From Syntrophus sp. (in: bacteria) (lineage in GTDB: Bacteria; Desulfobacterota; Syntrophorhabdia; Syntrophorhabdales; Syntrophorhabdaceae): a stretch of DNA of 64,000 bases. The position numbers and the translations under genes are program-made. Below, in pieces: positions 1 to 64,000 of the stretch (positions are counted from its first letter, which is position 1; every line of letters starts with the position of its first letter). Where the stretch lies: the NCBI GenBank assembly GCA_013824645.1, contig PNOF01000003.1, positions 1-64,000 of the forward strand, read 5' to 3'. The notes under the pieces were generated by a model that saw nothing but the letters and a program-made list of their open reading frames with translations, searched no databases and was not told the origin of the DNA.

Positions 1-23
1 ACTTCGATTATGTTTTCATTCAT
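1..23 (-). CDS. Partial ORF running off the window edge, possibly the toxin of the AbrB-type antitoxin
   Basis: An ATG at 23-21 overlaps the stop codon of the upstream antitoxin gene (ATGA junction) and stays open for the seven codons left in the window (M-N-E-N-I-I-E). Position and coupling fit a toxin partner such as a PIN or MazF protein, but too little is visible to name the family. Confidence 0.35.
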
Positions 24-289
24 TCTTTCAGGTCTCTCACAAGCTCTTCTACGTCCGTATACTCTTTGTAATTGCCCTTTTCGTAATCTTCTTCGCTTGC
101 CCTTACCTTGGCTTGAATTTCATCCGTCCAAAACCAGGCCTGATCTTTTGGCACGGTGACAACTGGTGTCAGTACTATCTTTGTCCCCGATATCTCTACC
201 TGAAACTGATCGCCGGTTGTGATGCGCAATTTATTTCTTACCTTTTTGGGCAACGCCACTTGACCCTTTGCAGATATAGTTACTGTCAT
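20..289 (-). CDS. AbrB/MazE-type antitoxin (SpoVT-AbrB domain)
   Basis: This 89-residue protein begins with the swapped-hairpin AbrB signature (MTVTISAKGQVALPKKVR, then IRITTGDQF-like strands) at residues 1-45, the DNA-binding fold of MazE, VapB and AbrB proteins. The acidic C-terminal tail (residues 50-89) is where such antitoxins usually bind their toxin. An AGGAGG ribosome site lies just upstream of the ATG. The gene is translationally coupled to a downstream ORF cut by the window edge, which would be the toxin. The DNA-binding fold is clear; the toxin-antitoxin role is inferred from size and coupling. Confidence 0.8.
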   Translation of the reverse strand: MTVTISAKGQVALPKKVRNKLRITTGDQFQVEISGTKIVLTPVVTVPKDQAWFWTDEIQAKVRASEEDYEKGNYKEYTDVEELVRDLKE

Positions 290-471
290 TGTGAGTACCT
301 CCTGGTCAAAGCTTGCTAATATTAGCTACTTGTAAGAAAGTAAACCTTTTTTGTTTTATTGTCAAACAGTCTTTTTCGGAGAGGAGTGGGCGAAAGATTA
401 CACCAAACATTTGCTTTACAAAATCTCCCCCTATTTTTAGCGGATAAACCTCTCTCCGTTCGGGAATAGGG

Positions 472-1320
472 TCATTTTTCTGCTTTGTCTAAATCCTCGC
501 CGATGTCCCGTGTCAGATCAGCAGTGAGATAGTCCAGCGTGACGGGCAAGCCTACATCGAGTTTTGGTACATGCTGAATGCCTATGCGTGCCTTTTTCAA
601 TGAACATTCAATTAAATGGCCGCCATGCCGGCGGTCTTCTGTGAGAAAGTGCAGGTGATAACCCGGTGCGTTGAGTGATTCCATAAAGCGGGGGGTGTAG
701 AATCCGGCAAGGCAGCCCTGAACATCGTAGAAATCAAAAACAGGCTGATTCTTTGTGGCTTCAACAAGCGGCTTATAATTTTCCGACCGTGGGACCGCCC
801 TTGTTCTGATATGGTTGAATGTACCATCAATCCGAATTGCATAAAGCATATTTTCTGAAGGAATGAGTGTGTTAAGAAGGTCGTAAAATCCCCTGGAACT
901 GTGGTTTTCTTCAATATCATCAAGGGTGTCGGGTTTAAAGAAGGTAACACAGGCAAAAGGTGACCGCTCATCGTCTTTTACATCGTAAACATTACCATCA
1001 GATCTTATCTGGTACACAACTCCATCAAGGATGACCAGCTCTCCGTCAAGGTAATTGAACGTCCCCAGGCCAAAGTCACCATGTTCCTTTATAAGGGCTA
1101 TAGTGGTATTTTCTACATAAAAACCTTCAACGAGCGCATTGATAGGCGCGGAGAGATACACGGCATTAACCCTCTGTTCATCGGAAAGGAACCTTCTGAG
1201 TGCCTGTTCGGCCAGGTCGGCTACTGAAAACCCCGCACGCTCCGCTGAAATTGTAAGTTGCTTTAACAGATCCTGCGGTAAAAAAAGCTCAAGTTTTGAA
1301 AGCGCGGGGTCGTCAATCAT
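472..1320 (-). CDS. Acetolactate decarboxylase with N-terminal ribbon-helix-helix-like extension
   Basis: Residues 50-275 match alpha-acetolactate decarboxylase, which converts 2-acetolactate to acetoin. The family signature GDFGLGTFNYLDGELVILDG is at 81-100. The zinc ligands are visible as H222, H224 and H235, with the 2 and 11 residue spacing known from the Bacillus enzyme. Residues 7-48 form an extra segment with the pattern of a CopG/Arc ribbon-helix-helix: a short strand, then two helices ending in AEQALRRFL. This makes the protein 282 residues, longer than the usual 235-260. No acetolactate synthase is adjacent. Catalysis is well supported; a DNA-binding role for the N-terminus is inference. 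Confidence 0.85.
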   Translation of the reverse strand: MIDDPALSKLELFLPQDLLKQLTISAERAGFSVADLAEQALRRFLSDEQRVNAVYLSAPINALVEGFYVENTTIALIKEHGDFGLGTFNYLDGELVILDGVVYQIRSDGNVYDVKDDERSPFACVTFFKPDTLDDIEENHSSRGFYDLLNTLIPSENMLYAIRIDGTFNHIRTRAVPRSENYKPLVEATKNQPVFDFYDVQGCLAGFYTPRFMESLNAPGYHLHFLTEDRRHGGHLIECSLKKARIGIQHVPKLDVGLPVTLDYLTADLTRDIGEDLDKAEK

Positions 1321-1474
1321 AATTTTCCTGGAGTTTTCTCAATTTTTCCGTCCCAAAAGGGTATCGTATAACGCTATCGACTGATGGGAATTTGCTTTTC
1401 AATGCAATAAGACTAACAGAAGCAAAACATATTATCAATACGGAGGAGGTTACCGCAGATCATAATTAAAGCAA

Positions 1475-1966
1475 TCAGTACTCATCAAGATGGTACCACT
1501 CCGCGTTTTCCAGCCATTGCGAGGGCCTGTCGACAAACTCAATCATGCTCTCCATAAGCCGTGCATGAGAGTGTTCCTGTTCAATAATCATATCTATTGT
1601 TTTCTTCTGCGCCTCATCCGGGGCAGTTTCGCGGGCCTTGCGGTAGTATGTTATGCTCTCATTTTCCAGCTCAAGCCCTTGCTTATAGGCTGCTGCGCTG
1701 TCCTTGAGGGCTGCCGGTATTTGAACGCCACGTGCCAGTGCTGCAAAAACGTTTTTAGCTTTCTCTATAACAGAGCTCGTCGTACCTGCAATGCCGGTGG
1801 CGACACCACGCTCCATGGCCTCGAACATTTTATAATGGTTATCCTCCTCGACTGCCAGATGCTCAAATACTCCTTTTATTTCTTTAAGGTCCGTCTCGTC
1901 AGCCATCTTGCGGTAGTATTCTGCACCTTTCTTCTCTATTGCTTTGGCAAAAGAATAGATCTCCAT
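1475..1966 (-). CDS. Rubrerythrin-family ferritin-like diiron protein
   Basis: This 163-residue four-helix protein carries two ExxH diiron motifs (E41..H44 and E131..H134) plus E16 and E99/E103 on the partner helices, so the whole diiron site appears intact. It lacks the C-terminal rubredoxin domain of classical rubrerythrin. It ends in WLENAEWYHLDEY, a tail seen in this short ferritin-like subfamily. Such proteins reduce peroxide in anaerobes using an external rubredoxin; a free rubredoxin is encoded at about 56.0 kb, though a partnership is only inferred. AAGGAG precedes the ATG. It appears monocistronic. Confidence 0.85.
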   Translation of the reverse strand: MEIYSFAKAIEKKGAEYYRKMADETDLKEIKGVFEHLAVEEDNHYKMFEAMERGVATGIAGTTSSVIEKAKNVFAALARGVQIPAALKDSAAAYKQGLELENESITYYRKARETAPDEAQKKTIDMIIEQEHSHARLMESMIEFVDRPSQWLENAEWYHLDEY

Positions 1967-2156
1967 GAAAATCTCCTTATAATGAGGAAATTACGAATAG
2001 AATATTTTCCTGACAGGAATTTACTTTTCAGCATGCGATAAGAATAATACAAAAAAGCAAATTGTCAATACGAAGGGGCCGATTAAAAAAAACCGCTTAG
2101 TAACATGGCCCCGCTCTATAAGATTTCCCTGGATACTCTGCCCTGTTTTGGTTAAA

Positions 2157-3188
2157 ATGATACCAATCATCATGTTTACAATAAAACCGTCATTGAACAT
2201 CCTTCTGTTTCCAGCCGCCGTATCGGCTGTTGCCATCATTGTCATGTTTGTGCTCAGAGGCGTTGTGTTTACTTTTCTCCATAGATGGGGGCAAAAGTGG
2301 GAAATAAAGATGGATGGCCTCATTGTAAGTTTGCTGAGAGCGCCGTCGATCTATTGGTGCCTTGCCATCGGCCTCTACATCGGCATAGAGCTCTCTGATC
2401 TTCCCAGAAAATACATGTTCTATGTTGATCGGGCAATCTATATCATTCTTATTTTTTCAATAACTCTGGTGCTGGCCAACCTTTCCGTAAAGGTCTTTGA
2501 AAGTTATGTCCAGAAATCGAACATTACCATACCGGCAACAGGGATAGTTTTCGGTGTTTTCAAGGGCATCATCATCATTGCCGGGATGCTCGTTATTTTT
2601 AATGTCCTCGGTATTTCCATAACGCCCCTTATCACAGCCCTTGGTGTCGGAGGTCTTGCTGTTGCCCTTGCGCTGAAGGATACCCTCTCGAACCTCTTTG
2701 CAGGACTCCACATAGTTGCGTCAAAGGAAGTGCGGCCCGGGGATTATATAAAATTTGATTCCGGAGAAGAGGGCACCATAAAGGATATAACCTGGCGTTC
2801 TACAACGGTGATGTCTTCTACGAATAATGCCATCATTATTCCCAACGCAAAGGTTGTGGCTGCCACGATTACAAATTATGACCTCCCTGACCGGGAGGTG
2901 TTTGTTGCTGTGCAGATCAGTGCGGCATACGAGGGCGACCTCGAAAAGATTGAAAAGGTAACGCTTGAGGTTGCGAAAAAAATTATGCATGAAATACCTG
3001 GCGGTGTACCCGGATATGAACCCTCCGTTCGTTTCCATACCTTCGGCGATTTCAGCATACTCTTTTCCGTGGCGCTGAAGGTGAAAGAGTTTGGCGCGCA
3101 GTATCTTGTAAGGCATGAATTTATAAAGGCGCTCCACAGACGATACACGGAAGAGGGGATCACAATCCCTGTTAAAACTGTTGGATAA
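2157..3188 (+). CDS. MscS-family mechanosensitive ion channel
   Basis: This inner-membrane channel would release solutes on hypo-osmotic shock. Four or five hydrophobic helices fill residues 10-160. They are followed by the pore helix GVGGLAVALALKDTLSNLFA and then the beta-domain with a VRPGDYI motif, both diagnostic of MscS. The cytoplasmic region ends near residue 343, similar in size to YbdG/YnaI-type members. A TTG nine bases upstream (2148) is in frame, but neither start has a clear ribosome site; ATG 2157 is chosen. The last eight bases overlap the start of the glycosyltransferase gene, so the two are probably co-translated. Confidence 0.85.
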   Translation: MIPIIMFTIKPSLNILLFPAAVSAVAIIVMFVLRGVVFTFLHRWGQKWEIKMDGLIVSLLRAPSIYWCLAIGLYIGIELSDLPRKYMFYVDRAIYIILIFSITLVLANLSVKVFESYVQKSNITIPATGIVFGVFKGIIIIAGMLVIFNVLGISITPLITALGVGGLAVALALKDTLSNLFAGLHIVASKEVRPGDYIKFDSGEEGTIKDITWRSTTVMSSTNNAIIIPNAKVVAATITNYDLPDREVFVAVQISAAYEGDLEKIEKVTLEVAKKIMHEIPGGVPGYEPSVRFHTFGDFSILFSVALKVKEFGAQYLVRHEFIKALHRRYTEEGITIPVKTVG

Positions 3189-4152
3189 CACCGAAATTCT
3201 CCTTGTCCATTTAGGCGGCCTCGGCGATGTCTGCTTGTCGGAGTCGATTTTTCTCTCTCTTCAAAAACAACTCGGTAATCACGTTGTTGGTCTTGGCAAC
3301 AGGAGGTTTCTTAATCTTTTCAGCGAGTATTTTCTGAGAGTAGAGGGTGTTGAGTCCCGCAAATGGCTCCATCTCTTTTCGGAAAGACTTACCGGGCCAC
3401 AATGGAGGCAGATCGTTTTTATCGGAAAGGACCGGGAAGGGAGGCTTCGCAACCGATGGGAGAAACTCTCTGAAGAAAAGATGGTCTTCATCGATATGTA
3501 TCCGGAAGGTGCTTTTGATGTGACGATCCAGCCTGGGGCTGGACAGGAGGGGGCGACCCACCCTTTGGGAGGACAGACGCGAGCCCCTGAACCGGGAGCA
3601 GTCCGTAGCTCACAAAGTGAGCGAGAGAGGGAGGCTCCGATGGCTTTGCCATTGGAGGGGGCGACGCGAGCCCCTTCGATAGAAGACTACCAGTTAGTCC
3701 AACTGGCTCAATACAGCATTAAACCTGTCAAAAAAGCAATTTCCCTAAAGAAATCGCAGAGGGTTATTCTTTATCCTGAAAAAGGTTTTGAAAAAGAAAA
3801 GTGGAACTATGAGAATTTTATTGCCCTCTCCCTCTCATTAAAGAAAAAAGGTGTCGATGTAATCTTTCTTGAATCTCTCGGTTTGCCTCTCGATGTAGAA
3901 AATAAAGTCTTTTTTGAAGACCTTGGAGAGGTAAGGGCATTTTTCGATGACGGGGGCATTTTCGTGTCCAACGATTCCGGTATGGCGCACCTCGCCGGGG
4001 CATCGGGCCTTTTTACCATTACCATATTCACCGGTTTTGAGCCCGCGATCTGGCACCCGAGAGGACAGTGTGTGACGCTAAAGCAAGGCGAAGACGTGAT
4101 CGAGGTTAATGCCATTAAAAGGAAAATCGTGGAGATTCTTAAAAGCTTATAA
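3181..4152 (+). CDS. Glycosyltransferase family 9 (heptosyltransferase-like) carrying an in-frame repeat insertion
   Basis: The N-terminus (LVHLGGLGDVCLSESIF) and the C-terminal half (VILYPEKGFEKEKWNYENF, then VSNDSGMAHLAGASGLF) match GT-B fold GT9 enzymes that add heptose or related sugars to lipopolysaccharide. The start is TTG, overlapping mscS by eight bases. Residues about 131-165 are encoded by a 105-bp palindromic repeat that also occurs in thpR. It lies in the linker between the two Rossmann domains. About 12 residues before it (EGATHPLGG) look like a partial second copy. The flanking domains are intact, so the enzyme may tolerate the insertion. The sugar specificity is not evident. 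Confidence 0.8.
   Translation: MDNTEILLVHLGGLGDVCLSESIFLSLQKQLGNHVVGLGNRRFLNLFSEYFLRVEGVESRKWLHLFSERLTGPQWRQIVFIGKDREGRLRNRWEKLSEEKMVFIDMYPEGAFDVTIQPGAGQEGATHPLGGQTRAPEPGAVRSSQSEREREAPMALPLEGATRAPSIEDYQLVQLAQYSIKPVKKAISLKKSQRVILYPEKGFEKEKWNYENFIALSLSLKKKGVDVIFLESLGLPLDVENKVFFEDLGEVRAFFDDGGIFVSNDSGMAHLAGASGLFTITIFTGFEPAIWHPRGQCVTLKQGEDVIEVNAIKRKIVEILKSL
3570..3674 (+). repeat. In-frame palindromic coding repeat, copy 1 (in GT9 gene)
   Basis: This 105-bp unit (35 codons, no stop) is nearly identical to 18918-19022. It begins and ends with direct copies of GACGCGAGCCCC. It contains a GCTCAC-AAA-GTGAGC hairpin and a second hairpin CTCCGATGGC-TTT-GCCATTGGAG. Arm bases differ from the thpR copy in a way that keeps a central pair (T-A here, C-G there). 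The encoded peptide starts [10 protein letters not shown] and ends [11 protein letters not shown]. Confidence 0.9.
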
Positions 4153-4269
4153 ACCCCGGAGAAAAGATAGGAGATAAAGGCGAGCGCGGCAAGCCCCAAT
4201 GTCAGTATCGAGGAAGAAAAAGTTTATCCATCGATTCCATCTGTGAAAAATATTCCCGGCAAGAAAGGA

Positions 4270-4298
4270 TTGTCATCAAGCACCCATAGTGTTAGAAT
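4270..4298 (+). promoter_or_regulatory. Sigma-70 type promoter giving a near-leaderless transcript
   Basis: TTGTCA (4270-4275), a 17-bp spacer and TAGAAT (4293-4298) precede the MgtE-like gene. The predicted transcription start falls at about 4304-4306, essentially on the ATG at 4305. No ribosome-binding site is visible, so translation may be leaderless. Confidence 0.5.
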
Positions 4299-4304
4299 TA
4301 TTCC

Positions 4305-5573
4305 ATGGCTTATGTCGCAGATGTATATTTCAGCGAAGTACTCCGGAAGGACGTTATCGATCAGTACGGGAAAAAGATCGGTGTCCTCTGGGATATGGCC
4401 ATTGTCCCCGGCGCAAAATCCCCAAAGGTTGTGAGACTTATCATCAGGAACAGGAAGCGTTTTTACGAGGTTCCCGTGGAAAACCTCAACCTTTTTAACC
4501 GTTATGTCATCACCGTAAACGCAGGCGAGAGTGTTCCCAAACCATATGAACTGAAAGAAGAGGACATCCTTATCAAAAGGCACATCCTCGATAAACAGAT
4601 ACTTGATGTAAACGGGGCAAAGATAGTACGGGTCAACGATCTGAAGCTTGGCGAAGGTGATGGCGCTATTTGTATTATGGGTATTGATGTGGGGCTCAAC
4701 GGGATTCTCCGGAGGGTTGACGGTGGGAAAGCCATCCAGAATGTCTTCGCATTATTGAACAGGCCTATCACGGAGCATATCATCGGTTGGGATTATCTCC
4801 AGACCATCGATCCCGACTTGAGGAACCTCACGCTGAATGTTGCGAGAAAACAGCTTGGTGAACTCCACCCCGCTGACCTTGCCGATATTCTGGCGGAAAT
4901 ACCCTTGGAACAGGGCACGGAAATCCTCTCATCTTTGGATGAGGAGCTTGCCGGTGAAGCCCTTCATGAAGTCTCTACGGAGTTACGAGAAAAACTATTG
5001 AAAGAAATGGACAAGGAGACTATCTCGGATATCCTTGAAGAGATGCCACCCGATGAGGCAGCCGACATTCTCGGTGATATGTCGGAAGAAACCTCCAATG
5101 AACTTTTATCCCTCATGGAAACAGAAGAGGCCGAAGAAGTAAAAGACCTCTTAAGCTATGAAGATGACACAGCCGGCGGTCTCATGACAACGGAATTGCT
5201 CGATTTCCCCCCCGATACGACTGTTGATGAGGCTTTTGCGAATATGAGACTTCTTTCACCTGATGTTGAATTCATCTATTATGTGTATGTCGTTGACGAA
5301 GAAGACCATCTGCTGGGCGTTGTATCACTCAGGCAGATTTTAACAAGCCCCATCGATGCAAAACTGGCCGATCTCATGACGCAGAACGTGAAATCCGTCC
5401 AGCTTGACGCAGACAAAAAAGAGATATCAAGGCTTCTCTCCAAATACGATTTAATTGCAGTGCCGGTCCTCGATGAAGAAAAGAGAATACGTGGTGTCGT
5501 AACTATTGATGACATCATAGACCTCTTTGTCCCCAACCCCACGCGTCGCAGGAAAAGGAAGGCATTTCAATAA
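4305..5573 (+). CDS. Soluble MgtE N-terminal domain and CBS-pair protein
   Basis: The 422-residue protein has PRC-barrel-like beta segments in residues 5-150. A helical MgtE intracellular N-domain follows at about 175-290, with the recurrent ELHPADLADILAEIP and EEMPPDEAADILGDM superhelix motifs. A CBS pair occupies about 295-415 (SYEDDTAGGLMTTELL, then VVSLRQIL and GVVTIDDIIDLF). The membrane domain of MgtE is absent, so this is not itself a transporter. In MgtE these regions sense magnesium and gate the pore; comparable soluble proteins are often beside NRAMP-type transporters, but none is present here. The C-terminus is Arg/Lys rich. Confidence 0.8.
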   Translation: MAYVADVYFSEVLRKDVIDQYGKKIGVLWDMAIVPGAKSPKVVRLIIRNRKRFYEVPVENLNLFNRYVITVNAGESVPKPYELKEEDILIKRHILDKQILDVNGAKIVRVNDLKLGEGDGAICIMGIDVGLNGILRRVDGGKAIQNVFALLNRPITEHIIGWDYLQTIDPDLRNLTLNVARKQLGELHPADLADILAEIPLEQGTEILSSLDEELAGEALHEVSTELREKLLKEMDKETISDILEEMPPDEAADILGDMSEETSNELLSLMETEEAEEVKDLLSYEDDTAGGLMTTELLDFPPDTTVDEAFANMRLLSPDVEFIYYVYVVDEEDHLLGVVSLRQILTSPIDAKLADLMTQNVKSVQLDADKKEISRLLSKYDLIAVPVLDEEKRIRGVVTIDDIIDLFVPNPTRRRKRKAFQ

Positions 5574-5585
5574 TCGTAATAGCCC

Positions 5586-7571
5586 CTATCGTTTTCCGTA
5601 TCTTGAGGGCTGTGCGCTTCTGTGCGCCTGCCGACCTGTAGTTTTGACGGTTTTCTCCTCGAAGGTCTCTTTCACGTTTTCGGCTTCCAGGAATCTACAG
5701 AGTTTGCTTGTCAACCGCTCATTGGCGGTGTTTTTATTATAGAAACTGAGGATAAGCTCCTCCTTTGCCCTTGTGACAGCCACATAGAAGAGTCTTTTTT
5801 CTTCTTCAATATCGCCGCCATCGGCATCGGCAAAAGACCGTCCTGAAGGAAAGACGCCGTCTACGAGGCCGATGAGAAAAACCCTTCCCCACTCGAGCCC
5901 CTTTGATGAATGTACGGTGGAAAGGGTAAGATATTCGAGATCACCATCCTTGCCGTCTTTATCGGGATCGACAGCTACGTCTGCAAGGAAGTCCTTCAAA
6001 GTATCATACCTGCGGGCCATGTGCTCAAGCATGATCAGCTCCTTTGCCCTGGAGGAGTCCTTCTTGTACTTGACCTTCATAATGGGGCCGTAATGGGCCA
6101 AAACAAGCTCCAATTGACCCGCCGGCGCCATGGAGGTGTTGGCTATCGATTGCAGAAGAGTCTTGAGAGACGTGAAGACAGAGGAGAGTTTCTGACCTGT
6201 ACAATAGGGTGTAAAAACCTTATTGATAATGTCGCTCAGATTGTCGTAAGCGACGATAAGATCGAGCAATCTTTCAACAGTTCTGACACCGATGCCGGGA
6301 AGCAATAACAAGACCCGGTGCCATGCCAGCTCATCCGCTGGATTGGCGACAAGCCTCAGATAGGAGACAACGTCACGGACGTGGGCCGTTTCGTAGAATT
6401 TTCGCCCTCCGAAGAGTTTATACCGTATGCCCCGTTTTACCAGCTCCGCCTGGAGAGGCATGGAGGCAAAGGCAGTCCTGAAGAGAACCGCTATCTCTCT
6501 TAAGGTACTGCCTGTAGCACACAAACTCTGGACCTTTTGGGCCACCCACCCGGCTTCCTCATAAACGTCCTCAAAACGGCGCAGTGTCGGTTTCTCGCCT
6601 CTATTGCCCGTTGCTGACACAAGCCGTTTTTCGAACTTCTGTGTCATATTATTGAGAACGGCATTGCCCACATCGAGGATGGACTGGGTGCTCCGATAAT
6701 TCTCCTGGAGCTTGATGACCTTGCAGCCGTCGAATGTGCCGGGGAATTTGAGGATATTGAGGTGGTTAGCGCCCCTGAAACCATAGATGCTCTGGGCATC
6801 GTCACCGACAACCATGATGTTGCCGTTTTTCTTTGCCAGTAGACGGACGATATCTGCCTGGACGCCGTTTGTGTCCTGGAATTCGTCAACCATGATATAT
6901 CTGTATTGTGAAGAGAGCTTCTCCCGTATTTCATTATTCTCAAGAATAATCCTGAGATAGACGAGAAGATCATCGTAGTCAACACAGTTGTTCTTGAGTT
7001 TGTATTTGCCATATTCCTTCTGTACGGTCTTGATCTCGCCAAGCCGGTCTTGGTAGTCTTCATATGTCTTCAGAACCGCATCATCAACATCGAGGCCCTT
7101 GTTGATACAGAGACTGAAAACGTTCTTCAGTTCGTTCTTCTTGGGAAACTCCTTATCCTGGTCGTAGCCCATTTTATTGCAGCAACGCCGAATAGCCTCC
7201 TCGGCGTCGCCTTCGTCGTAAATGGTAAAAGAGCTCGACAGACCTATACCCTTGCAGTAGCGCCTGAGAATTTTACTTGCAAAGGAGTGAAAAGTACCGC
7301 CGTCTATTTTGGAACATCTCGTATCGTTGCGCGAAGCCCGTTCAATCATCTCATGAGCACTTCGACGGGTAAAGGTAAGGAGCAGGACTGATTCGGGACT
7401 GACCTCGTTCTGGACAAGATGGAGAGACCGGTATTCGATGACCCTGGTCTTGCCGCTTCCTGCACCGGCAATAACGAGGACAGGGCCTTCCGTGCTTGTA
7501 ACAGCCTCGTATTGGGAGGCATTAAGCTGTGTCTTGAGGTCCTCGATGATATAATTTCTGCCTTTTGCCAA
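5586..7571 (-). CDS. UvrD/Rep-family superfamily 1 DNA helicase
   Basis: This 661-residue ATP-dependent 3'-5' helicase has the SF1A motifs in order: Walker A GAGSGKT at 36-42, motif II DEFQDTN near 226, VVGDDAQSIYGFRG, QENYRS, TVHSSKGLEW and VAVTRAKEEL near the C-terminus. Such enzymes act in nucleotide-excision and mismatch repair or in restarting forks. The length is close to UvrD/PcrA/Rep (650-750). The start is TTG at 7571, placed by AGGAGG five bases upstream. That ribosome site immediately follows the palindromic repeat array at 7589-7806. Which of UvrD, PcrA or Rep it replaces cannot be decided by eye. Confidence 0.92.
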   Translation of the reverse strand: MAKGRNYIIEDLKTQLNASQYEAVTSTEGPVLVIAGAGSGKTRVIEYRSLHLVQNEVSPESVLLLTFTRRSAHEMIERASRNDTRCSKIDGGTFHSFASKILRRYCKGIGLSSSFTIYDEGDAEEAIRRCCNKMGYDQDKEFPKKNELKNVFSLCINKGLDVDDAVLKTYEDYQDRLGEIKTVQKEYGKYKLKNNCVDYDDLLVYLRIILENNEIREKLSSQYRYIMVDEFQDTNGVQADIVRLLAKKNGNIMVVGDDAQSIYGFRGANHLNILKFPGTFDGCKVIKLQENYRSTQSILDVGNAVLNNMTQKFEKRLVSATGNRGEKPTLRRFEDVYEEAGWVAQKVQSLCATGSTLREIAVLFRTAFASMPLQAELVKRGIRYKLFGGRKFYETAHVRDVVSYLRLVANPADELAWHRVLLLLPGIGVRTVERLLDLIVAYDNLSDIINKVFTPYCTGQKLSSVFTSLKTLLQSIANTSMAPAGQLELVLAHYGPIMKVKYKKDSSRAKELIMLEHMARRYDTLKDFLADVAVDPDKDGKDGDLEYLTLSTVHSSKGLEWGRVFLIGLVDGVFPSGRSFADADGGDIEEEKRLFYVAVTRAKEELILSFYNKNTANERLTSKLCRFLEAENVKETFEEKTVKTTGRQAHRSAQPSRYGKR

Positions 7572-7588
7572 AAATTCCTCCTATTGCC

Positions 7589-7806
7589 GGGGCTCACGTC
7601 GCCCCCTCCAATGGCAAAAGCCATCGGAGCCACCCCCCTCTCGCTCAAGAATGAGCTAAAGGGTTTCGTCTCAATTGCCGGGGCTTGCGTCGCCCCCTCC
7701 ACCGGCAAAGCCGGCGGAGCCACCCTCTCTGCTCGCAGAAGCTCGCTATACTCTCCCGTGAGCTGCTTCTATGCTGCCTTCTTTCCGGGCTCACGCCAGC
7801 CCTCCC
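7589..7806 (-). repeat. Tandem palindromic repeat array upstream of the helicase (two diverged copies plus fragments)
   Basis: Read on the minus strand, this region holds two units related to the in-frame repeats at 3570 and 18918. Unit b is about 7589-7679 and unit a about 7680-7806. Each contains the CTCC..GGC-TTT-GCC..GGAG hairpin followed by GGGGGCGACG(C/T)(A/G)AGCCCC. Unit b has a shorter GCTCA-TTCT-TGAGC hairpin; unit a has lost symmetry there. The arms covary between copies (CCGGC/GCCGG versus ATGGC/GCCAT). The array fills the space between the 170-residue ORF and the helicase ribosome site. The remainder to 7910 holds short hairpins (for example AAGGG-TTTTG-CCCTT) but no gene. Confidence 0.8.
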
Positions 7807-7910
7807 TTGTTCGTGAACTCGTTAAGGGTTTTGCCCTTCGCAGAGGCTTTGTTTTTTCGTCCCTCGTCCCTCGGTTTTTAGCGAAAGCAAGCGCGTCCTT
7901 GAAGGACCGG

Positions 7911-8423
7911 TTATCTGGCCGCAAGAAGCAGCGTACGGAGTATGGTGGAAACAGTTTCCTTGTGGTCCGCCATAATAGCTTTTATTTGTTTCTCCTTATC
8001 GGTGATAATACTGCCCATTGTGCTGCCGTTCGTATCAAGCATACAACAGAGAAGTCTGGGGGTATGGAGCCGTAGGAGACCTTCGATGTGACGGTAGAAA
8101 CGTTGGGCACCATCATTGGAAACCAGAAGCAACCGCGAAACCCGGTCGCCACCCGGAAGACCCTTACCTTTTCGAAGGTGGTCAATCCCCTTTTTATCAC
8201 TTTCCAGCTTATCCGAGATTGCCTCTAATCCACACCGGATGCTGCCATTCAGGTTGGCTTTCTGGAGCGCCTTTTTCAGGGGATCACTCATGGTGATCAT
8301 TGGTATGGAAAGATCGCTGCCGGGCCAGAGTTGGACGGAACGGGCAGCCAGGACCAGACGAATAGCACCGCCTTCGCCGTCAGCCTCTAACGCTCTGGGC
8401 AGTTTTATACCTGAAATATCCAT
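7911..8423 (-). CDS. Unknown 170-residue protein
   Basis: I do not recognise this family. The protein has no signal peptide or membrane span. It has a basic middle (HLRKGKGLPGGDRVSRLLLVSNDG), a Leu/Cys-rich stretch (LRLHTPRLLCCMLDTNG) and a C-terminal amphipathic helix rich in Lys, Ile and Leu. It lies 29 bp downstream of the MaoC gene on the same strand and upstream of the helicase, so co-transcription is likely. The ribosome site (GGAG, 14 bases before the ATG) is weak. Codon use resembles its neighbours and no ORF of similar length lies opposite, so I take it as real. Confidence 0.55.
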   Translation of the reverse strand: MDISGIKLPRALEADGEGGAIRLVLAARSVQLWPGSDLSIPMITMSDPLKKALQKANLNGSIRCGLEAISDKLESDKKGIDHLRKGKGLPGGDRVSRLLLVSNDGAQRFYRHIEGLLRLHTPRLLCCMLDTNGSTMGSIITDKEKQIKAIMADHKETVSTILRTLLLAAR

Positions 8424-8452
8424 CTTATATCACTTCTCCGTCATACATCAAA

Positions 8453-8938
8453 TTAGGACGAAACCTTATCTCTGCAACGCAAAACGGCCATTCCCTTCCA
8501 GCTTGTCACTACCTCGCGCCCCTGATTCAGGACCTCTACAAAAGACCGTATGATCCCCCGGTCAGGTTTTGACTCGGAATGCCTTGTTCCCGCAATGGTG
8601 ACGCGCACAGACAGGACATCGCCCGGGCGCACCGGTTTATGCCAGCGCAGCTCATCTACACCGGGGGAGCCAAAACTTGCGCCGCGGGGGAGGTAGTTGT
8701 CAACTAAAAGCCGCATGGCCATTGCAGCCGTGTGCCAGCCGCTGGCAACAATGCCGCCGAATTGAGTCGCCCGTGCAGCCTCCGGGTCAGTATGGAAGAT
8801 CTGGGGATCATAGCGTGTTGCGAATTCAAAAATCTCCTTTTCTTCTACCGTAACAGCGCCGAATTCGTATATTAAGCCAGGGACATAATCCTCGAAATAT
8901 CGTTTCTCTGCCGGTATCGTTAGTAAAGAATCATTCAT
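8453..8938 (-). CDS. MaoC-family (R)-specific enoyl-CoA hydratase/dehydratase
   Basis: This 161-residue hot-dog fold protein matches MaoC-like hydratases. It has YFEDYVPGLIYEFG at the N-terminus and the hydratase-2 motif region YDPQIFHTDPEAARATQFGG at about 43-62, where D44 and H49 are the expected catalytic dyad. GIVASGWHTAAMAMRLL and a terminal strand pair follow. Such enzymes hydrate 2-enoyl-CoA thioesters in fatty-acid or aromatic degradation and PHA supply. The window also holds two acyl-CoA ligases at 34-38 kb, but they are not linked. A GGAG site lies seven bases from the ATG. The exact substrate is unknown. Confidence 0.85.
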   Translation of the reverse strand: MNDSLLTIPAEKRYFEDYVPGLIYEFGAVTVEEKEIFEFATRYDPQIFHTDPEAARATQFGGIVASGWHTAAMAMRLLVDNYLPRGASFGSPGVDELRWHKPVRPGDVLSVRVTIAGTRHSESKPDRGIIRSFVEVLNQGREVVTSWKGMAVLRCRDKVSS

Positions 8939-9190
8939 AATCGGTCTCCTTCTTATCGGTGCAGGGTTCAGGCAAAACCCCTGTACAGAACCTCTCCGAC
9001 CACAGAGAGATATAAGTAATACACCATCTGCATCGTGATAACAAGGCTTCTGGCTGTTGGATTTTATGGGGATGTACCAATAGCTTCGCTGTTATTCGTT
9101 ATCAACACGAAACAAAACGGGAGAATCCTGTTGCTTTTCGAGTGATTGAGCAACAAAAAAAGAAATATTTGTAAGGCTGCAAGGGTTGTT

Positions 9191-9314
9191 ATTCCATTTC
9201 AGGGGAAAGATGATATTGAGGCGGCAAGGAGGAGGAAACCGGAGCGTACACCAGTACGTGAGGATTTACGACGACGCTGCCAACAAAAATAGCGTCTTGA
9301 TTGAGAAATGGAAT
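9191..9314. repeat. 124-bp interspersed repeat with 10-bp terminal inverted repeats, copy A
   Basis: The element is bounded by ATTCCATTTC and GAAATGGAAT, and its last base enters the stop codon of the chemoreceptor gene. The roughly 90-bp interior is almost identical to the reverse complement of 39613-39737. It has a central CGTAC-ACCA-GTACG hairpin. The rest of the 375-bp gap between the MaoC gene and the chemoreceptor (8939-9190) shows no gene. Confidence 0.85.
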
Positions 9315-10900
9315 TACTTATAAATCCCGCACCCCAGGACCACATCATCTGCAAGCATGCAGTAGGTAGACTTGGCGAGGACCTTTCCGTTGGCCTGGTT
9401 TATCCATTTATAGTCAACCCAGCCGCTCTTTTTGTTTATTGCGGTCTCTGTAATTTCCTGTATAAATAGCTTTCCGTTGGCATCTTTCAGATGGGTCATG
9501 TTTGCGCCTATAAGCTTTGCGTTCTGTCCATGGGCCAACGTTAAGCCATGTAAGTCATTGGCAAAGATATAGAGATCTCCTTTTGCAAAGAGCCCCTTGG
9601 GATTATTGAACTCCTTAAAGGCTTTCTCTTTCCCCTGTGCCTTAAGATACTGGGCTGCCTTTTTCACGAGGTCCATTGCTTCGTCCGGATTCCCTGCAGC
9701 AGCGTCATTCCGGAGCGTGAACATATCCATCAGCTTATTCATATCTACCGAAAGTTGTGCCACCTGGGATGATGCCCTGGCATTTTCCTGGATGTTTGAA
9801 GACGCATCGCCTATGACTTCCGATATTTTCTGTATGTTCCCGGTTATCTCATTTGTGGTCGCTGTCTGTTCCTCGGAGGCTACCGCTATCTGGTTTATCT
9901 GAGAGGTGAGGGCGTTGACCTGATGGAGGATTTCTTTTAGCGCATTTCCTGACTTTTCTGTCTCCTCAGTCCCTGATTCCACTTCCCGAACCCCTTCCTC
10001 CATGGAGGATACGGCGCCCTTTGTCTCGGACTGCATCGCCTTTATTGTCATCCCGATGTCTTTTGTTGCGCCTGCTGTCCTCTCTGCGAGCTTTCTCACC
10101 TCATCGGCGACTACGGCAAAGCCCCTTCCGTGCTCACCTGCACGGGCGGCTTCAATGGCAGCGTTTAAAGCAAGAAGATTAGTCTGGTCAGCAATATCAT
10201 TGATGATTGCGGCAATCTCTCCTATCTGCTCTGACCTTTTCCCGAGATGGGTAATCTTGGTGGCTGCTTCCTTAACCCTTTCGCCGATTTTGTTCATGGC
10301 AGCCACAATGCCTTGTATAATGCCTTCTCCTGTCAGCGCCGATCTATTAGCAATTTCGGAACTGTTTGCTGCTACAGTGCAGTTCCGGGCAATTTCATCA
10401 GAGGTCATCGACATTTCTTCACTGGCAGTCGCCACGGAACCTACCTGTGTTACAATCTCTTCGATCCCCAGGGTCATTTGTTTTGCCGTCGCGTCAAGGG
10501 TATTCGATGCAAAGGAAATCTTGTTGGTACTTTCGGCTATCTGGGCTATCAAATTATGAAGAGCTTCCACAAGGGTGTTAAAGCGCTTCCCGATGTCTCC
10601 TATCTCGTCATGGGAGGAGATATTCATGCGCGGGGTAAGATCACCCCCGGACACCTTCTTGATGGTTTCGACGGCTTCCCTGAGAGGCGCCCGGACGGTC
10701 TTTACCATATACAAAGTGACTGCAGCAGCGCATATGATCATTCCAGACAGTACAGACAGGCCTATCATTGTAGCAGCGGGGGATGTATTGTCTTTGAATA
10801 AAAGTGTCAGGACTCCGAAAATAATGAGAAAGCTCAAGGAAATAAAGGAAGGGAGCAAAAACTTTATGGTGAGAGAAAGGTTCATGAGGGTTTTTTTCAT
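9314..10900 (-). CDS. Methyl-accepting chemotaxis protein with C-terminal Cache-like domain
   Basis: This 528-residue membrane receptor would signal to CheA/CheW. Two transmembrane helices (13-30 and about 43-65) enclose only a very short periplasmic loop. A HAMP domain (67-120) and a coiled-coil signalling domain follow. The hairpin tip is near residue 255 ([20 protein letters not shown]). After the signalling domain comes a single Cache-like domain at about 400-528 ([37 protein letters not shown]). That module is usually periplasmic, but by topology it should be cytoplasmic here. GGAGG lies ten bases upstream of the ATG. Confidence 0.92.
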
Positions 10901-11101
10901 CGTTCTGTGTCCTCCAGAATGTATGTATGATGTTTATCGGCAGGAAAAAAGGTTTATTAAATTTATATGCCTCTTTCATTTCCAGGATGGCTCCTATCGG
11001 GCACTGTCGGCAAAATAATCTGTTTACCGGTCAATAACCGGACACATTAGGGGGCAGCGCCCTCACCATCACTAGAGTGAATAAGGCCCATATTTCCATT
11101 T

Positions 11102-12640
11102 CTAAGAAATACTTCCGATAATATTCATTGCCGCTCGTATGCCGTCTGATCCGCTTGATATGATGCCACCGGAATAACCGCTGCCTTCCCCAGCCATATA
11201 GAGGTTTTCAAAACCACTGCAGCAGCCGTTCTTTTCCCTTTGTACTTGAATTGGCGATGAGGTCTTGCTTTCGAGCCCCATAATAGTGCCTGTTTCAAAG
11301 CCCTTGATTTTTTTAGTGAAATCTTTCAGCCCTTCCCTGAGAGAATTGCTTACTTCAGGCGGCAGCAGTTCCCATAATGGCGCTGGCTTTAACCCTAAAG
11401 GATAACTGGATTCAACTATTTTTGCGGGCATTTCACTATTTATAAAATTGTCTATACTGCAAAATGGAGCCGCATAGCCATTTGAATATCGGTAAAAGCT
11501 TTCTTCAAGGGCTTCCAGCCAGTCAAGGGCTTCCAAGGGTTCTATTTCTTTTCCCAATAGTTTGTCCAGGCTAATCCCGCACACACAAGCCGCATTGGCA
11601 AATTTTTCATTTCTCTTATACCGGCTCATTCCGTTGACGATGTTTGTATTTTCATATGCGGTTGCAGGAACGACAACCCCACCGGGGCACATGCAAAATG
11701 TATAGACAGGAAGATTGCCATCACCTTTTGAGGTAAGCCGGTATTCGGCAGCCTTAACCCCCGGCAGGCTTTCCCGACCCCATTGTGCGATGTTAATAAG
11801 TTCCTGAGGGTGTTCAATCCTGCAGCCAATAGCAAAAGGCTTAGCGCGAAACCTTACCCCCGCTCTCATGAGCATACGATATGTTTCATATGCTGAATGG
11901 CCCGGTGCAATAACAAAATAATCTGCTTCAATTGGGCCTGAAGCGGTTATGGCTGCACAGACCCTTCCATTGTTAACTTTCAGACCTTCCAGTAATGTTT
12001 CGAAGAGTGCCCGCCCCCCGCTATTGAGAAAATCTTCCCTTAAACGCTTTACAATGCTCCCCAGGTTGTCGCTCCCAAGATGAGGGTGTGCCAAATAGCT
12101 TATTTCTTTCGGGGCGCCGGCGTGAATATAACTGGATAACATAAAGTGTTTTTCTTTTGAGATGTGTTTGGTCCTTGAAGTTAATTTTCCATCAGAAAAT
12201 GTTCCTGCGCCACCCTCACCAAAAGCATAATTGCTCGCAGGGTTAAAGGCCCCTCCTGTTTCAAACTTCCTGATTCCTTCAGTCCTCTTGTTAACCTCTG
12301 AACCCCGTTCAATCAATGTTGTACTGATTCCTGCTTTCTGAAGTGCAAATGCTGAAAAGAAACCGGCAGGACCGCTTCCGACAACAACGGCTTTTTCTTT
12401 TCTATCGCTATAGGGGATATCTAAAGAGGGGGAACCAATGGGTTCGCCTCCTGCAAGCTCATGCGATATAATCCCAACTTGAACCAGCCAGTGTATGTTG
12501 TTCCGTTGTCTTGCGTCGAGACTTTTATGCTCTATCTGGTATGTGAGTTCTTTGATGCTCAGTTCTTTTTCAATTCTTTTCCGGAGTTCTTCTTCGGTGT
12601 AATCTGTAGGCAAATTCAGTGTAATTTCTCTGTATCCCAT
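11102..12640 (-). CDS. FAD-dependent dehydrogenase of unknown substrate (COG2509-like flavoprotein)
   Basis: Residues 85-120 form the dinucleotide-binding fold (VVVGSGPAGFFSAFALQKAG). GGAGTFSDGKLTSR and, near the end, MAGEGSGYSGGIISSGSDG complete an FAD-binding pattern typical of this uncharacterised family, which has an extra N-terminal domain of about 80 residues. The length of 512 is normal for the group. No electron-transfer partner or pathway gene is adjacent. The upstream region (12641-12816) holds no gene. The fold is secure; the reaction is unknown. Confidence 0.85.
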   Translation of the reverse strand: MGYREITLNLPTDYTEEELRKRIEKELSIKELTYQIEHKSLDARQRNNIHWLVQVGIISHELAGGEPIGSPSLDIPYSDRKEKAVVVGSGPAGFFSAFALQKAGISTTLIERGSEVNKRTEGIRKFETGGAFNPASNYAFGEGGAGTFSDGKLTSRTKHISKEKHFMLSSYIHAGAPKEISYLAHPHLGSDNLGSIVKRLREDFLNSGGRALFETLLEGLKVNNGRVCAAITASGPIEADYFVIAPGHSAYETYRMLMRAGVRFRAKPFAIGCRIEHPQELINIAQWGRESLPGVKAAEYRLTSKGDGNLPVYTFCMCPGGVVVPATAYENTNIVNGMSRYKRNEKFANAACVCGISLDKLLGKEIEPLEALDWLEALEESFYRYSNGYAAPFCSIDNFINSEMPAKIVESSYPLGLKPAPLWELLPPEVSNSLREGLKDFTKKIKGFETGTIMGLESKTSSPIQVQREKNGCCSGFENLYMAGEGSGYSGGIISSGSDGIRAAMNIIGSIS

Positions 12641-12816
12641 GTGAATGCCTTTTTACTCTTGAAAATACGGAGCGTTAATAACATAATCTGGGGAGCATGT
12701 CTTGCTGCGGCAACACATGCCTTTAATCCCCTGCTTTTCTTAATCTTCCTATAACTGTCGTAAATTTGCAAGAGATAATCTGTTGCAGAAAAAGGCAGGT
12801 GACTGATAATGGGTGG

Positions 12817-14145
12817 TTATTTCCGGCCTTCTTTGAGGCTGTCAAGAAGCCGCATGGCTTCTCTTGCCTCAGGCGAGTTGATGCCGTAGCGGGAGACGGC
12901 TTTTTCAAGGTTTGTTTTGGCAAGACTGAATTTGCCTGTCTCCAGGTAGAATCTTCCCAGGTAATCATATCCCTTTGCCTCTTCACCGGTTCGACCAAAG
13001 AGCATACCGAGCCGGTAGTATACTTCCGGAAAGGAGTTTCCATAGAAAAGAAGCTCCTTGAAAGCGGCAACAGCCATTTCGGTTTTTCCCAGACCATCGT
13101 ATCCCTTTGCCAGGAGAAATCGGGCGATAGGGTCTCTGTTGTCTTTTAGTATATCTATTGCGTCCTGAAATTTTCGTGCATTAACAAACATCTCACCCAG
13201 AAAGAGGTTTTTTGACGGAGAGGTATTTTCGCGGGCCGTCCTGATGGACCCTTCGGCATCCCCCTTGAGGGAATATATAAGGGATGCAGCATAATTATTA
13301 ACAGGGTTGCTTTTATCTTTTAAGTAACGGTTGATGAATATGTCGTCACTTCCTGCGCCCCGGGATTTATAGAGGAGCTGCGCCCGTATAGCGAGATAGG
13401 GGAAAAGGGGTGAATCGATAAGGACCTTGTTTTCCGGCCACATGCTTTCCAGGGCGATAATCCTTTCTTCGTGGTAGGGGTGGGTGAGCAAATATTGGGG
13501 AAGGAGTTTGTCGCCGCCGGATGCCCTCAGTTTTTTCAGAAACTCGGCGCTACCAAGACCGCCGTAGCCAGCCTTATTGGCAATTGTAGAACCTTCCCGG
13601 TCGGCTTCTTCTTCGTCTTCACGGGAATATTTCAGGGACATTGCCTGGGCCCCTCCCATTCCGGTCGCCATAATGGCGCTTCCTGCCGGGCTGTTACCGG
13701 CCAACATAGCAAGAAGCATCGTCGAAAGCGAGGCGATATTGAGGTATTTTTGTTTTTCCATCCTCTTTGCGATGTGCCTTTTTTTAATATGGGCAAACTC
13801 ATGGGCAACTACACCTGCCAGCTCTTCCTCTTTGTCGCACATTCCGATGAGGCCCGTGGTGATATACACATAACCCCCCATGGTAGCGAAGGCGTCAATG
13901 GTCGGCGAATCAATAATAGTTAGTGTGCCGGGGAAGGGCAGGACGGCCTTGGTTTCCAGACTGTTCTTTATGGTCTGAAGGTGCAGCGAGATATAAGGGT
14001 CATTGTTAACAGGGACAGATTGTATGATCTCCCGATAGATTTCTTTTCCATATTTTTTTTCTTCCTCATTGGTAAGCGCACGGGACAAAGATGAGGCTGC
14101 GAAAAATATGATACAGGTGAGGATGAGGATGCTTTTGTGTTTCAT
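12817..14145 (-). CDS. Exported M48-family zinc metalloprotease with TPR tail (BepA-like)
   Basis: A signal peptide (residues 1-23, ending SLSRA) exports this 442-residue protein to the periplasm. The M48 catalytic motif HEFAHIKKRH is at about 132-141, with the downstream glutamate in SREDEEEADREG. The C-terminal half (about 255-440) is built of TPR-like helices (LLAKGYDGLGKTEMAVAAFK). This is the layout of BepA/YfgC, a protease and chaperone for outer-membrane assembly. Its ATG overlaps the stop of the dacF-like gene by four bases, so the two are translationally coupled. The role in LptD/BAM quality control is by family analogy. Confidence 0.88.
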   Translation of the reverse strand: MKHKSILILTCIIFFAASSLSRALTNEEEKKYGKEIYREIIQSVPVNNDPYISLHLQTIKNSLETKAVLPFPGTLTIIDSPTIDAFATMGGYVYITTGLIGMCDKEEELAGVVAHEFAHIKKRHIAKRMEKQKYLNIASLSTMLLAMLAGNSPAGSAIMATGMGGAQAMSLKYSREDEEEADREGSTIANKAGYGGLGSAEFLKKLRASGGDKLLPQYLLTHPYHEERIIALESMWPENKVLIDSPLFPYLAIRAQLLYKSRGAGSDDIFINRYLKDKSNPVNNYAASLIYSLKGDAEGSIRTARENTSPSKNLFLGEMFVNARKFQDAIDILKDNRDPIARFLLAKGYDGLGKTEMAVAAFKELLFYGNSFPEVYYRLGMLFGRTGEEAKGYDYLGRFYLETGKFSLAKTNLEKAVSRYGINSPEAREAMRLLDSLKEGRK

Positions 14146-15059
14146 CCTGTTTTAGGGACTTTTTTGGCCTTTTTTGTTTTTTTGGCCTTTTTCTTTATCA
14201 CTGGTTTTGCTTCTTTTTTACCACGATAAGATGTAAGGTTTGCCGAGCAGGCCTTTGCAAGACGAAGTTCTTCATTGGTAGGCACGCGGTCATAGAGGGT
14301 TTTCAGGATCTGCACGCTGTCACCCCAGAGATTGCGGCTTCCCAGTAATGTCAGGATATACACCTTGTCGTCCTTTTCAAATGCTCCTACGTAACAATGC
14401 CTGGATGCCCTGGTATAACCGGTTTTTCCACCGATTGCCGGTTCGAAACAGAAAAGCAGCCTGTTATGGTTTTTATACTGGACGCGTCTATAGTTGTCCT
14501 GAAAGAGAAAATATCTTGTCGAAACGAGTTCCATAAAGCGGTTACTCAAGAGCGCCTCTTTGAAAATAAGGGCAAGGTCATAACAGGTGGTGTATTGACC
14601 ATCGACAGGAAGGCCGGAAGCGTTCCTGAAATTTGTATTTACGGCGCCCAGTTCCCTGGCCCGTTGATTCATCATGGCGGCAAAACCTTCTTCAGTTCCG
14701 CCAATATATTTTGCCAGGGTATAGGCGGCATCGTTGGCCGATTCGACCATGGCGCCTTTCATCAAGTCTACGGATTTATAGTTATTTCCGGGAACAAGGT
14801 TCATTTTTGAACGGGGGATTTTCGAAACCTCATTTCCGGGGACAATGGTTTCATTCCCCTCCAGCTTTTCAATGGCAACAAGCGTTGTCATGACTTTTGT
14901 CGTGCTCGCAGGCGCAAGTTTTCTATGGTAATCCTTGCCGGCAATGATCTGGAATGAATCCCTTTCGACCAGAAGATATGATGCAGCGGTAATGCCGTTC
15001 GGTTCAGTGGCGGCGAGGGAAAGAGGAAAAAATAATAAAAAAGCGAGAATAAAGCGCAT
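14142..15059 (-). CDS. D-alanyl-D-alanine carboxypeptidase (S11, DacF/PBP5 type)
   Basis: This periplasmic penicillin-binding protein trims peptidoglycan pentapeptides. A signal peptide (1-17, ending SLAA) precedes the S11 active-site motifs in order: STTK (about 53-56), SAN (about 113-115) and KTG (about 217-219). The mature domain stops near residue 285 and lacks the PBP5 C-terminal beta domain and membrane helix. Instead it ends in a Lys/Ala tail (KKKAKKTKKAKKVPKTG) that could bind the membrane or wall electrostatically. It is the first gene of a two-gene unit with the M48 protease. Confidence 0.9.
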   Translation of the reverse strand: MRFILAFLLFFPLSLAATEPNGITAASYLLVERDSFQIIAGKDYHRKLAPASTTKVMTTLVAIEKLEGNETIVPGNEVSKIPRSKMNLVPGNNYKSVDLMKGAMVESANDAAYTLAKYIGGTEEGFAAMMNQRARELGAVNTNFRNASGLPVDGQYTTCYDLALIFKEALLSNRFMELVSTRYFLFQDNYRRVQYKNHNRLLFCFEPAIGGKTGYTRASRHCYVGAFEKDDKVYILTLLGSRNLWGDSVQILKTLYDRVPTNEELRLAKACSANLTSYRGKKEAKPVIKKKAKKTKKAKKVPKTG

Positions 15060-15163
15060 TCTACAGTATCTTATATACTATTTAGGCATTGTAAACAACA
15101 GGTTTATAAAAGGCTACTACCGATTTCCCTTTCCTTTAGGCGCGTTTTTTTATAAAATTATAT

Positions 15164-15730
15164 ATGGTTATCAAAAGAGCATTGAAAAAGATGAGCCTCA
15201 CGTGTCTCTGTATTGTCGGCATTGCCATGATCTTTTCTGTAACGCCGCCTCCCTGTTGTGCTGTAGGTGATGTCGGCATCGTTGTGGAGAGGATGGAATC
15301 GAAAGAGGGGAGCATTGTCGATGCCTGTAAGCATTGTGGAAAATATGTGAAAGTGGGGAGCATCCACAGCGACGCGGAAAAAATCGTTAAGGAGAAATTG
15401 CAGCAGGCCCTCTCGGAACGAGGTTTCGGGTATAAAAACGGCAAGGAGCAACAGCCTTACATCAGCGTAGTTATCTTTCGTTTTCAGGAGAGGAAAGGCG
15501 GTAATTTTGCCGTAGAGAAGCCTGCCGGCGTTGGTCTGCACATGCATCTCATCGAAGGAAGCGTTGTGGGGCGCACATTTATTTTTGATGAAGACCAACA
15601 GGCGTTAAGCCAGAACATACTGGGTATAGGCAAGTTCTTCAGAAGAGGCGCCAAGTGGATTACCGTCGAAAAGCTGGCAGAAGAAGGGATTAATAAGGGA
15701 ACGGATTATCTGCTGGAGATATTGCAGTGA
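15164..15730 (+). CDS. Unknown exported protein heading the his-recA operon
   Basis: I do not recognise this 188-residue protein. A basic start and hydrophobic stretch (residues 10-33, CLCIVGIAMIFSVTPPPCCA) form a signal peptide, possibly processed at the Cys pair. The mature part has a CKHCGKYV motif near residue 55 and alternating strands and helices. ATG 15191 is an alternative start; neither has a good ribosome site. The stop codon region overlaps the GTG of hisA by four bases, so it is co-translated with the histidine genes although it has no evident metabolic link to them. Confidence 0.6.
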   Translation: MVIKRALKKMSLTCLCIVGIAMIFSVTPPPCCAVGDVGIVVERMESKEGSIVDACKHCGKYVKVGSIHSDAEKIVKEKLQQALSERGFGYKNGKEQQPYISVVIFRFQERKGGNFAVEKPAGVGLHMHLIEGSVVGRTFIFDEDQQALSQNILGIGKFFRRGAKWITVEKLAEEGINKGTDYLLEILQ

Positions 15731-16434
15731 AAGCCCTTTTTGCAATGGACCTCATGGGTGGCAAATGCGTGAGGCTGAAAAAGGGTGATTTTTCCCAGGT
15801 CACCGTATACAGCGAAAATCCTGTAGAAAAAATTGAAGAAATGCTTCAAAGGGGCGCACGGGATTTTCACATTATCGATCTTGACGGTGCAAGGACCGGC
15901 GAACGGACACACCATGAAATCATAGGGGATATACGGCAAAAGATCAAAGGATATATGGAAGTCGGCGGCGGCATACGGAACTTGGACGACATTAAATATT
16001 ATTCTGAACGGGGATTAAACGGTGTCATCGTAGGGACAAGGGCCCTTGAAGATGACGCTTTTTTTAAGGAATTGAATATATTCAATAATATTGTTCTCGG
16101 TCTTGACCTCTACGAGGGAAAGCCCATGGTGAGGGGCTGGAAAACAGCCGTCAATAAAGATGTTCAGGAGATTCTTGATACAGCGGAAAACGCCGGTATC
16201 ATGGCCATTTTATCTACGAGCATAGAGAGGGACGGCATGCTTACAGGACCCGATTACGAGGGTCTTAAAAAGCTGGCTGCCATGACAAAGATCCCCATAA
16301 TTGCTTCAGGCGGTGTTACAAGTATCGACGATGTGAAGAGGCTCAGAGATTCAGGGGTCTGGGCCACAATCCTCGGAAAAGCAGTCTACGAAGGTCTCAT
16401 TAAAATCGAAGAGGCAATCACCTATGCTGACTAA
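15727..16434 (+). CDS. hisA: HisA, ProFAR isomerase
   Basis: This (beta/alpha)8 enzyme isomerises the aminoaldose intermediate of histidine synthesis before HisF acts. The first catalytic Asp is in [13 protein letters not shown]. The phosphate-binding loops [11 protein letters not shown] and [15 protein letters not shown] are present, and the second Asp lies in [12 protein letters not shown]. The 235-residue length is standard. The start is GTG, overlapping the upstream gene by four bases. It overlaps hisF by 11 bases. The remaining his genes are not in the window. Confidence 0.95.
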
Positions 16435-17179
16435 GAGGATCATTCCCTGCCTTGATGTAAAGGATGGCAGGGTTGTAAAGGGGACCAATTTCCTCGAATT
16501 GAGGGATGCCGGAGACCCCGTTGAGAATGCAAAAGCATACGAAGAGCAGATGGCTGACGAACTCTGTTTCCTTGACATAACTGCCTCGCACGAGAAGAGG
16601 AAAACGATCATTGATGTGGTGGAAAGGGTTGCCTACGAAGTGTTTATGCCCCTTACCGTAGGGGGCGGCATCAAGAACATCGAAGATATACGGGAAACGC
16701 TCCGCGCCGGGGCCGACAAAATAACCGTCAACACCACGGCCGTAGAACAACCGGAGCTTGTCAGGAAGTCGAGCGAGACATTCGGAAGTCAATGCATCTG
16801 TGTTGCCATTGACGCCAAACGCAAGGGAGACGGTTTTGAGGTCTATACCTATGGCGGACGAAAACCTACCGGAGTAGATGCGATAGCGTGGGCGAAGCGG
16901 GTGGAAGAGTTGGGCGCCGGTGAAATCCTCCTTACCAGCATGGATCGGGACGGGACTAAGATAGGTTTTGATATTGAGCTTACACGGGCCATTGCAGAAT
17001 CTGTTCAGATACCGGTTATTGCCTCCGGTGGAGTCGGCACCCTTGAGCACCTCTATGACGGCCTTGTTGAAGGAAAAGCAGACGCCGTCCTTGCCGCATC
17101 GATTTTTCACTACCGGGAATTTACCGTCATAGACGCAAAAAAATACTTACAGCAACGGGGCGTAAACGTCAGGTTGTAG
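16424..17179 (+). CDS. hisF: HisF, imidazole glycerol phosphate synthase cyclase subunit
   Basis: HisF uses ammonia from HisH to cyclise PRFAR into imidazole glycerol phosphate and AICAR. The hallmarks are [19 protein letters not shown] at the start, [33 protein letters not shown] and [16 protein letters not shown]. The catalytic aspartates are in the first and fourth of these. Its 251 residues are full length. It follows hisA with an 11-base overlap; hisH is not adjacent. A start at the overlapping ATG 16424 is the only sensible one. Confidence 0.96.
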
Positions 17180-17254
17180 AAAAGTGAGAATTAAGCAACT
17201 GACAGGAAGACCTTTTGCTCTCTCATCGGGGGCCGCCCAATTACAGGAGACTTT

Positions 17255-17641
17255 ATGGAAGAACAGATAAAATGGGATGAAAAAGGGCTTGTGCCTGTTG
17301 TAGTACAGGATTTTGAAACAAAGGATGTGCTCATGGTGGCCTACATGAATGAGGAAGCCTTTGATTTGACACTGAAGACCGGCAATGCCCACTATTATTC
17401 ACGATCAAGAAAAAAACTCTGGCTGAAGGGGGAGACATCGGGTCATACCCAGGAGGTCAAGTCGCTGTATGTTGATTGCGATAACGATACCATACTTATT
17501 ATGGTCCTTCAAAAAGTGGCCGCCTGCCATACAGGATTCTGGAGCTGTTTTTATAGGGTCTGGGACAAGGGGTGGAAGGTTGTCGGGAAAAAGATCTTTG
17601 ACGACAAAGAGGTATATGGGGATACAAAAGGCCTTCAATAG
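17255..17641 (+). CDS. hisI: HisI, phosphoribosyl-AMP cyclohydrolase
   Basis: This zinc enzyme opens the adenine ring of PR-AMP, the third step of histidine synthesis. The sequence shows [12 protein letters not shown], a [17 protein letters not shown] motif, and metal ligands in DCDNDTIL and [10 protein letters not shown]. At 128 residues it is the stand-alone form without the HisE pyrophosphohydrolase domain. A 75-base gap separates it from hisF, and an AGGAG sits eight bases from the ATG. Its 3' end overlaps pgpA by 26 bases. Confidence 0.95.
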
Positions 17642-18068
17642 TTCCCTCCAATGTATTACAACCTGTTGTTATGTGGGCTATCTCCCCGGTGCACCGGGCA
17701 CATATGCATCGGCGCTCGGATGTGTCCTTATTTATCTTTTCCCCTTAATTTTTGGTAATATTTTCTTCACCATCGGCCTCGTTCTCTTTTCCGTATTTTC
17801 TGTAAACCTTTATCGATATGATGGAAAAGACCCGGGCTATATTGTCATTGATGAACTTGCGGGTATCTGTGTTACCATGGCAGGACAGAAAATAACCCTT
17901 ACGGCCACGGCAATCGGTTTTGTACTTTTCAGGTTCTTTGATATTGTGAAGCCGTTTCCCATAAAGCATGCAGAACGGCTGAGGGGCGGCTACGGTGTTG
18001 TGGCTGACGATGTTGTGGCCGGTATTTTTGCAAATGTAGCCCTTATTATCCTGGGAAGAATCTTATGA
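17616..18068 (+). CDS. pgpA: PgpA, phosphatidylglycerophosphatase A
   Basis: PgpA dephosphorylates phosphatidylglycerol phosphate in the inner membrane. The family motifs are [14 protein letters not shown] near residue 25 and [14 protein letters not shown], with the final [14 protein letters not shown] supplying acidic metal ligands. Hydrophobic helices span the middle. I place the start at ATG 17616 inside the end of hisI, because upstream in-frame residues translate the hisI gene itself. The result is 150 residues, normal for the family. It overlaps cinA by four bases. Confidence 0.9.
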
Positions 18069-18544
18069 CGCCGGAAGAAAAGATAGGCGCCATTTTACAG
18101 AGTAAGTCGCTGACCATGGGGTTTGCGGAGTCGTGCACCGGGGGACTTTTAGCGAGCAGAATTACCGATATCCCCGGGTCTTCCCGATATTTCATGGCCG
18201 GGCTTGTTACCTATGGCAATGGGGCAAAAACGAAGTTTCTTTCCGTACCAGAAGAGATAATTGTGAAAAACGGCGCTGTAAGCGCCATTGTGGCAGAGCT
18301 TATGGCAAAGGGGGTACGAGACGGGGCAGGAGTTGATATCGGTCTTTCCATAACAGGCATTGCGGGACCGACTGGAGGAAGTCCTGAGAAACCTGTCGGC
18401 ACTGTCTTTATGGGCCTTGTGACACAAGAGGGAGTTTGGGTGGAAAGGTTTTTATTTACCGGTGACAGACATGAAATACGCCGGCAGGCAACGGAGGCAG
18501 CCCTCAGAATACTCCTTAATTACCTTGAGGAGAGGTTTTCATGA
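18065..18544 (+). CDS. CinA C-terminal-type nicotinamide-nucleotide amidohydrolase
   Basis: This 159-residue protein is the stand-alone amidohydrolase module of CinA (PncC), which deamidates NMN in pyridine-nucleotide salvage. Typical motifs are GFAESCTGGLLASRITDIPG, VTYGNGAKTKFL and SITGIAGPTGGSPEKPVGTV, covering the active site. The N-terminal MoeA-like domain of full CinA is absent. It overlaps pgpA and thpR by four bases at each end. The order cinA-thpR-recA is frequent in bacteria, which supports the calls. Confidence 0.92.
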   Translation: MTPEEKIGAILQSKSLTMGFAESCTGGLLASRITDIPGSSRYFMAGLVTYGNGAKTKFLSVPEEIIVKNGAVSAIVAELMAKGVRDGAGVDIGLSITGIAGPTGGSPEKPVGTVFMGLVTQEGVWVERFLFTGDRHEIRRQATEAALRILLNYLEERFS

Positions 18545-19239
18545 GAGCTTTCCTGGCCCTTGAAATCCCTCACGACACTAAAGAATATCTATCAGTTGTT
18601 TCGAAGAGAATGTCGCAATTGGTGCCCGGAGTGAAATGGGTAAAGGGTGAAGGGCTGCATGTGACGCTCAAGTTCTTTGGTGAAATTGATGATGCCATGG
18701 TGCAGGAGATAGCATTCGCCATGACAGGCATTGGCGGACAACACAAGGCTGCCATGGTGCAGTTAAAGGAAATCAGCGCTTTTCCTGACTTGAGGCGGGC
18801 CAGAGTCATCATCGTCACATTCCAGGAAGGGGTTGACAACGTACGAGCGATATTTCATGATATAGAAAGCCGTCTCGCTGTCCCGGAAATCCATGACAGT
18901 GAGACCCTATCTACGATAGGACAGACGCGAGCCCCTGAACCGGGCGCAACCCTTAGCTCACAAAGTGAGCGAGAGGGGGAGGCTCCAACGGCTTTGCCGC
19001 TGGAGGGGGCGACGCGAGCCCCAGAAAAAGCGCGAGCCCCAGAAAAGTCAGAGCGATTTACCCCTCATATCACTCTTGGCAGGGCTAAGGGAGCGGTCCC
19101 GTTATTGAAAAGGGACATAATACCACTTGAGAAAAAGAGATTTGTTATAGATACTATTGTTTTGTACCAGAGTACATTAACAAAAGCAGGAGCCATCTAT
19201 GCTCCTCTGAAGGAAATAAAACTTGAAAGGAATTTTTGA
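18541..19239 (+). CDS. thpR: ThpR, RNA 2',3'-cyclic phosphodiesterase (2H family) carrying an in-frame repeat insertion
   Basis: The two catalytic HxT motifs of the 2H phosphoesterases are H40-V-T42 and H176-I-T178 ([14 protein letters not shown]). The protein is 232 residues, about 50 longer than usual for ThpR. The excess maps to residues 127-161, the same 35-residue peptide found in the GT9 protein, followed by a short duplication ([10 protein letters not shown]). The insertion lies just before the second HxT motif, in what should be a loop. The gene is in frame and sits between cinA and recA with four- and one-base overlaps, so it is expressed rather than an obvious pseudogene. Confidence 0.9.
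18918..19022 (+). repeat. In-frame palindromic coding repeat, copy 2 (in thpR)
   Basis: This 105-bp unit is nearly identical to 3570-3674, in the same reading frame and with the same terminal direct repeats GACGCGAGCCCC. The hairpins are GCTCAC-AAA-GTGAGC and CTCCAACGGC-TTT-GCCGCTGGAG. Immediately downstream, the tail GCGAGCCCCAGAAAA is duplicated in tandem (19014-19046), adding six residues. Confidence 0.9.
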
Positions 19240-20285
19240 TGAAAAAGGGAGGGAATGACGTGAAAGAAGATACAGGCAAAAAAGAAGACAGCAACAAGAC
19301 AAAGGCAATAGATATGGCGGTCACGCAGATTGAGAAACTCTTCGGTAAGGGTTCTATCATGAAACTTGGTGAAAAGCCGATAGAAGCTGTCGCGGTAGTC
19401 TCAACAGGTTCTATCGCGCTGGACATAGCCCTCGGGGTCGGAGGCCTTCCACGGGGTCGGGTGATTGAGATATACGGCCCTGAAGCATCAGGCAAGACAA
19501 CGCTTGCGCTCCAAGTAGTTGCCGAGATTCAGAAACAGGGCGGGACCGCTTCTTTCATCGACGCGGAACATGCCCTTGACGTGGCCTACGCAAAGCGGAT
19601 CGGTGTAAATACAGACGATCTCCTTATTTCACAGCCTGATTCGGGTGAACAGGCCCTCGATATTACCGAGATTCTTGTCAGGAGCGCTGCCGTTGATATT
19701 GTTGTTATTGATTCCGTGGCAGCCCTGGTGCCGAGGGCGGAGATAGAGGGTGAGATGGGTGATTCCCATATGGGTCTCCAGGCGAGGCTTATGTCCCAGG
19801 CGCTTCGAAAACTGACGGCAACAATCAGTAAATCCATGACAACCGTTATATTTATCAATCAGATCAGACAGAAAATAGGTATCATGTTTGGAAACCCCGA
19901 GACAACGACAGGCGGCAACGCGCTGAAATTCTATGCATCAGTACGCCTTGATATACGGCGGATTGCCTCCATAAAAGACGGGCAGGAAATTGTGGGGAAC
20001 AGAACGAGGGTAAAGATCGTAAAAAACAAAATGGCGCCTCCTTTCAAGGAAGTTGAATTTGATATTATATTCGGACAGGGTATTTCGAGAGAAGGTGACG
20101 TTGTGGACCTCGGAGCGGATATGGGCATTATTGAAAAGGCAGGTACATGGTATTCCTATGGCGAGTCAAGGATTGGCCAGGGGCGCGAAAACGCAAAAGA
20201 CTACCTCAAAAAACATCCTGACGTTATGAAAGAAATAGAAAGTAAAATTCTTGCACAGGTAGAACTAAAGAAGGGTGAAGTGTGA
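19239..20285 (+). CDS. recA: RecA recombinase
   Basis: RecA forms the strand-exchange filament and triggers LexA cleavage. Motifs include the N-terminal [19 protein letters not shown], Walker [31 protein letters not shown] and the loop region [30 protein letters not shown]. The ATG at 19239 has an AAAGGA site, but GTG 19260 (GGGAGG seven bases upstream) is equally plausible and would remove seven residues. The 348-residue length is typical. No lexA-like box is obvious because the gene is embedded in the operon. It overlaps alaS by four bases. Confidence 0.97.
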
Positions 20286-22915
20286 CATCAACAGAAATCA
20301 GAAAAAAATTCCTGGATTATTTTGCGCAACACGAACATACGGTAGTAGCGAGCTCCTCGCTGGTACCAGAAAAAGACCCCACCCTGCTTTTTGTCAATGC
20401 AGGCATGGTGCAATTCAAGAACCTCTTCCTCGGTATTGAAACAAGGCCATATGTGAGGGCCACCTCCTGTCAGAAGTGTGTCCGCGCTGGCGGCAAGCAT
20501 AACGACCTCGAAAATATCGGCAAGACACTGCGGCACCATACATTTTTCGAGATGCTGGGTAATTTTTCTTTTGGGAATTATTTCAAAAAAGAGGCCATCG
20601 CATACGCATGGGAGTTTTTAACAAAAGAGCTTTCTCTTGATAAGGACAAATTGTGGATAACGGTATACAAAGACGATCCCAATGCGGCAGAGATATGGAA
20701 GGGTATCGGTGTGAGAGAAGACAGGATCGTCCCGCTCGGTGAGAAGGACAACTTCTGGTCTATGGGTGATGAAGGCCCCTGTGGTCCCTGCTCCGAGATT
20801 CTCTATGATCTCGGCCACGGTGTTGGCTGCGGCCGTCCTGATTGCCAGGTCGGCTGTGACTGTGACCGGTATCTCGAAATATGGAACCTCGTTTTCATGG
20901 AATTTGAAAGAAGCGTAGACGGACAGATGAAAAAATTGCCCAAGCCCTCTATAGACACCGGTATGGGGTTGGAAAGGATCACATCCATCATGGAGGGCAA
21001 GATCGGCAACTACGATACGGATCTCTTCGTTCCTCTCCTGAAGAGGCTCGAAGAGATTTCAGGACATACGTATGGCGAAGACGAAAAGATGGACATTGCC
21101 ATGCGCGTCATTGCTGATCACGCCAGAGGGGCTACCTTTATCATTAATGACGGTATTTTGCCCTCCAGGGATGGCAGAGGGTACGTATTGAGGAGGATCA
21201 TCCGAAGAGCTCTCCGGTATGGGAAAAAGCTTGGCATTGAAAAGGAGTTTCTCTATGATCTCTCAAAAACAGTTGTTGATACCATGGAGAGCGTTTATCC
21301 AGAAGTGAAGAATAACCACGCCTATATTGTGCGGGCGATCCGGGGCGAAGAAGAGCGATTTGTTGAAACGCTGACTATGGGCATGAAACTCTACGAAGAA
21401 TTTGCCGGTGGGCTCAAGAAAAAAGGCGAAAAAACGATTCCCGGCGATATCGTCTATAAACTGTATGATACTTATGGGTTTCCTCTTGATCTTACTACCG
21501 ATATGGCCGAAGAAGACGGGCTTTCCATTGATAAAGACGGGTTTCAGAAGGCCTCCCGGGACCAGAAGGTACGTTCACGGACAGGTTCGAAAATAAAAGG
21601 TGAAGAGTGGGACGAAGGACATTTGAATATCCTTAAAGAAAATATTGCGAGCATCTTTACGGGATATAGCGTGGTACACGATACCTCGAAGGTTGAGAGA
21701 ATACTCATCGGCGACAGATTGGTTGATTCCATAGAAGAAGGTGAAGAAGGGGAAATGTTCTTCACGCAGACCCCTTTCTATGCGGAAAGCGGCGGTCAGG
21801 TAGGCGATGAGGGTTTTGTAACGATCGCAGGCACCGGAGAAAAGGCAAAAGTCATCGAGGTGAGCAAGCTCAAGGCAGACCTTTTTTCCCATAAGGTTGT
21901 TGTAGAAGGTCGCATTTTCAAGATTGGTGATACGGTCGAGCTTGTTGTTGATCAGGAAAAAAGAAAGGCCGTATCGCGAAACCATACCGCAACACACCTG
22001 CTCCACTATGCCCTTCGTACAGTACTCGGTGATCACGTGAAACAGTCAGGTTCCCTTGTCGATAAAGACAGGTTCCGGTTTGACTTTACCCACTTTGAGG
22101 GTATGGACGATGCGCAGATTGCAAGGGTTGAAGATATTGTCAATGAAAAGGTTATGGACTGTATTATTGTGACCGTGGAAGAAAAAGACAGGGAGGATGC
22201 GATTCGTGATGGGGCAACGGCGCTGTTCGAGGAAAAATACGGGGATAAGGTGAGGGTTATAAAAATAGGCGATTTCAGTATGGAGCTCTGCGGAGGCACT
22301 CATATAGGAAATACCGGCGAGATCGGCAGTTTCTCCATCATCAGCGAAGGTTCTCTCGCGTCGGGGGTCCGCAGGATTGAGGCGACGACCGGAAAAGGCG
22401 CTCTTTTCTATAAGAGGAAAATAGAAGGCGCTCTGAGGGCTATTTCAAAAATAACAAACACGGAAATAGAAAGGGTTGAAGCGAAGGTAGAAGATATCCT
22501 CGAGGAACTTGGCGTAAAGGAGAAGGAGATCAACCGCCTCAAGGAAGATATTATGGTCTATAAGGTCGATGAGGCCATCGGGAAGGCACTTGAAAAGAAT
22601 GGTACGAAAGTAGTTACCCTTGTTCTTGCCAATGCACTGATCGATGATTTAAGAAAAATCACTGACATTGTTCGCAGCAAAGTGAAACAGTGCGTTGTTT
22701 TCGCAGCAGCATCCGGCCCGGAAGACAAGGGTTTTCTTGTTGTCGCTGTTAGTAAGGATGCGCAATCATATTATAACGCAGGGAAAATTATAAAAAAGAT
22801 TACCGAACAGTACGGGGGTAAAGGTGGCGGAGGCGTGGGTATCGCCCAGGGCGGTCTTCCCGGCGGTAAGATGAAAGAAGTGTTTAAAAATATTGATGTT
22901 TTTTTCGATAATTAG
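20282..22915 (+). CDS. alaS: Alanyl-tRNA synthetase
   Basis: AlaRS charges tRNA-Ala and edits Ser and Gly. This 877-residue protein has the class II catalytic core (residues 1-250: [29 protein letters not shown]). The editing-site motifs [12 protein letters not shown] and [13 protein letters not shown] follow, with a C-Ala domain rich in Gly near the end ([12 protein letters not shown]). The start is GTG inside the last codons of recA, preceded by AAGGG. It ends the operon; the next gene starts 20 bases on and may be co-transcribed. Confidence 0.97.
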
Positions 22916-22934
22916 TATTATGTGAGTAATATAT

Positions 22935-23609
22935 ATGATGCGAAAGTATGCTGATAACCTAAAAAACGTACATCTCTTTTCTGCCTTGAAAGAGAACGAA
23001 ATAGATGCGATTTCACGGATACTCTTTGTAAATTCTCATTACAAAAATCAGGTAATTTTTCAGGAGGGTGATGCCGGTGACGCGCTTTTTATTGTCTTGA
23101 AGGGTGCCGTAAAGGTTTGTCTCTATGATGAAGAAGGGAGAGAATACGTCCTTGATGTTATCGGTAAGGATGGTTTTTTCGGTGAACTTGCCCTTATTGA
23201 TGAGCTGCCCAGGTCTGCCAATGCTGTTGCCATGGAAAGCTCGGACCTTCTGGTTATCAGAAGACAGGATTTTATGAAGCTTCTCACGGAGAATCCCCAT
23301 ATTGCTATCGGTATCTTAAGGGTCCTTTCGAGGCGCCTTAGAGTTGCTGATGAGCGGATACGATGGCTTGCGTTTCTGAATGTTGAAGGAAGGATCCTCA
23401 AATATCTCCTGGAAATAGGCGCCAAGTCGGGGGTTAAGGTAAAGGATTATATTATTATTGAAAAAGGACCAACGCAAATCGAGGTCGCAAACTCCTGCGG
23501 TTGCTCAAGAGAGACAGTTTCGAGGATGGTAGCATCGCTTATCAAAAAAGGGATTATTAGTGTAAGACGCCGGCAGTATACGCTCACCCCCGGTTCTCTG
23601 TCATTTTAA
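22935..23609 (+). CDS. Crp/Fnr-family transcription regulator
   Basis: The N-terminal 120 residues form a cyclic-nucleotide-binding fold (VIFQEGDAGDALFIVLKGAVKV, DGFFGELALIDELPRSANAVA). The C-terminal helix-turn-helix is at about 180-205 (TQIEVANSCGCSRETVSRMVASLIKKG). The phosphate-binding cassette has FFGELALID..PRSA, close to cAMP-binding members, and the FNR iron-sulphur cysteines are absent from the N-terminus. It lies 20 bases after alaS. Its targets are unknown. Confidence 0.88.
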   Translation: MMRKYADNLKNVHLFSALKENEIDAISRILFVNSHYKNQVIFQEGDAGDALFIVLKGAVKVCLYDEEGREYVLDVIGKDGFFGELALIDELPRSANAVAMESSDLLVIRRQDFMKLLTENPHIAIGILRVLSRRLRVADERIRWLAFLNVEGRILKYLLEIGAKSGVKVKDYIIIEKGPTQIEVANSCGCSRETVSRMVASLIKKGIISVRRRQYTLTPGSLSF

Positions 23610-23695
23610 ACACATTTATTCTTTTAAATAGAGGCCAGGAAAGCACTCACCAGGAGCTCTTTCATTGACAAACACATGGAGGGTACAATAAGATT

Positions 23696-24952
23696 ATGCA
23701 TAGCAACAAAATAATAGGCGGTACGGGCATGACGCAGAGCCGGAAAACAGACGAAAAAGAACAGGAACTTAAGATCCTCCATGAAATCGCAAAGGACTTA
23801 AGTGATGATCTTGATTTATATCAGCTCTTAAAAAGTCTTGTTGATACGATAATTAATTTTGCAAAAGTTGATTCCTGCCTTATTTATCTCTATGACAGGC
23901 AAAAAGATGAACTTATACTGACGGCTTCCAGCAATCCTGGGCTAAAAAAGGTAGGGGGCTTGAAGCTTAAAATGGGAGAAGGGGTAACCGGGTGGGCCGC
24001 AAAAGAGAAACAACCCGTTGCGCTTTCCCGCGAAGCATATAAGGACAAAAGGTTCAAGGCCTTCGCCTCGCTGAAAGAGGATAAGTACGAAGCACTTCTT
24101 TCGGTGCCGATCCTTTCCAAAAACGAAATTGTGGGTGTCATGAATTTGCAGCATAAAAAAGAACATGTCTACCCCGAAACCCAGATCAAACTTCTCTATA
24201 CAATCGGGAGATACCTCGGAAGCGCCATACGGAATGCCATTACCCGCGATGAAGTGGTGAAGAAAGCGAAACAACTGGATCTCCTCTCAGAGGTGTCTCG
24301 GACTATCGTTTCCGACTACTACCTGAAGGAGATATTGCAGCTCATTGTTGCCATGACTGCCAAGGTGATGGATTCGAAGATATGTTCTATTATGCTCCTC
24401 GATGAGAAGCGGGAGGAACTCGTTATCTCCGCCACGCAGAGCTTAAGCAAAGATTATGTCAATAAACCGAATCTCAAGGTGGGACAATCCATCAGCGGCA
24501 AAGCTGTTTCCGAAAAGAAACCGGTCACTGTTCTTAACGTTACGAAAAAACCGGGCTATATGTATCCCGATGTAGCGATAAAAGAGGGTGTTGCTTCACT
24601 CCTTTCTGTACCCATGATGATTAAAGACAGGGTTATTGGCGTTATTAACAGCTATACGAAGAGTGAGCATGTCTTTAAGAAAGAAGAGATTAGTATCCTG
24701 CAGGCTGTTGCAAATCAGGCTGCCGTTGCCATTGAAAATACAAACCTCAGCCATGAAATCCTTGCCGCAAAGGAAGCCCTGGAATCGAGAAAACTTATCG
24801 AGCGGGCAAAGGGCCTCCTCATGAAAGAGCTTGGCCTCACCGAAGATGAGGCCTATAAAAAGATACACAAAAAGAGCATGGACCTGAGAAAAACAATGAA
24901 GGAGATCGCCGAAGCCGTAATCCTTGCCTCTGATATGAGGAAAAAGGCTTGA
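23696..24952 (+). CDS. GAF-GAF-ANTAR domain RNA-binding antiterminator
   Basis: Residues about 25-185 and 190-355 are two GAF domains (VDSCLIYLYDRQ, GVTGWAAKEKQPVALS; then SKICSIMLLDEK, GQSISGKAVSEKKPVTVLNV). The last 60 residues match ANTAR, the RNA-binding helix bundle of AmiR and NasR (LIERAKGLLMKELGLTEDEAYKKIHKKSM). Such proteins sense a ligand and bind paired hairpins in mRNA leaders to prevent termination. GGAGGG lies 13 bases before ATG 23696; ATG 23729 is an alternative start. The ANTAR gene is directly followed by a hairpin-rich leader before nadE. Confidence 0.88.
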   Translation: MHSNKIIGGTGMTQSRKTDEKEQELKILHEIAKDLSDDLDLYQLLKSLVDTIINFAKVDSCLIYLYDRQKDELILTASSNPGLKKVGGLKLKMGEGVTGWAAKEKQPVALSREAYKDKRFKAFASLKEDKYEALLSVPILSKNEIVGVMNLQHKKEHVYPETQIKLLYTIGRYLGSAIRNAITRDEVVKKAKQLDLLSEVSRTIVSDYYLKEILQLIVAMTAKVMDSKICSIMLLDEKREELVISATQSLSKDYVNKPNLKVGQSISGKAVSEKKPVTVLNVTKKPGYMYPDVAIKEGVASLLSVPMMIKDRVIGVINSYTKSEHVFKKEEISILQAVANQAAVAIENTNLSHEILAAKEALESRKLIERAKGLLMKELGLTEDEAYKKIHKKSMDLRKTMKEIAEAVILASDMRKKA

Positions 24953-24998
24953 CAAGGGTGTGGGAAAGATTTATCTTTTTCTTACAATAGGGTATGCA

Positions 24999-25072
24999 AT
25001 TTTAGCAACGAATGCTAAAATGTTTTAACAGGGAAGGACGAGGGCGTCCAGATCACCAAAGGTGGTTTGAGA
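24999..25072 (+). promoter_or_regulatory. Structured leader with consecutive hairpins between the ANTAR gene and nadE
   Basis: Three adjacent hairpins can be read: ATTTTAGCA-ACGAA-TGCTAAAAT (24999-25021, followed by GTTTT), GGACG-AGGG-CGTCC (25036-25049) and ATCACC-AAA-GGTGGT (about 25052-25066), then a T-run. The first may simply terminate the ANTAR transcript. The set could instead be an attenuator for nadE. Whether ANTAR binds it is not shown by the sequence. Confidence 0.4.
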
Positions 25073-25100
25073 TGCCTTTTTTATTAACACGAAGGTGGGG

Positions 25101-26810
25101 ATGATGATACGTATCGGAGCAGCACAGATTAACAGCATTGTTGGTGACCTGAAGGGAAATTGTGCAAAAATACTGTGCTATACAGAAAAGGCACGGGCAG
25201 CAGGTGTCGATGTTGTTGCCTTTCCTGAACTGGCCCTTACAGGTTATCCTCCAGAGGACCTCCTCCTGAAGACAGGTTTTATCGATGATAATTTGAAAAG
25301 ACTCCAGGAACTTGCCAAAGAGGTGCGGGATATTACCGTTATTGTAGGTTTTGTGGACAGGCAAAAGAATTATCTCTTTAATGCCGCCGCCATTATCCAT
25401 GGAGGTAGGGTCCAGGGGGTATATCATAAACAGCTTCTCCCCAACTACGGTGTTTTCGATGAGAAAAGATATTTTAGTGCCGGTACACGGCCGCTCACTT
25501 TCAGGCTCAATGGAGTTACCTTTGGTGTAAGCATCTGTGAGGATATATGGCATAAAGGAGGCCCGACGAAACTCATGGCTGGAAGCGGCGCCGGGCTGAT
25601 TTTCAATATCAACGCCTCTCCTTACCACGCAGGTAAAAGTATTCTCAGAGAAGAAACTGTGCAGGAAAAGGTCCGGGAAAGCAATCTCTACATTTGCTAT
25701 GCCAACCTTATCGGAGGTCAGGATGAGCTGGTTTTTGACGGGCAAAGCTTTGTCATGGACAAGAAGGGCGCCATTGTCAGCCGTGCCGAAGCCTTCAAAG
25801 AAGACCTGCTCGTGGTCGATATTCCTGTCAGTGAATTGAGAAGAAGGATGAAAAAAGAAGGCCCTGTTGAAGGGGGCAGCAAGATTAACCCTATTTCACT
25901 TCTCCTCAAGGGGACGTGGAAAGAAAAAAAGCCTTTACCAGTGCGCCGGACCAACATATTGGACCCGATCTCCGAGGTTTATGAAGCCCTTAAGCTGGGG
26001 CTTCATGATTACGTAGCAAAAAACGGGTTCAAGAAAACGGTCATCGGTCTCTCCGGAGGCATAGATTCCGCTATTGTCGCTGTCCTTGCTGCAGACGCAC
26101 TGGGCAAAGAGAACGTAAACGTTGTTTTTATGCCCTCGCGATATACGTCCCGCGAATCTGGGGAAGACGCAAGTACACTGGCCCGTAATCTTGGCATTGA
26201 GTTACTGGAAGCGCCGATAGATGATGTTTACAGGGCTTATCTGTCAACATTGGGAGCGTTCTTCACCGGATTGAAGGAAGATATTACGGAAGAGAATATC
26301 CAGGCGCGGATTCGCGGCAATATTCTGATGGCCCTTTCCAACAAATTCGGCTGGCTTGTATTGACGACAGGCAATAAATCCGAAATGAGTGTCGGCTATG
26401 CAACCCTCTACGGCGACATGGCCGGTGGTTTTGCTGTCATAAAAGACGTGCCAAAGACTCTTGTATACAAGCTGTCGTTGTACAGGAATACCCTCGGAGC
26501 CGTCATGCCGGAGAGTATATTGACAAAGGAACCTACAGCGGAGTTGAAACCCGACCAGAAAGATCGCGATAACCTCCCCCCTTACGAAGATCTTGACCCG
26601 ATTTTAAAGAACTATGTAGAGGAAAATAAAGACATTGGAGAAATCAATATCCAATCCATGGGAAAAGGGGAAATTGAAAAAGTCCTCAGGATGGTTGATA
26701 TCAGCGAATACAAACGGAGACAGTCACCTCCGGGGATTAAAATAACGCCAAGGGCATTCGGAAAAGACAGGAGGATGCCTATAACCAATAAGTACAGAGG
26801 CAGCCAATGA
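25101..26810 (+). CDS. nadE: Glutamine-dependent NAD+ synthetase
   Basis: This two-domain enzyme amidates deamido-NAD using ammonia from glutamine. Residues 1-260 are a nitrilase-type glutaminase with the Glu-Lys-Cys triad visible in AFPELALTGY, YHKQLLPNYGVFDE and GVSICEDIW. Residues 290-569 are the synthetase, with the PP-loop GLSGGIDSAIVA and TGNKSEMSVGYATLYGDMAGG. The in-frame GTG 25095 and ATG 25104 are alternative starts; the upstream AAGGTGGGG may serve as ribosome site. Its stop overlaps the next gene by four bases. Confidence 0.95.
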   Translation: MMIRIGAAQINSIVGDLKGNCAKILCYTEKARAAGVDVVAFPELALTGYPPEDLLLKTGFIDDNLKRLQELAKEVRDITVIVGFVDRQKNYLFNAAAIIHGGRVQGVYHKQLLPNYGVFDEKRYFSAGTRPLTFRLNGVTFGVSICEDIWHKGGPTKLMAGSGAGLIFNINASPYHAGKSILREETVQEKVRESNLYICYANLIGGQDELVFDGQSFVMDKKGAIVSRAEAFKEDLLVVDIPVSELRRRMKKEGPVEGGSKINPISLLLKGTWKEKKPLPVRRTNILDPISEVYEALKLGLHDYVAKNGFKKTVIGLSGGIDSAIVAVLAADALGKENVNVVFMPSRYTSRESGEDASTLARNLGIELLEAPIDDVYRAYLSTLGAFFTGLKEDITEENIQARIRGNILMALSNKFGWLVLTTGNKSEMSVGYATLYGDMAGGFAVIKDVPKTLVYKLSLYRNTLGAVMPESILTKEPTAELKPDQKDRDNLPPYEDLDPILKNYVEENKDIGEINIQSMGKGEIEKVLRMVDISEYKRRQSPPGIKITPRAFGKDRRMPITNKYRGSQ

Positions 26811-27331
26811 CCCTTGAGGGTGTTGTTAAGAGGGTTTCTCCTACACTGAAGAGGATCACCAGGAAACTGAATGGTCATCACCCCTTCTTTGACGATGACG
26901 ATCTTTACCAGGAGGCGTTGGTTCATTTATGGAATACCTATACATTGGGGACCATAGAGGATAAAACAGACAGCTATATCCTCCAGGGATGCTACTACTA
27001 TTTGAAAAACTATTTACGAAAAGTCCACGAAAGGGCTATTATCGTAAGTCTCAGTGATCTCGTAGGTGAAGACAATAAGCTGCTGGAAGAGATACTCTCT
27101 TCTGAGGGCACAATGTCCTTTGACTATCTTGAAAGTAAACTCTACACAGAAGCGGCAATAAAGAGATGTTGTCTCAGTGCCCGGGAGCAAGAGGTCCTCT
27201 CTCTGTTAATGGAGAGCATGACAGTGAGAGAAATAGGCAGCAGACTTGGCATATCCCACGTGATGGTCATAAAAATAAAAAACAAGATCAGCGAAAAATA
27301 TGTGCAGTCTCATATTTCATCAAGCAATTGA
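26807..27331 (+). CDS. Small RNA polymerase sigma-factor-like protein
   Basis: The 174-residue protein has a region 2-like core (DDDDLYQEALVHLWNTY at about 27-43, then YYYLKNYLRKVHER). The C-terminal helix-turn-helix is sigma region 4/LuxR-like (LSAREQEVLSLLMESMTVREIGSRLGISHVMV at about 122-154). This is the size of ECF sigma factors, but there is no anti-sigma gene beside it and region 2 is diverged. It is coupled to nadE by a four-base overlap. It could be a sigma factor or a regulator built from the same parts; I favour the former weakly. Confidence 0.6.
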   Translation: MTLEGVVKRVSPTLKRITRKLNGHHPFFDDDDLYQEALVHLWNTYTLGTIEDKTDSYILQGCYYYLKNYLRKVHERAIIVSLSDLVGEDNKLLEEILSSEGTMSFDYLESKLYTEAAIKRCCLSAREQEVLSLLMESMTVREIGSRLGISHVMVIKIKNKISEKYVQSHISSSN

Positions 27332-27361
27332 AAGGGCCATATCCCGATCTGTTTTTTTGCT

Positions 27362-29782
27362 TTATTTTTTCTGTTCCATAATTTCTCGTATCTTATGTGA
27401 CAGGGCATCAAAGGAAAAAGGTTTCTGGAGGGTATTAACGCCCTCTTCGGGTATGTAGCTGGAGTGCATATCGTTAAAACTGTAGCCGGTTATAAAGAGG
27501 GCATGGATCGATGGATTGATTGTCCTCATCACTTCAAGGGCTTCCCGCCCGCTCATTTTGGGCATAATAACGTCAAGGATGACGAGATCTATTGCTTTGT
27601 TGTTTTCTTTAAATATTTCGAGACCCTCAATGCCGCCCGCTGCGGAATACACCTTGTACCCGAGACGTTGAAGAAACGTTGTTGTCACTTTTCTGTATTC
27701 GTCATCATCTTCAACGATCAGTATGGTTTCGTTGCCCCTCATTATAGAGAGGTCCTTCTGCTGTTTTTTACCGTCTGACCCTGCAACAGAGGGTAGGTAT
27801 ATATGAAAGGTAGTTTCCTGCCCCGGTTTGGTCTCTATATTGATGAAGCCATCATGCTGTTTCACGATGCCGTATACTACCGAGAGACCGAGGCCATTGC
27901 CGGTGGCCTTTGTAGTAAAGAAAGGTTCAAATATTTTACCAACCACCTCTTTCGTTATGCCTATTCCTGTATCCTTTACGGACAGAAGAGCATAGCGACC
28001 TGCGGGCACACCAGGGAAGATGCCGGCATATTCTTCATCGATAAATGCTACACTTGTTGATATGGTAAGCGTACCGCCTTCAGGCATTGCTTCCCGGGCA
28101 TTTACCACGAGGTTTAAAAGGACCTGCTGAATCTGTGTGTCATCGGCTTTTATCGTAGGGGCTTCATCAGCGTAAATAATACTCATTTCGATATGCTCAC
28201 CGATAACCCTGTAAATCATTTTCTCAAAGTTAACAAGCAGGCCGTTTAAATCTATTATTTTGAGCTCAAGAACCTGCCTTCTGCTGAAAGCGAGAAGCTG
28301 TCGAACGAAGCTGGCCGCACGGGAGGTTGCCTGTTCAATTTCCGAACAGTATTCAAATATTTTATCATCTGCCTGCACGCGCAGCTTTGCAAGCTGGGTA
28401 TTGCCCAGTATTATACCCAGCATATTGTTGAAATCATGGGCAATGCCTCCGGCAAGCCTTCCGACGGTTTCCAATTTTTGTGATTGCAAAAGTTTTTCTT
28501 CGAGCACCTGTTCTTTGCTTATATCGAGAAGGGTCCCAATGATGGCGGGTTTATTTCTATAGAGTATGGTACTGCCGATTATCTTGACAGTCCGCACTTC
28601 CCCGTCCTTACGCTGTGTATGGTGAGTAAGCTCGGCAGTTTTTACCTCACCGAGATATCTTTTTTTCAAACTTTCTTCGACTAAGGGCCAATCTACAGGC
28701 AAAACAAAATCTTTGGGACCCAATTTTCCGACAATCTCAGCGTAAGCATATCCGTGAATTTCGCAAAATCTCCTGTTAACAAAACTGAAGAGACCGTCCT
28801 GGATAATATAGACGCCGACGTGGGACTCCTCAATAATACTTCTATACTTTTCTTCTGATTCAAAAAGTGCTTCTTCGGCACGCTTCCTGTCGGTAATGTT
28901 TTCGACGGTGCCCTCATAGCAAAGGATACCGCCTTCCTTGTCAGGGACAAGGAAGGCATTGATTGAGACCCATATCCTGTTTTTATCTTTTCGGTGCATC
29001 TGTGTTTCAAAACCCTGTAGTATTCCAAATTGTCCGATAAGTTCTACGAACCTTGCTGCATCATGTAATACAACGAATTGTTTCCCGCTTACCCAGGATG
29101 AGGATGTTATCATCTCCTCCGGCGAGCCGTAGCCGAACATACGGGCAAGAGAGGGGTTGGCATTGATTAACCGTCCTTCCGGTGTTGTCTGGAATATGCC
29201 CTCAACGGAGTTTTCAAAGATACTCCTGTATTTTTCTTCACTTTCCCGAAGGGCTGTCTCTGCCATCTTCCGCCCTGTGACGTTTCGGATAAGAACGATA
29301 ATCTGGTCTTCGAGAAGCGGTATAAACCTTGCTTCGTAGAAATGCTCTCTTTCCTGAAGTATGAGAGAATATTCAATGCTCATGGGGGTCAGAGTCTGCT
29401 TCACGCCTTCAAGGGTGCCCCATAATTGTTCTTTTACAAATTTGACAGGAATTTCATGTATTTTATGTCCAATCAGTTTTTGACGCGAAACGTAGAGGTC
29501 TTTTGTGTTTCCTGCTTTACAGTCAAGAATGGTCCCGCTATAGTCAAGTCTGAAGAATAGATCGGGAATTGCTTCGAAAATGGCCCTCATCTCCGAGTTT
29601 GTCTGTAGGAGCTCCTGGGAACTCAATTCGAGGGAGCGCTCAAGCATATTCCTGTCTATGTCGAATTCGTGGTATGCGTTGTTTACCATCTCGATAAAGC
29701 CCTGCCATTCCTCCGGTACTTTAAGGGAATCGCCGAAAACTTTCTTTATCTGACGCTTGAGCAGGCTGTGTGTTTTTTCCAA
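27362..29782 (-). CDS. PAS-rich hybrid sensor histidine kinase with receiver domain
   Basis: This 806-residue cytoplasmic kinase has three PAS domains (about 60-170, 185-305 and 310-430; for example EEKYRSIFENSVEGIFQTTPEG). A HisKA domain has the phosphoacceptor in GGIAHDFNNMLGIILG, and an HATPase domain shows NAREAMPEGG and TKATGNGLGLSVVYG. A C-terminal receiver carries LVILDVIMPKMSG. No transmembrane helix is present. The start is TTG with AAGGA five bases upstream. It lies ten bases after the FIST gene, which probably provides the signal input. The HDFNN-type H-box is common in PAS hybrid kinases. Confidence 0.9.
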   Translation of the reverse strand: MEKTHSLLKRQIKKVFGDSLKVPEEWQGFIEMVNNAYHEFDIDRNMLERSLELSSQELLQTNSEMRAIFEAIPDLFFRLDYSGTILDCKAGNTKDLYVSRQKLIGHKIHEIPVKFVKEQLWGTLEGVKQTLTPMSIEYSLILQEREHFYEARFIPLLEDQIIVLIRNVTGRKMAETALRESEEKYRSIFENSVEGIFQTTPEGRLINANPSLARMFGYGSPEEMITSSSWVSGKQFVVLHDAARFVELIGQFGILQGFETQMHRKDKNRIWVSINAFLVPDKEGGILCYEGTVENITDRKRAEEALFESEEKYRSIIEESHVGVYIIQDGLFSFVNRRFCEIHGYAYAEIVGKLGPKDFVLPVDWPLVEESLKKRYLGEVKTAELTHHTQRKDGEVRTVKIIGSTILYRNKPAIIGTLLDISKEQVLEEKLLQSQKLETVGRLAGGIAHDFNNMLGIILGNTQLAKLRVQADDKIFEYCSEIEQATSRAASFVRQLLAFSRRQVLELKIIDLNGLLVNFEKMIYRVIGEHIEMSIIYADEAPTIKADDTQIQQVLLNLVVNAREAMPEGGTLTISTSVAFIDEEYAGIFPGVPAGRYALLSVKDTGIGITKEVVGKIFEPFFTTKATGNGLGLSVVYGIVKQHDGFINIETKPGQETTFHIYLPSVAGSDGKKQQKDLSIMRGNETILIVEDDDEYRKVTTTFLQRLGYKVYSAAGGIEGLEIFKENNKAIDLVILDVIMPKMSGREALEVMRTINPSIHALFITGYSFNDMHSSYIPEEGVNTLQKPFSFDALSHKIREIMEQKK

Positions 29783-29792
29783 GGGTTTCCTT

Positions 29793-30935
29793 CTATGTTT
29801 CGGTAAACGTTGTTATTGTCATGGTCTGATTATGGAGCGCGCATCTTTCTCCAGGGGCAAAAGGAGATATTTCTCCGTAAGAATAGAACCCGGTCAATAC
29901 TGATCTGTTCCCAAAGACATCACGGGTTGCTTCTACTTCTTCCTCAACTCTCTGTTTCAACACGAGTTTTCTGCCAACACAGCTAATAAGGATAGCAAGA
30001 TCGGGTGAACCTCCGCCTCCTGCCTCGCGGCTTCTCTTTGCTGCTCCTTGCGCGCCGTCGATGAGCCGTTCGAAATTGGCCTTCATAAAACGCGCATAGG
30101 CCCCTTCCGGGATATCCCCGGCAAAGGTCATGCTTTGTTCTGTTTCCTGGACAGACAATATGGTTCGCACAATCCCCAATTCACCGCTCCTTGTGCGGAT
30201 ACTCAAAGGAAACAAAAGTCCTGTTGCGGGAAGACCATTTGCGTGCTCCCCCAGGTATCTTTTGTATAATTCAAGCGCAGATTGTCCGTCCAACTCGTAG
30301 AGGATATTCTCTTTTGATTTTGTAATAAGACGTTCCGGACCAAAGGGGTCCCATCCACCCATTGAGCCGTAACCCACTTTCAGGTTTTTCCCGTATAATC
30401 CCAAGATGGCGAGCCTTTTTTGTGAAGGGATATCATCCCAGAATACATAGGTTTCTTCAAAGCGGTCTGCGTTTCCCGCAAGGCCGCCAGTAATGGTTAC
30501 GTCGTCGGGGAGGTTTTGCGTTAATCCTGCAACCAGTTCACTACCGTTTATATTGAGGCCGTCGGAGAGAACAAAAACATGGCGTAGCCCTTCATGTCTG
30601 ATCGATCGGGCAAGCGTTGCCCCGGCCTCTGTGCTGCTCGAAATGTTATCGAGAGGGATCTGGGCGCCCATAATTTCCGTCTTTTCAAAATATATTGCCG
30701 TTGCGACGAGCGTATCGTCAAAAACCCTGTCGCCGCATATTTCGCCTGATGTAGAACACCCGAAAAGATGGGCTCCGGGATACATTTCTTTTGTTTTTTG
30801 AAGAAACTCTTTTTCCTTAAGAATCTCCGTTGCAGCAAATATGATAACAAGCTGGGCATTTTCTCCAATGCCGCCGGACTCACCAACCGATGACCAACCC
30901 TTTGTTTTCTTCCATAGTTTCTGTTCAATCTTCAT
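29793..30935 (-). CDS. FIST-domain sensory protein
   Basis: Residues about 25-220 and 225-375 match the FIST N and C domains (LVIIFAATEI, GCSTSGEICGDRVFDDTLVATAI, ITGGLAGNADRF, FYSYGEISPF near the end). These are ligand-sensing modules associated with signal transduction and proposed to bind small molecules such as amino acids. The ATG at 30944 is almost on top of the GGAG site, so ATG 30935 (nine bases further) is preferred. It forms a two-gene unit with the downstream hybrid kinase. The ligand is unknown. Confidence 0.85.
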   Translation of the reverse strand: MKIEQKLWKKTKGWSSVGESGGIGENAQLVIIFAATEILKEKEFLQKTKEMYPGAHLFGCSTSGEICGDRVFDDTLVATAIYFEKTEIMGAQIPLDNISSSTEAGATLARSIRHEGLRHVFVLSDGLNINGSELVAGLTQNLPDDVTITGGLAGNADRFEETYVFWDDIPSQKRLAILGLYGKNLKVGYGSMGGWDPFGPERLITKSKENILYELDGQSALELYKRYLGEHANGLPATGLLFPLSIRTRSGELGIVRTILSVQETEQSMTFAGDIPEGAYARFMKANFERLIDGAQGAAKRSREAGGGGSPDLAILISCVGRKLVLKQRVEEEVEATRDVFGNRSVLTGFYSYGEISPFAPGERCALHNQTMTITTFTET

Positions 30936-31141
30936 ACAAAACATCTCCTTTTTTTATTGGTAAGGGTTATCCGGGGAATGAAGGTCTTTTTAATAAAACA
31001 TACCATAATTATTTATGCCCCTGAGCGTTTATCGTCACAAAACTGTGGGCACTTAATAAGGCCTGTTTTTATGGAAACAGCAACCATGTCATACCTTATT
31101 ATAACATATTGAAAAGGCTTTTTCAATTCTTCTGCTTGTTG

Positions 31142-31147
31142 TATAAT
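31142..31147 (+). promoter_or_regulatory. -10 box (TATAAT) eight bases before a start codon
   Basis: A perfect TATAAT ends nine bases before the ATG at 31156, and no ribosome site is seen. A weak TTTTCA lies 16 bases upstream as a -35. The transcript would start at about 31154, giving a near-leaderless mRNA. Confidence 0.45.
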
Positions 31148-31155
31148 AGAACGCC

Positions 31156-31704
31156 ATGCGCAAGATCATTGTCGATATAGATAATACGCTCTGGGACCTG
31201 ACGCCCGTATTGTATGAACAGATAAGGACAGTGGCTCCCTTGATACCCCTGCCAACAGAATGGCATCAATGGGATTTCTGGAGGGGATACATTCCCGAGA
31301 AGGTGGCTTACGGTATACTGCGGGATATTCACATGCAGCAGTATAAGTTCGGTGTCTACCCTGATGCCGGGAAGTTTCTTATAAATCTCAGAAAAAAAGG
31401 GTTTTATATCATTATTGCCAGCCACCGGGAAAAAGGTACTCTCAATGCAACAGAAGAGTGGCTGAAAAAACATCAGCTTACTTTTGATGAAGTCCATTTA
31501 AGCCATGATAAATCAGTGCTCTTTGGCGATTGCTGGGCTATTGTCGATGACAGTCCCACGACCCTTGATAAGGCAGAGAAGGCAGGCATTGTCCGGGCGG
31601 GCTTAAGAAACCCCTGGAATGAGAAGAAAAACCACCCCCTCTTTGATAACCTCGAGGAGATCTATAACTATTTGCAGGGGCAATGTGCTGTAGGAAAACC
31701 CTGA
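31156..31704 (+). CDS. HAD-superfamily phosphatase, 5'(3')-nucleotidase-like
   Basis: The HAD motif I is DIDNTLWDLTP at residues 7-17. Motif II lies in IIASHREKG, and motif III/IV in VLFGDCWAIVDDSPTTLDKAEKAGI. The sequence between motifs I and II is alpha-helical, as in the small cap of deoxyribonucleotidases. The product is probably a phosphatase on nucleotides or a similar metabolite, in the cytosol; the substrate is not readable from the sequence. The gene seems monocistronic and near-leaderless. Confidence 0.75.
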   Translation: MRKIIVDIDNTLWDLTPVLYEQIRTVAPLIPLPTEWHQWDFWRGYIPEKVAYGILRDIHMQQYKFGVYPDAGKFLINLRKKGFYIIIASHREKGTLNATEEWLKKHQLTFDEVHLSHDKSVLFGDCWAIVDDSPTTLDKAEKAGIVRAGLRNPWNEKKNHPLFDNLEEIYNYLQGQCAVGKP

Positions 31705-31781
31705 AACCCTTTCATTGTCTTTTGCTCCCAATTCCAGTAAGCTTATTACCGGATAAAAAATAAACCGGATAAAGGTGCACG

Positions 31782-33659
31782 GTGCTTACAGTAACAAATC
31801 TCAGTAAATCATATGGCAAAGACGTCATTCTCGACGAAGTGACTTTTACGGTAAACCCCGGCGAACGGGTTGGTCTTACGGGGAGAAACGGGTCCGGGAA
31901 GACGACACTGTTTAAACTCATCACCGGCGAGGAAGAGGCTGATGGAGGGGCTATCTCTGTGCCGAGAGGATATGCGGTGAGCTATTTGTCACAGCATATC
32001 CGTTTTACGGAAAAGACCGTTCTTAAAGAAGCCTGTAAAAATATGAAGACCCATGAGGACGGTAGAGATGAAACGTATCGGGTGAAATCGATCCTCCTGG
32101 GACTCGGCTTTTCTTCTTCCCGGTTTGATTTTGATCCGAAGATGCTCTCCGGCGGATATCAGGTGCGGCTCAATCTCTCGAAGATCCTTGTGTCAGAGCC
32201 AAATCTCCTGCTCCTCGATGAACCGACGAACTACCTTGATATCCTCTCTATTCGCTGGCTTGCCCGTTTTTTGTGTGCCTGGAAAAACGAACTTATCCTG
32301 GTGACCCATGACAGGAGATTTATGGATAGTGTTACAACACACACCATGGGGATACACCGAAAAAAGATCAGGAAGGTCCCCGGCAGTACGGAGAAACTTT
32401 ACCAGCAGATCATCCAGGAAGAAGAGGTATACGAGAAGACCAGGGTCAATGATGAGAGAAAACGCAAAGAAATCGAGCAATTTATAGGCCGTTTCAGGGC
32501 ACAGGCTTCGCGGGCGCGGGCCGTTCAATCGAAGATCCGTATGCTCGAGAAGCGCGATAAAAAAGAGAAGCTTACCGAAGAAAGAGGCCTCGACTTTGAA
32601 TTCAAGGCTGCCCCTTTTCCGGGAAAGTGGCTCGTAGAGGTTGATAATCTTTCTTTTGCTTTTTCCCAGGAAGGCCCCCTCATCATCAACGGGCTCACGG
32701 TTGCTGTTAAAAAAAGAGACCGTATTGCCATCATCGGCAAGAACGGCAAGGGAAAAACAACGCTCCTCAAACTCATTGCGGGTGAGCTTGTCTCCACAAA
32801 GGGTTCCATACGGCCCAACCAGAACCTCACCCCGGCATACTTCGGACAGATGAATGTAGACCGTCTTGATCCGAATAAGACCGTACTGGAAGAGGTCTTG
32901 AGCGCTCACACAGAGTATGCCCTTGGCAGCGCCAGGGGCATCTGCGGTGCCATGCTCTTTGAGGATGAGAAGGCGTTAAAAAAAATATCTGTTCTCTCCG
33001 GCGGTGAGCGAAGCAGGGTGATGCTTGGGAAGATCCTTGCCCGGCCGGCGAACATGATCCTCCTCGATGAGCCCGACAATCACCTCGACGCAGAGTCGAT
33101 AGATGCCCTTGTCGAAGCAATCGATGTTTTTGACGGCGCTGTTATGATCGTGACTCACAGCGAGATGATCTTAAGCGCAATAGCGACAAGACTCATCGTC
33201 TTTGACGGAGGCAGCGTGAACCTCTTCGAAGGTACTTATGAGGATTTCCTGGAGCGGGTTGGATGGGCCGATGAACGGGGAGTGGATGGGGAGCATGTAA
33301 GAGAGGACTCAGAAGATACGCAGAAAATTCCCAACCGGAAGGACCTGAGGAAGCTTCGGGCGCAAATCATAGGCGACAAGTCAAAGATACTTGCCCCCCT
33401 CAAAAAACAGATTACTGAGCTGGAAAGGGAGATTACGGACCTTGAAAAAGGGATCGACAGGGACAACAAGACACTCATCGAGGCATCGAGAAGCGGTGAA
33501 GGAAAGAAGATCGAATCCCTCTCCCTGGCAATCTACAACGCACGAGGAAAAATAGAAGGCCTCTTCGAAGAACTTGATGTTGTGACAGGGGAGTACGAGA
33601 GAAAATCAGAGATATTTGAGACACAACTGGCAGAACTGCAGGTCCCCGATAACGCGTGA
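31782..33659 (+). CDS. ABC-F family ATPase (Uup/EttA-like)
   Basis: Two ATP-binding cassettes without membrane domains are fused in 625 residues. The first has GRNGSGKTT, LSGGYQVRLNLSKIL and LLLLDEPTNYLD; the second has GKNGKGKTTLL, LSGGERSRVMLGKIL and MILLDEPDNHLD. A linker (about 225-265) and a C-terminal coiled coil (about 530-620, LKKQITELEREITDLEKG) follow the ABC-F plan. These proteins act on the ribosome or on replication intermediates (Uup), not in transport. The second Walker B reads DEPDN instead of DEPTN. The start is GTG. Confidence 0.92.
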   Translation: MLTVTNLSKSYGKDVILDEVTFTVNPGERVGLTGRNGSGKTTLFKLITGEEEADGGAISVPRGYAVSYLSQHIRFTEKTVLKEACKNMKTHEDGRDETYRVKSILLGLGFSSSRFDFDPKMLSGGYQVRLNLSKILVSEPNLLLLDEPTNYLDILSIRWLARFLCAWKNELILVTHDRRFMDSVTTHTMGIHRKKIRKVPGSTEKLYQQIIQEEEVYEKTRVNDERKRKEIEQFIGRFRAQASRARAVQSKIRMLEKRDKKEKLTEERGLDFEFKAAPFPGKWLVEVDNLSFAFSQEGPLIINGLTVAVKKRDRIAIIGKNGKGKTTLLKLIAGELVSTKGSIRPNQNLTPAYFGQMNVDRLDPNKTVLEEVLSAHTEYALGSARGICGAMLFEDEKALKKISVLSGGERSRVMLGKILARPANMILLDEPDNHLDAESIDALVEAIDVFDGAVMIVTHSEMILSAIATRLIVFDGGSVNLFEGTYEDFLERVGWADERGVDGEHVREDSEDTQKIPNRKDLRKLRAQIIGDKSKILAPLKKQITELEREITDLEKGIDRDNKTLIEASRSGEGKKIESLSLAIYNARGKIEGLFEELDVVTGEYERKSEIFETQLAELQVPDNA

Positions 33660-33721
33660 TACCAAGTCGTATGTTCTTTCAACGGGTCTACTCCTGCCGA
33701 TGCCATACACTAAAGAGGAAT

Positions 33722-34396
33722 TCAGGTGGATTTGGTTTCTATCAAAATACACAGGAGCGCCCTTGCGGCGTCTTGTTCCGCTTCTTTCTTGTTTTTCCCA
33801 ATACCTTTTGCTTTGAATTCTTTTCCGATAAAGGCAAGGACCGTGAAACCGGTTTTTGTTTTACGTGAGAATTTGTATTTCGGGAGAAGCCCCCACTTTT
33901 TTTGAGAATGTTCCTGAAGAATATTTTTCGGATTTTTTTCTGTCAGTTTTTCCTCATTAAAATAGGGTTCAAAGAGATTTTTAATGACTTTTGTCGCATT
34001 TCGCATGCCGCTGTCAAGATACATGGCTCCTATGAGGGCTTCAAGCATATTGGAGAGTACCTTTGATTCTTCCGGTACGTTCCCTCCGCTGTTTCCATAA
34101 CTCATATGTTTTCCGAGATTGATCTTTTTTGCAACTTCTGTGAGGGTTTCTTTTTTCACGAGGCTTGAACGGGCATTGCTCAAAAAACCTTCATCCCTTG
34201 TTTTATATTTTTTATAGAGGAGTATACTGACGACGGTATTGAGGATGGCGTCACCGAGATACTCAAGGTTCTCGTTATCGGAGCGCCTCACGGCTTTTTT
34301 TTCGTTAAAACAGGAACTGTGTGTTACGGCCTGCTCATAGAGAGCGCGATTTTTGAATGTGTACTGAATAGTTTTTTCAAGTGTTGTCGTGTGCAT
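33722..34396 (-). CDS. rnc: Ribonuclease III
   Basis: RNase III cleaves double-stranded RNA during rRNA and mRNA processing. Residues 1-150 are the catalytic domain, with the signature NENLEYLGDAILN and the second acidic site in LEALIGAMYLDSG. Residues 150-224 form the double-stranded RNA-binding domain (NPKNILQEHSQKKWG, AKGIGKNKKEAEQDAARALL). I start it at ATG 34396, giving 224 residues; the longer frame would begin with a TTG inside the upstream terminator. No era or acpP gene is adjacent. Confidence 0.93.
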   Translation of the reverse strand: MHTTTLEKTIQYTFKNRALYEQAVTHSSCFNEKKAVRRSDNENLEYLGDAILNTVVSILLYKKYKTRDEGFLSNARSSLVKKETLTEVAKKINLGKHMSYGNSGGNVPEESKVLSNMLEALIGAMYLDSGMRNATKVIKNLFEPYFNEEKLTEKNPKNILQEHSQKKWGLLPKYKFSRKTKTGFTVLAFIGKEFKAKGIGKNKKEAEQDAARALLCILIETKST

Positions 34397-34420
34397 AGGG
34401 CAATAGCAAATAAAAATAGT

Positions 34421-34455
34421 CAAAACACCGGGGGCGTGTGGCCCCCGGTGTTTTG
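34421..34455 (-). terminator. Intrinsic terminator after the minus-strand acyl-CoA ligase
   Basis: A perfect 15-bp stem (CAAAACACCGGGGGC / GCCCCCGGTGTTTTG) encloses a five-base loop. On the minus strand it is followed by the T-rich GACTATTTTTATTT. Confidence 0.9.
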
Positions 34456-34465
34456 TGAGTTATCT

Positions 34466-36046
34466 CTAAACCTTGAATGCTTCTTCCATGCCTGAGTACT
34501 GCTTTCTCAGTTTCGGTTTTTCTATTTTACCCGTAGGATTTCTGGGAACTTCTCCGAAGATTATCTTTCTCGGTCTTTTATACTTTGGCAGAGGTTCGCA
34601 GAACTTGAGAACCTCTTCTGTTGTCAATGTTTTGCCCGGTTTCATCTCAATAACGACTGCAACGATTTCGCCCAGTCGTTCATCGGGTAGGCCAATGGCA
34701 GCGGCATCCTTGATGTCCGGATGGGTATAGAAAAAATCTTCTACTTCGACAGGGAAAACGTTTTCGCCACCGGTAATAATGACGTCTTTCTTCCTGTCTA
34801 CGAGCCAGATAAAGCCATCTACATCAACGCGGGCCATGTCGCCGGTGAAAAGCCACCCGTCAACGAGTGACTTTGCTGTTGCTTCAGGGTTCTTGTAATA
34901 CTCTCTCATAACACCGTTCCCGCGAATGACGAGTTCGCCTGGTTCGCCGGCTTTTATGTTGGCGCCTTTCTCGTCAACAATCTTAAATTCCCAGTTGAAG
35001 CCGGGGATACCGATTGCGCCGATCTTATGTTCATGGCCCATCCCAAGGTGGACACATCCCGGACCGGTGGATTCGCTGAGGCCGTAGTTTGTGTCATAAT
35101 CCATGGTCGGGAAGTGCTCTTTCCAGCGCTTTATCAGTGCCGGGGGGACTGGCTGGGCGCCGATGTGCATCAGTCGCCACTGACTCAACTTATAATCTGT
35201 CTTCTTCAGTTCGCCGCTGTCGAATTTCATGAGGATATCCTGCGCCCAGGGGACGAGGAGGAAAATGTTTGTTCCACCTTCTTCGCTGATTGCCTCAAGG
35301 GTCCACTCCGGAGAAACACCTTTCAGGAGTACTGCCCTTGCTCCCACGATAAAGCTCCCGAACCAGTGCATCTTTGCGCCCGTATGGTAGAGCGGCGGGA
35401 GAAGAATGAAACAGTCATCCTTTGTCTGCTTGTGATGGGCGTTTTCTGTGATACATGCGGAGAGCATGTTGTTGTGGGTAAGGAGAATGGGTTTCGGCTG
35501 CCCTGTTGTGCCGGAAGTAAAGTAGAGACCACATTCGTCCATGGGGGTAATCTCTATATTGAGCGGTGTTACCGGCGCCCCCTCGACGAGTTTTGCATAT
35601 GACTGTCCATAATCAGGAATTTTATTTCCAACGCATATATATTCTTTTACGGTCGGAAGCTGGGCCTTTGCGGCAGTTATCCGATCGGTGAATTCTTCGT
35701 CAAAAACAATGATTACAGGTTCTGCGACATCGCAGCAATACTTTACGTCTTCTGCGGTAAAGCGGAAGTTAAGGGGAACAACCCAGGCCCCGGTCCGGAT
35801 AATGCCGAAATATGCCGCGAGCCAATCGATGGAGTTCATCATGAAGTGGACGACTTTGTCTCCCTTCTTAATGCCTTTTTTCACAAGGACATTGGCAAAC
35901 TGGTTCGCCTTGTCATCAAATTCTTTCCAGGTAATTTCCACGCGTTTTTTTTCAGCGGGAATGCGCTCGATGAGGGCCGTGTCATTAGGGTACATCCGGG
36001 CGTTTCTTGCTAATATTTCTCCGATGTGAGTGAATATATCGTTCAT
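34466..36046 (-). CDS. AMP-forming acyl-CoA synthetase/ligase, paralogue 1
   Basis: This class I adenylate-forming enzyme makes an acyl-adenylate and then acyl-CoA. The P-loop is YFTSGTTGQPKP (about 173-184), the A5 region YGLSESTGPG, the hinge motif WLFTGDMARVD..VDRKKDVIITGGENVFPVEVE, and the catalytic Lys is in NPTGKIEKPKLR near 513. AAGGAGG precedes the ATG. It diverges from a second ligase of the same family at 36153. The acyl specificity (aromatic, fatty or dicarboxylic) cannot be read from the sequence. Confidence 0.9.
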   Translation of the reverse strand: MNDIFTHIGEILARNARMYPNDTALIERIPAEKKRVEITWKEFDDKANQFANVLVKKGIKKGDKVVHFMMNSIDWLAAYFGIIRTGAWVVPLNFRFTAEDVKYCCDVAEPVIIVFDEEFTDRITAAKAQLPTVKEYICVGNKIPDYGQSYAKLVEGAPVTPLNIEITPMDECGLYFTSGTTGQPKPILLTHNNMLSACITENAHHKQTKDDCFILLPPLYHTGAKMHWFGSFIVGARAVLLKGVSPEWTLEAISEEGGTNIFLLVPWAQDILMKFDSGELKKTDYKLSQWRLMHIGAQPVPPALIKRWKEHFPTMDYDTNYGLSESTGPGCVHLGMGHEHKIGAIGIPGFNWEFKIVDEKGANIKAGEPGELVIRGNGVMREYYKNPEATAKSLVDGWLFTGDMARVDVDGFIWLVDRKKDVIITGGENVFPVEVEDFFYTHPDIKDAAAIGLPDERLGEIVAVVIEMKPGKTLTTEEVLKFCEPLPKYKRPRKIIFGEVPRNPTGKIEKPKLRKQYSGMEEAFKV

Positions 36047-36073
36047 AAAACCTCCTTAGAGTATAATTTTGCA

Positions 36074-36102
36074 TTGACAAAGAGCATTAATCTTTTTATC
36101 AT
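36074..36102 (+). promoter_or_regulatory. Strong sigma-70 promoter for the second acyl-CoA ligase
   Basis: TTGACA (36074-36079), a 17-bp spacer and TATCAT (36097-36102) lie about 50 bp upstream of the AAGGAGGG ribosome site at 36141-36148. Confidence 0.7.
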
Positions 36103-36152
36103 GCTAACAGGGTTTGAGCAACAAAAAAAAGTTACTACACAAGGAGGGTTTT

Positions 36153-37751
36153 ATGAATTTTGCTATGTTTTCGGGCCTCAACGCGAGTAAATTTCCAAAA
36201 AGAGAGTTCATCATTGAAAGTTATCCGTCAAAGAAGACGCGCAGGAGTTTGACGTGGGAACAGTTTGATGATCAGGCAAATAAAATTGCTAATTACCTCG
36301 TAAATGAATGTGGTGTAAAAAAGGGTGACAACGTTGTCCACCTCATGATGAATTCCATGGAGTGGTATGCAAGCTACATTGCGGTATTGAAAGCGGGCGC
36401 CACAGTGTCACCTCTTAATTTCCGTTTTGCAAGCGATGATATCAAGTATGCCGCTGATGTAACAAAGTGTAAAGTCTTCCTTTTCGGCGAGCAGTTTAAT
36501 GCCCGCGTTGAACCCATCATGAAACAGATGGATTACTGCAAGAACTTTATCTGCCTCGGCGATACAGTACCTGCCGGTGTGAAATCCTATAAGGAGATCA
36601 TTGAGAAAGGAAATGGAAAATCATTCTGCGCCGAAATGGGTGACGATGATACGGCAGAGCTTATGTTCACCTCCGGAACAACGGGGGCGCCAAAACCGGT
36701 CTTGCATACCCACAAAACCCTTTTCTATATCGGTATCGGCAATGCCCTTACCTACAACGAAGGGTATAACAGCGTTTATCTTGCGCCCCACCCGTTCTAT
36801 CATAGCGGTACATTGTTCCTGTCTTTTCCAGCCTATATTGCGGCAGGCAAAGTGCTTATGCCCATGGAGACCCAGCCTGAAAATTACCTCCGGTCTATTG
36901 CCGATGAAAAATGTACCGGTGGATGGAATACGGTGCCTACCTGGTCGGATGTCATCAACGCCATCAAATCAGGTCAGGTGAATATCAAGGATTATGACCT
37001 GTCAGCCTTCAGGCATATAGAGATCGGCGCCCAGCCGGTGCCTTATATCCTGCTTGAGGATTCAAAGAAGATCTTCCCGAATCTTCCCATAGCCAACATA
37101 TATGGCATTACCGAAGGCGGCGGAGGCGGACTTACGAACTGCTACGATGAGGACATCATGAGAAAACCGGGCTCCATCGGTAAGGCGACAGTCTTCATGG
37201 AGGCGAAAATTATTGATACTGAAGGCAAGGAAGTTCCTAAAGGATCAGTGGGCGAACTCCTCCTGAAGGGACCCCGTCTCATGAAAGAATATGCATTCAA
37301 TAAGGAAATGACGGATAAGACCATTAAAGACGGTTGGCTCTATACGGGCGACCTTGCATACGAAGACGAGGAAGGCTTTATCTTCTTTGCTGACAGGGCG
37401 AAAGACCTGATTATACGGGGAGGCGAAAACATATTCCCCGCAGAGATCGAAGATGCCCTGAGAAAACACCCGAAGGTACAGGATGTAGCTGTTTTCGGTT
37501 ATCCCCACCCGAGACTTGTGGAAATTGTTATGGCAATCATCCAGGTCAAGGAAGGCCAGACCCTGACCGATGAAGAGATTGTGGGTTTCTGCAAAGACCG
37601 CGGCCTTGCAAAGTACAAATGGCCTGAGAAAATGATCTATGCGCCTATTCCCCGTAACCCTGCAGGGAAAATAGAAAAGGCGAAATTGAGAGATGTCTAC
37701 GTGAAGCCTGCGAAAGAGGCCATGGAGAAGGAATTCAAAAAACAAGGCTAA
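36153..37751 (+). CDS. AMP-forming acyl-CoA synthetase/ligase, paralogue 2
   Basis: Motifs parallel the divergent neighbour: P-loop MFTSGTTGAPKPVLHTH, A5 YGITEGGGGGLTN, DGWLYTGDLAYEDEEG, DLIIRGGENIFPAEIE and the catalytic Lys in NPAGKIEKAKLR. The in-frame TTG at 36114 is ignored because AAGGAGGG lies five bases before ATG 36153, giving 532 residues. Similar early sections (VVHLMMNSMEWYASY against VVHFMMNSIDWLAAY) show the two arose by duplication. It is followed by an intrinsic terminator. The substrate is unknown; aromatic acids would fit a syntrophic lifestyle but this is inference. Confidence 0.9.
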   Translation: MNFAMFSGLNASKFPKREFIIESYPSKKTRRSLTWEQFDDQANKIANYLVNECGVKKGDNVVHLMMNSMEWYASYIAVLKAGATVSPLNFRFASDDIKYAADVTKCKVFLFGEQFNARVEPIMKQMDYCKNFICLGDTVPAGVKSYKEIIEKGNGKSFCAEMGDDDTAELMFTSGTTGAPKPVLHTHKTLFYIGIGNALTYNEGYNSVYLAPHPFYHSGTLFLSFPAYIAAGKVLMPMETQPENYLRSIADEKCTGGWNTVPTWSDVINAIKSGQVNIKDYDLSAFRHIEIGAQPVPYILLEDSKKIFPNLPIANIYGITEGGGGGLTNCYDEDIMRKPGSIGKATVFMEAKIIDTEGKEVPKGSVGELLLKGPRLMKEYAFNKEMTDKTIKDGWLYTGDLAYEDEEGFIFFADRAKDLIIRGGENIFPAEIEDALRKHPKVQDVAVFGYPHPRLVEIVMAIIQVKEGQTLTDEEIVGFCKDRGLAKYKWPEKMIYAPIPRNPAGKIEKAKLRDVYVKPAKEAMEKEFKKQG

Positions 37752-37776
37752 CATAAAAGCTTGAACAGAACAGGCG

Positions 37777-37805
37777 CGCCCGCTCATTTTGAGCGGGCGT
37801 TTTAT
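37777..37805 (+). terminator. Intrinsic terminator after acyl-CoA ligase paralogue 2
   Basis: The stem CGCCCGCTCA / TGAGCGGGCG with a three-base loop is followed by TTTTATATA. Confidence 0.9.
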
Positions 37806-37884
37806 ATATAATAAGATGGTTTTTTTATTGATTATGTCACGCTGGAATGATATGGAATGGGAGAAAGAAAAAGGGAGGGTCAAA

Positions 37885-37971
37885 GTGGAACTATTTATAT
37901 TTTTAGCATGGTTTCTGGTAGGCGCAATGCTCATAGGATGGCGTATCTATTCAAAGAAACGCCGTAAATAA
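37885..37971 (+). CDS. Candidate 28-residue single-span membrane protein
   Basis: A GTG at 37885 is preceded by AAGGGAGGG four to six bases upstream. It encodes one hydrophobic segment (LFIFLAWFLVGAMLIGW) followed by a basic end (SKKRRK), a classic stop-transfer layout. Upstream in-frame ATGs at 37852 and 37819 would lengthen it. A terminator separates it from the ligase, so it needs its own promoter; TATATATAAT near 37803 could serve. I cannot assign a family. Confidence 0.4.
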   Translation: MELFIFLAWFLVGAMLIGWRIYSKKRRK

Positions 37972-38082
37972 ATCCCCTGTACCACAAAAAAGTGCAATTT
38001 CCTTTTGAAACTTTCGTAGCCGGCGCGCCTTATAGCTTTGTAACTCATCGTATTTACATACGAAATAAATAAATTATTTTAG

Positions 38083-38112
38083 TTGATTCTTTGGTATCAA
38101 AGTAGTTATAGT
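38083..38112 (+). promoter_or_regulatory. Sigma-70 type promoter with palindromic spacer
   Basis: TTGATT (38083-38088), an 18-bp spacer and TATAGT (38107-38112) precede an AAAGGAGGG site and the ATG at 38142. The spacer holds the inverted repeat CTTTG-GTAT-CAAAG, which could be an operator. Confidence 0.5.
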
Positions 38113-38141
38113 ATGTAAGATATTTCACAAAGGAGGGAATC

Positions 38142-38705
38142 ATGAGGAGAAGTATAATGGTGTTTGCCGGGGTAGCGTTTTTTTTATTCACTACTCTGGT
38201 TAGTGCCTACGCAGTGGAGATTACGGCTGATATGGTATCAAAAGAAGGAAAGGTAACGAGAAACGGCAAGATATATGTAAAGGACAGCAAGACCCGTGTT
38301 GAAAAAGGGAGTTCCCCCATGTATGCAATCGTGAGGGGAGATAAGAACCTCTTCTGGCAGATCAACGGCGCTGAGAGGACCTATGTGGAAGCAAAACTGA
38401 CACCTGACATGAAGCCCAGTATTGAAGAAAAATTATTTGGCGAGACCGCGAGAAAACTGGTCGGCACAGAGACGGTGAACGGATACGCCGCAAAGAAATA
38501 TGAAGTGACGGTCAAAACAAAAAACAAGAACGAGACAATATCCCAGTGGTTTTCAACGGAATACAATTTCCCTGTAAAGATAGTTACCTCGAAATGGACT
38601 GTCGAGTACAAGAACATTAAAAAGGGCGGCGTTGCCGACACCCTGTTTGATCTGCCGGCAGGCGTGGTAAGGGATACAACCGAAGTGCCTGATGTGCTCC
38701 ACTAA
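38142..38705 (+). CDS. Exported DUF4412-like/LolA-like protein
   Basis: A signal peptide (residues 1-25, ending SAYA) exports this 187-residue protein. The mature part (about 30-185) reads as a half-barrel of strands typical of LolA/LolB-like or DUF4412 proteins: RNGKIYVKDSKTRVEK, LFWQINGAERTYVEAKL, LVGTETVNGYAAKKYEV, and ISQWFSTEYNFPVKIVTS. Such periplasmic proteins bind lipid or lipoprotein, but a specific role is not shown. AAAGGAGGG is eight bases from the ATG and a terminator follows, so it is likely monocistronic. Confidence 0.7.
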   Translation: MRRSIMVFAGVAFFLFTTLVSAYAVEITADMVSKEGKVTRNGKIYVKDSKTRVEKGSSPMYAIVRGDKNLFWQINGAERTYVEAKLTPDMKPSIEEKLFGETARKLVGTETVNGYAAKKYEVTVKTKNKNETISQWFSTEYNFPVKIVTSKWTVEYKNIKKGGVADTLFDLPAGVVRDTTEVPDVLH

Positions 38706-38744
38706 GCGAAATATATAGATAAGCTGTTACAGAGAATATAAATA

Positions 38745-38787
38745 TAAAAAAGCCAGGACCGGGCGAAAACTCCGTCTTGGCTTTTTT
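38745..38787 (+). terminator. Intrinsic terminator
   Basis: AAAAAAGCCAGGAC pairs with GTCTTGGCTTTTTT (one G-T wobble) and ends in a T-run, just after the DUF4412-like gene. Confidence 0.85.
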
Positions 38788-38860
38788 ATATCAAAGATGG
38801 TAAGCTGGTAGTCTACAGATAGGCTCGCCTATCCAGTTAAACAAAAAAAAGGGGACATAG

Positions 38861-39403
38861 ATGGGAGAAGGAATAAAGAAGAGACACCACATGAAGGCAA
38901 TGATTATAACAGCACTTTTTCTTATTGTCTCCATTTCCTTTATCATGTGGCTCAAGGAGCAGGCGGCACAGCGGCCCGTTCCGACAGAAGCGGCAGTTGT
39001 TGATGCGAAAAGCACGGACTGGAAGAAATATGGCATTGACGTGGAAGGTGAGCACTTCTTTCGGTTTGATGCTTCAGGCAAGGCATTTCCCGATGTGTTA
39101 AGTGTGAAAACAAAAATCATCTACAACGAGGAAGGAAAGAAAAAATACATAGAAAAACGGCAGAAGAATAATCTTCCCGTGCAGGGCTTCGAGGAACTTA
39201 ATTCCCGGACCGTCCTCTATGGACTGAATTGCATCAGCAAAAAAAAGGAGTTCTGTGTCCTCGAGGTCTTTGAACTGACAAAAGAGGGGAAGACCCTCGA
39301 TTACGCGAAAGCCGGTTCCTATAAAGACTGGAATGAGATCCCGCCGGGAACGGTCTATGAAGAGCTTCACCGGGTTATCTGTCCTGAAAGGAACGATAAA
39401 TAA
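38861..39403 (+). CDS. Unknown membrane-anchored or exported protein
   Basis: This 180-residue protein has one hydrophobic segment at residues 11-28 (AMIITALFLIVSISFIMW), behind a basic start, so it is anchored or exported. The remainder is soluble and Lys/Glu rich, with two cysteines in LNCISKKKEFCVLEVF that might form a disulphide, and a third near the end (VICPERNDK). I do not recognise the family. ATG 38891 is a possible shorter start that keeps the hydrophobic segment. It is bounded upstream by a terminator. Confidence 0.6.
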   Translation: MGEGIKKRHHMKAMIITALFLIVSISFIMWLKEQAAQRPVPTEAAVVDAKSTDWKKYGIDVEGEHFFRFDASGKAFPDVLSVKTKIIYNEEGKKKYIEKRQKNNLPVQGFEELNSRTVLYGLNCISKKKEFCVLEVFELTKEGKTLDYAKAGSYKDWNEIPPGTVYEELHRVICPERNDK

Positions 39404-39612
39404 GCCCTTATTGATATTAATTTCTCTTAAATTAATCCTCTTTTGTTTTGTGCGGGATAACTACTTCCCCTCCCTCAAGGGGAGGGACGACGGAGCATTT
39501 GTCCCTGTCATGAATGATCCCCCCACACCACCCTAAAGGGCACACGCTCTGTCAAGCACGGAATGACAACGTGCCGTAAGCTGCGAGGAGTCTACCCGGT
39601 GGTTGAATGCTT

Positions 39613-39737
39613 ATTCCATTTCTAAGTCAAGGCGCTATCTTTGTTGGCAGCGTCGTCGTAAATCCTCACGTACTGGTGTACGCTCCGGTTTCCTCCTCCT
39701 TGCCGCCTCAATATCATCCTTGATTTAGAAATGGAAT
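39613..39737. repeat. 125-bp interspersed repeat with terminal inverted repeats, copy B
   Basis: The ends ATTCCATTTC and GAAATGGAAT and the interior match copy A (9191-9314) in the opposite orientation. Differences cluster in the 15-20 bases next to each end. Confidence 0.85.
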
Positions 39738-39913
39738 TATTAATCCGGTAAATAAAAACAAAAACCCCGCTCTTTCAAAGCACTGGATGTTGCTTGCGCA
39801 AGTGAAGACACCCCCCGGAACCTGTCCTCGAATGCGTTTATCGGTGGCTGGAATGACAACTTGTTCGTATGTTTAATTGCCAATGTAATAATTATGAGCA
39901 GAAAAAAGGCATG

Positions 39914-39942
39914 AAAAAAGGGACCCGAAGGCCCCTTTTTTG
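39914..39942 (-). terminator. Intrinsic terminator of the symporter genes
   Basis: AAAAAAGGG-A-CC / GG-C-CCCTTTTTT pairs around a CGAA loop with one mismatch, with runs of A and T on both sides. It lies just past the end of the minus-strand symporter. Confidence 0.8.
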
Positions 39943-39960
39943 TTTGTTCACCAGCAGTGC

Positions 39961-41553
39961 TTAGTCTGCTTGTTTTGACCAGAGCAGATCAATAAGTTTC
40001 TGTGACGGCGGTTTGGTCATAAAGCTGACGAGGAAATAAATCGCGCCGCAGCTTAGAACCAGGAACCACTCGTAGCTGCCCATACCGTACATTTTCTTGT
40101 ACAGAACAGCCCAGCTTCCGTAAAGGGTAAATACTGTTCCCCAGACAACGCAGGCGCCTGCGCCCCACTTCGTTGCGCCCTTCCAGAAATAGGAAATGGC
40201 GGTGACGAAGAAGAAGACCGCGCCCATGCCCATTGCCGCCATACCCATGAAGATGGAGAGGAGTTCAGGCGGTTTGACGAGCACAAAGTAGAAGGGCAGG
40301 AAAAGGAAGAAACCGATGAGGAAATAGCCCAGATAGAGCAGGCTCTTGTCTGATGTTTCCGGCTTCCAGAGTTTTATAATGTCCTTGGTGACATTGGCGC
40401 TCATGATAAAGACCATGCCGGCCAAGGTTGAGAGGGCTGCAGAAAAGAGTCCTGCCGTGTATAGCGCGAGGAGCCATGGGCCGCCCAACGCATGGGCAAG
40501 ATAAGGTGCGGCAAGGTCAGCCTTAAAGACATTTGGCTGGCCGTGGATTGTTGCTGCCTGGAGCAGTGTCGGTCCATAAAGGAGACGTGCCACAAGGCCG
40601 TTGCTGGAGCAGTCCAGCATGATGGGGATACCGGTGAAGAGCCATACGGTGAATACGAGCCACCAGTAATCCTTCTTTGTTACCTTCTTCATACCGAGGA
40701 ACCGGCTCACGTTATGAGGAAAGCCGACTGCCATGGTGAAGAAGATGACCGGTGTGGCGAGGATACCGATCCAGCTCGACATGAGCTGTGTAAACCCGAG
40801 CTGCGGGAGCTTTGGGTTGATAAGTGCCATCAGGCTGGGGTTCTGTGCCGCGAGGCCTTCCGTGACTGCCCTGAAACCACCGACGTGTATGATGGCCCAG
40901 AGGCCGAGGAGAGTGCCGACAACGCAGAAGACAAAACCCTGCAAGGCCATGGCATACTGGTTCCCGATGTAGCCGCCGAGGACCATATAGAGCCATGCGA
41001 TGAACACTGAGAGCAAGAGACACCAGAGCGGTGAAAGGCCCGTCATGGCGAACCAGACAGTTGCCCCTGCTTTTAACTGACCCACAGAATAGAGGAAGAG
41101 AAAAAAGAGCATCGAAACGGCGACAATTGTCTGAAGGCCCTTTGATTCGAACCTCCGTCCGATCGTCTCAGGCAGCGTTGCTGCGCCGAGCTTCTTGGAA
41201 AAGTCCCGTGTCTTCAAGGCGCCAAGCCAGATACAGGGGATGATGCCGATGAGACTCCAGATACCGGCAAACCACATACCGGAAAAACCTAAGGAGTACA
41301 CAATACCGGTGCTTCCGCAGAAGGCCCAGCCTGAAATGTATGTGGCGGAGAGTGCGGCGCCGGTGATGATGGGGCCCAAATCGCGTTTTCCGACAAGGTA
41401 CTCATCAAAACTGCCGCTGGTCATCTTTTTTCTTCCCATAAGGCCGAGGAGAATGGACATAAGGAGCAGTAAGCCCACGGCAAGACTACCGGAGACAATC
41501 ATTTCCGTGGTCGGTACGGGTAAAGGTAGAAATTTCAATGTTTGTGGATTCAT
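39961..41553 (-). CDS. Sodium:solute symporter (SSS family)
   Basis: The 530-residue protein has about 13 hydrophobic helices and SSS hallmarks: GSFDEYLVGKRDLGPIITGAALSATYISGWAFCGSTG near residues 45-80, and ATLPETIGRRFESKG. A longer frame to 41637 is discounted because GGGGGTGG and a coupled ATG lie at 41553. Its start overlaps the stop of a 43-residue membrane protein (ATGA), a partnership known for several SSS transporters of small carboxylates or amino acids. The substrate is not determined; acetate or similar monocarboxylates would fit, as would proline or pantothenate. Confidence 0.9.
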   Translation of the reverse strand: MNPQTLKFLPLPVPTTEMIVSGSLAVGLLLLMSILLGLMGRKKMTSGSFDEYLVGKRDLGPIITGAALSATYISGWAFCGSTGIVYSLGFSGMWFAGIWSLIGIIPCIWLGALKTRDFSKKLGAATLPETIGRRFESKGLQTIVAVSMLFFLFLYSVGQLKAGATVWFAMTGLSPLWCLLLSVFIAWLYMVLGGYIGNQYAMALQGFVFCVVGTLLGLWAIIHVGGFRAVTEGLAAQNPSLMALINPKLPQLGFTQLMSSWIGILATPVIFFTMAVGFPHNVSRFLGMKKVTKKDYWWLVFTVWLFTGIPIMLDCSSNGLVARLLYGPTLLQAATIHGQPNVFKADLAAPYLAHALGGPWLLALYTAGLFSAALSTLAGMVFIMSANVTKDIIKLWKPETSDKSLLYLGYFLIGFFLFLPFYFVLVKPPELLSIFMGMAAMGMGAVFFFVTAISYFWKGATKWGAGACVVWGTVFTLYGSWAVLYKKMYGMGSYEWFLVLSCGAIYFLVSFMTKPPSQKLIDLLWSKQAD

Positions 41554-41681
41554 TCTTGCCACCCCCTTGTCACTAACCATGTGCCGATGATGGTAAATGC
41601 GAAGGCAAAGGCAAAGACCGAGCCCCATACGTACCACGAGAACATCAATTCTTCAACTAAAGCTGGATCAACTGGCTGCAT
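41550..41681 (-). CDS. Symporter small accessory membrane protein
   Basis: A 43-residue protein (start ATG 41681, GGGGGT site seven bases upstream) has one hydrophobic helix, FSWYVWGSVFAFAFAFTIIG, and a C-terminal RGWQE. It overlaps the symporter start by four bases. Small one- or two-span partners are known for SSS symporters (for example YhdT beside PanF), and this fits that pattern. It is too short for usual gene finders. Confidence 0.75.
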   Translation of the reverse strand: MQPVDPALVEELMFSWYVWGSVFAFAFAFTIIGTWLVTRGWQE

Positions 41682-42038
41682 AAGTAACCCCCTTTCTAAT
41701 TTTCAAACAGAATATTGTACTGCCCGCACCTCCTTAAACAATATACTTTGATGAAAAAATCTGTATTAAAGCAAGTGAATCGACGGGTGAATCGTAATAA
41801 TATAGATACGCCAAACCCGTTAAGATAACGCCCCCTTCCCTCATATTACTATTAATAGTAGACTTCCACAAAAAAATGTCAAGAAAAAAATATCGCTCTT
41901 TTTTATACACATTCATAATCTATAAATCAATAGTTAAATATTCCAACAGGATGCATGAGAAAAACAGGGAAAAAATGATACACATTAATTCCCCTGTTTA
42001 CCGCCTATTGCGAAGGAGAAAATAACAATGGAGACCGG
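41682..42038. other. 357-bp gap upstream of the symporter genes
   Basis: An A/T-rich region between smc and the symporter pair with no ORF of its own. A perfect 14-bp palindrome TACTATTAATAGTA lies at 41847-41860 and may be an operator for the symporter genes. No convincing terminator for smc is seen here. Confidence 0.6.
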
Positions 42039-45000
42039 CTACAGACGCACAGAAACCGTCTTCGAGATGCCCTCTTCTTCCATGGTAATGCCGTATATCG
42101 TGTCAGAGGATTCCATGGTGATCCGGTTATGGGTAATGAAAATAATCTGGGTTTTTGTACTCATGGTCTTTACGATTTCAAGGAGCGCCACAAGGTTTGC
42201 GTCATCAAGGGGGGCGTCGATTTCGTCCATAAGAGCGAAAGGACTTGGTTTGGTATCCATGAGGGCAAGCAGAAGCGCAAGGGAGATGAGGGCCTTTTCC
42301 CCGCCGGAGAGAAGCTCCATTCTGAGTACCTTTTTGCCGGGAGGCTGAGCGAACATCTCAACGCCGCCGTTTTCCTGATTGACGACGAGATGGCCTTTCC
42401 CGCCCTTAAAGAGCGTGTCGGTAAACCGTTTAAATGCTTCGTTGACCTTATCAAAGGTTTCGGCGAATAATTCTTTTGTCAGAAGGTCTATCTTGGTAAT
42501 TGTTTTTTTCAAAGACTCCATTGCGCTCCGCAGATCTTCCTTTTGTTTTTCAAGAAATAAAAGGCGTTCCTGCAATTCAAGGTATTCTTTTTCAGCCCGG
42601 AAGTTTATTTCTCCCATGGCCTCAATCTCGGCTGTGATTGCCTCTCTCTCGTCGTCGATACCGGGGCTAAGCTGTACGGCAAAGTCATCGGGGTTTTCTA
42701 TGCTATAAGTTGTCCGGAGTTTTTCAAGGATGGTGTTTAGTTTCTCAATAAACAGTATGATCTCTTTCTCAATGTTTTCCCGCCTGCCCCGGATTTTTTC
42801 AATCTCTTTTCCTGCTGTTTCTATGTTTCCCTGTAAACTCTGTTTTTCCATATGGAGATCGCCGAGCATCTTTTTTAACTCTTCAAATCTCTCCAGATGC
42901 TTTTCACAGGTCTTTTTCAGGTCGTCGTAGTCTTTGTCCAGGTCTCCGATTTTCGCGGAGCGCAGGGCTATTTCTGCGCTGATCTGTTCTACCTTCTCCT
43001 GCCCGGTCACGATGTCATCGCCCAGTTTCCTGATTGCCGTGAGTTTCCGTTCTTTATCTTCTCCGAGGGCTCCGAGGGCATTCCTCTTTCGTTCGATGCT
43101 GATTGTCATTTCATGCCATCTTGACTGGGCTGCTTCGTAGTCTTTTTTGATAGTGTTCAGGTCTGCTTTCAGTGTTGCCATACTTGATTCTCTATCAATC
43201 TTTTCCTTTTCTCCGCGCTCTTTTTCTTCTCCCAGCTGCTCTATTTCCAGGGATGATGTTTCTTCCGAAAGGTCAATCTTTGTTTCCAGCATCTCCAGTC
43301 TTTCAAGGGTTGTCTTCAACCGGGCCTCAAGGAATAAAAGTTCCTTTTCTGTTTTGTTTATTGAGGCTTCTTTTTCTTCACTCACTCTTTTTGTTTTCTG
43401 GTATGCAGCATCGCAGGCCGAGAATCTTATTTTCATATCTTCTATGGCGCCGTAACGATCCTGCAAAGCGCCGCCTATTGTTTTCAGTTCTTTTTCGAGC
43501 TTTATTTTTTCCTTGAACTGTTTCAAGTCGATCCGTTTTTTGTCTTTCCCGCTGAGGATAAAACCACGGGAATCAACATAGACAGTATCATTGATGAATA
43601 TCCCTTCTTCACCGGCTTCGATGCGCGCGAGCGCCTCCTCTATGCCGCCTATCCACCGTATATCGGCCTCAACCTCTGAGCCGCCCAGCTTGAAGATGCC
43701 CTTTTGAGGAAAGAAAATATAATTGCCTTCCTGTTTTTGCACTGCCCTTGAAATTGCTTCTGCGCCGGTCTCTGTGAGCACCTGGTACTCGAGCTCATTT
43801 GAGAAAAACCTTTCCAGTGCCTTTTCTTTTGTCTCTTCCACCTTTATCATGTTAATCAGTTTCGTGGCGTTGAGCTGGTCTGATTCCTTGTTTTCAATGA
43901 ATCCGCCAAGCCGTTTCAAGAACTCTTCTTTAATCCGTTTTTCGTTCTTGAGCCGCTCGGCAATGTTGCCTTCTTCTTCCACGCTTTTTCTCACCATTTC
44001 ACGATCATTGAAAGCGCGGGTCTCTTCTTCGCTTACAATGCTTTTTTCTGTTTTTTCCCTTTCAAGGGCAGCCCTGAGAGTTTTTTGCTGAGTTTCCAGC
44101 CTTGCCAGTATTTCTTTGAGCTCCCCTTTTTCAGCGCTCTCTTTCTCTTCCCTTTTTTCTCTTTCTTTCTCGATTCGTTCTATCTGGGTAATCCTGTTTT
44201 TTGTATCTGTCAACCTGCTCATAGCAACAAAAAGCTGCGTCCGTTCTTCATCGAGTCTTTTCTCATATCCTGCTATGGTTGTTTTAAGCGCCCCGGTCTC
44301 TTCCTGTAATGTCAAGGCGCCGCCTTCTTCTTTCTGCAGTTCCTCTTCATACCCGGCGGATTTACCCGATAGGGCCTCTATCTCTCCTCGATAGGCTTCA
44401 ATCTGCTCCTTGATGTGGGACTCGTTTTCTCTGTGGGCATTACACTGGGCTCCAAGTCTTTGTTTTTCCTCTTTCACATATTCTATTTCGAGGAGACGGG
44501 TTTCCATGTCTTTTTCTTTGCCTTTTATATCGACTTCAAGTTGTCTTACGATATTGTCCGTCAATGCGAATTCTGATTCTTTTGCCTCAAAGCCCTTCTT
44601 GAGCTCTGCCTTTTCTTCTTCTTTTTTTGTAATTTCCCCTTCCAGTTCACCTTGTTTTTCCTGAATTTTGCCTATCCTTTTTTTCAGTTTTGCATAGCCG
44701 TCGAGGAGGATCTGCCTTTCTATCTCATGAAGCTTATCGGCTAACACCTGATACGCTTTCCACCGCTGCCATTCAAGTTCTGCTTTTTCAAAGGCGGTTG
44801 TTACTTCCCGGTATATATCCTCAACCCGTTCGAGGTTGATTGTTACTTCTTCCATTCTCGTCAGGGCGTCACGCTTTTTCTCTTCGAACCGCGTGATACC
44901 GCTTACCTCTTCAATGACAATCCTGCGTTCCGTCGGTTTCATCTGGATAAAACTTTCTATTCGTCCCTGCTCTATAATTGCGTATGAATTAATACCGATG

Positions 45001-45377
45001 CCGGTGCCAAGAAAGATATCCTGTACATCCTTGAGCCTTACCATGTTTCCGTTGAGGAAATACTCGTTGACGCCGTCGCGGTAAATTCTCCTCTTGACAA
45101 CGAGATCTTTTTCGCCGTCTGTGAGTTCCAGAGAAACTTCCCCGATATTGACCGGTCTTTTGCCGTTGGTGCCATGGAAAATAACATCTCCCATGTCTTT
45201 TACCCGGAGGCTCTTTGTGCCCCGTTCTCCCAATACCCAGACAATGGCATCGACAATATTGCTTTTCCCGCATCCGTTGGGTCCTACAATGGATGTAACG
45301 CCCTGTCCGAAATGGAAGACGGTCCGGTTGAGAAAGGATTTAAAACCGAATATTTCCAACTTTGTTAGTTTCAACAA
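42039..45377 (-). CDS. smc: Chromosome segregation ATPase SMC
   Basis: This 1112-residue condensin core protein has an N-terminal Walker A (GPNGCGKSNIVDAI) and long coiled coils (about 170-480 and 640-930) around a hinge at about 490-640. The C-terminal ABC signature and Walker B are LSGGEKALISLALLLAL and PFALMDEIDAPLDDANL. It works with ScpA/ScpB, which are not in the window. The start is TTG with GAGG six bases upstream. It is about 60-80 residues shorter than the usual 1180, mostly in the coils. gltX lies 45 bases upstream. Confidence 0.95.
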   Translation of the reverse strand: MLKLTKLEIFGFKSFLNRTVFHFGQGVTSIVGPNGCGKSNIVDAIVWVLGERGTKSLRVKDMGDVIFHGTNGKRPVNIGEVSLELTDGEKDLVVKRRIYRDGVNEYFLNGNMVRLKDVQDIFLGTGIGINSYAIIEQGRIESFIQMKPTERRIVIEEVSGITRFEEKKRDALTRMEEVTINLERVEDIYREVTTAFEKAELEWQRWKAYQVLADKLHEIERQILLDGYAKLKKRIGKIQEKQGELEGEITKKEEEKAELKKGFEAKESEFALTDNIVRQLEVDIKGKEKDMETRLLEIEYVKEEKQRLGAQCNAHRENESHIKEQIEAYRGEIEALSGKSAGYEEELQKEEGGALTLQEETGALKTTIAGYEKRLDEERTQLFVAMSRLTDTKNRITQIERIEKEREKREEKESAEKGELKEILARLETQQKTLRAALEREKTEKSIVSEEETRAFNDREMVRKSVEEEGNIAERLKNEKRIKEEFLKRLGGFIENKESDQLNATKLINMIKVEETKEKALERFFSNELEYQVLTETGAEAISRAVQKQEGNYIFFPQKGIFKLGGSEVEADIRWIGGIEEALARIEAGEEGIFINDTVYVDSRGFILSGKDKKRIDLKQFKEKIKLEKELKTIGGALQDRYGAIEDMKIRFSACDAAYQKTKRVSEEKEASINKTEKELLFLEARLKTTLERLEMLETKIDLSEETSSLEIEQLGEEKERGEKEKIDRESSMATLKADLNTIKKDYEAAQSRWHEMTISIERKRNALGALGEDKERKLTAIRKLGDDIVTGQEKVEQISAEIALRSAKIGDLDKDYDDLKKTCEKHLERFEELKKMLGDLHMEKQSLQGNIETAGKEIEKIRGRRENIEKEIILFIEKLNTILEKLRTTYSIENPDDFAVQLSPGIDDEREAITAEIEAMGEINFRAEKEYLELQERLLFLEKQKEDLRSAMESLKKTITKIDLLTKELFAETFDKVNEAFKRFTDTLFKGGKGHLVVNQENGGVEMFAQPPGKKVLRMELLSGGEKALISLALLLALMDTKPSPFALMDEIDAPLDDANLVALLEIVKTMSTKTQIIFITHNRITMESSDTIYGITMEEEGISKTVSVRL

Positions 45378-45422
45378 TGAAACCTCTATAAGATGAACTG
45401 AAAACCTTACTGTATCATGATG

Positions 45423-46820
45423 TTAACGGATCGATTCAATTGCTTTTTTAAGCCTTTTTTCCACGCTTTCTTTTCCGAGAATATTGATAACCTCAAAGAT
45501 TCCGGGAGTAACTGTTTTACCTGCAAGGGCAACCCGTATAGGCTGAATTATGTTAACAGGTTTTGTATTGTATTTTCCGACGAGGCCCTCAATGAGTTCT
45601 TTCGGTTTGCCCTCATCGAGTGAGTCAAGTGCGGCAAGACTATTATAAAAGTCTTCCAATATAGGTTTTGTAGCAGATGTTAAAAACTTTTCCCTTGCCG
45701 CTTCGTCATAAGGAAAATCGTCGCAAAAGAAAAATTCTGCCATGAGGGCCATCTCTTTCAATGTTTTTGCCCTGTCCCTCAGGTTAATGACAATGGGTAT
45801 AAGCATGGATTTATTTTTAATGTTCACCCCCAGCGTTTCTAAGAAGGGTGTGAGCCTGCCGGCGATCTCTTCTTCGGGAAGGGTCTTGATATAGTGGCTA
45901 TTCAACCAGGAAAGCTTGTCCATATCGAAAACCGACGGCGATCTACCGACATTGGCGAGATCAAATTTTTCTATAAGATCTTCACGGGAAAAAATCTCAT
46001 CATCGCCGTGTGCCCATCCAAGCCTTGCCAGATAATTCATCAGCGCTTCAGGGAGAAAACCGTCATTTTTGTATTCGAGCAGCGATGTGGCGCCATGCCG
46101 TTTACTGAGGCGCCCTTTGTCCTTGCCGTGGATGAGGGGGACGTGGGCAAAGTATGGTACGGAAAAGCCTAAGGCCTCATAGATGAGTATCTGCCGTGGC
46201 GTGTTATTGATGTGGTCATCGCCTCTGATAATATGGGTAATCTCCATGAGCGCGTCGTCGATTACTACCGTAAAATTATAGGTAGGGGTATTGTCGGTCC
46301 TCAATATAATAAGATCGTCAAGTTCTTCGCAACGAAAGGTAATCTTGCCCCGTACGAGGTCATTAAAAGTCACTTCTCCGCTGACAGGGCCCTTGAATCG
46401 TATGACAAAAGGCCTGTCCCGGTGAGCATCGTCGGGCGCCAGGTCCCTGCATATCCGGTCGTAATTCGGTTTCCTTCCTTCCGTGAGGGCTGTCTTTCTT
46501 TTTTCATCCAGTGTCTCGGCGCTGCAGTAGCATTTATAGGCGTGTCCTGTCTCAAGAAGCCTGAAGGCATATTCCCGGTAAGTATCCATTTTATCTTTCT
46601 GGAAGAAAGGGCCTTCATCCCACTTGATGCCAAGCCAGTCAAGACCCTGTAAAATATCTTCAACATACTCATCTTTTGACCGCTCAATATCCGTATCTTC
46701 GATTCTCAGCACCAATGTACCCTTGTAGTGCTTGGCATAGAGATAGCTAAAGAGCGCTGTCCTTGCCCCGCCGATATGAAGATTCCCCGTAGGGCTTGGT
46801 GCAAACCTTGTTTTGACCAT
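45423..46820 (-). CDS. gltX: Glutamyl-tRNA synthetase, paralogue 1
   Basis: The class I HIGH motif is in RFAPSPTGNLHIGGARTALF at the N-terminus, and the KMSKS-type motif is GRLSKRHGATS near residue 250. The 465-residue length is standard. Start ATG 46820 is chosen because GGAGG is six bases upstream; the track frame runs 30 residues longer. A second GluRS is at 50.6 kb. One may be non-discriminating and the other specific for tRNA-Gln, with amidation by GatCAB; the window shows no glnS or gat genes. Confidence 0.95.
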   Translation of the reverse strand: MVKTRFAPSPTGNLHIGGARTALFSYLYAKHYKGTLVLRIEDTDIERSKDEYVEDILQGLDWLGIKWDEGPFFQKDKMDTYREYAFRLLETGHAYKCYCSAETLDEKRKTALTEGRKPNYDRICRDLAPDDAHRDRPFVIRFKGPVSGEVTFNDLVRGKITFRCEELDDLIILRTDNTPTYNFTVVIDDALMEITHIIRGDDHINNTPRQILIYEALGFSVPYFAHVPLIHGKDKGRLSKRHGATSLLEYKNDGFLPEALMNYLARLGWAHGDDEIFSREDLIEKFDLANVGRSPSVFDMDKLSWLNSHYIKTLPEEEIAGRLTPFLETLGVNIKNKSMLIPIVINLRDRAKTLKEMALMAEFFFCDDFPYDEAAREKFLTSATKPILEDFYNSLAALDSLDEGKPKELIEGLVGKYNTKPVNIIQPIRVALAGKTVTPGIFEVINILGKESVEKRLKKAIESIR

Positions 46821-47010
46821 CAGGATTCCTCCGAAACAAATTCTCCGTTGATTATAAGGGAAAATACGGCATAATGTCAAAATAAAGGGATTTTTTCCAT
46901 AACACCTCAATCCATTTTTACGCAGTGTGTATCAACTTTTTATGTTCGGCGCCCCTTGGGAATACTTTTTATTACTTTTTTTATTATTTTTGGCTATAAT
47001 TAAGGATACT

Positions 47011-47604
47011 ATGGCCAGTGATCAATATACGGAAGAACTTATCAAGGAAAGTACAAGGGGTAATTTAGAACAGATCATCCACTTGATCGACAAAGGCGCT
47101 GATGTGAACGGTGTTGATAATAACGGCAATACGCCGCTCATGTATGCAGTCATCCATGGCTTTACCGATATGGTACGGCTGCTCATCGACAGCGGCGCAA
47201 ACGTAAACGCAAACAATAAATCCGGCGTTACACCCCTCATATTTGCCTGTAAGAATAATCAACTGGGAGCGATGAGGCTTCTGGTTTCCAGGGGCGCCGA
47301 TGTAAATGTAAAAGATTCAAACGGCGCCACACCCTTTACATTTGCCTGTCAGAACGGCAATCTGGACATAGCCCGCCTGCTTGTTGATTTTGTTGCTGAC
47401 GTCAATACGCGGGACCGTGAAGGCAATACCCCTCTCATGTGTGCCATAGAGAATAAGTGGTCCGGTATGGTCAACTTTTTAATTGCAAAAGGCTCAGACC
47501 TGAAAGCTGTCAACAAGAATAATAAAACCGCCCTTGATATTGCCACAGAACGGGGGCTCCCCAGGGTGGTCAGCGAAATAAAGTCTAAAATGCTGGGAGG
47601 GTAG
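47011..47604 (+). CDS. Ankyrin-repeat protein
   Basis: The 197-residue protein carries five to six ankyrin repeats (for example ADVNGVDNNGNTPLMYAVIHG, ANVNANNKSGVTPLIFACKNN, ADVNVKDSNGATPFTFACQNG). These are protein-interaction scaffolds. An AAGGA site five bases before ATG 47011 supports the cytosolic start. An in-frame GTG at 46927 would add a hydrophobic N-terminus (EYFLLLFLLFLAII) making a membrane anchor or signal peptide. A TATAAT at 46995-47000 lies close to the start, arguing for the short form. No obvious partner is adjacent. Confidence 0.75.
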   Translation: MASDQYTEELIKESTRGNLEQIIHLIDKGADVNGVDNNGNTPLMYAVIHGFTDMVRLLIDSGANVNANNKSGVTPLIFACKNNQLGAMRLLVSRGADVNVKDSNGATPFTFACQNGNLDIARLLVDFVADVNTRDREGNTPLMCAIENKWSGMVNFLIAKGSDLKAVNKNNKTALDIATERGLPRVVSEIKSKMLGG

Positions 47605-47733
47605 AAGAAAGCTTCTTGAGAAATCTGTTCTTAAAGCAAGCATATGGGCCTTTATGACACGTTTTTTGTAAGAAATCAGCATACCGTAGAATCTCCTTTT
47701 TAAGACAGATAGTTTCGTAAAAACAATTACTTA

Positions 47734-47763
47734 TTGAATATCAGTATACTTATGTGGTAATAT
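47734..47763 (+). promoter_or_regulatory. Candidate sigma-70 promoter for the carD operon
   Basis: TTGAAT (47734-47739), an 18-bp spacer and TAATAT (47758-47763), in an AT-rich region about 45 bp upstream of the carD start. Confidence 0.4.
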
Positions 47764-47808
47764 ATATAATGTTTGCCAGAGAAGGACGATAGTTTGATTG
47801 GAGGCACG

Positions 47809-48354
47809 ATGTTTCAAATAGGAGAAGTTGCAGTATATCCCGGCCATGGTGTTGGAAAGATAGAGTCTATAGAAGAAAAAGAGTTTTCCGGCACAAAGCA
47901 ATCTTTTTATATAATCCGCATTCTTGATACTGATATGACAATCATGATTCCCATAGATGGAGCAAAAAATGCCGGTCTCAGGTGTGTCATAGAGTCCTGT
48001 GATGTTACAAAGGTCTATGATATTCTCAAGGATAAAAACGTTGCTCACGATAATTCACCTTGGAATAGACGCTATAAGGAATATATGGAAAGGATTAAAA
48101 GCGGCTCTATTTACGAAGTTGCTACGGTGCTCAAAGAGCTTTATAGCTTACGGTATTGGAAGGAGCTCTCTTTTGGCGAGAAAAAGATGTTTGAAATAGC
48201 GAGGAGCCTTATTACAAAAGAACTTTCCATTTCTCTCGATAAAGAAGAAATGCAGGTTGAAGAAGAAATAGAAAAGATTTTTTTGGATAACAACAACAGC
48301 CATAAGGGTAACGGCGATAACCATAAAGGTAATAACAACCAACATAAAGGTTGA
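47809..48354 (+). CDS. CarD/CdnL-family RNA polymerase-binding regulator
   Basis: Residues 1-60 are the Tudor-like CarD RNAP-interacting domain (FQIGEVAVYPGHGVGKIESI, then IRILDTDMTIMIPID). A helical domain at about 70-160 follows (WNRRYKEYMERIKSG, SFGEKKMFEIARSLITKEL). The protein stabilises open complexes at rRNA and other promoters. Start ATG 47809 is set by GGAGG six bases upstream. The last 20 residues form an Asn/His/Lys/Gly repeat tail. It begins the carD-yacL-ispD-ispF cluster seen in many bacteria. Confidence 0.9.
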   Translation: MFQIGEVAVYPGHGVGKIESIEEKEFSGTKQSFYIIRILDTDMTIMIPIDGAKNAGLRCVIESCDVTKVYDILKDKNVAHDNSPWNRRYKEYMERIKSGSIYEVATVLKELYSLRYWKELSFGEKKMFEIARSLITKELSISLDKEEMQVEEEIEKIFLDNNNSHKGNGDNHKGNNNQHKG

Positions 48355-48357
48355 TCC

Positions 48358-49404
48358 TTGGATATAATTGTTCAGATAATTCTCGTAGCAGTTACCACAA
48401 TTACCGGTTATTTCATATTAAAAGAAATTTTTGTCAGCACTGTCTGGGGACTTGCCGGGGCTGTTTTCGGACTTCTTTTAGGCTACGTCATCCTCAAGGC
48501 AGAAGAAAAGCTGAAGGATGTATCATTAAAAATCATTATCGGCAGCCTGACCGGTATTACCGTCAGTCTCCTTATCGCGAATCTTTTTATTTCGAGACTG
48601 CTTCTTGCCCTCATTAAAGATATCCCCATTACCGTGCCGATCTATATCCTCATCTACTTCGTCATGGGCTATATCGGTTTTAAAATGGGAATAGAGAAAA
48701 GCAGGACCCTTGATCTCTCAAGGGTGCCTCTTTTTGAAAAAATGGAAGACAATGAAGGCGCCAAGATCCTTGATACAAGCACGATCATTGATGGAAGGAT
48801 CGCAGACATATGCGAAACTGGTTTTGTAGAGGGAACATTCATCATTCCTCACTTTGTGCTCTATGAGATCCAGCATATTGCAGACCACCAGGACCCTGTG
48901 AAAAAGACAAGGGGAAGGAGGGGTCTTGATGTACTCCACAGGTTGCAAAAACAGACTTTTGTGAGGGTGAAGATCGTTGACTATGATTTTCCGAAACTCA
49001 AAGATGTGGATACCAAGCTCATTGCCCTTGCAAAAAAGATGTCCGGCAAAATCGTAACAAACGATTATAATCTCAACAAAGTGGCAGAACTCCAGGGCAT
49101 AGAAGTGCTCAATATAAACCAGTTATCGACATCACTCAGGCCCGCAATGCTTCCCGGCGAACAGATGAACGTGAAGATTCTCAAGGAAGGGAAAGAACAC
49201 GGTCAGGGGATAGGCTATCTGGACGATGGGACCATGGTTGTTGTTGACGACGCAAAAAAACTCCTCGGCAAGTCTGTCGATGTGGTTGTAACGAGTGTAC
49301 TCCAGACAACGTCCGGAAGGATGGTCTTCGCAAAACTGAGAGAAGATGCAGAAAAAGAATTTTATTTTCCCCAAGAATATCAATTTGAAGAACAGGTAAG
49401 ATAA
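48358..49404 (+). CDS. PIN-TRAM membrane protein (YacL-like)
   Basis: Four transmembrane helices in the first 110 residues are followed by a PIN-type nuclease domain (ILDTSTIIDGRIADICETG, with acidic residues in VRVKIVDYDFPKLKDVDTKL and IVTNDYNLNKVAELQG). A C-terminal TRAM RNA-binding domain (HGQGIGYLDDGTMVVVDDAKKLLG) completes the YacL layout. The gene starts with TTG at 48358, three bases after the carD stop. Bacillus YacL is a DNase with TRAM-mediated specificity; the substrate here is unknown. Its position next to carD and ispD is conserved. Confidence 0.9.
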   Translation: MDIIVQIILVAVTTITGYFILKEIFVSTVWGLAGAVFGLLLGYVILKAEEKLKDVSLKIIIGSLTGITVSLLIANLFISRLLLALIKDIPITVPIYILIYFVMGYIGFKMGIEKSRTLDLSRVPLFEKMEDNEGAKILDTSTIIDGRIADICETGFVEGTFIIPHFVLYEIQHIADHQDPVKKTRGRRGLDVLHRLQKQTFVRVKIVDYDFPKLKDVDTKLIALAKKMSGKIVTNDYNLNKVAELQGIEVLNINQLSTSLRPAMLPGEQMNVKILKEGKEHGQGIGYLDDGTMVVVDDAKKLLGKSVDVVVTSVLQTTSGRMVFAKLREDAEKEFYFPQEYQFEEQVR

Positions 49405-49408
49405 CATC

Positions 49409-50107
49409 ATGAGAACGCTGGCTATTATACTCGCGGGCGGCGCGGGCAAAAGGATGGGTGCCGCTACCAACAAACAATTTTTGCTGATTGACAATAAGCC
49501 CATTATCGTTCATACCTTGCAGATATTTGAGAGCTGCAGATCCATAGACAGTATCTATCTGGTGGTGAATCAGAAAGACCTTCCTGTTATACAGAAAGAA
49601 ATCCTTGAAACATATCAGTTTAATAAGGTTACGAAATTGGTAATTGGTGGAAGGCTAAGACAGGATTCCGTAAGAAATGGCCTTGAAGCCATAGAGGGCC
49701 CTTGCGATATCGTTGTAATTCACGATGGGGCACGCCCATTCGTTTCTCCTTCTTTTATTGAAAAAGGGATTTTTTTAATGGAGATGTTCAATGCCGTTAT
49801 CCCGGCCTTACCTGCCAAGGATACTATTAAGGCCGTCTCAAAGGAAGGTTTTGTTTCAAAAACCCTGCCAAGGGATTCCCTCTGGCAGGTACAGACACCC
49901 CAGACTTTTAAATATGAACTTATTGTGAAGGCATACCGGGACGGCATGGCGAAAAAACTTTACGGATATGATGATGCAACCTTTGTTGAACATCTTGGGA
50001 AAAAGGTGAAGGTCATTGAGGGTTCTCCCTATAATATGAAAATTACCACGCCTGAAGACCTTATCATCGCACAGGGTATTCTTTCGCAGCTCAAAGGCGC
50101 TGTATGA
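49409..50107 (+). CDS. ispD: IspD, 2-C-methyl-D-erythritol 4-phosphate cytidylyltransferase
   Basis: IspD couples MEP to CTP in the non-mevalonate isoprenoid pathway. The CTP-binding loop is ILAGGAGKRMGAATNKQFLLI, with VIHDGARPFVS and PRDSLWQVQTPQTFK as further signatures and DDATFVEHLGKKVKVIEG near the end. The 232-residue length is normal. It begins four bases after the yacL-like gene and overlaps ispF by four bases. Confidence 0.95.
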   Translation: MRTLAIILAGGAGKRMGAATNKQFLLIDNKPIIVHTLQIFESCRSIDSIYLVVNQKDLPVIQKEILETYQFNKVTKLVIGGRLRQDSVRNGLEAIEGPCDIVVIHDGARPFVSPSFIEKGIFLMEMFNAVIPALPAKDTIKAVSKEGFVSKTLPRDSLWQVQTPQTFKYELIVKAYRDGMAKKLYGYDDATFVEHLGKKVKVIEGSPYNMKITTPEDLIIAQGILSQLKGAV

Positions 50108-50580
50108 AAATTGGTATCGGTTATGATGCCCATCGCCTCGTGGATGGAAGAAGGTTGTTCCTCGGAGGGATCCATGTCCCATATGGTAAGGGCCTCCTTG
50201 GCCACTCTGACGGGGATGTGCTGATTCATGCAATTTGCGACGCAATTCTTGGGGCAATCTCCGAAGGCGATATAGGCGTCCATTTTCCCGACAGTGATGA
50301 ATCAATAAAAAATATTGAAAGCGTCAAGATACTTGCCTATGTCAGTGAACTTGCAAAGAGGAAAGGATACAGGATAATCAATATTGATGCAGTCGTTATT
50401 GCCGAGGAGCCGAAAATTTCACCCTATCGGGAAAAAATGAAAGAGAGATTGGCCGAGGTCCTGGGAATAGACGCTGCATTGGTGGGCATAAAAGGAAAGA
50501 CCACTGAGGGGATGGGTTTTATTGGAAGAAAAGAGGGGATTGAGGTGCAGGCAGTGGCACTCCTTGAAATAGAACAATAA
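50104..50580 (+). CDS. ispF: IspF, MEcPP synthase
   Basis: IspF cyclises CDP-ME2P to 2-C-methyl-D-erythritol 2,4-cyclodiphosphate. The zinc-site motif GIGYDAHRL is at the N-terminus, with HSDGDVLIHAICDAILGA and the C-terminal GKTTEGMGFIGRKEGIEVQAV. At 158 residues it is the monofunctional form. It follows ispD with a four-base overlap, giving consecutive steps of the pathway (IspE lies between them and is elsewhere). Confidence 0.96.
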   Translation: MKIGIGYDAHRLVDGRRLFLGGIHVPYGKGLLGHSDGDVLIHAICDAILGAISEGDIGVHFPDSDESIKNIESVKILAYVSELAKRKGYRIINIDAVVIAEEPKISPYREKMKERLAEVLGIDAALVGIKGKTTEGMGFIGRKEGIEVQAVALLEIEQ

Positions 50581-50641
50581 TCAGGAACTTCGGGGGATGA
50601 GTCGATGTGTAAATCTTGTTTAGAAAGGGCAGGCTTATAAG

Positions 50642-52018
50642 ATGGTTAAGGTACGGTTTGCGCCAAGCCCGACAGGTCATCTCCATGTAGGCAATGCAAA
50701 AACAGCGCTTTTGAACTGCCTCTTTGCTATGAGCCGGCAGGGGAAACTGGTGCTCCGCATAGAAGATACAGACATGGAACGATCGAATGCTTCCTACGAA
50801 AAGTCGATTCTTGATGATCTCACATGGCTTGGGATTGCATGGGATGAAGGTCCCCTGAGACAAACAGAGAGATTCGACATCTATAGGAACTATGTAAAAA
50901 TCCTTCTTGATAAGGGCGCTGCTTATAAATGCTTTTGTTCCCAGGATGAGCTTGAGAGAGTACGGGAAGCCTCTCTCAAAAAAAAGGAACCTCCCCGTTA
51001 TAGTGGCGTCTGCCGGAACCTCTCCGAAAAAGAAGTTTCCAATCTGGAGCAAAGCGAAAGACCTTATGTGGTGAGGTTTAAATCGCTCTATAAAGCAATC
51101 CCCTTTATTGACGGTATCCACGGAGAGATTCAGTTCCCGCGGGATCATGTGGATGATTTTATTTTGATGAAACAAGGATTGACCCCTTCTTATAATTTTG
51201 CTGTTACGATTGATGATATGATCATGAATATCACCCATGTTATCAGAGGAGCAGACCACATTTCTAATACCCCGAAACAGATCATGCTTTTTGAAGCCTT
51301 TGGGGAAGCCCCTCCACAGTATGCGCACCATTCACTGCTTGTCGGTGAGGACAAAAAACCTCTCAGCAAAAGACACGGCGCAACGCGGATAAAAGATTTC
51401 CGGGAGATGGGCATACTTCCTGAGGCGCTTCGGAATTACCTTGGCACTATCGGGAGAAACGTAAAAAAAGAAATCATGGATATGACTGAAATGAGCGAGG
51501 ACTTTTCGTTGGACTCCCTCTCAAGGGCAGATTCTGTCTTCGATATGGAAAAATTATACTGGTTCAACAAAGAGTACATGAAGCACATTCCCCTTGAAAC
51601 CCTTCTCGGAGAGCTTGATTTGCCCCCTCAATACGGCGACAGGGTAGCTGTTTTAAGAGAAAATACGGCGACCCTTAATGAGATGAAAGAATACCTCAGC
51701 ATTTTTGACAAGTCTGATATCAGCGAGGAAGGCCTGTCCACTCTTGACCGGATAGCCCCTCCAGAGGGTTTTATTGCAATTCTGAAAGTTGTTATTGCCC
51801 ATCATGGAGATGCTTCTTCTTTTGATACTATAGTGAATACTCTGGCGCTCAGGAACGAGCTGAAAAAGAAAGATATCTTTATGGTTTTACGGATATTTCT
51901 TACCGGAAGAAAGAGCGGCCCCCCCTTGAGGGAAATATTCCAAATGATACCGAAAGAGATTATAATACAAAGAATAAACACATATCTGACACTCCGCAAC
52001 GGAGAGACAAAAGCATAA
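50642..52018 (+). CDS. Glutamyl-tRNA synthetase-like, paralogue 2
   Basis: The protein keeps the GluRS motifs RFAPSPTGHLHVGNAKTALL and KPLSKRHGATR but is 458 residues with a shorter, diverged C-terminal anticodon-binding part. A start at ATG 50642 is well placed. In species with two GluRSs, one (GluRS2/GluQRS-like) may prefer tRNA-Gln and feed the amidotransferase route. The signature residues that set this cannot be read with certainty here. It may be co-transcribed with ispF, 61 bases upstream. Confidence 0.9.
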   Translation: MVKVRFAPSPTGHLHVGNAKTALLNCLFAMSRQGKLVLRIEDTDMERSNASYEKSILDDLTWLGIAWDEGPLRQTERFDIYRNYVKILLDKGAAYKCFCSQDELERVREASLKKKEPPRYSGVCRNLSEKEVSNLEQSERPYVVRFKSLYKAIPFIDGIHGEIQFPRDHVDDFILMKQGLTPSYNFAVTIDDMIMNITHVIRGADHISNTPKQIMLFEAFGEAPPQYAHHSLLVGEDKKPLSKRHGATRIKDFREMGILPEALRNYLGTIGRNVKKEIMDMTEMSEDFSLDSLSRADSVFDMEKLYWFNKEYMKHIPLETLLGELDLPPQYGDRVAVLRENTATLNEMKEYLSIFDKSDISEEGLSTLDRIAPPEGFIAILKVVIAHHGDASSFDTIVNTLALRNELKKKDIFMVLRIFLTGRKSGPPLREIFQMIPKEIIIQRINTYLTLRNGETKA

Positions 52019-52052
52019 ACAGGTATGTTTTTGTGCAGAATGATAGGACTAA

Positions 52053-53522
52053 ATGAACACAAAAGGTTTATATTTATCTGTTAAACGTATTTTCCGGAGC
52101 CTGTCGCTGAGGACCCAGCTGCTCCTCATTCTCTTCCTCCTCCTCCTCGTCTCCATCGGTTCTCTTACTGTCATATATGCGAGAAGCGAGCAGCAGCTTA
52201 TCGATAGGGTGACCGATAATATTGATGATATCACCAAAGCGATCCAGATCAGCGTTGAGGAACTTACCTACAGAGGCGACAGCACAGAACGGTTAAAGCG
52301 CTATGTCGATGAACTGAACAAGAAAGGCATTAAGGAGATCTCTATTCTCAACGATACCTCGGAAATCATAGCCAGCTCAAATCCCAAGAAGATCGGCGTG
52401 AAGGAAAAAATAGGCGAAAAGAAGGGCGGAAAGAAAAAGGGACTCATGATAACTGCCCATCTTGGCGATGAAAACATAACAGACACGCAAAAACTGTACA
52501 ATGTTATCATGCCGGTATCGATTAAGGGGCAGAACATCGGCTATATTCATATCAATATGGCCCTCGACGATTACCGGCTTCTTCGAAACCGTACACACAT
52601 GAAAAGAATTTTCAGTATGGTTTTTGCCTTCGCGATCGGCATTATTGTTTGTCTCATTATCGCTGAAAAATACACAGACCCCATCAAGAGGATTGCCGAT
52701 GCGAGCAAAAAGATTGCAGAGGGAGGACTGGTAAAAATAGAGGACAGCGACAGAGGAGACGAAATAGGAGTACTTGTAAAGAGCTTCAATGAAATGGTTG
52801 ATAAATTAGGCGAAAGAATGGAGCTTGAGGAAAAGCTAAAAAAAACAGAGCAGTTTTCCATGATAGGCCAGCTATCAGCCGGTATTGCCCATGAAATACG
52901 GAATCCCCTTAATTTTCTTTCTCTTTCCATCGGCCACATAAAAGAAACCATAAGCGACGAAAAGATTAAAAATAAAGAAGAGCTCATGGAACTCTTTGAT
53001 AACCTTTTAAAAGAGATCTACAAGGTAAACGAGCTTATACATAATTTCCTTTTCCTCGGGAAACCGATAACATTGCGCAGAGAATGGATATCGCCCCAAT
53101 CATTAATCAATGAGGCGCTCTCTCTTGTAAAAGATAAAGTTCGAAGCGGAATCGAGATAACAACGCTCTGTAATGCCGGCGGGGAAAGCATGTATTGTGA
53201 CAGGGAATATACCCGGATATGTATTATCAACCTCATTATTAATGCAGTTCAGGCTATTCATGATGAAGGCCGGATACGCATAGAATGCGGCCTCGACAGT
53301 TCTTTTTCGTATATCTCTGTGGCTGATACGGGAAAAGGCATTGATGAGGAAGAGATTGCGAAGGTTTTTGAGCCTTATTATTCGACAAAACAATTCGGCA
53401 TCGGTCTCGGGCTTGCCATAACAAAGCGTTTTGTCGAGGAACAGGGAGGTCGTATAGCGGTAGAGAGCGCGATTGACAAAGGAACAACAATGATAATCAG
53501 GATGCCCGTCCATGAAGCATAG
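52053..53522 (+). CDS. Membrane sensor histidine kinase of a sigma-54 two-component system
   Basis: The 489-residue kinase has TM1 at about 22-42, a periplasmic region to about 180 that is very Lys/Gly rich (KIGEKKGGKKKG), and TM2 at about 187-205. A HAMP linker (to about 255) and HisKA with the phosphoacceptor H280 (SAGIAHEIRNPLNFLSLSI) follow, then HATPase (INLIINAVQAIHDEG, DTGKGIDEEEIAKVFEPYYS, GIGLGLAITKRFVEE). The sequence is in the NtrB/ZraS style of sigma-54-linked kinases. It overlaps the regulator gene by 11 bases. Confidence 0.9.
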   Translation: MNTKGLYLSVKRIFRSLSLRTQLLLILFLLLLVSIGSLTVIYARSEQQLIDRVTDNIDDITKAIQISVEELTYRGDSTERLKRYVDELNKKGIKEISILNDTSEIIASSNPKKIGVKEKIGEKKGGKKKGLMITAHLGDENITDTQKLYNVIMPVSIKGQNIGYIHINMALDDYRLLRNRTHMKRIFSMVFAFAIGIIVCLIIAEKYTDPIKRIADASKKIAEGGLVKIEDSDRGDEIGVLVKSFNEMVDKLGERMELEEKLKKTEQFSMIGQLSAGIAHEIRNPLNFLSLSIGHIKETISDEKIKNKEELMELFDNLLKEIYKVNELIHNFLFLGKPITLRREWISPQSLINEALSLVKDKVRSGIEITTLCNAGGESMYCDREYTRICIINLIINAVQAIHDEGRIRIECGLDSSFSYISVADTGKGIDEEEIAKVFEPYYSTKQFGIGLGLAITKRFVEEQGGRIAVESAIDKGTTMIIRMPVHEA

Positions 53523-55005
53523 CAGGGGAACAATACTTGTTGTCGAAGATGATATGAATCAGAGGAATATCATTAAGACTATCCTTACAAAAGAGGGTTT
53601 CTATGTCGAAGCGGCTGATTGTGGAAAAAAAGCTATAGAAATCCTGAAAGCCGGCAAATTTGATCTTGTCCTCACCGATTTGAAGCTTCCCGATATAGAT
53701 GGCACTGAGGTGCTGAAGGAAGTCCGGAAATTAGGGAGGACATGTCATGTTATTATTATTACGGCCTTTGGTTCTATTCCTTCTGCGATTGAAGCAACGA
53801 AACTTGGCGCCTTTTACTACCTCGAAAAACCATTGGAAAAAGACCAGCTTCTTCTTGTTATCCATAATGCCATAAACCAGGTACGGCTTTTGAAAGACAA
53901 TATTATGCTCAAAGACCAACTCCTGGACAGATTTCACCTCGATAATATTGTGGGAGTTCACGGCGCCATAGAGGAGCTTTACAAGATCGTAAAAAAAGTG
54001 GCACCTACGAATTCTACGGTACTTATCTATGGAGAAAGCGGAACAGGGAAAGAGCTTTTCGCAAAGAGTATTCATTACAACAGTCCCCGAAGGAATAAAA
54101 CATTTTTTGCGATCAACTGTGCTGCAATACCGGAAACATTACTGGAAAGTGAACTTTTCGGGTACGAAAAAGGGGCTTTTACCGGGGCACTTTCGCGCTA
54201 TACCGGGCTTTTCGAACAGGCAAACAGCAGCACGCTCTTTCTCGATGAAATTGGTGATCTTTCGTTGAATACCCAGGCAAAACTTTTGCGTGTCCTCCAG
54301 GAAAAAGAGGTAAGGAGAATCGGGGGCAAGGAAACAATCAAATTAGATGTGAGGATTATTACGGCGACGAACAAAAAGCTTCAGTACGAGATATCACAGG
54401 GCAAATTCCGCGAAGACCTCTACTACAGGCTGAACGTCATCGCTTTTACGATTCCCCCTCTTCGTGAGAGGGTAACCGATATCCCGCTTCTCATCGAACA
54501 TTTTTTAAAAAGGTTTGAAAAGGTCCATGGATCTACCAAACATATCAGCGATGAGGTCTTGCAGGCTCTTATGCGTTATCCCTGGCCGGGGAACGTACGG
54601 CAACTCGAATCTGTCATAGAACGTTCTTACATTATGTGCGAAGGAGACCGCATTGATATCGAACACATGCCCGCAGAGGTTAAACAGGAAAGCACAAGGG
54701 AGATGTCATTTGATAAACTCCGGTCTACCATCGATTATCTTATTGATGCAAAGTTAACCGCAGCGGAGTACCGCATCTACTTTTATCTGTCGAAGCTCGA
54801 CCCTCTCGATGACAATATCCAGGAATTGATGGAACCAAGGGAGATCATTGAAAGGCTTGGTATCAATCGGGACACTTTCTTTGTCGGGATTGCGAAACTG
54901 AAAGACCTGGGCCTCTATGATTACAAGGAGAAGTTAATTCAGGCAAAGCAGCCCCCCAAAAACAGATCAAATAAAAACCTCCAGTCGGAGAAATCCGACA
55001 AGTAG
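53512..55005 (+). CDS. Sigma-54-dependent response regulator with an atypical C-terminal domain
   Basis: A receiver domain (phospho-Asp D56 in DLVLTDLKLPDIDG) is followed by an AAA+ activator domain. Its Walker A is YGESGTGKELFAKSIH (about 173-188), the sigma-54-contacting loop GAFTGALS lies at 221-228, LFLDEIGDL is at about 242-250, and WPGNVRQLES follows. The normal C-terminal Fis-type helix-turn-helix is not evident. Residues about 395-475 read LTAAEYRIYFYLSKL and ERLGINRDTFFVGIAKLKDLG, which looks like a winged helix. The 3' end contains half of a long palindrome. Confidence 0.9.
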   Translation: MKHSRGTILVVEDDMNQRNIIKTILTKEGFYVEAADCGKKAIEILKAGKFDLVLTDLKLPDIDGTEVLKEVRKLGRTCHVIIITAFGSIPSAIEATKLGAFYYLEKPLEKDQLLLVIHNAINQVRLLKDNIMLKDQLLDRFHLDNIVGVHGAIEELYKIVKKVAPTNSTVLIYGESGTGKELFAKSIHYNSPRRNKTFFAINCAAIPETLLESELFGYEKGAFTGALSRYTGLFEQANSSTLFLDEIGDLSLNTQAKLLRVLQEKEVRRIGGKETIKLDVRIITATNKKLQYEISQGKFREDLYYRLNVIAFTIPPLRERVTDIPLLIEHFLKRFEKVHGSTKHISDEVLQALMRYPWPGNVRQLESVIERSYIMCEGDRIDIEHMPAEVKQESTREMSFDKLRSTIDYLIDAKLTAAEYRIYFYLSKLDPLDDNIQELMEPREIIERLGINRDTFFVGIAKLKDLGLYDYKEKLIQAKQPPKNRSNKNLQSEKSDK

Positions 55006-55033
55006 GGGACCTATTTGTCGGATTTCTCCGACT
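54983..55033. promoter_or_regulatory. Palindrome with perfect 19-bp arms at the end of the regulator gene
   Basis: AGTCGGAGAAATCCGACAA (54983-55001) and its exact complement (55015-55033) flank 13 bases that hold the stop codon. The left arm encodes the last residues (QSEKSDK) of the regulator. The centre is about 90 bp upstream of the -24/-12 promoter, a typical distance for an activator site. The sequence lacks a T-run on the plus strand, so a simple terminator is less likely. Confidence 0.8.
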
Positions 55034-55095
55034 ATTTCGTGGTTCGCAAATTATCTATTTTAGGATTCAACAGTATTTACGTGCTGTTATAGTTA

Positions 55096-55111
55096 TGGCA
55101 CGATTCGTGCA
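55096..55111 (+). promoter_or_regulatory. Sigma-54 promoter (-24/-12) upstream of the Ala-rich gene
   Basis: TGGCACGATTCGTGCA has GG and GC 12 bases apart, the sigma-54 consensus spacing (TGGCACG-N4-TTGCA, one mismatch at the first T). The start of transcription would be at about 55122, about 40 bases before the ATG at 55163. Confidence 0.8.
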
Positions 55112-55162
55112 AAACTAATAAACATGAAGTTCAATAAAATCCTAAACAAAAGGAGTAAAAGT

Positions 55163-55711
55163 ATGAAAAAAGTTTTGATGATCGCATTGGCAATTCTTAT
55201 CAGCGTCGCATTCGTGACAACCGTATTCGCACAGGATAAGAAAGCAGAGAAAGCAGCAGCAGAGAAAGCAGCAAAACCCGCAGCAGAGAAAGCAGCAGGA
55301 CCCGCAGCAGAGAAAGCAGCAGGACCCGCAGCAGAGAAAGCAGCAAAACCAGCAGCAGAGAAAGCAGCCGCAAAAGCAAAAACACCGGCCTTTAAGGGCG
55401 AATTCGTCAGCGCAGACGCAGCAGCAAAGACAATCGTCGCGAAAAACGACAAAGGCGACATGACTTTTGACGTCCAGGGCATTAAGAAACTGGCAGAATT
55501 CAAAGCCGGCGACAAGATAGTCGTTGTCTATAAGGAAAAAGATGGCAAGAACGTAGCAAAATCAGTAAAGGCAGTAAAGGCAGCCAAGGTAAAGAAAGCA
55601 GAGAAAGCAGCAGCAGAGAAAGCAGCAGGACCAGCCGCAGAAAAAGCAGCAGGACCAGCCGCAGAAAAAGCAGCAGGACCAGCCGCAGAAAAAGCAGCAC
55701 CGAAGAAGTAA
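55163..55711 (+). CDS. Exported Ala/Lys-rich repeat protein under sigma-54 control
   Basis: The 182-residue protein has a signal peptide (residues 1-23, ending VFA) and two blocks of an eight-residue repeat of the AAEKAAGP or AAEKAAKP type (about 27-73 and 145-180). They flank a central domain at about 75-135 (FKGEFVSADAAAKTIVAKN, FKAGDKIVVVYKEKDGK), which resembles a small beta-barrel. AAAGGAG lies nine bases from ATG 55163; an upstream ATG at 55124 in frame is ignored. The repeats are tandem 24-bp DNA copies. No family or role is recognised. Confidence 0.75.
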   Translation: MKKVLMIALAILISVAFVTTVFAQDKKAEKAAAEKAAKPAAEKAAGPAAEKAAGPAAEKAAKPAAEKAAAKAKTPAFKGEFVSADAAAKTIVAKNDKGDMTFDVQGIKKLAEFKAGDKIVVVYKEKDGKNVAKSVKAVKAAKVKKAEKAAAEKAAGPAAEKAAGPAAEKAAGPAAEKAAPKK

Positions 55712-55739
55712 TTAACAAAGAAATAAAAGAAGTCAAAAA

Positions 55740-55766
55740 GGGAGATGGAAACATCTCCCTTTTTTT
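55740..55766 (+). terminator. Intrinsic terminator of the Ala-rich gene
   Basis: The stem GGGAGATG / CATCTCCC with a GAAA loop is followed by a run of seven Ts. Confidence 0.92.
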
Positions 55767-55883
55767 ATTCCAAATTTACCATCCCATGTCGTAATGTCCT
55801 GAGAGTTGGTATTCAGTTATTAAAGAAATTTCTCGGAAAACATATTATTCAGCATACATTACTAATTAAACCTGCCATCCTCG

Positions 55884-55914
55884 CTATTTCCCTCCCATTG
55901 CAAGAGGGAAATAG
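55884..55914 (-). terminator. Candidate terminator downstream of rubredoxin
   Basis: The 11-bp stem CTATTTCCCTC / GAGGGAAATAG has a nine-base loop. It lies just past the 3' end of the minus-strand rubredoxin gene. A T-run is missing, so it may instead be a structural repeat. Confidence 0.5.
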
Positions 55915-55947
55915 GGGACGCGAAAAGCGTGGTACAAGGGAAGTTTG

Positions 55948-56082
55948 TTAACCTTCCGATTTCTCGAAAGCACTTTTCGGTGCATTGCAAATGGGACAAG
56001 TCCAATCATCGGGCAACTCTTCAAAAGGGACCTTTTCAGACTTTTCATATCGATAACCGCATACAGTGCATTCCCAGTCCAT
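55948..56082 (-). CDS. Rubredoxin
   Basis: The ORF encodes 44 residues, [17 protein letters not shown] and then [17 protein letters not shown]. These give the four Cys of an Fe(S-Cys)4 site in two CxxC knuckles with the usual spacing. It is a small electron carrier, probably for rubrerythrin or oxygen-reducing enzymes. GGAGG is five bases from the ATG. It begins 18 bases after the PerR/Fur gene on the same strand, consistent with a peroxide-responsive operon. Confidence 0.95.
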
Positions 56083-56099
56083 AATAACCTCCATATAAA

Positions 56100-56513
56100 T
56101 TATTTGTGTTTATTACTTTCAACGCCCTTGCATTGGGGACAAATACCATAAAAGTCGACATGATTTCCGATAATATCGAAATTGTACTCTTCGCTTTCCG
56201 ACAGGACAAGAGAGAACTTTTCAAAGATATCTTTTATTATTTTACACCGGAGACAGAGAAGGTGATGATGAGGAATTGTGTTAGGATCAAAGCGTTTCTT
56301 ATCGGGGTCTATAGAGAGTTCAACAACGACTCCTTTCTCTTTCAGGGTCTCCAAAGTATTATAAACCGTAGCAAAGGACATGGTGGGGAATTTTTCAAAG
56401 ACTGATTTATATATATCTGATGCAGAAGGATGGCTTGTGTTTCCCACAAGGCATTCAAGAATAGCCAATCTTTGTGGTGTTAATTTTATATCTATGCGCC
56501 TATCTAATTTCAA
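56100..56513 (-). CDS. Fur-family regulator, PerR-like
   Basis: The 137-residue protein has the winged helix ([39 protein letters not shown]). It also has the metal sites HHHLLCLRC and the second CPQC pair, giving a four-Cys structural zinc. The PerR-type regulatory site uses His and Asp ligands ([14 protein letters not shown]), and the pairing with rubredoxin favours PerR over Fur. It would repress the operon until peroxide oxidises its iron-bound His. The Fur/PerR box at 56532-56550 supports self-regulation. Confidence 0.9.
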
Positions 56514-56531
56514 TATGAGTTCTCAATAAAG

Positions 56532-56550
56532 AATAATTATAATCATAAAA
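56532..56550 (-). promoter_or_regulatory. Candidate Fur/PerR box
   Basis: AATAATTATAATCATAAAA matches 14 of 19 positions of the classical Fur box and is close to the PerR box. It lies 19 bases upstream of the PerR-like ATG. Confidence 0.55.
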
Positions 56551-56649
56551 AACATACTGTCAAGGGTTTTACCTTTATTTAATAAATCTTTATTTACGCT
56601 TAATGCTGAAAAAAGCAGTGAGATGGGTTATTTTGGAGGCAGGAGATAG

Positions 56650-56744
56650 TGGCGGAGAGATAGGGATTTGAACCCTAGGTACGGTTTTAAGCCGTACACT
56701 CGCTTAGCAGGCGAGCACCTTCGGCCATACTCGGTCATCTCTCC
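56650..56744 (-). tRNA. tRNA-Ser (GCT), with encoded CCA
   Basis: A 95-nt cloverleaf with acceptor GGAGAGA/TCTCTCC, an anticodon stem-loop CTCGC-CTGCTAA-GCGAG (anticodon GCT) and a long class II variable arm (TGTACGGC-TTAAAA-CCGTACC). The T arm is CTAGGG-type. Discriminator G is followed by CCA. Confidence 0.95.
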
Positions 56745-56782
56745 GTGGACAAAGTATACTGGTTTGGAGTATAAATTGCAAT

Positions 56783-57820
56783 ATGACAATGCATAAGAAG
56801 GGGTCAGGGGATAACAAAACCATTATAAGCAGTATGGAAAAGCAGGGAACATCAGGGCCCTCTGCGCATTATGATATATTAAAGAAACGGCATGAGCTTT
56901 TGAAAAGTATACGGAGATTCTTTTATGACCGTGGATATATCGAAGTAGAAACGGCCAATCTGATGAAAACAGCGCCGCCGGACCCGTATATTGATCCTCT
57001 CAAGGTTTATATTGATTCAAAAGGACCTTTTTTCCTCCACACGTCGCCCGAGATGGGTATGAAGAAATTGCTACCCTCGGGACATAAAAGGATTTTTCAG
57101 GTCTGTAAGGTATATCGTGTAGAGGAACATGAGGAAATACACAACACGGAATTTACCATGCTTGAATGGTATCGCGAAGGCGACTATGTTGACGCAATGC
57201 AGGAGACGAATGAGCTTGTTTCTGCTGTTGCGCGGGATCTTCTGGGAAAAGATGGTGAAGATTTCCAAAAACCATTCCATATCTATGAACTGGAAAGACT
57301 TTTTCAAGAAAAAACCAATATCAGTCCTTTTTGTCTCGGAAGGGATGAGTTGTTTGAAGCGATGAGGAGAAAAGGTTTTCTTGGAATAGATGATGACGAT
57401 GATTTAAGCAGTCTTTTTTTTAAACTCTATGTCCAGAAAATTGAGGGTACACTGGCAAAGGACGACCCTTACTTTATTATTGATTGGCCCACATTGATTT
57501 CCACGATGGCAAAAGAAAAAACCGGCGTTCCCGGCAAAGCAGAGCGCTTTGAACTCTATATACATGGTCTGGAGATAGCCAATGGATACACAGAGCTTCT
57601 TGACCCGGCAGCCCAGAGAAAGCGATTTCTTGAGGACAATGAGGCGCGGCATAGGTCAGATAAAGAGACCTTTGACGTGGACGAAGCTTTCCTTGAGTCA
57701 TTGTCGATGCTGGAAGGGTCCTACACCGGCGTTTCCATCGGGGTAGACAGACTTTTGATGACCCTTCTTGGCAAAGATCGTATTGATGTTGTTATTCCCC
57801 ATCGGTTCAGAAAGACGTAG
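56783..57820 (+). CDS. epmA: EpmA, EF-P lysine lysyltransferase
   Basis: This 345-residue class II LysRS paralogue lacks the anticodon-binding domain. It begins with LKKRHELLKSIRRFFYDRGYIEVETANLMKTAPPDP and shows the motif 2 region FQVCKVYRVEEHEEIHNTEFTMLEWYREGDYV, and motif 3 in GVSIGVDRLLMTLLGKDRI. EpmA attaches beta-lysine to EF-P, relieving ribosome stalling at proline runs. EF-P and EpmB are not in the window. A start at 56783 adds about 18 unaligned residues before the conserved core. Its last 14 bases overlap the convergent YdcF gene. Confidence 0.88.
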   Translation: MTMHKKGSGDNKTIISSMEKQGTSGPSAHYDILKKRHELLKSIRRFFYDRGYIEVETANLMKTAPPDPYIDPLKVYIDSKGPFFLHTSPEMGMKKLLPSGHKRIFQVCKVYRVEEHEEIHNTEFTMLEWYREGDYVDAMQETNELVSAVARDLLGKDGEDFQKPFHIYELERLFQEKTNISPFCLGRDELFEAMRRKGFLGIDDDDDLSSLFFKLYVQKIEGTLAKDDPYFIIDWPTLISTMAKEKTGVPGKAERFELYIHGLEIANGYTELLDPAAQRKRFLEDNEARHRSDKETFDVDEAFLESLSMLEGSYTGVSIGVDRLLMTLLGKDRIDVVIPHRFRKT

Positions 57821-58571
57821 ATCTCAGCCCCTGTAACTTATAGAAGAGTATCCCCAGGTACTCTTTCATCGCTATGCCGACAGAGCTTAAGTACCCGGTA
57901 TTGGGCAGAAAACTCAACACATCATAGCTGTCGCGAGAGCTCTGGTAATCCGTAGGATAGGGCACTATTTCTTTGAAATGTCTGCTGAAAAGCATATAAG
58001 ACCTTTTCATATGAAAGGCGCTTGTGATGAGGATAATCTTTTTCAAGCGGTATTTATTGGCTATTTCCTTTGTGTATTGAGCATTTTCAAAGGTGTCGAC
58101 GCTTTTCGTTTCCTCTATGATCTGGTTTCCGGGGACACCGAATGAAACAAGGAGTCTCTTTGCAATCTCCGTTTCTAATCCCCTGTTAAATATTCTACCG
58201 CTTGAAATGATAATCGGTTTTGGATATATCCTGTAGAGTCTATATGCCGTAATCACCCTTGGCAATGAAGAAGAGCCCAGTACACCCTTTCCATCTATAT
58301 CAGGCACATTTTCAAGGGCCCCTGACCCAAGAATAACATAGGCGTCACAAGTGCGAATATCGGAAAGAGAAGGCGGTTTGTAGGCATCCTCAAGGGGTTT
58401 CAGGAAAAATTCTGCTGTTGGTTCTATGCTGAAAAGGTAAACAAGCCCCGCCAGAATAAGGGCGCTCAACCTGAGTCTTTTCTTCGTAAAGCGTGCAAAG
58501 ACGAGAAGGGAAAGGATGATAAACCCGGGGGGTAGCAGAAAAGAGGTGATAAGTTTTTTTAGAATAAACAT
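57807..58571 (-). CDS. YdcF/ElyC-like envelope protein (DUF218)
   Basis: Two N-terminal transmembrane helices (about 5-25 and 32-50) precede a DUF218 domain at about 80-240 (CDAYVILGSGALE, ISSGRIFNRG, ETKSVDTFENAQYTKEIA, ILITSAFHMKRSYMLFSRH). ElyC-type members help maintain cell-envelope integrity and undecaprenyl phosphate recycling. The match is to the family; the exact role is unknown. It is convergent with epmA and lies upstream (on its strand) of no further gene. Confidence 0.85.
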   Translation of the reverse strand: MFILKKLITSFLLPPGFIILSLLVFARFTKKRLRLSALILAGLVYLFSIEPTAEFFLKPLEDAYKPPSLSDIRTCDAYVILGSGALENVPDIDGKGVLGSSSLPRVITAYRLYRIYPKPIIISSGRIFNRGLETEIAKRLLVSFGVPGNQIIEETKSVDTFENAQYTKEIANKYRLKKIILITSAFHMKRSYMLFSRHFKEIVPYPTDYQSSRDSYDVLSFLPNTGYLSSVGIAMKEYLGILFYKLQGLRSTSF

Positions 58572-58595
58572 GGCAGAGACGGGTAAATGTCGGTA

Positions 58596-59471
58596 TTATT
58601 TATACTTTTCAATCATTTCCCTGATTTTTGGCATCGCTTTCCGTGTTGCTTTCATGCCCTCTTCAACAAGTATTTTCTTCTGAGAGAAGTCAAATATTGT
58701 AACGCCCTTTGTATCGGGCTCAATGACGATGTCTGCCAGCTGAAGTTTGGTCTTGTTGTTTCCGTGCACCATGATACTGATTGCCTGAGCAATGACGTCT
58801 ATTGCCGAGTTGATAGCGTAATCCTTAATATCACGCTGCAGGTTTACGGCAATGATAATGTCGGCGCCCTTTCCCCGCGCGATATCACAGGCCACGTTAT
58901 CGGTGACCCCGCCGTCAACGAGTGTCCTGTTTCCGAATAGTACAGGAACAAAAATACCCGGTATTGCGGAAGAAGCGCGTACTGCCTTTGCAAGGGAACC
59001 CTTTTCAAGCGTAACAGTTTCACCGGTATTCAAGTCTGTAGCAACAGGGTAGAAAGGTATTTTTGTATCCTCAACCTTTTTTACTTTCACCGCCTGCTCA
59101 ACGAATGCTTCCAGCCTTGCGCCTTGTACAGGGCCAAACTTTGAAGAGATAATAGAAAAATCGAGGATGTCCCCCTTTTCTATTTTGAAAGCGGTCCATT
59201 CAAGCTGAAAACTGTCCGGGTTTGAGGCATAGAGGGCGCCAATGAGGCTCCCCACACTTGTTCCGACAATCATGTGGATAGGAATCTTTTCCTGCTCCAG
59301 TATCCGTATGACCCCCACATGGGCAAACCCCTTGGCGGAACCGCCGCCAAGAACTAAGGCAATTCTGGGCTCCTTCTTACCTCCGATACCCATTGTCTGG
59401 CAGGAGCAGAGGAATATTGTCATGAGACTGAATATGATTATTTTTTTAATAGCCGGCCCTCTGTCCCACAT
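58596..59471 (-). CDS. Patatin-like phospholipase lipoprotein
   Basis: An N-terminal lipobox (FLCSC, lipid Cys near residue 23) anchors it to the envelope. The patatin motifs are ALVLGGGSAKGFAHVGVI, the nucleophile elbow GTSVGSLIGALYA (GxSxG) and the catalytic Asp in DGGVTDNVA. The product is a serine hydrolase of the RssA/NTE family acting on lipids. Its ATG lies within the end of the metallo-hydrolase gene (26-base overlap), so the two form an operon. Confidence 0.88.
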   Translation of the reverse strand: MWDRGPAIKKIIIFSLMTIFLCSCQTMGIGGKKEPRIALVLGGGSAKGFAHVGVIRILEQEKIPIHMIVGTSVGSLIGALYASNPDSFQLEWTAFKIEKGDILDFSIISSKFGPVQGARLEAFVEQAVKVKKVEDTKIPFYPVATDLNTGETVTLEKGSLAKAVRASSAIPGIFVPVLFGNRTLVDGGVTDNVACDIARGKGADIIIAVNLQRDIKDYAINSAIDVIAQAISIMVHGNNKTKLQLADIVIEPDTKGVTIFDFSQKKILVEEGMKATRKAMPKIREMIEKYK

Positions 59472-60096
59472 AGGGGTTATATACCTTTTCTTTTCCTATG
59501 GTACTTTTTGGCGCGTCACCATAGTTGTGGCCCGGAGCAACTATTGTATCATCGGGCAGGGTGAAAAGCTTCTTGTGGATAGACGATGCAAGGACCTCCA
59601 TTGATCCGCCGCCGAGATCTGTTCTCCCTACGGCGCCCACGAAGAGGGTGTCGCCGGTAAAGACAATTCCTTTGTGGTAGAGACACATACCGCCGGGGGA
59701 GTGTCCGGGGGTGTGAATGACCTGAAGGGAAGTCTCCCCTATGGTAATGAGGTCCCCATCTTTTACCGTAATGTCTGCTGGTGGCGAGGGTTCTCCGCCA
59801 AGGGCCATAATCATCTGGAGCGGCTGATGGATCAAGCCCGCCGCATCTTTCTCATGAATTATGATTTTTGCACCGGTGAGTTCCTTCATTTTCAGGTTCC
59901 CCATGGTGTGGTCGGCATGACTATGCGTATTGACGATATATTTTATTGTATAACCCCTGCTTTGGGCCTCATTGATCAATCTTTCCGTATCGGCAGAGGG
60001 ATCAATAACGAGAGCATCTTTTGTCTTCTCACAGCCAACGATATATGCGAAAATTGCCATACTGCTCACTTCAACTTGCTTTACAAACATTTGCAC
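59446..60096 (-). CDS. Metallo-beta-lactamase fold hydrolase (glyoxalase II-like)
   Basis: The binuclear metal motif is THSHADHTMGNLK (HxHxDH), with further ligands in HTPGHSPGG, FTGDTLFVGAVGRTDL and the final APGHNYG. The 216-residue length fits the small glyoxalase II or persulfide dioxygenase-like group. It probably hydrolyses a thioester or related substrate in the cytosol. It is the first gene of a unit with the phospholipase and diverges from thymidylate synthase. Confidence 0.88.
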   Translation of the reverse strand: MQMFVKQVEVSSMAIFAYIVGCEKTKDALVIDPSADTERLINEAQSRGYTIKYIVNTHSHADHTMGNLKMKELTGAKIIIHEKDAAGLIHQPLQMIMALGGEPSPPADITVKDGDLITIGETSLQVIHTPGHSPGGMCLYHKGIVFTGDTLFVGAVGRTDLGGGSMEVLASSIHKKLFTLPDDTIVAPGHNYGDAPKSTIGKEKVYNPYVGQRAGY

Positions 60097-60132
60097 CTCC
60101 GGTGCTATTAATCTAATACTTTTTCGTGCTCT

Positions 60133-60151
60133 TTATCAAATTATTTGATAA
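60133..60151. promoter_or_regulatory. 19-bp palindrome between divergent genes
   Basis: TTATCAAAT-T-ATTTGATAA has perfect nine-base arms. It lies midway between the metallo-hydrolase (minus) and thymidylate synthase (plus) starts, a likely operator for one or both. Confidence 0.5.
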
Positions 60152-60190
60152 TATTGTGGATCACACGAGGAAGATAGGAACAAGGGAGGA

Positions 60191-60901
60191 ATGATGAAAC
60201 CTGTCTATATAGAAGCGAGGGATTTGCCTGACGCATGGTTTCAGTGTATTTATCGTATATTTGAGGATGATGGTGTCCATGAGTATGTCATCGACAGGGG
60301 TTCCTTTGAAGGTCACAAACGCAGAGAATTTGATATTGTCATGGTCCATATCAAATATCCGGGGACTCGGCCCCTGATTCCCGATATCCCCTCTGAACTG
60401 GGTATACCGGCGCCTACTTCAATGGAATATGTTGAGGAATATTTACAGTACCTCCTAACCGATAAGAAGGCCGAAAATGAGCTTTACACATACGGAGAAA
60501 GATTGACAAACCCCAAGGTTGTCATAGACGGGAAAGAACATACACTCGGCGTCAATCCTGTTCAGGAAGTAATAGAAATATACAAAAAGGGCAAGGGGGG
60601 AACCAATCAGGCAATCATGGAAATAGGCATGCCCTCCGATATTATTATCGAAGATCCTCCCTGTTTACGACTCATTGATACCCGGCTCATGGAAGGGAAA
60701 CTCCACTTTGTTCTCTATTTTCGAAGCTGGGACCTCTGGGCAGGTTTTCCCTCCAATCTTGCCGCAATTCAGCTTCTCAAGGAATATATGTGTCAGGAAA
60801 TAGGGGTTGAAGATGGGACTATCACAGCGGTGAGCAAGGGCCTCCATCTCTATGAATATACCTTTGGGTTTGCCCTCCAGAGGCTACGAAGGGAGACATA
60901 A
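60191..60901 (+). CDS. Thymidylate synthase, archaeal/methanogen-like type
   Basis: The product methylates dUMP with methylenetetrahydrofolate. The catalytic cysteine is in DPPCLRLIDTR (about residue 160). The dUMP-binding arm is FRSWDLWAGFPSNLAAIQLL, corresponding to RSNDxxxGxPFN in ThyA. At 236 residues with a short N-terminus, the form is that of methanogen thymidylate synthases rather than the bacterial 264-residue enzyme. GGGAGG is five bases from the ATG. It stands alone with its own promoter region; dihydrofolate reductase is not adjacent. Confidence 0.85.
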   Translation: MMKPVYIEARDLPDAWFQCIYRIFEDDGVHEYVIDRGSFEGHKRREFDIVMVHIKYPGTRPLIPDIPSELGIPAPTSMEYVEEYLQYLLTDKKAENELYTYGERLTNPKVVIDGKEHTLGVNPVQEVIEIYKKGKGGTNQAIMEIGMPSDIIIEDPPCLRLIDTRLMEGKLHFVLYFRSWDLWAGFPSNLAAIQLLKEYMCQEIGVEDGTITAVSKGLHLYEYTFGFALQRLRRET

Positions 60902-60914
60902 TTGCACATTGGAA

Positions 60915-61793
60915 TTAGACGTCGAAAGTGGACACCAGTACCCTGATTATGTTCCGGACAGTGTCGGTATCGCTCGATTCATTGATTGTATAGGTTCTAT
61001 ACATGCTTGAAGGCATGTCAAGTATGGTGAATACAAGAGTATTGTTTTTCAGCGGAACCAACTCAACGAGGAGTTGTTGCCGATAGAGAAAGAGGATACC
61101 GTAATAGGAAGGTTCTATTCGTATCCCCTTATGGTTTTTAGCAACAAAACTTAAAAGCTCCTGTATCTTGTTCCGAAGTATTTCCGAGGGTATTTTCTCC
61201 AGTTGTTTTTGTATGGAGGGCCCCCGCAGGTATGCATTTATTTCTATCTCACGAGGCACAGCCTCCCCGCTGTCTTTCTTTCTTTTCAGCAGTTTCCCAA
61301 AGTTGCAGGAATAATCAACAATTTCAGTATAGGAAAATGATGCCTTTTTCCAGAGCATCTCAAAAATATCATCCGCTTCTTTCCAGGCAAGCCCTTTTTC
61401 GGAATCTATAAAAAGATTTTTCCTGAGAGTTTTGTCGTAAAAATTATCAATACCCATTTTCTCGATCCGGCTGTCAACATATATGCACCAGAGCTGGTTA
61501 TGCCGTCCCCTGAACAGGGGTTCTCTGCTTTCATCGGGCATCATCGTCGGGTCAAAGAGGAATTGAGGATTCAATACATCGGCGACATAAAGGAAGAGAC
61601 GGTATGTCCTGCCAAAAAGGAACAGCTCGTCATCCCAGATAATGGTCTTTATATCAAGATGACCGCGTTCTCCTTTGATGATAATCTTTTCCTGCCAGGG
61701 AGATCCTGCATCTTCGATAATCAGGTTCTGTATGGAAGCGCCGATTCCGAGCTCTTTGATGATCTTTTCTGTGATCTGCCTTTTATTTTCCAC
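60915..61793 (-). CDS. Unknown 292-residue protein
   Basis: I do not recognise this soluble protein. It has no signal or membrane segment, a tryptophan- and aromatic-rich N-terminal half (DELFLFGRTYRLFLYVADVL, HNQLWCIYVDSRIEK) and Lys-rich linker helices, then alternating strands to the C-terminus (YGILFLYRQQLLVELVPL). The start is GTG at 61793. It is convergent with thymidylate synthase and lies downstream of the TPR-like gene on the same strand, 74 bases away, so the pair may be transcribed together. Confidence 0.55.
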   Translation of the reverse strand: MENKRQITEKIIKELGIGASIQNLIIEDAGSPWQEKIIIKGERGHLDIKTIIWDDELFLFGRTYRLFLYVADVLNPQFLFDPTMMPDESREPLFRGRHNQLWCIYVDSRIEKMGIDNFYDKTLRKNLFIDSEKGLAWKEADDIFEMLWKKASFSYTEIVDYSCNFGKLLKRKKDSGEAVPREIEINAYLRGPSIQKQLEKIPSEILRNKIQELLSFVAKNHKGIRIEPSYYGILFLYRQQLLVELVPLKNNTLVFTILDMPSSMYRTYTINESSDTDTVRNIIRVLVSTFDV

Positions 61794-61867
61794 TTATACC
61801 AATTTGCCTTTATACGTATGCCCGCTTGTATCCGTGTGCACGTTTACGAGGGGCGACTTTATTGGTA

Positions 61868-62494
61868 TTAAAATTCGCCTTCCAGACCGTAAAGCTCAAG
61901 AAGGAGAGTTTTGGCTTTCATCCACCGGGAATCGCGGTTACTGGAAAAAGGAGTTACCTGGAGAAATTCTACAAGATACTTCCTTGCTTTTTCTGTTTCA
62001 CCCCGTTTTGCGTAAATATAGCCGAGATTAAAGGTGGAAGTTTCATAGATCGTTGCGTAGCGTGGTATTAATTGGTTGAGCCCTTTCAGCTTAATGAGCA
62101 GGTCTTCCTTGTCGTTTTGCGCTATCGAAGGATCATTGACCGCTTTTTCATACTGGGTTTTAATGGTTTTTATTGTTGGAAGCACTTCATTCGCGTAATC
62201 GTGGATCTTTAGTAAGATGTTAAGAGAGTTTTCGAGGTCACCTTTTTTAACAAGCTCTTCAACTCTTTTCTGATATGTCTGCAGGTTTCCGTCGTTGATG
62301 ACAATATCTTTTACGGTTGCTATGGTCCGTGGTTTTGGTTGAATTTTTGTTTTTTTCTCTGCCCCATAGGAGAAAGAAGGGATTATCAGGAAAAGTATAA
62401 AGGCTGTGACGAAAAAGAAAGAGATGAAAGACGTTGCATATCTATGCAGGTCAATACCATTAGCACTTTTTCCTGGAATTGAAGGTAATTTCAT
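61868..62494 (-). CDS. Membrane-anchored or exported protein with TPR-like repeats
   Basis: GGAG eight bases upstream selects ATG 62494; a longer frame would run into the tRNA gene. A hydrophobic segment (about residues 22-42, ISFFFVTAFILFLIIPSFSY) is a signal or anchor. The mature part has helical repeats (VEELVKKGDLENSLNILLKI and FNLGYIYAKRGETEKARKYLVEFL) of TPR type, suggesting protein binding in the periplasm. No function is assignable. Confidence 0.65.
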   Translation of the reverse strand: MKLPSIPGKSANGIDLHRYATSFISFFFVTAFILFLIIPSFSYGAEKKTKIQPKPRTIATVKDIVINDGNLQTYQKRVEELVKKGDLENSLNILLKIHDYANEVLPTIKTIKTQYEKAVNDPSIAQNDKEDLLIKLKGLNQLIPRYATIYETSTFNLGYIYAKRGETEKARKYLVEFLQVTPFSSNRDSRWMKAKTLLLELYGLEGEF

Positions 62495-62548
62495 GAGTAG
62501 TTTTTCTCCTTTCAGAATTGCAGGTGATTGACCTACTGGATTTATATA

Positions 62549-62622
62549 TGGCGGTGCAGGGAATTGAACCCCGGACACTGCGGATATGAGCCGCATGCTC
62601 TAACCATCTGAGCTACACCGCC
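62549..62622 (-). tRNA. tRNA-Met (CAT), elongator-like, no encoded CCA
   Basis: A 74-nt cloverleaf with acceptor GGCGGTG/CACCGCC, D-stem GCTC/GAGC, anticodon arm TGCGG-CTCATAT-CCGCA (anticodon CAT) and T arm CGGGG-TTCAATT-CCCTG. The mismatched features of initiator tRNA are absent. A CAT tRNA can also be tRNA-Ile2 when modified by TilS; the body resembles elongator Met. Confidence 0.9.
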
Positions 62623-62716
62623 CCGGTCATTTGATATATGATATAATGCCTTGAATTGTCAAGAGAAATCAGCCCTGGGTACCGGTTCAGTTCCTCTTCG
62701 CCGGACCCATATAAGG

Positions 62717-62754
62717 AGTATGCGTTTGCCTTCTGCTTCGCAGAATATGGCTGG
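62717..62754. repeat. Left arm of a 38-bp imperfect inverted repeat around a toxin-antitoxin pair
   Basis: The reverse complement matches 63818-63855 at 33 of 38 positions, including the shared GCGAAGCAGAAGGCA core. The arms enclose about 1.06 kb containing the PIN/antitoxin genes. Confidence 0.7.
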
Positions 62755-62811
62755 TTTTCATGTTTTTTGGCACATCCGACGGTGTACTTGTCACCCCCCC
62801 CGTCCGCGAAA

Positions 62812-63036
62812 TTATGCCCTCTCTCTTGATTCATGAATAGCATCCAGTATTTCTTGTCTGGTGATACCCTTACTCAAACCGGGTACGTCAAAGGGAGAAC
62901 GGCGATGGCGGGCAGGTTGGGGAACAATGGCGTACATATCACCCCTGCGACGTCTTATGACGACCTCTTCGGTCTTAGATTCTTCAAGGATACTCGACAG
63001 CTTATCTCTGGCCTCAGAATATGTGTAAACTTTCAT
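62812..63036 (-). CDS. Phd/YefM-type antitoxin
   Basis: This 74-residue protein has the N-terminal Phd/YefM DNA-binding fold (VYTYSEARDKLSSILEES, then VVIRRRRGDMYAIVP). A short C-terminal helix (TRQEILDAIHESRERA) would bind the toxin. It begins four bases after the PIN gene, so the toxin comes first, the reverse of the usual vapBC order. The combination of a Phd-type antitoxin with a PIN toxin is known. Confidence 0.8.
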   Translation of the reverse strand: MKVYTYSEARDKLSSILEESKTEEVVIRRRRGDMYAIVPQPARHRRSPFDVPGLSKGITRQEILDAIHESRERA

Positions 63037-63040
63037 GAGA

Positions 63041-63430
63041 TTACGTCACCACCTTTATTGATAGACTTTTCGCCACTTCGCACATATGGTTATCAAGGCT
63101 GATGAGGGGTAACTTCGTTTCAAGACAACACTGTATGTAGAAGGCGTCGTAGGCATAGATATTGAATTTAATGGCTACTTTCAAAGTATCATATATCCTT
63201 ATGGGCACAAGCCTTACCGGGATTCTTTGTGAGATGCTAAAGGCCCCAAGAGCTTCCCGATCCGTTAAACGTCCTTTTTTCTTCATGGCTGTCAGTGCAT
63301 TTGCGATTTCGTAGGGAAGGACCTCTGGCGAAATAAGAGCCAACCCGGATGTTTTCTCAATAACCCATTTACGGTCGGTCTCATCAAGGACAACAGCGAG
63401 AAACGCGCTTGCATCAGATACTATTTCCAT
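63041..63430 (-). CDS. PIN-domain toxin (VapC-like)
   Basis: The PIN active-site acidic residues are in IVSDASAFLAVVLDE (D6, D17 region), LPYEIANALTAM (Glu) and YAYDAFYIQCC plus LISLDNHMCEVA (Asp residues). The 129-residue size is typical of VapC RNases that cleave tRNA or rRNA. It is coupled to the downstream Phd-type gene. The ATG is at 63430 without a strong ribosome site in the upstream AT-rich sequence. Confidence 0.85.
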   Translation of the reverse strand: MEIVSDASAFLAVVLDETDRKWVIEKTSGLALISPEVLPYEIANALTAMKKKGRLTDREALGAFSISQRIPVRLVPIRIYDTLKVAIKFNIYAYDAFYIQCCLETKLPLISLDNHMCEVAKSLSIKVVT

Positions 63431-64000
63431 ATATTAAGTTGTACAACTCATTCATCGAGTTGTCAATATTTTTTTGCATAACATGAGAGTCAGCCATAGC
63501 CAACCATCCAACGCGCTTCTTACGTGGGTACCCGCACCAGCACAAAACATGCTTCGTTAACCTGCTAATTCGCATAATTTTCCCGCCCGTCTCCCTATCT
63601 TCATACAATCACGATAGGATTTCAAGAAAAAACGCCGATCTGAGCAATCGAATACCATCTAAAATCTTCATAATTGCTAAAAGCCTGCCAGTTGTGTCTT
63701 TCAGCTTGCCATATTGTAGTTTATGGTTGAGCTAAGGGGGGGGCGGATGTTGGGAAAATCCTCACTGAGACCAACTTCGAGGGCTAATTGATAATCACAC
63801 CATCAAAAGGTCAAGTGCCAGCGATACTTTGCGAAGCAGAAGGCAGACGTATACTAAAAAAAGGGGGGGGTGAAGAAAACCGGCGGCCTGGTAGAGGGCG
63901 ATCAGGTTGCCCCAGTACCCAGGCTCCCATAGCACCTTTTCTTTATCTTTTGATGTGATAGATTTTATGATATACAAATATCAATGGTGTTGATTATATG
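63431..64000. other. 570-bp end region with repeats and no convincing gene
   Basis: An AT-rich region with homopolymer runs (eight Gs near 63737, nine Gs near 63866) and the right arm of the inverted repeat. Short open frames here lack ribosome sites. It may be decayed sequence around the toxin-antitoxin module. Confidence 0.5.
63818..63855. repeat. Right arm of the 38-bp imperfect inverted repeat
   Basis: Matches the reverse complement of 62717-62754 with five mismatches in 38 bases (87 per cent). Confidence 0.7.

Follow-up and report, generated by a model that had tools for sequence, protein, structure and literature searches.

Tandem hairpin units in front of a UvrD-type helicase gene are probably copies of a dispersed, REP-like repeat

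What are the structured repeat units that directly precede a UvrD-type helicase gene, and do they serve that gene or belong to a family that is spread over the genome? We address this question in the window, that is, the whole stretch of 64,000 nucleotides that was analysed, in the remainder of its genome and in related genomes. The helicase gene (5586..7571, minus strand, 661 aa, TTG start at 7571) has a paralogue of ~40% identity elsewhere in the own genome (C2), and the units occupy the minus-strand gap that separates the helicase start from an ORF whose end is at 7911. The two head-to-tail units that an earlier note placed here are real: their cores, 7589-7661 and 7680-7751 (minus strand), are matched by one covariance-model hit each, they also appear as two 36-nt direct repeats of 89% identity at a spacing of 91, and they end at the AGGAGG of the helicase. 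The extent given in that note was nevertheless too short, since it left out a degenerate third unit at 7787-7828 and a 5' extension reaching to ~7880.

Unit 2, which is proximal to the helicase (7581..7661, minus strand; covariance-model match 7589-7661, tail read from the sequence), consists of hairpin 1 (hp1, GCTCA..TGAGC), hairpin 2 (hp2, GGCTCCGATGGC-TTTT-GCCATTGGAG), hairpin 3 (hp3, GGGGCGACGTGAGCCCC) and the tail GGCAATAG, and its predicted fold has an energy of -46.1 kcal/mol (z -4.1). The tail covers 7588-7581 and overlaps the Shine-Dalgarno AGGAGG (7577..7582, minus strand) by two bases, such that the first AG of the latter is the end of the former. Unit 1 (7672..7751, minus strand), delimited by a covariance-model match (L196 3592-3663) and by the sequence, has the hp1 variant AGCGAGCTTCTGCGAGCAGAG, hp2 GGCTCCGCCGGC-TTT-GCCGGTGGAG, hp3 with GACGCAAGCCCC and the tail GGCAATTG. 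The third unit (CCCTTAACGAGTTCACGAACAAGGGAGGGCTGGCGTGAGCCC, 7787..7828, minus strand), recognised from the sequence and from a partial repeat (D3), has no hp2, and the 5' extension (GAGGGACGAGGGACGAAAAAACAAAGCC..., 7829..7880, minus strand), found by comparing oriented copies, is common to several other copies in the own genome.

Two genes of the window carry in-frame copies, which together with the two array units make up the four copies that the earlier note compared. In a GT9-type glycosyltransferase gene (3181-4152), the insert 3546..3680 (plus strand) consists of a partial unit with a widened hp3 followed by a full unit (core 3603-3674); its peptide is specific to the insert, relatives either lack it or have unrelated residues in its place, and the same-genus genome G020 has ~41 fewer residues at this site. 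In a ThpR-like gene (18541-19239), the insert 18910..19030 (plus strand) contains a full unit with core 18951-19022; the ThpR of relatives matches at residues 1 to ~113 and in most cases resumes at ~170, with residues ~114-169 unmatched and the insert missing. As the earlier note claimed, the units are not random repeats: GGGGCGACG occurs four times in the window against 0.30 times in shuffles, and the own genome has ~49-52 copies (49 by BLAST with one unit, 52 by covariance model). Elsewhere in the window, at 55239-55368 and 55593-55699, there are two 12/24-nt tandem arrays (AGAAAGCAGCAG) that are probably Lys/Ala-rich coding repeats.

In our judgement the array units are probably copies of a dispersed, non-coding, non-autonomous mobile REP-like repeat of ~80 nt, here called E, whose sense strand reads [T/G/C]AG-hp1-(GAGAGGGGN)-hp2 (GGCTCC...GGAG)-hp3 (GGGGCGACGYGAGCCCC)-NNNAATAG. 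A promoter reading of its TATAAT-like tail (GGTAATAG in the own genome) was rejected, as there is no -35 in register. The covariance model finds 0-86 copies across 40 genomes (the own genome and relatives), patchily even within single genera (51, 86 and 1 copies in one; 24, 68 and 0 in another). Other genomes, from several phyla, contain an exact 21-nt core in at least 112 stretches, the MAG labels among the matches listed being Nitrospirae, Syntrophobacterales, Syntrophorhabdus, other Deltaproteobacteria, Bdellovibrionales and one Acidobacteria; the identity of this core across phyla is imposed by the exact-match pattern, and the covariance-model matches allow variation. We infer that E spreads by copying. 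About six positions are common to the own genome and G020, which indicates that copies also persist by descent, with changing stems. A search for carriage of E by phages or plasmids gave no match, nor did the curated covariance models of Rfam, by which a riboswitch or leader family would be recognised. Two observations concern individual members of the data set: L105 39-392 (a Syntrophorhabdus MAG) has four 93-nt tandem units with the hp1 region partly replaced by a CCGGGTACCC hairpin, and the matches G000:C43:17136-17279 and G030:C58:17136-17279 have identical coordinates and near-equal scores, possibly one contig binned into both MAGs.

E is dispersed, high-copy, palindromic and mainly extragenic and has compensatory stem changes, and in these respects is a REP in the broad sense. 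GTAG and CGTC REPs are palindromic and numerous, their stems covary and contain G.U pairs, and they lie chiefly between genes, with some in frame inside genes such as uvrD (Di Nocera et al. 2013, PMC3733652); they are patchy across phyla, and the CGTC type has no known transposase (PMC3733652). E resembles them in copy number, in covariation with G.U pairs, in its mostly intergenic and partly in-frame location and in its patchiness. However, it has three hairpins in ~80 nt (20-40 in REPs), its copies are arranged head to tail rather than head to head, and they lie mostly in sense, often beside downstream starts and in a subset with long target duplications. Over 90% of GTAG REPs have a terminal GTAG and their RAYT gene is flanked by the repeat, whereas the sequence 5' of hp1 in E is mostly TTAG, also GTAG or CAG, and E lies within ~1.5 kb of only one of the 32 Y1_Tnp loci examined (L178). 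CGTC REPs have a CGTC tag and an 8-9 bp stem with AT pairs first and second; antisense E has CGTCGCCCCCTCC and its stem starts with G/C. Like Rickettsia palindromic elements (RPE; PMC3733652), E inserts in frame in protein genes with the reading frame kept, but its sequence is distinct and its copies are mostly intergenic and head-to-tail. MITEs such as RUP, NEMIS and ERIC are short, non-autonomous, transcribed, folding and next to genes (PMC3733652), and E is likewise short, non-autonomous, folding and gene-adjacent; in place of terminal inverted repeats of 15-30 bp and short target-site duplications of set length, it has ends (AG-hp1 and hp3-AATAG) that are not mutual inverted repeats and, where present, duplications of 18-121 nt. 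E is not mentioned in the REP literature that we searched, and RepRanger covers only three Nitrospirota species.

The earlier note read the differences between hp2 stems as base-pair-preserving, correctly (GCC/GGT against GAT/ATT, that is, C-G for T-A and C-G for A-T), and saw in them selection or copying of a folded structure. The genome-wide covariation check bears this out, because the stem changes of hp2 are compensated: in the genome-wide alignment there are 37 double-changed hp2 cells compared to 13.6 after shuffling, and pairing holds in 96% of all cells compared to 42-66% for slid partners. In hp2, 94% of cells are paired and four pairs are changed on both sides; hp3 is nearly invariant in the same alignment. 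The first pair of hp2 is G.U in 34 cases and A.C in none (shuffled 42.7 and 8.7), and the 117 distinct stems have many G.U pairs and few A.C. This tolerance of G.U but hardly of A.C indicates that the sense strand is the one that folds, as RNA or as single-stranded DNA. Whole hp2 stems are sometimes exchanged between copies (L268, L157, L107); because of this, and because the copies compared are paralogous, covariation alone cannot separate selection from copying, and some of the hp2 covariation may reflect copying instead of point changes. Under the mechanism proposed below hp2 would be kept as a structure, and the invariant hp3 and tail are probably a recognised end. Consistent pairing of hp1 was rejected, as the GCGAG..CGAGC class cannot pair like the GCTCG..CGAGC class and a hairpin forms in one class only.

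Between codirectional genes E is in sense 116 times and in antisense 26 times (90:18 in the first set and 26:8 in five further genomes), and inside ORFs 35 times and 6 times (30:5 and 5:1), where the reading frame also selects; all these counts rest on a home-made coding-potential gene caller. In the first set the bias exceeds only modestly the 0.75 that could arise from genes on the leading strand (p 0.026). Many copies abut the start of the downstream gene, and known REPs lie near the 3' ends of upstream ORFs at varying distances from downstream ORFs (PMC3733652). The interval between a tetratricopeptide-type and a gcvH-like gene is occupied by E in two related MAGs, but in opposite orientation (L052 5888 and L108 6821).

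Part of the copies have a footprint of insertion. The upstream flank is repeated within 15 nt after hp3 in 25 of 255 copies (~10%; 17/198 and 8/57 by set), compared to 4 of 1033 control windows (odds ratio 28, p 1e-14). To be counted, a duplication had to be at least 20 nt long in the first set and in the controls, or at least 18 nt long in the second set; the lengths run from 18 to 121 nt, and the copies that bear a duplication are in sense to the upstream gene by 21:2. About 90% of copies have no flank duplication, which counts against insertion as read here; they may be older or have arrived by a different route. In some cases the duplication continues into a second E and is a tandem rather than a target duplication, and other duplications fit the order upstream-A-B-E-A-downstream. 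At L127, for example, the right side carries a complete tRNA-like gene and the left side a 29-nt piece of that gene; at L359 the copy on the right completes an inverted repeat together with native DNA, and short shared sequence is seen at both junctions. The end of an AMP-ligase gene is duplicated in all three E-bearing genomes (G000, G020, G034) and single in each of the 25 readable genomes that lack E, where a terminator-like hairpin usually comes next; at the occupied ends (own C37, G020 C176, G034 C80) the duplications start at different bases, and the site is either a hot spot or an old insertion with homogenised repeats. The same criterion applied to the 5' junction gives 20 of 201 copies, but this count also takes in tandem arrays and E itself and is therefore not a clean test; the difference between the two junctions is thus drawn from individual cases. 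The duplicated gene ends at L080 and L121 (rplL-like and mraZ-like) differ almost solely at synonymous sites, a pattern not predicted by simple target duplication; it is as though the two ends had diverged as coding sequence before they came together.

We propose that the 3' end of a new copy (AATAG) would be joined directly to target DNA and that the 5' junction would be looser and could carry extra sequence, whereby a host segment of 18-121 nt, in many cases the end of the upstream gene, would be duplicated. As for what moves E, our tentative first choice is that the host replication machinery switches strands at the hairpins, and an unrecognised enzyme acting in trans is possible but less likely; these two seem the most likely routes, the remainder falling to a RAYT in trans or to RNA. 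The preference follows from the observation that E has no strict need of a resident Y1/RAYT-type transposase or of an RVT_1 reverse transcriptase, though incompleteness of MAGs and later loss leave a possible part for both. A Y1 (RAYT/IS200-type) transposase that mobilises a REP/REPIN-like E in trans through its single-stranded hairpins is in line with the folding of one strand, with the GTAG before hp1 in some copies, with the Y1_Tnp genes of all 19 E-bearing genomes tested (many of them ORFs of 210-345 aa) and with a weak correlation between their number and that of E (rho 0.40, p 0.011). We consider it unlikely all the same, given the poor conservation of GTAG, the near lack of E beside Y1 loci noted above, and the lack of any Y1_Tnp match in G023 (67 copies, 99% complete) and G044 (59 copies, 97% complete). 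Long variable target duplications are, to our knowledge, not expected of the Y1 family, which also counts against it. These very duplications, the near-fixed 3' junction with its looser 5' side, the G.U-tolerant folding of the sense strand and the sense orientation, duplication-bearing copies included, would suit a SINE-like process in which target-primed or similar reverse transcription turns a sense transcript back into DNA. This is very improbable, however, as the two richest genomes listed as 100% complete, G036 with 68 copies and G038 with 86, have no RVT_1 gene, and no protein family recurs beside E in the neighbourhoods checked for a mobiliser. There is a slim chance that E is a bacterial counterpart of SINEs served by an undescribed enzyme, its moving form being the folded sense strand, inserted at gene ends parallel to transcription, with the 3' end fixed, the 5' end looser and the target duplication long and variable.

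Tandem arrays with a repeated 5' flank (C8, L076, L105, L128, L265, L268) and the stability of the hairpins could also be explained by pure hairpin-stalled replication slippage, with local tandem duplication of flank and E and no true transposition. This is unlikely in view of the non-tandem cases with native DNA after the second flank copy (L127, L359, L351, L378, L384, own C37), the in-frame insertions with unoccupied homologues and the occupation of unrelated loci in different genomes. The remaining alternative extends what the earlier note proposed for the helicase, namely that E is a cis-regulatory leader RNA under selection, for which the maintained structure, the several copies 5-30 nt upstream of start codons of codirectional genes and the positions common to the own genome and G020 can be cited. 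We regard it as highly unlikely: the genes that carry E differ between genomes, the stems differ even where positions are shared, and the leaders of six helicase orthologues (73-80% identity) have no E. A role in expressing the helicase is unsupported because these six leaders are empty, four of them in genomes with 51-86 copies of E; another leader is common to most of the orthologues. Several orthologue leaders (L197-L201) have a promoter-like motif similar to CTGGACAAAGACC...TACTTTAATATC ~60 nt before the helicase start, which is missing before the helicase of the window. A conserved set of target genes for E was likewise rejected, different genes being occupied in different genomes. Taking E as a dispersed mobile repeat, the units in the helicase leader would be an untranslated insertion array that left the Shine-Dalgarno site intact, and any effect on helicase expression would, judging from the sequences, be incidental to this lineage.

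The finding is a caution that hairpins in a leader need not mean gene-specific control, as E precedes dozens of unrelated genes and is missing from orthologues. The wider question behind E is how REP-like repeats spread without a dedicated transposase, and the footprints, the orientation, the unoccupied sites and the hosts with and without candidate enzymes make this question testable.
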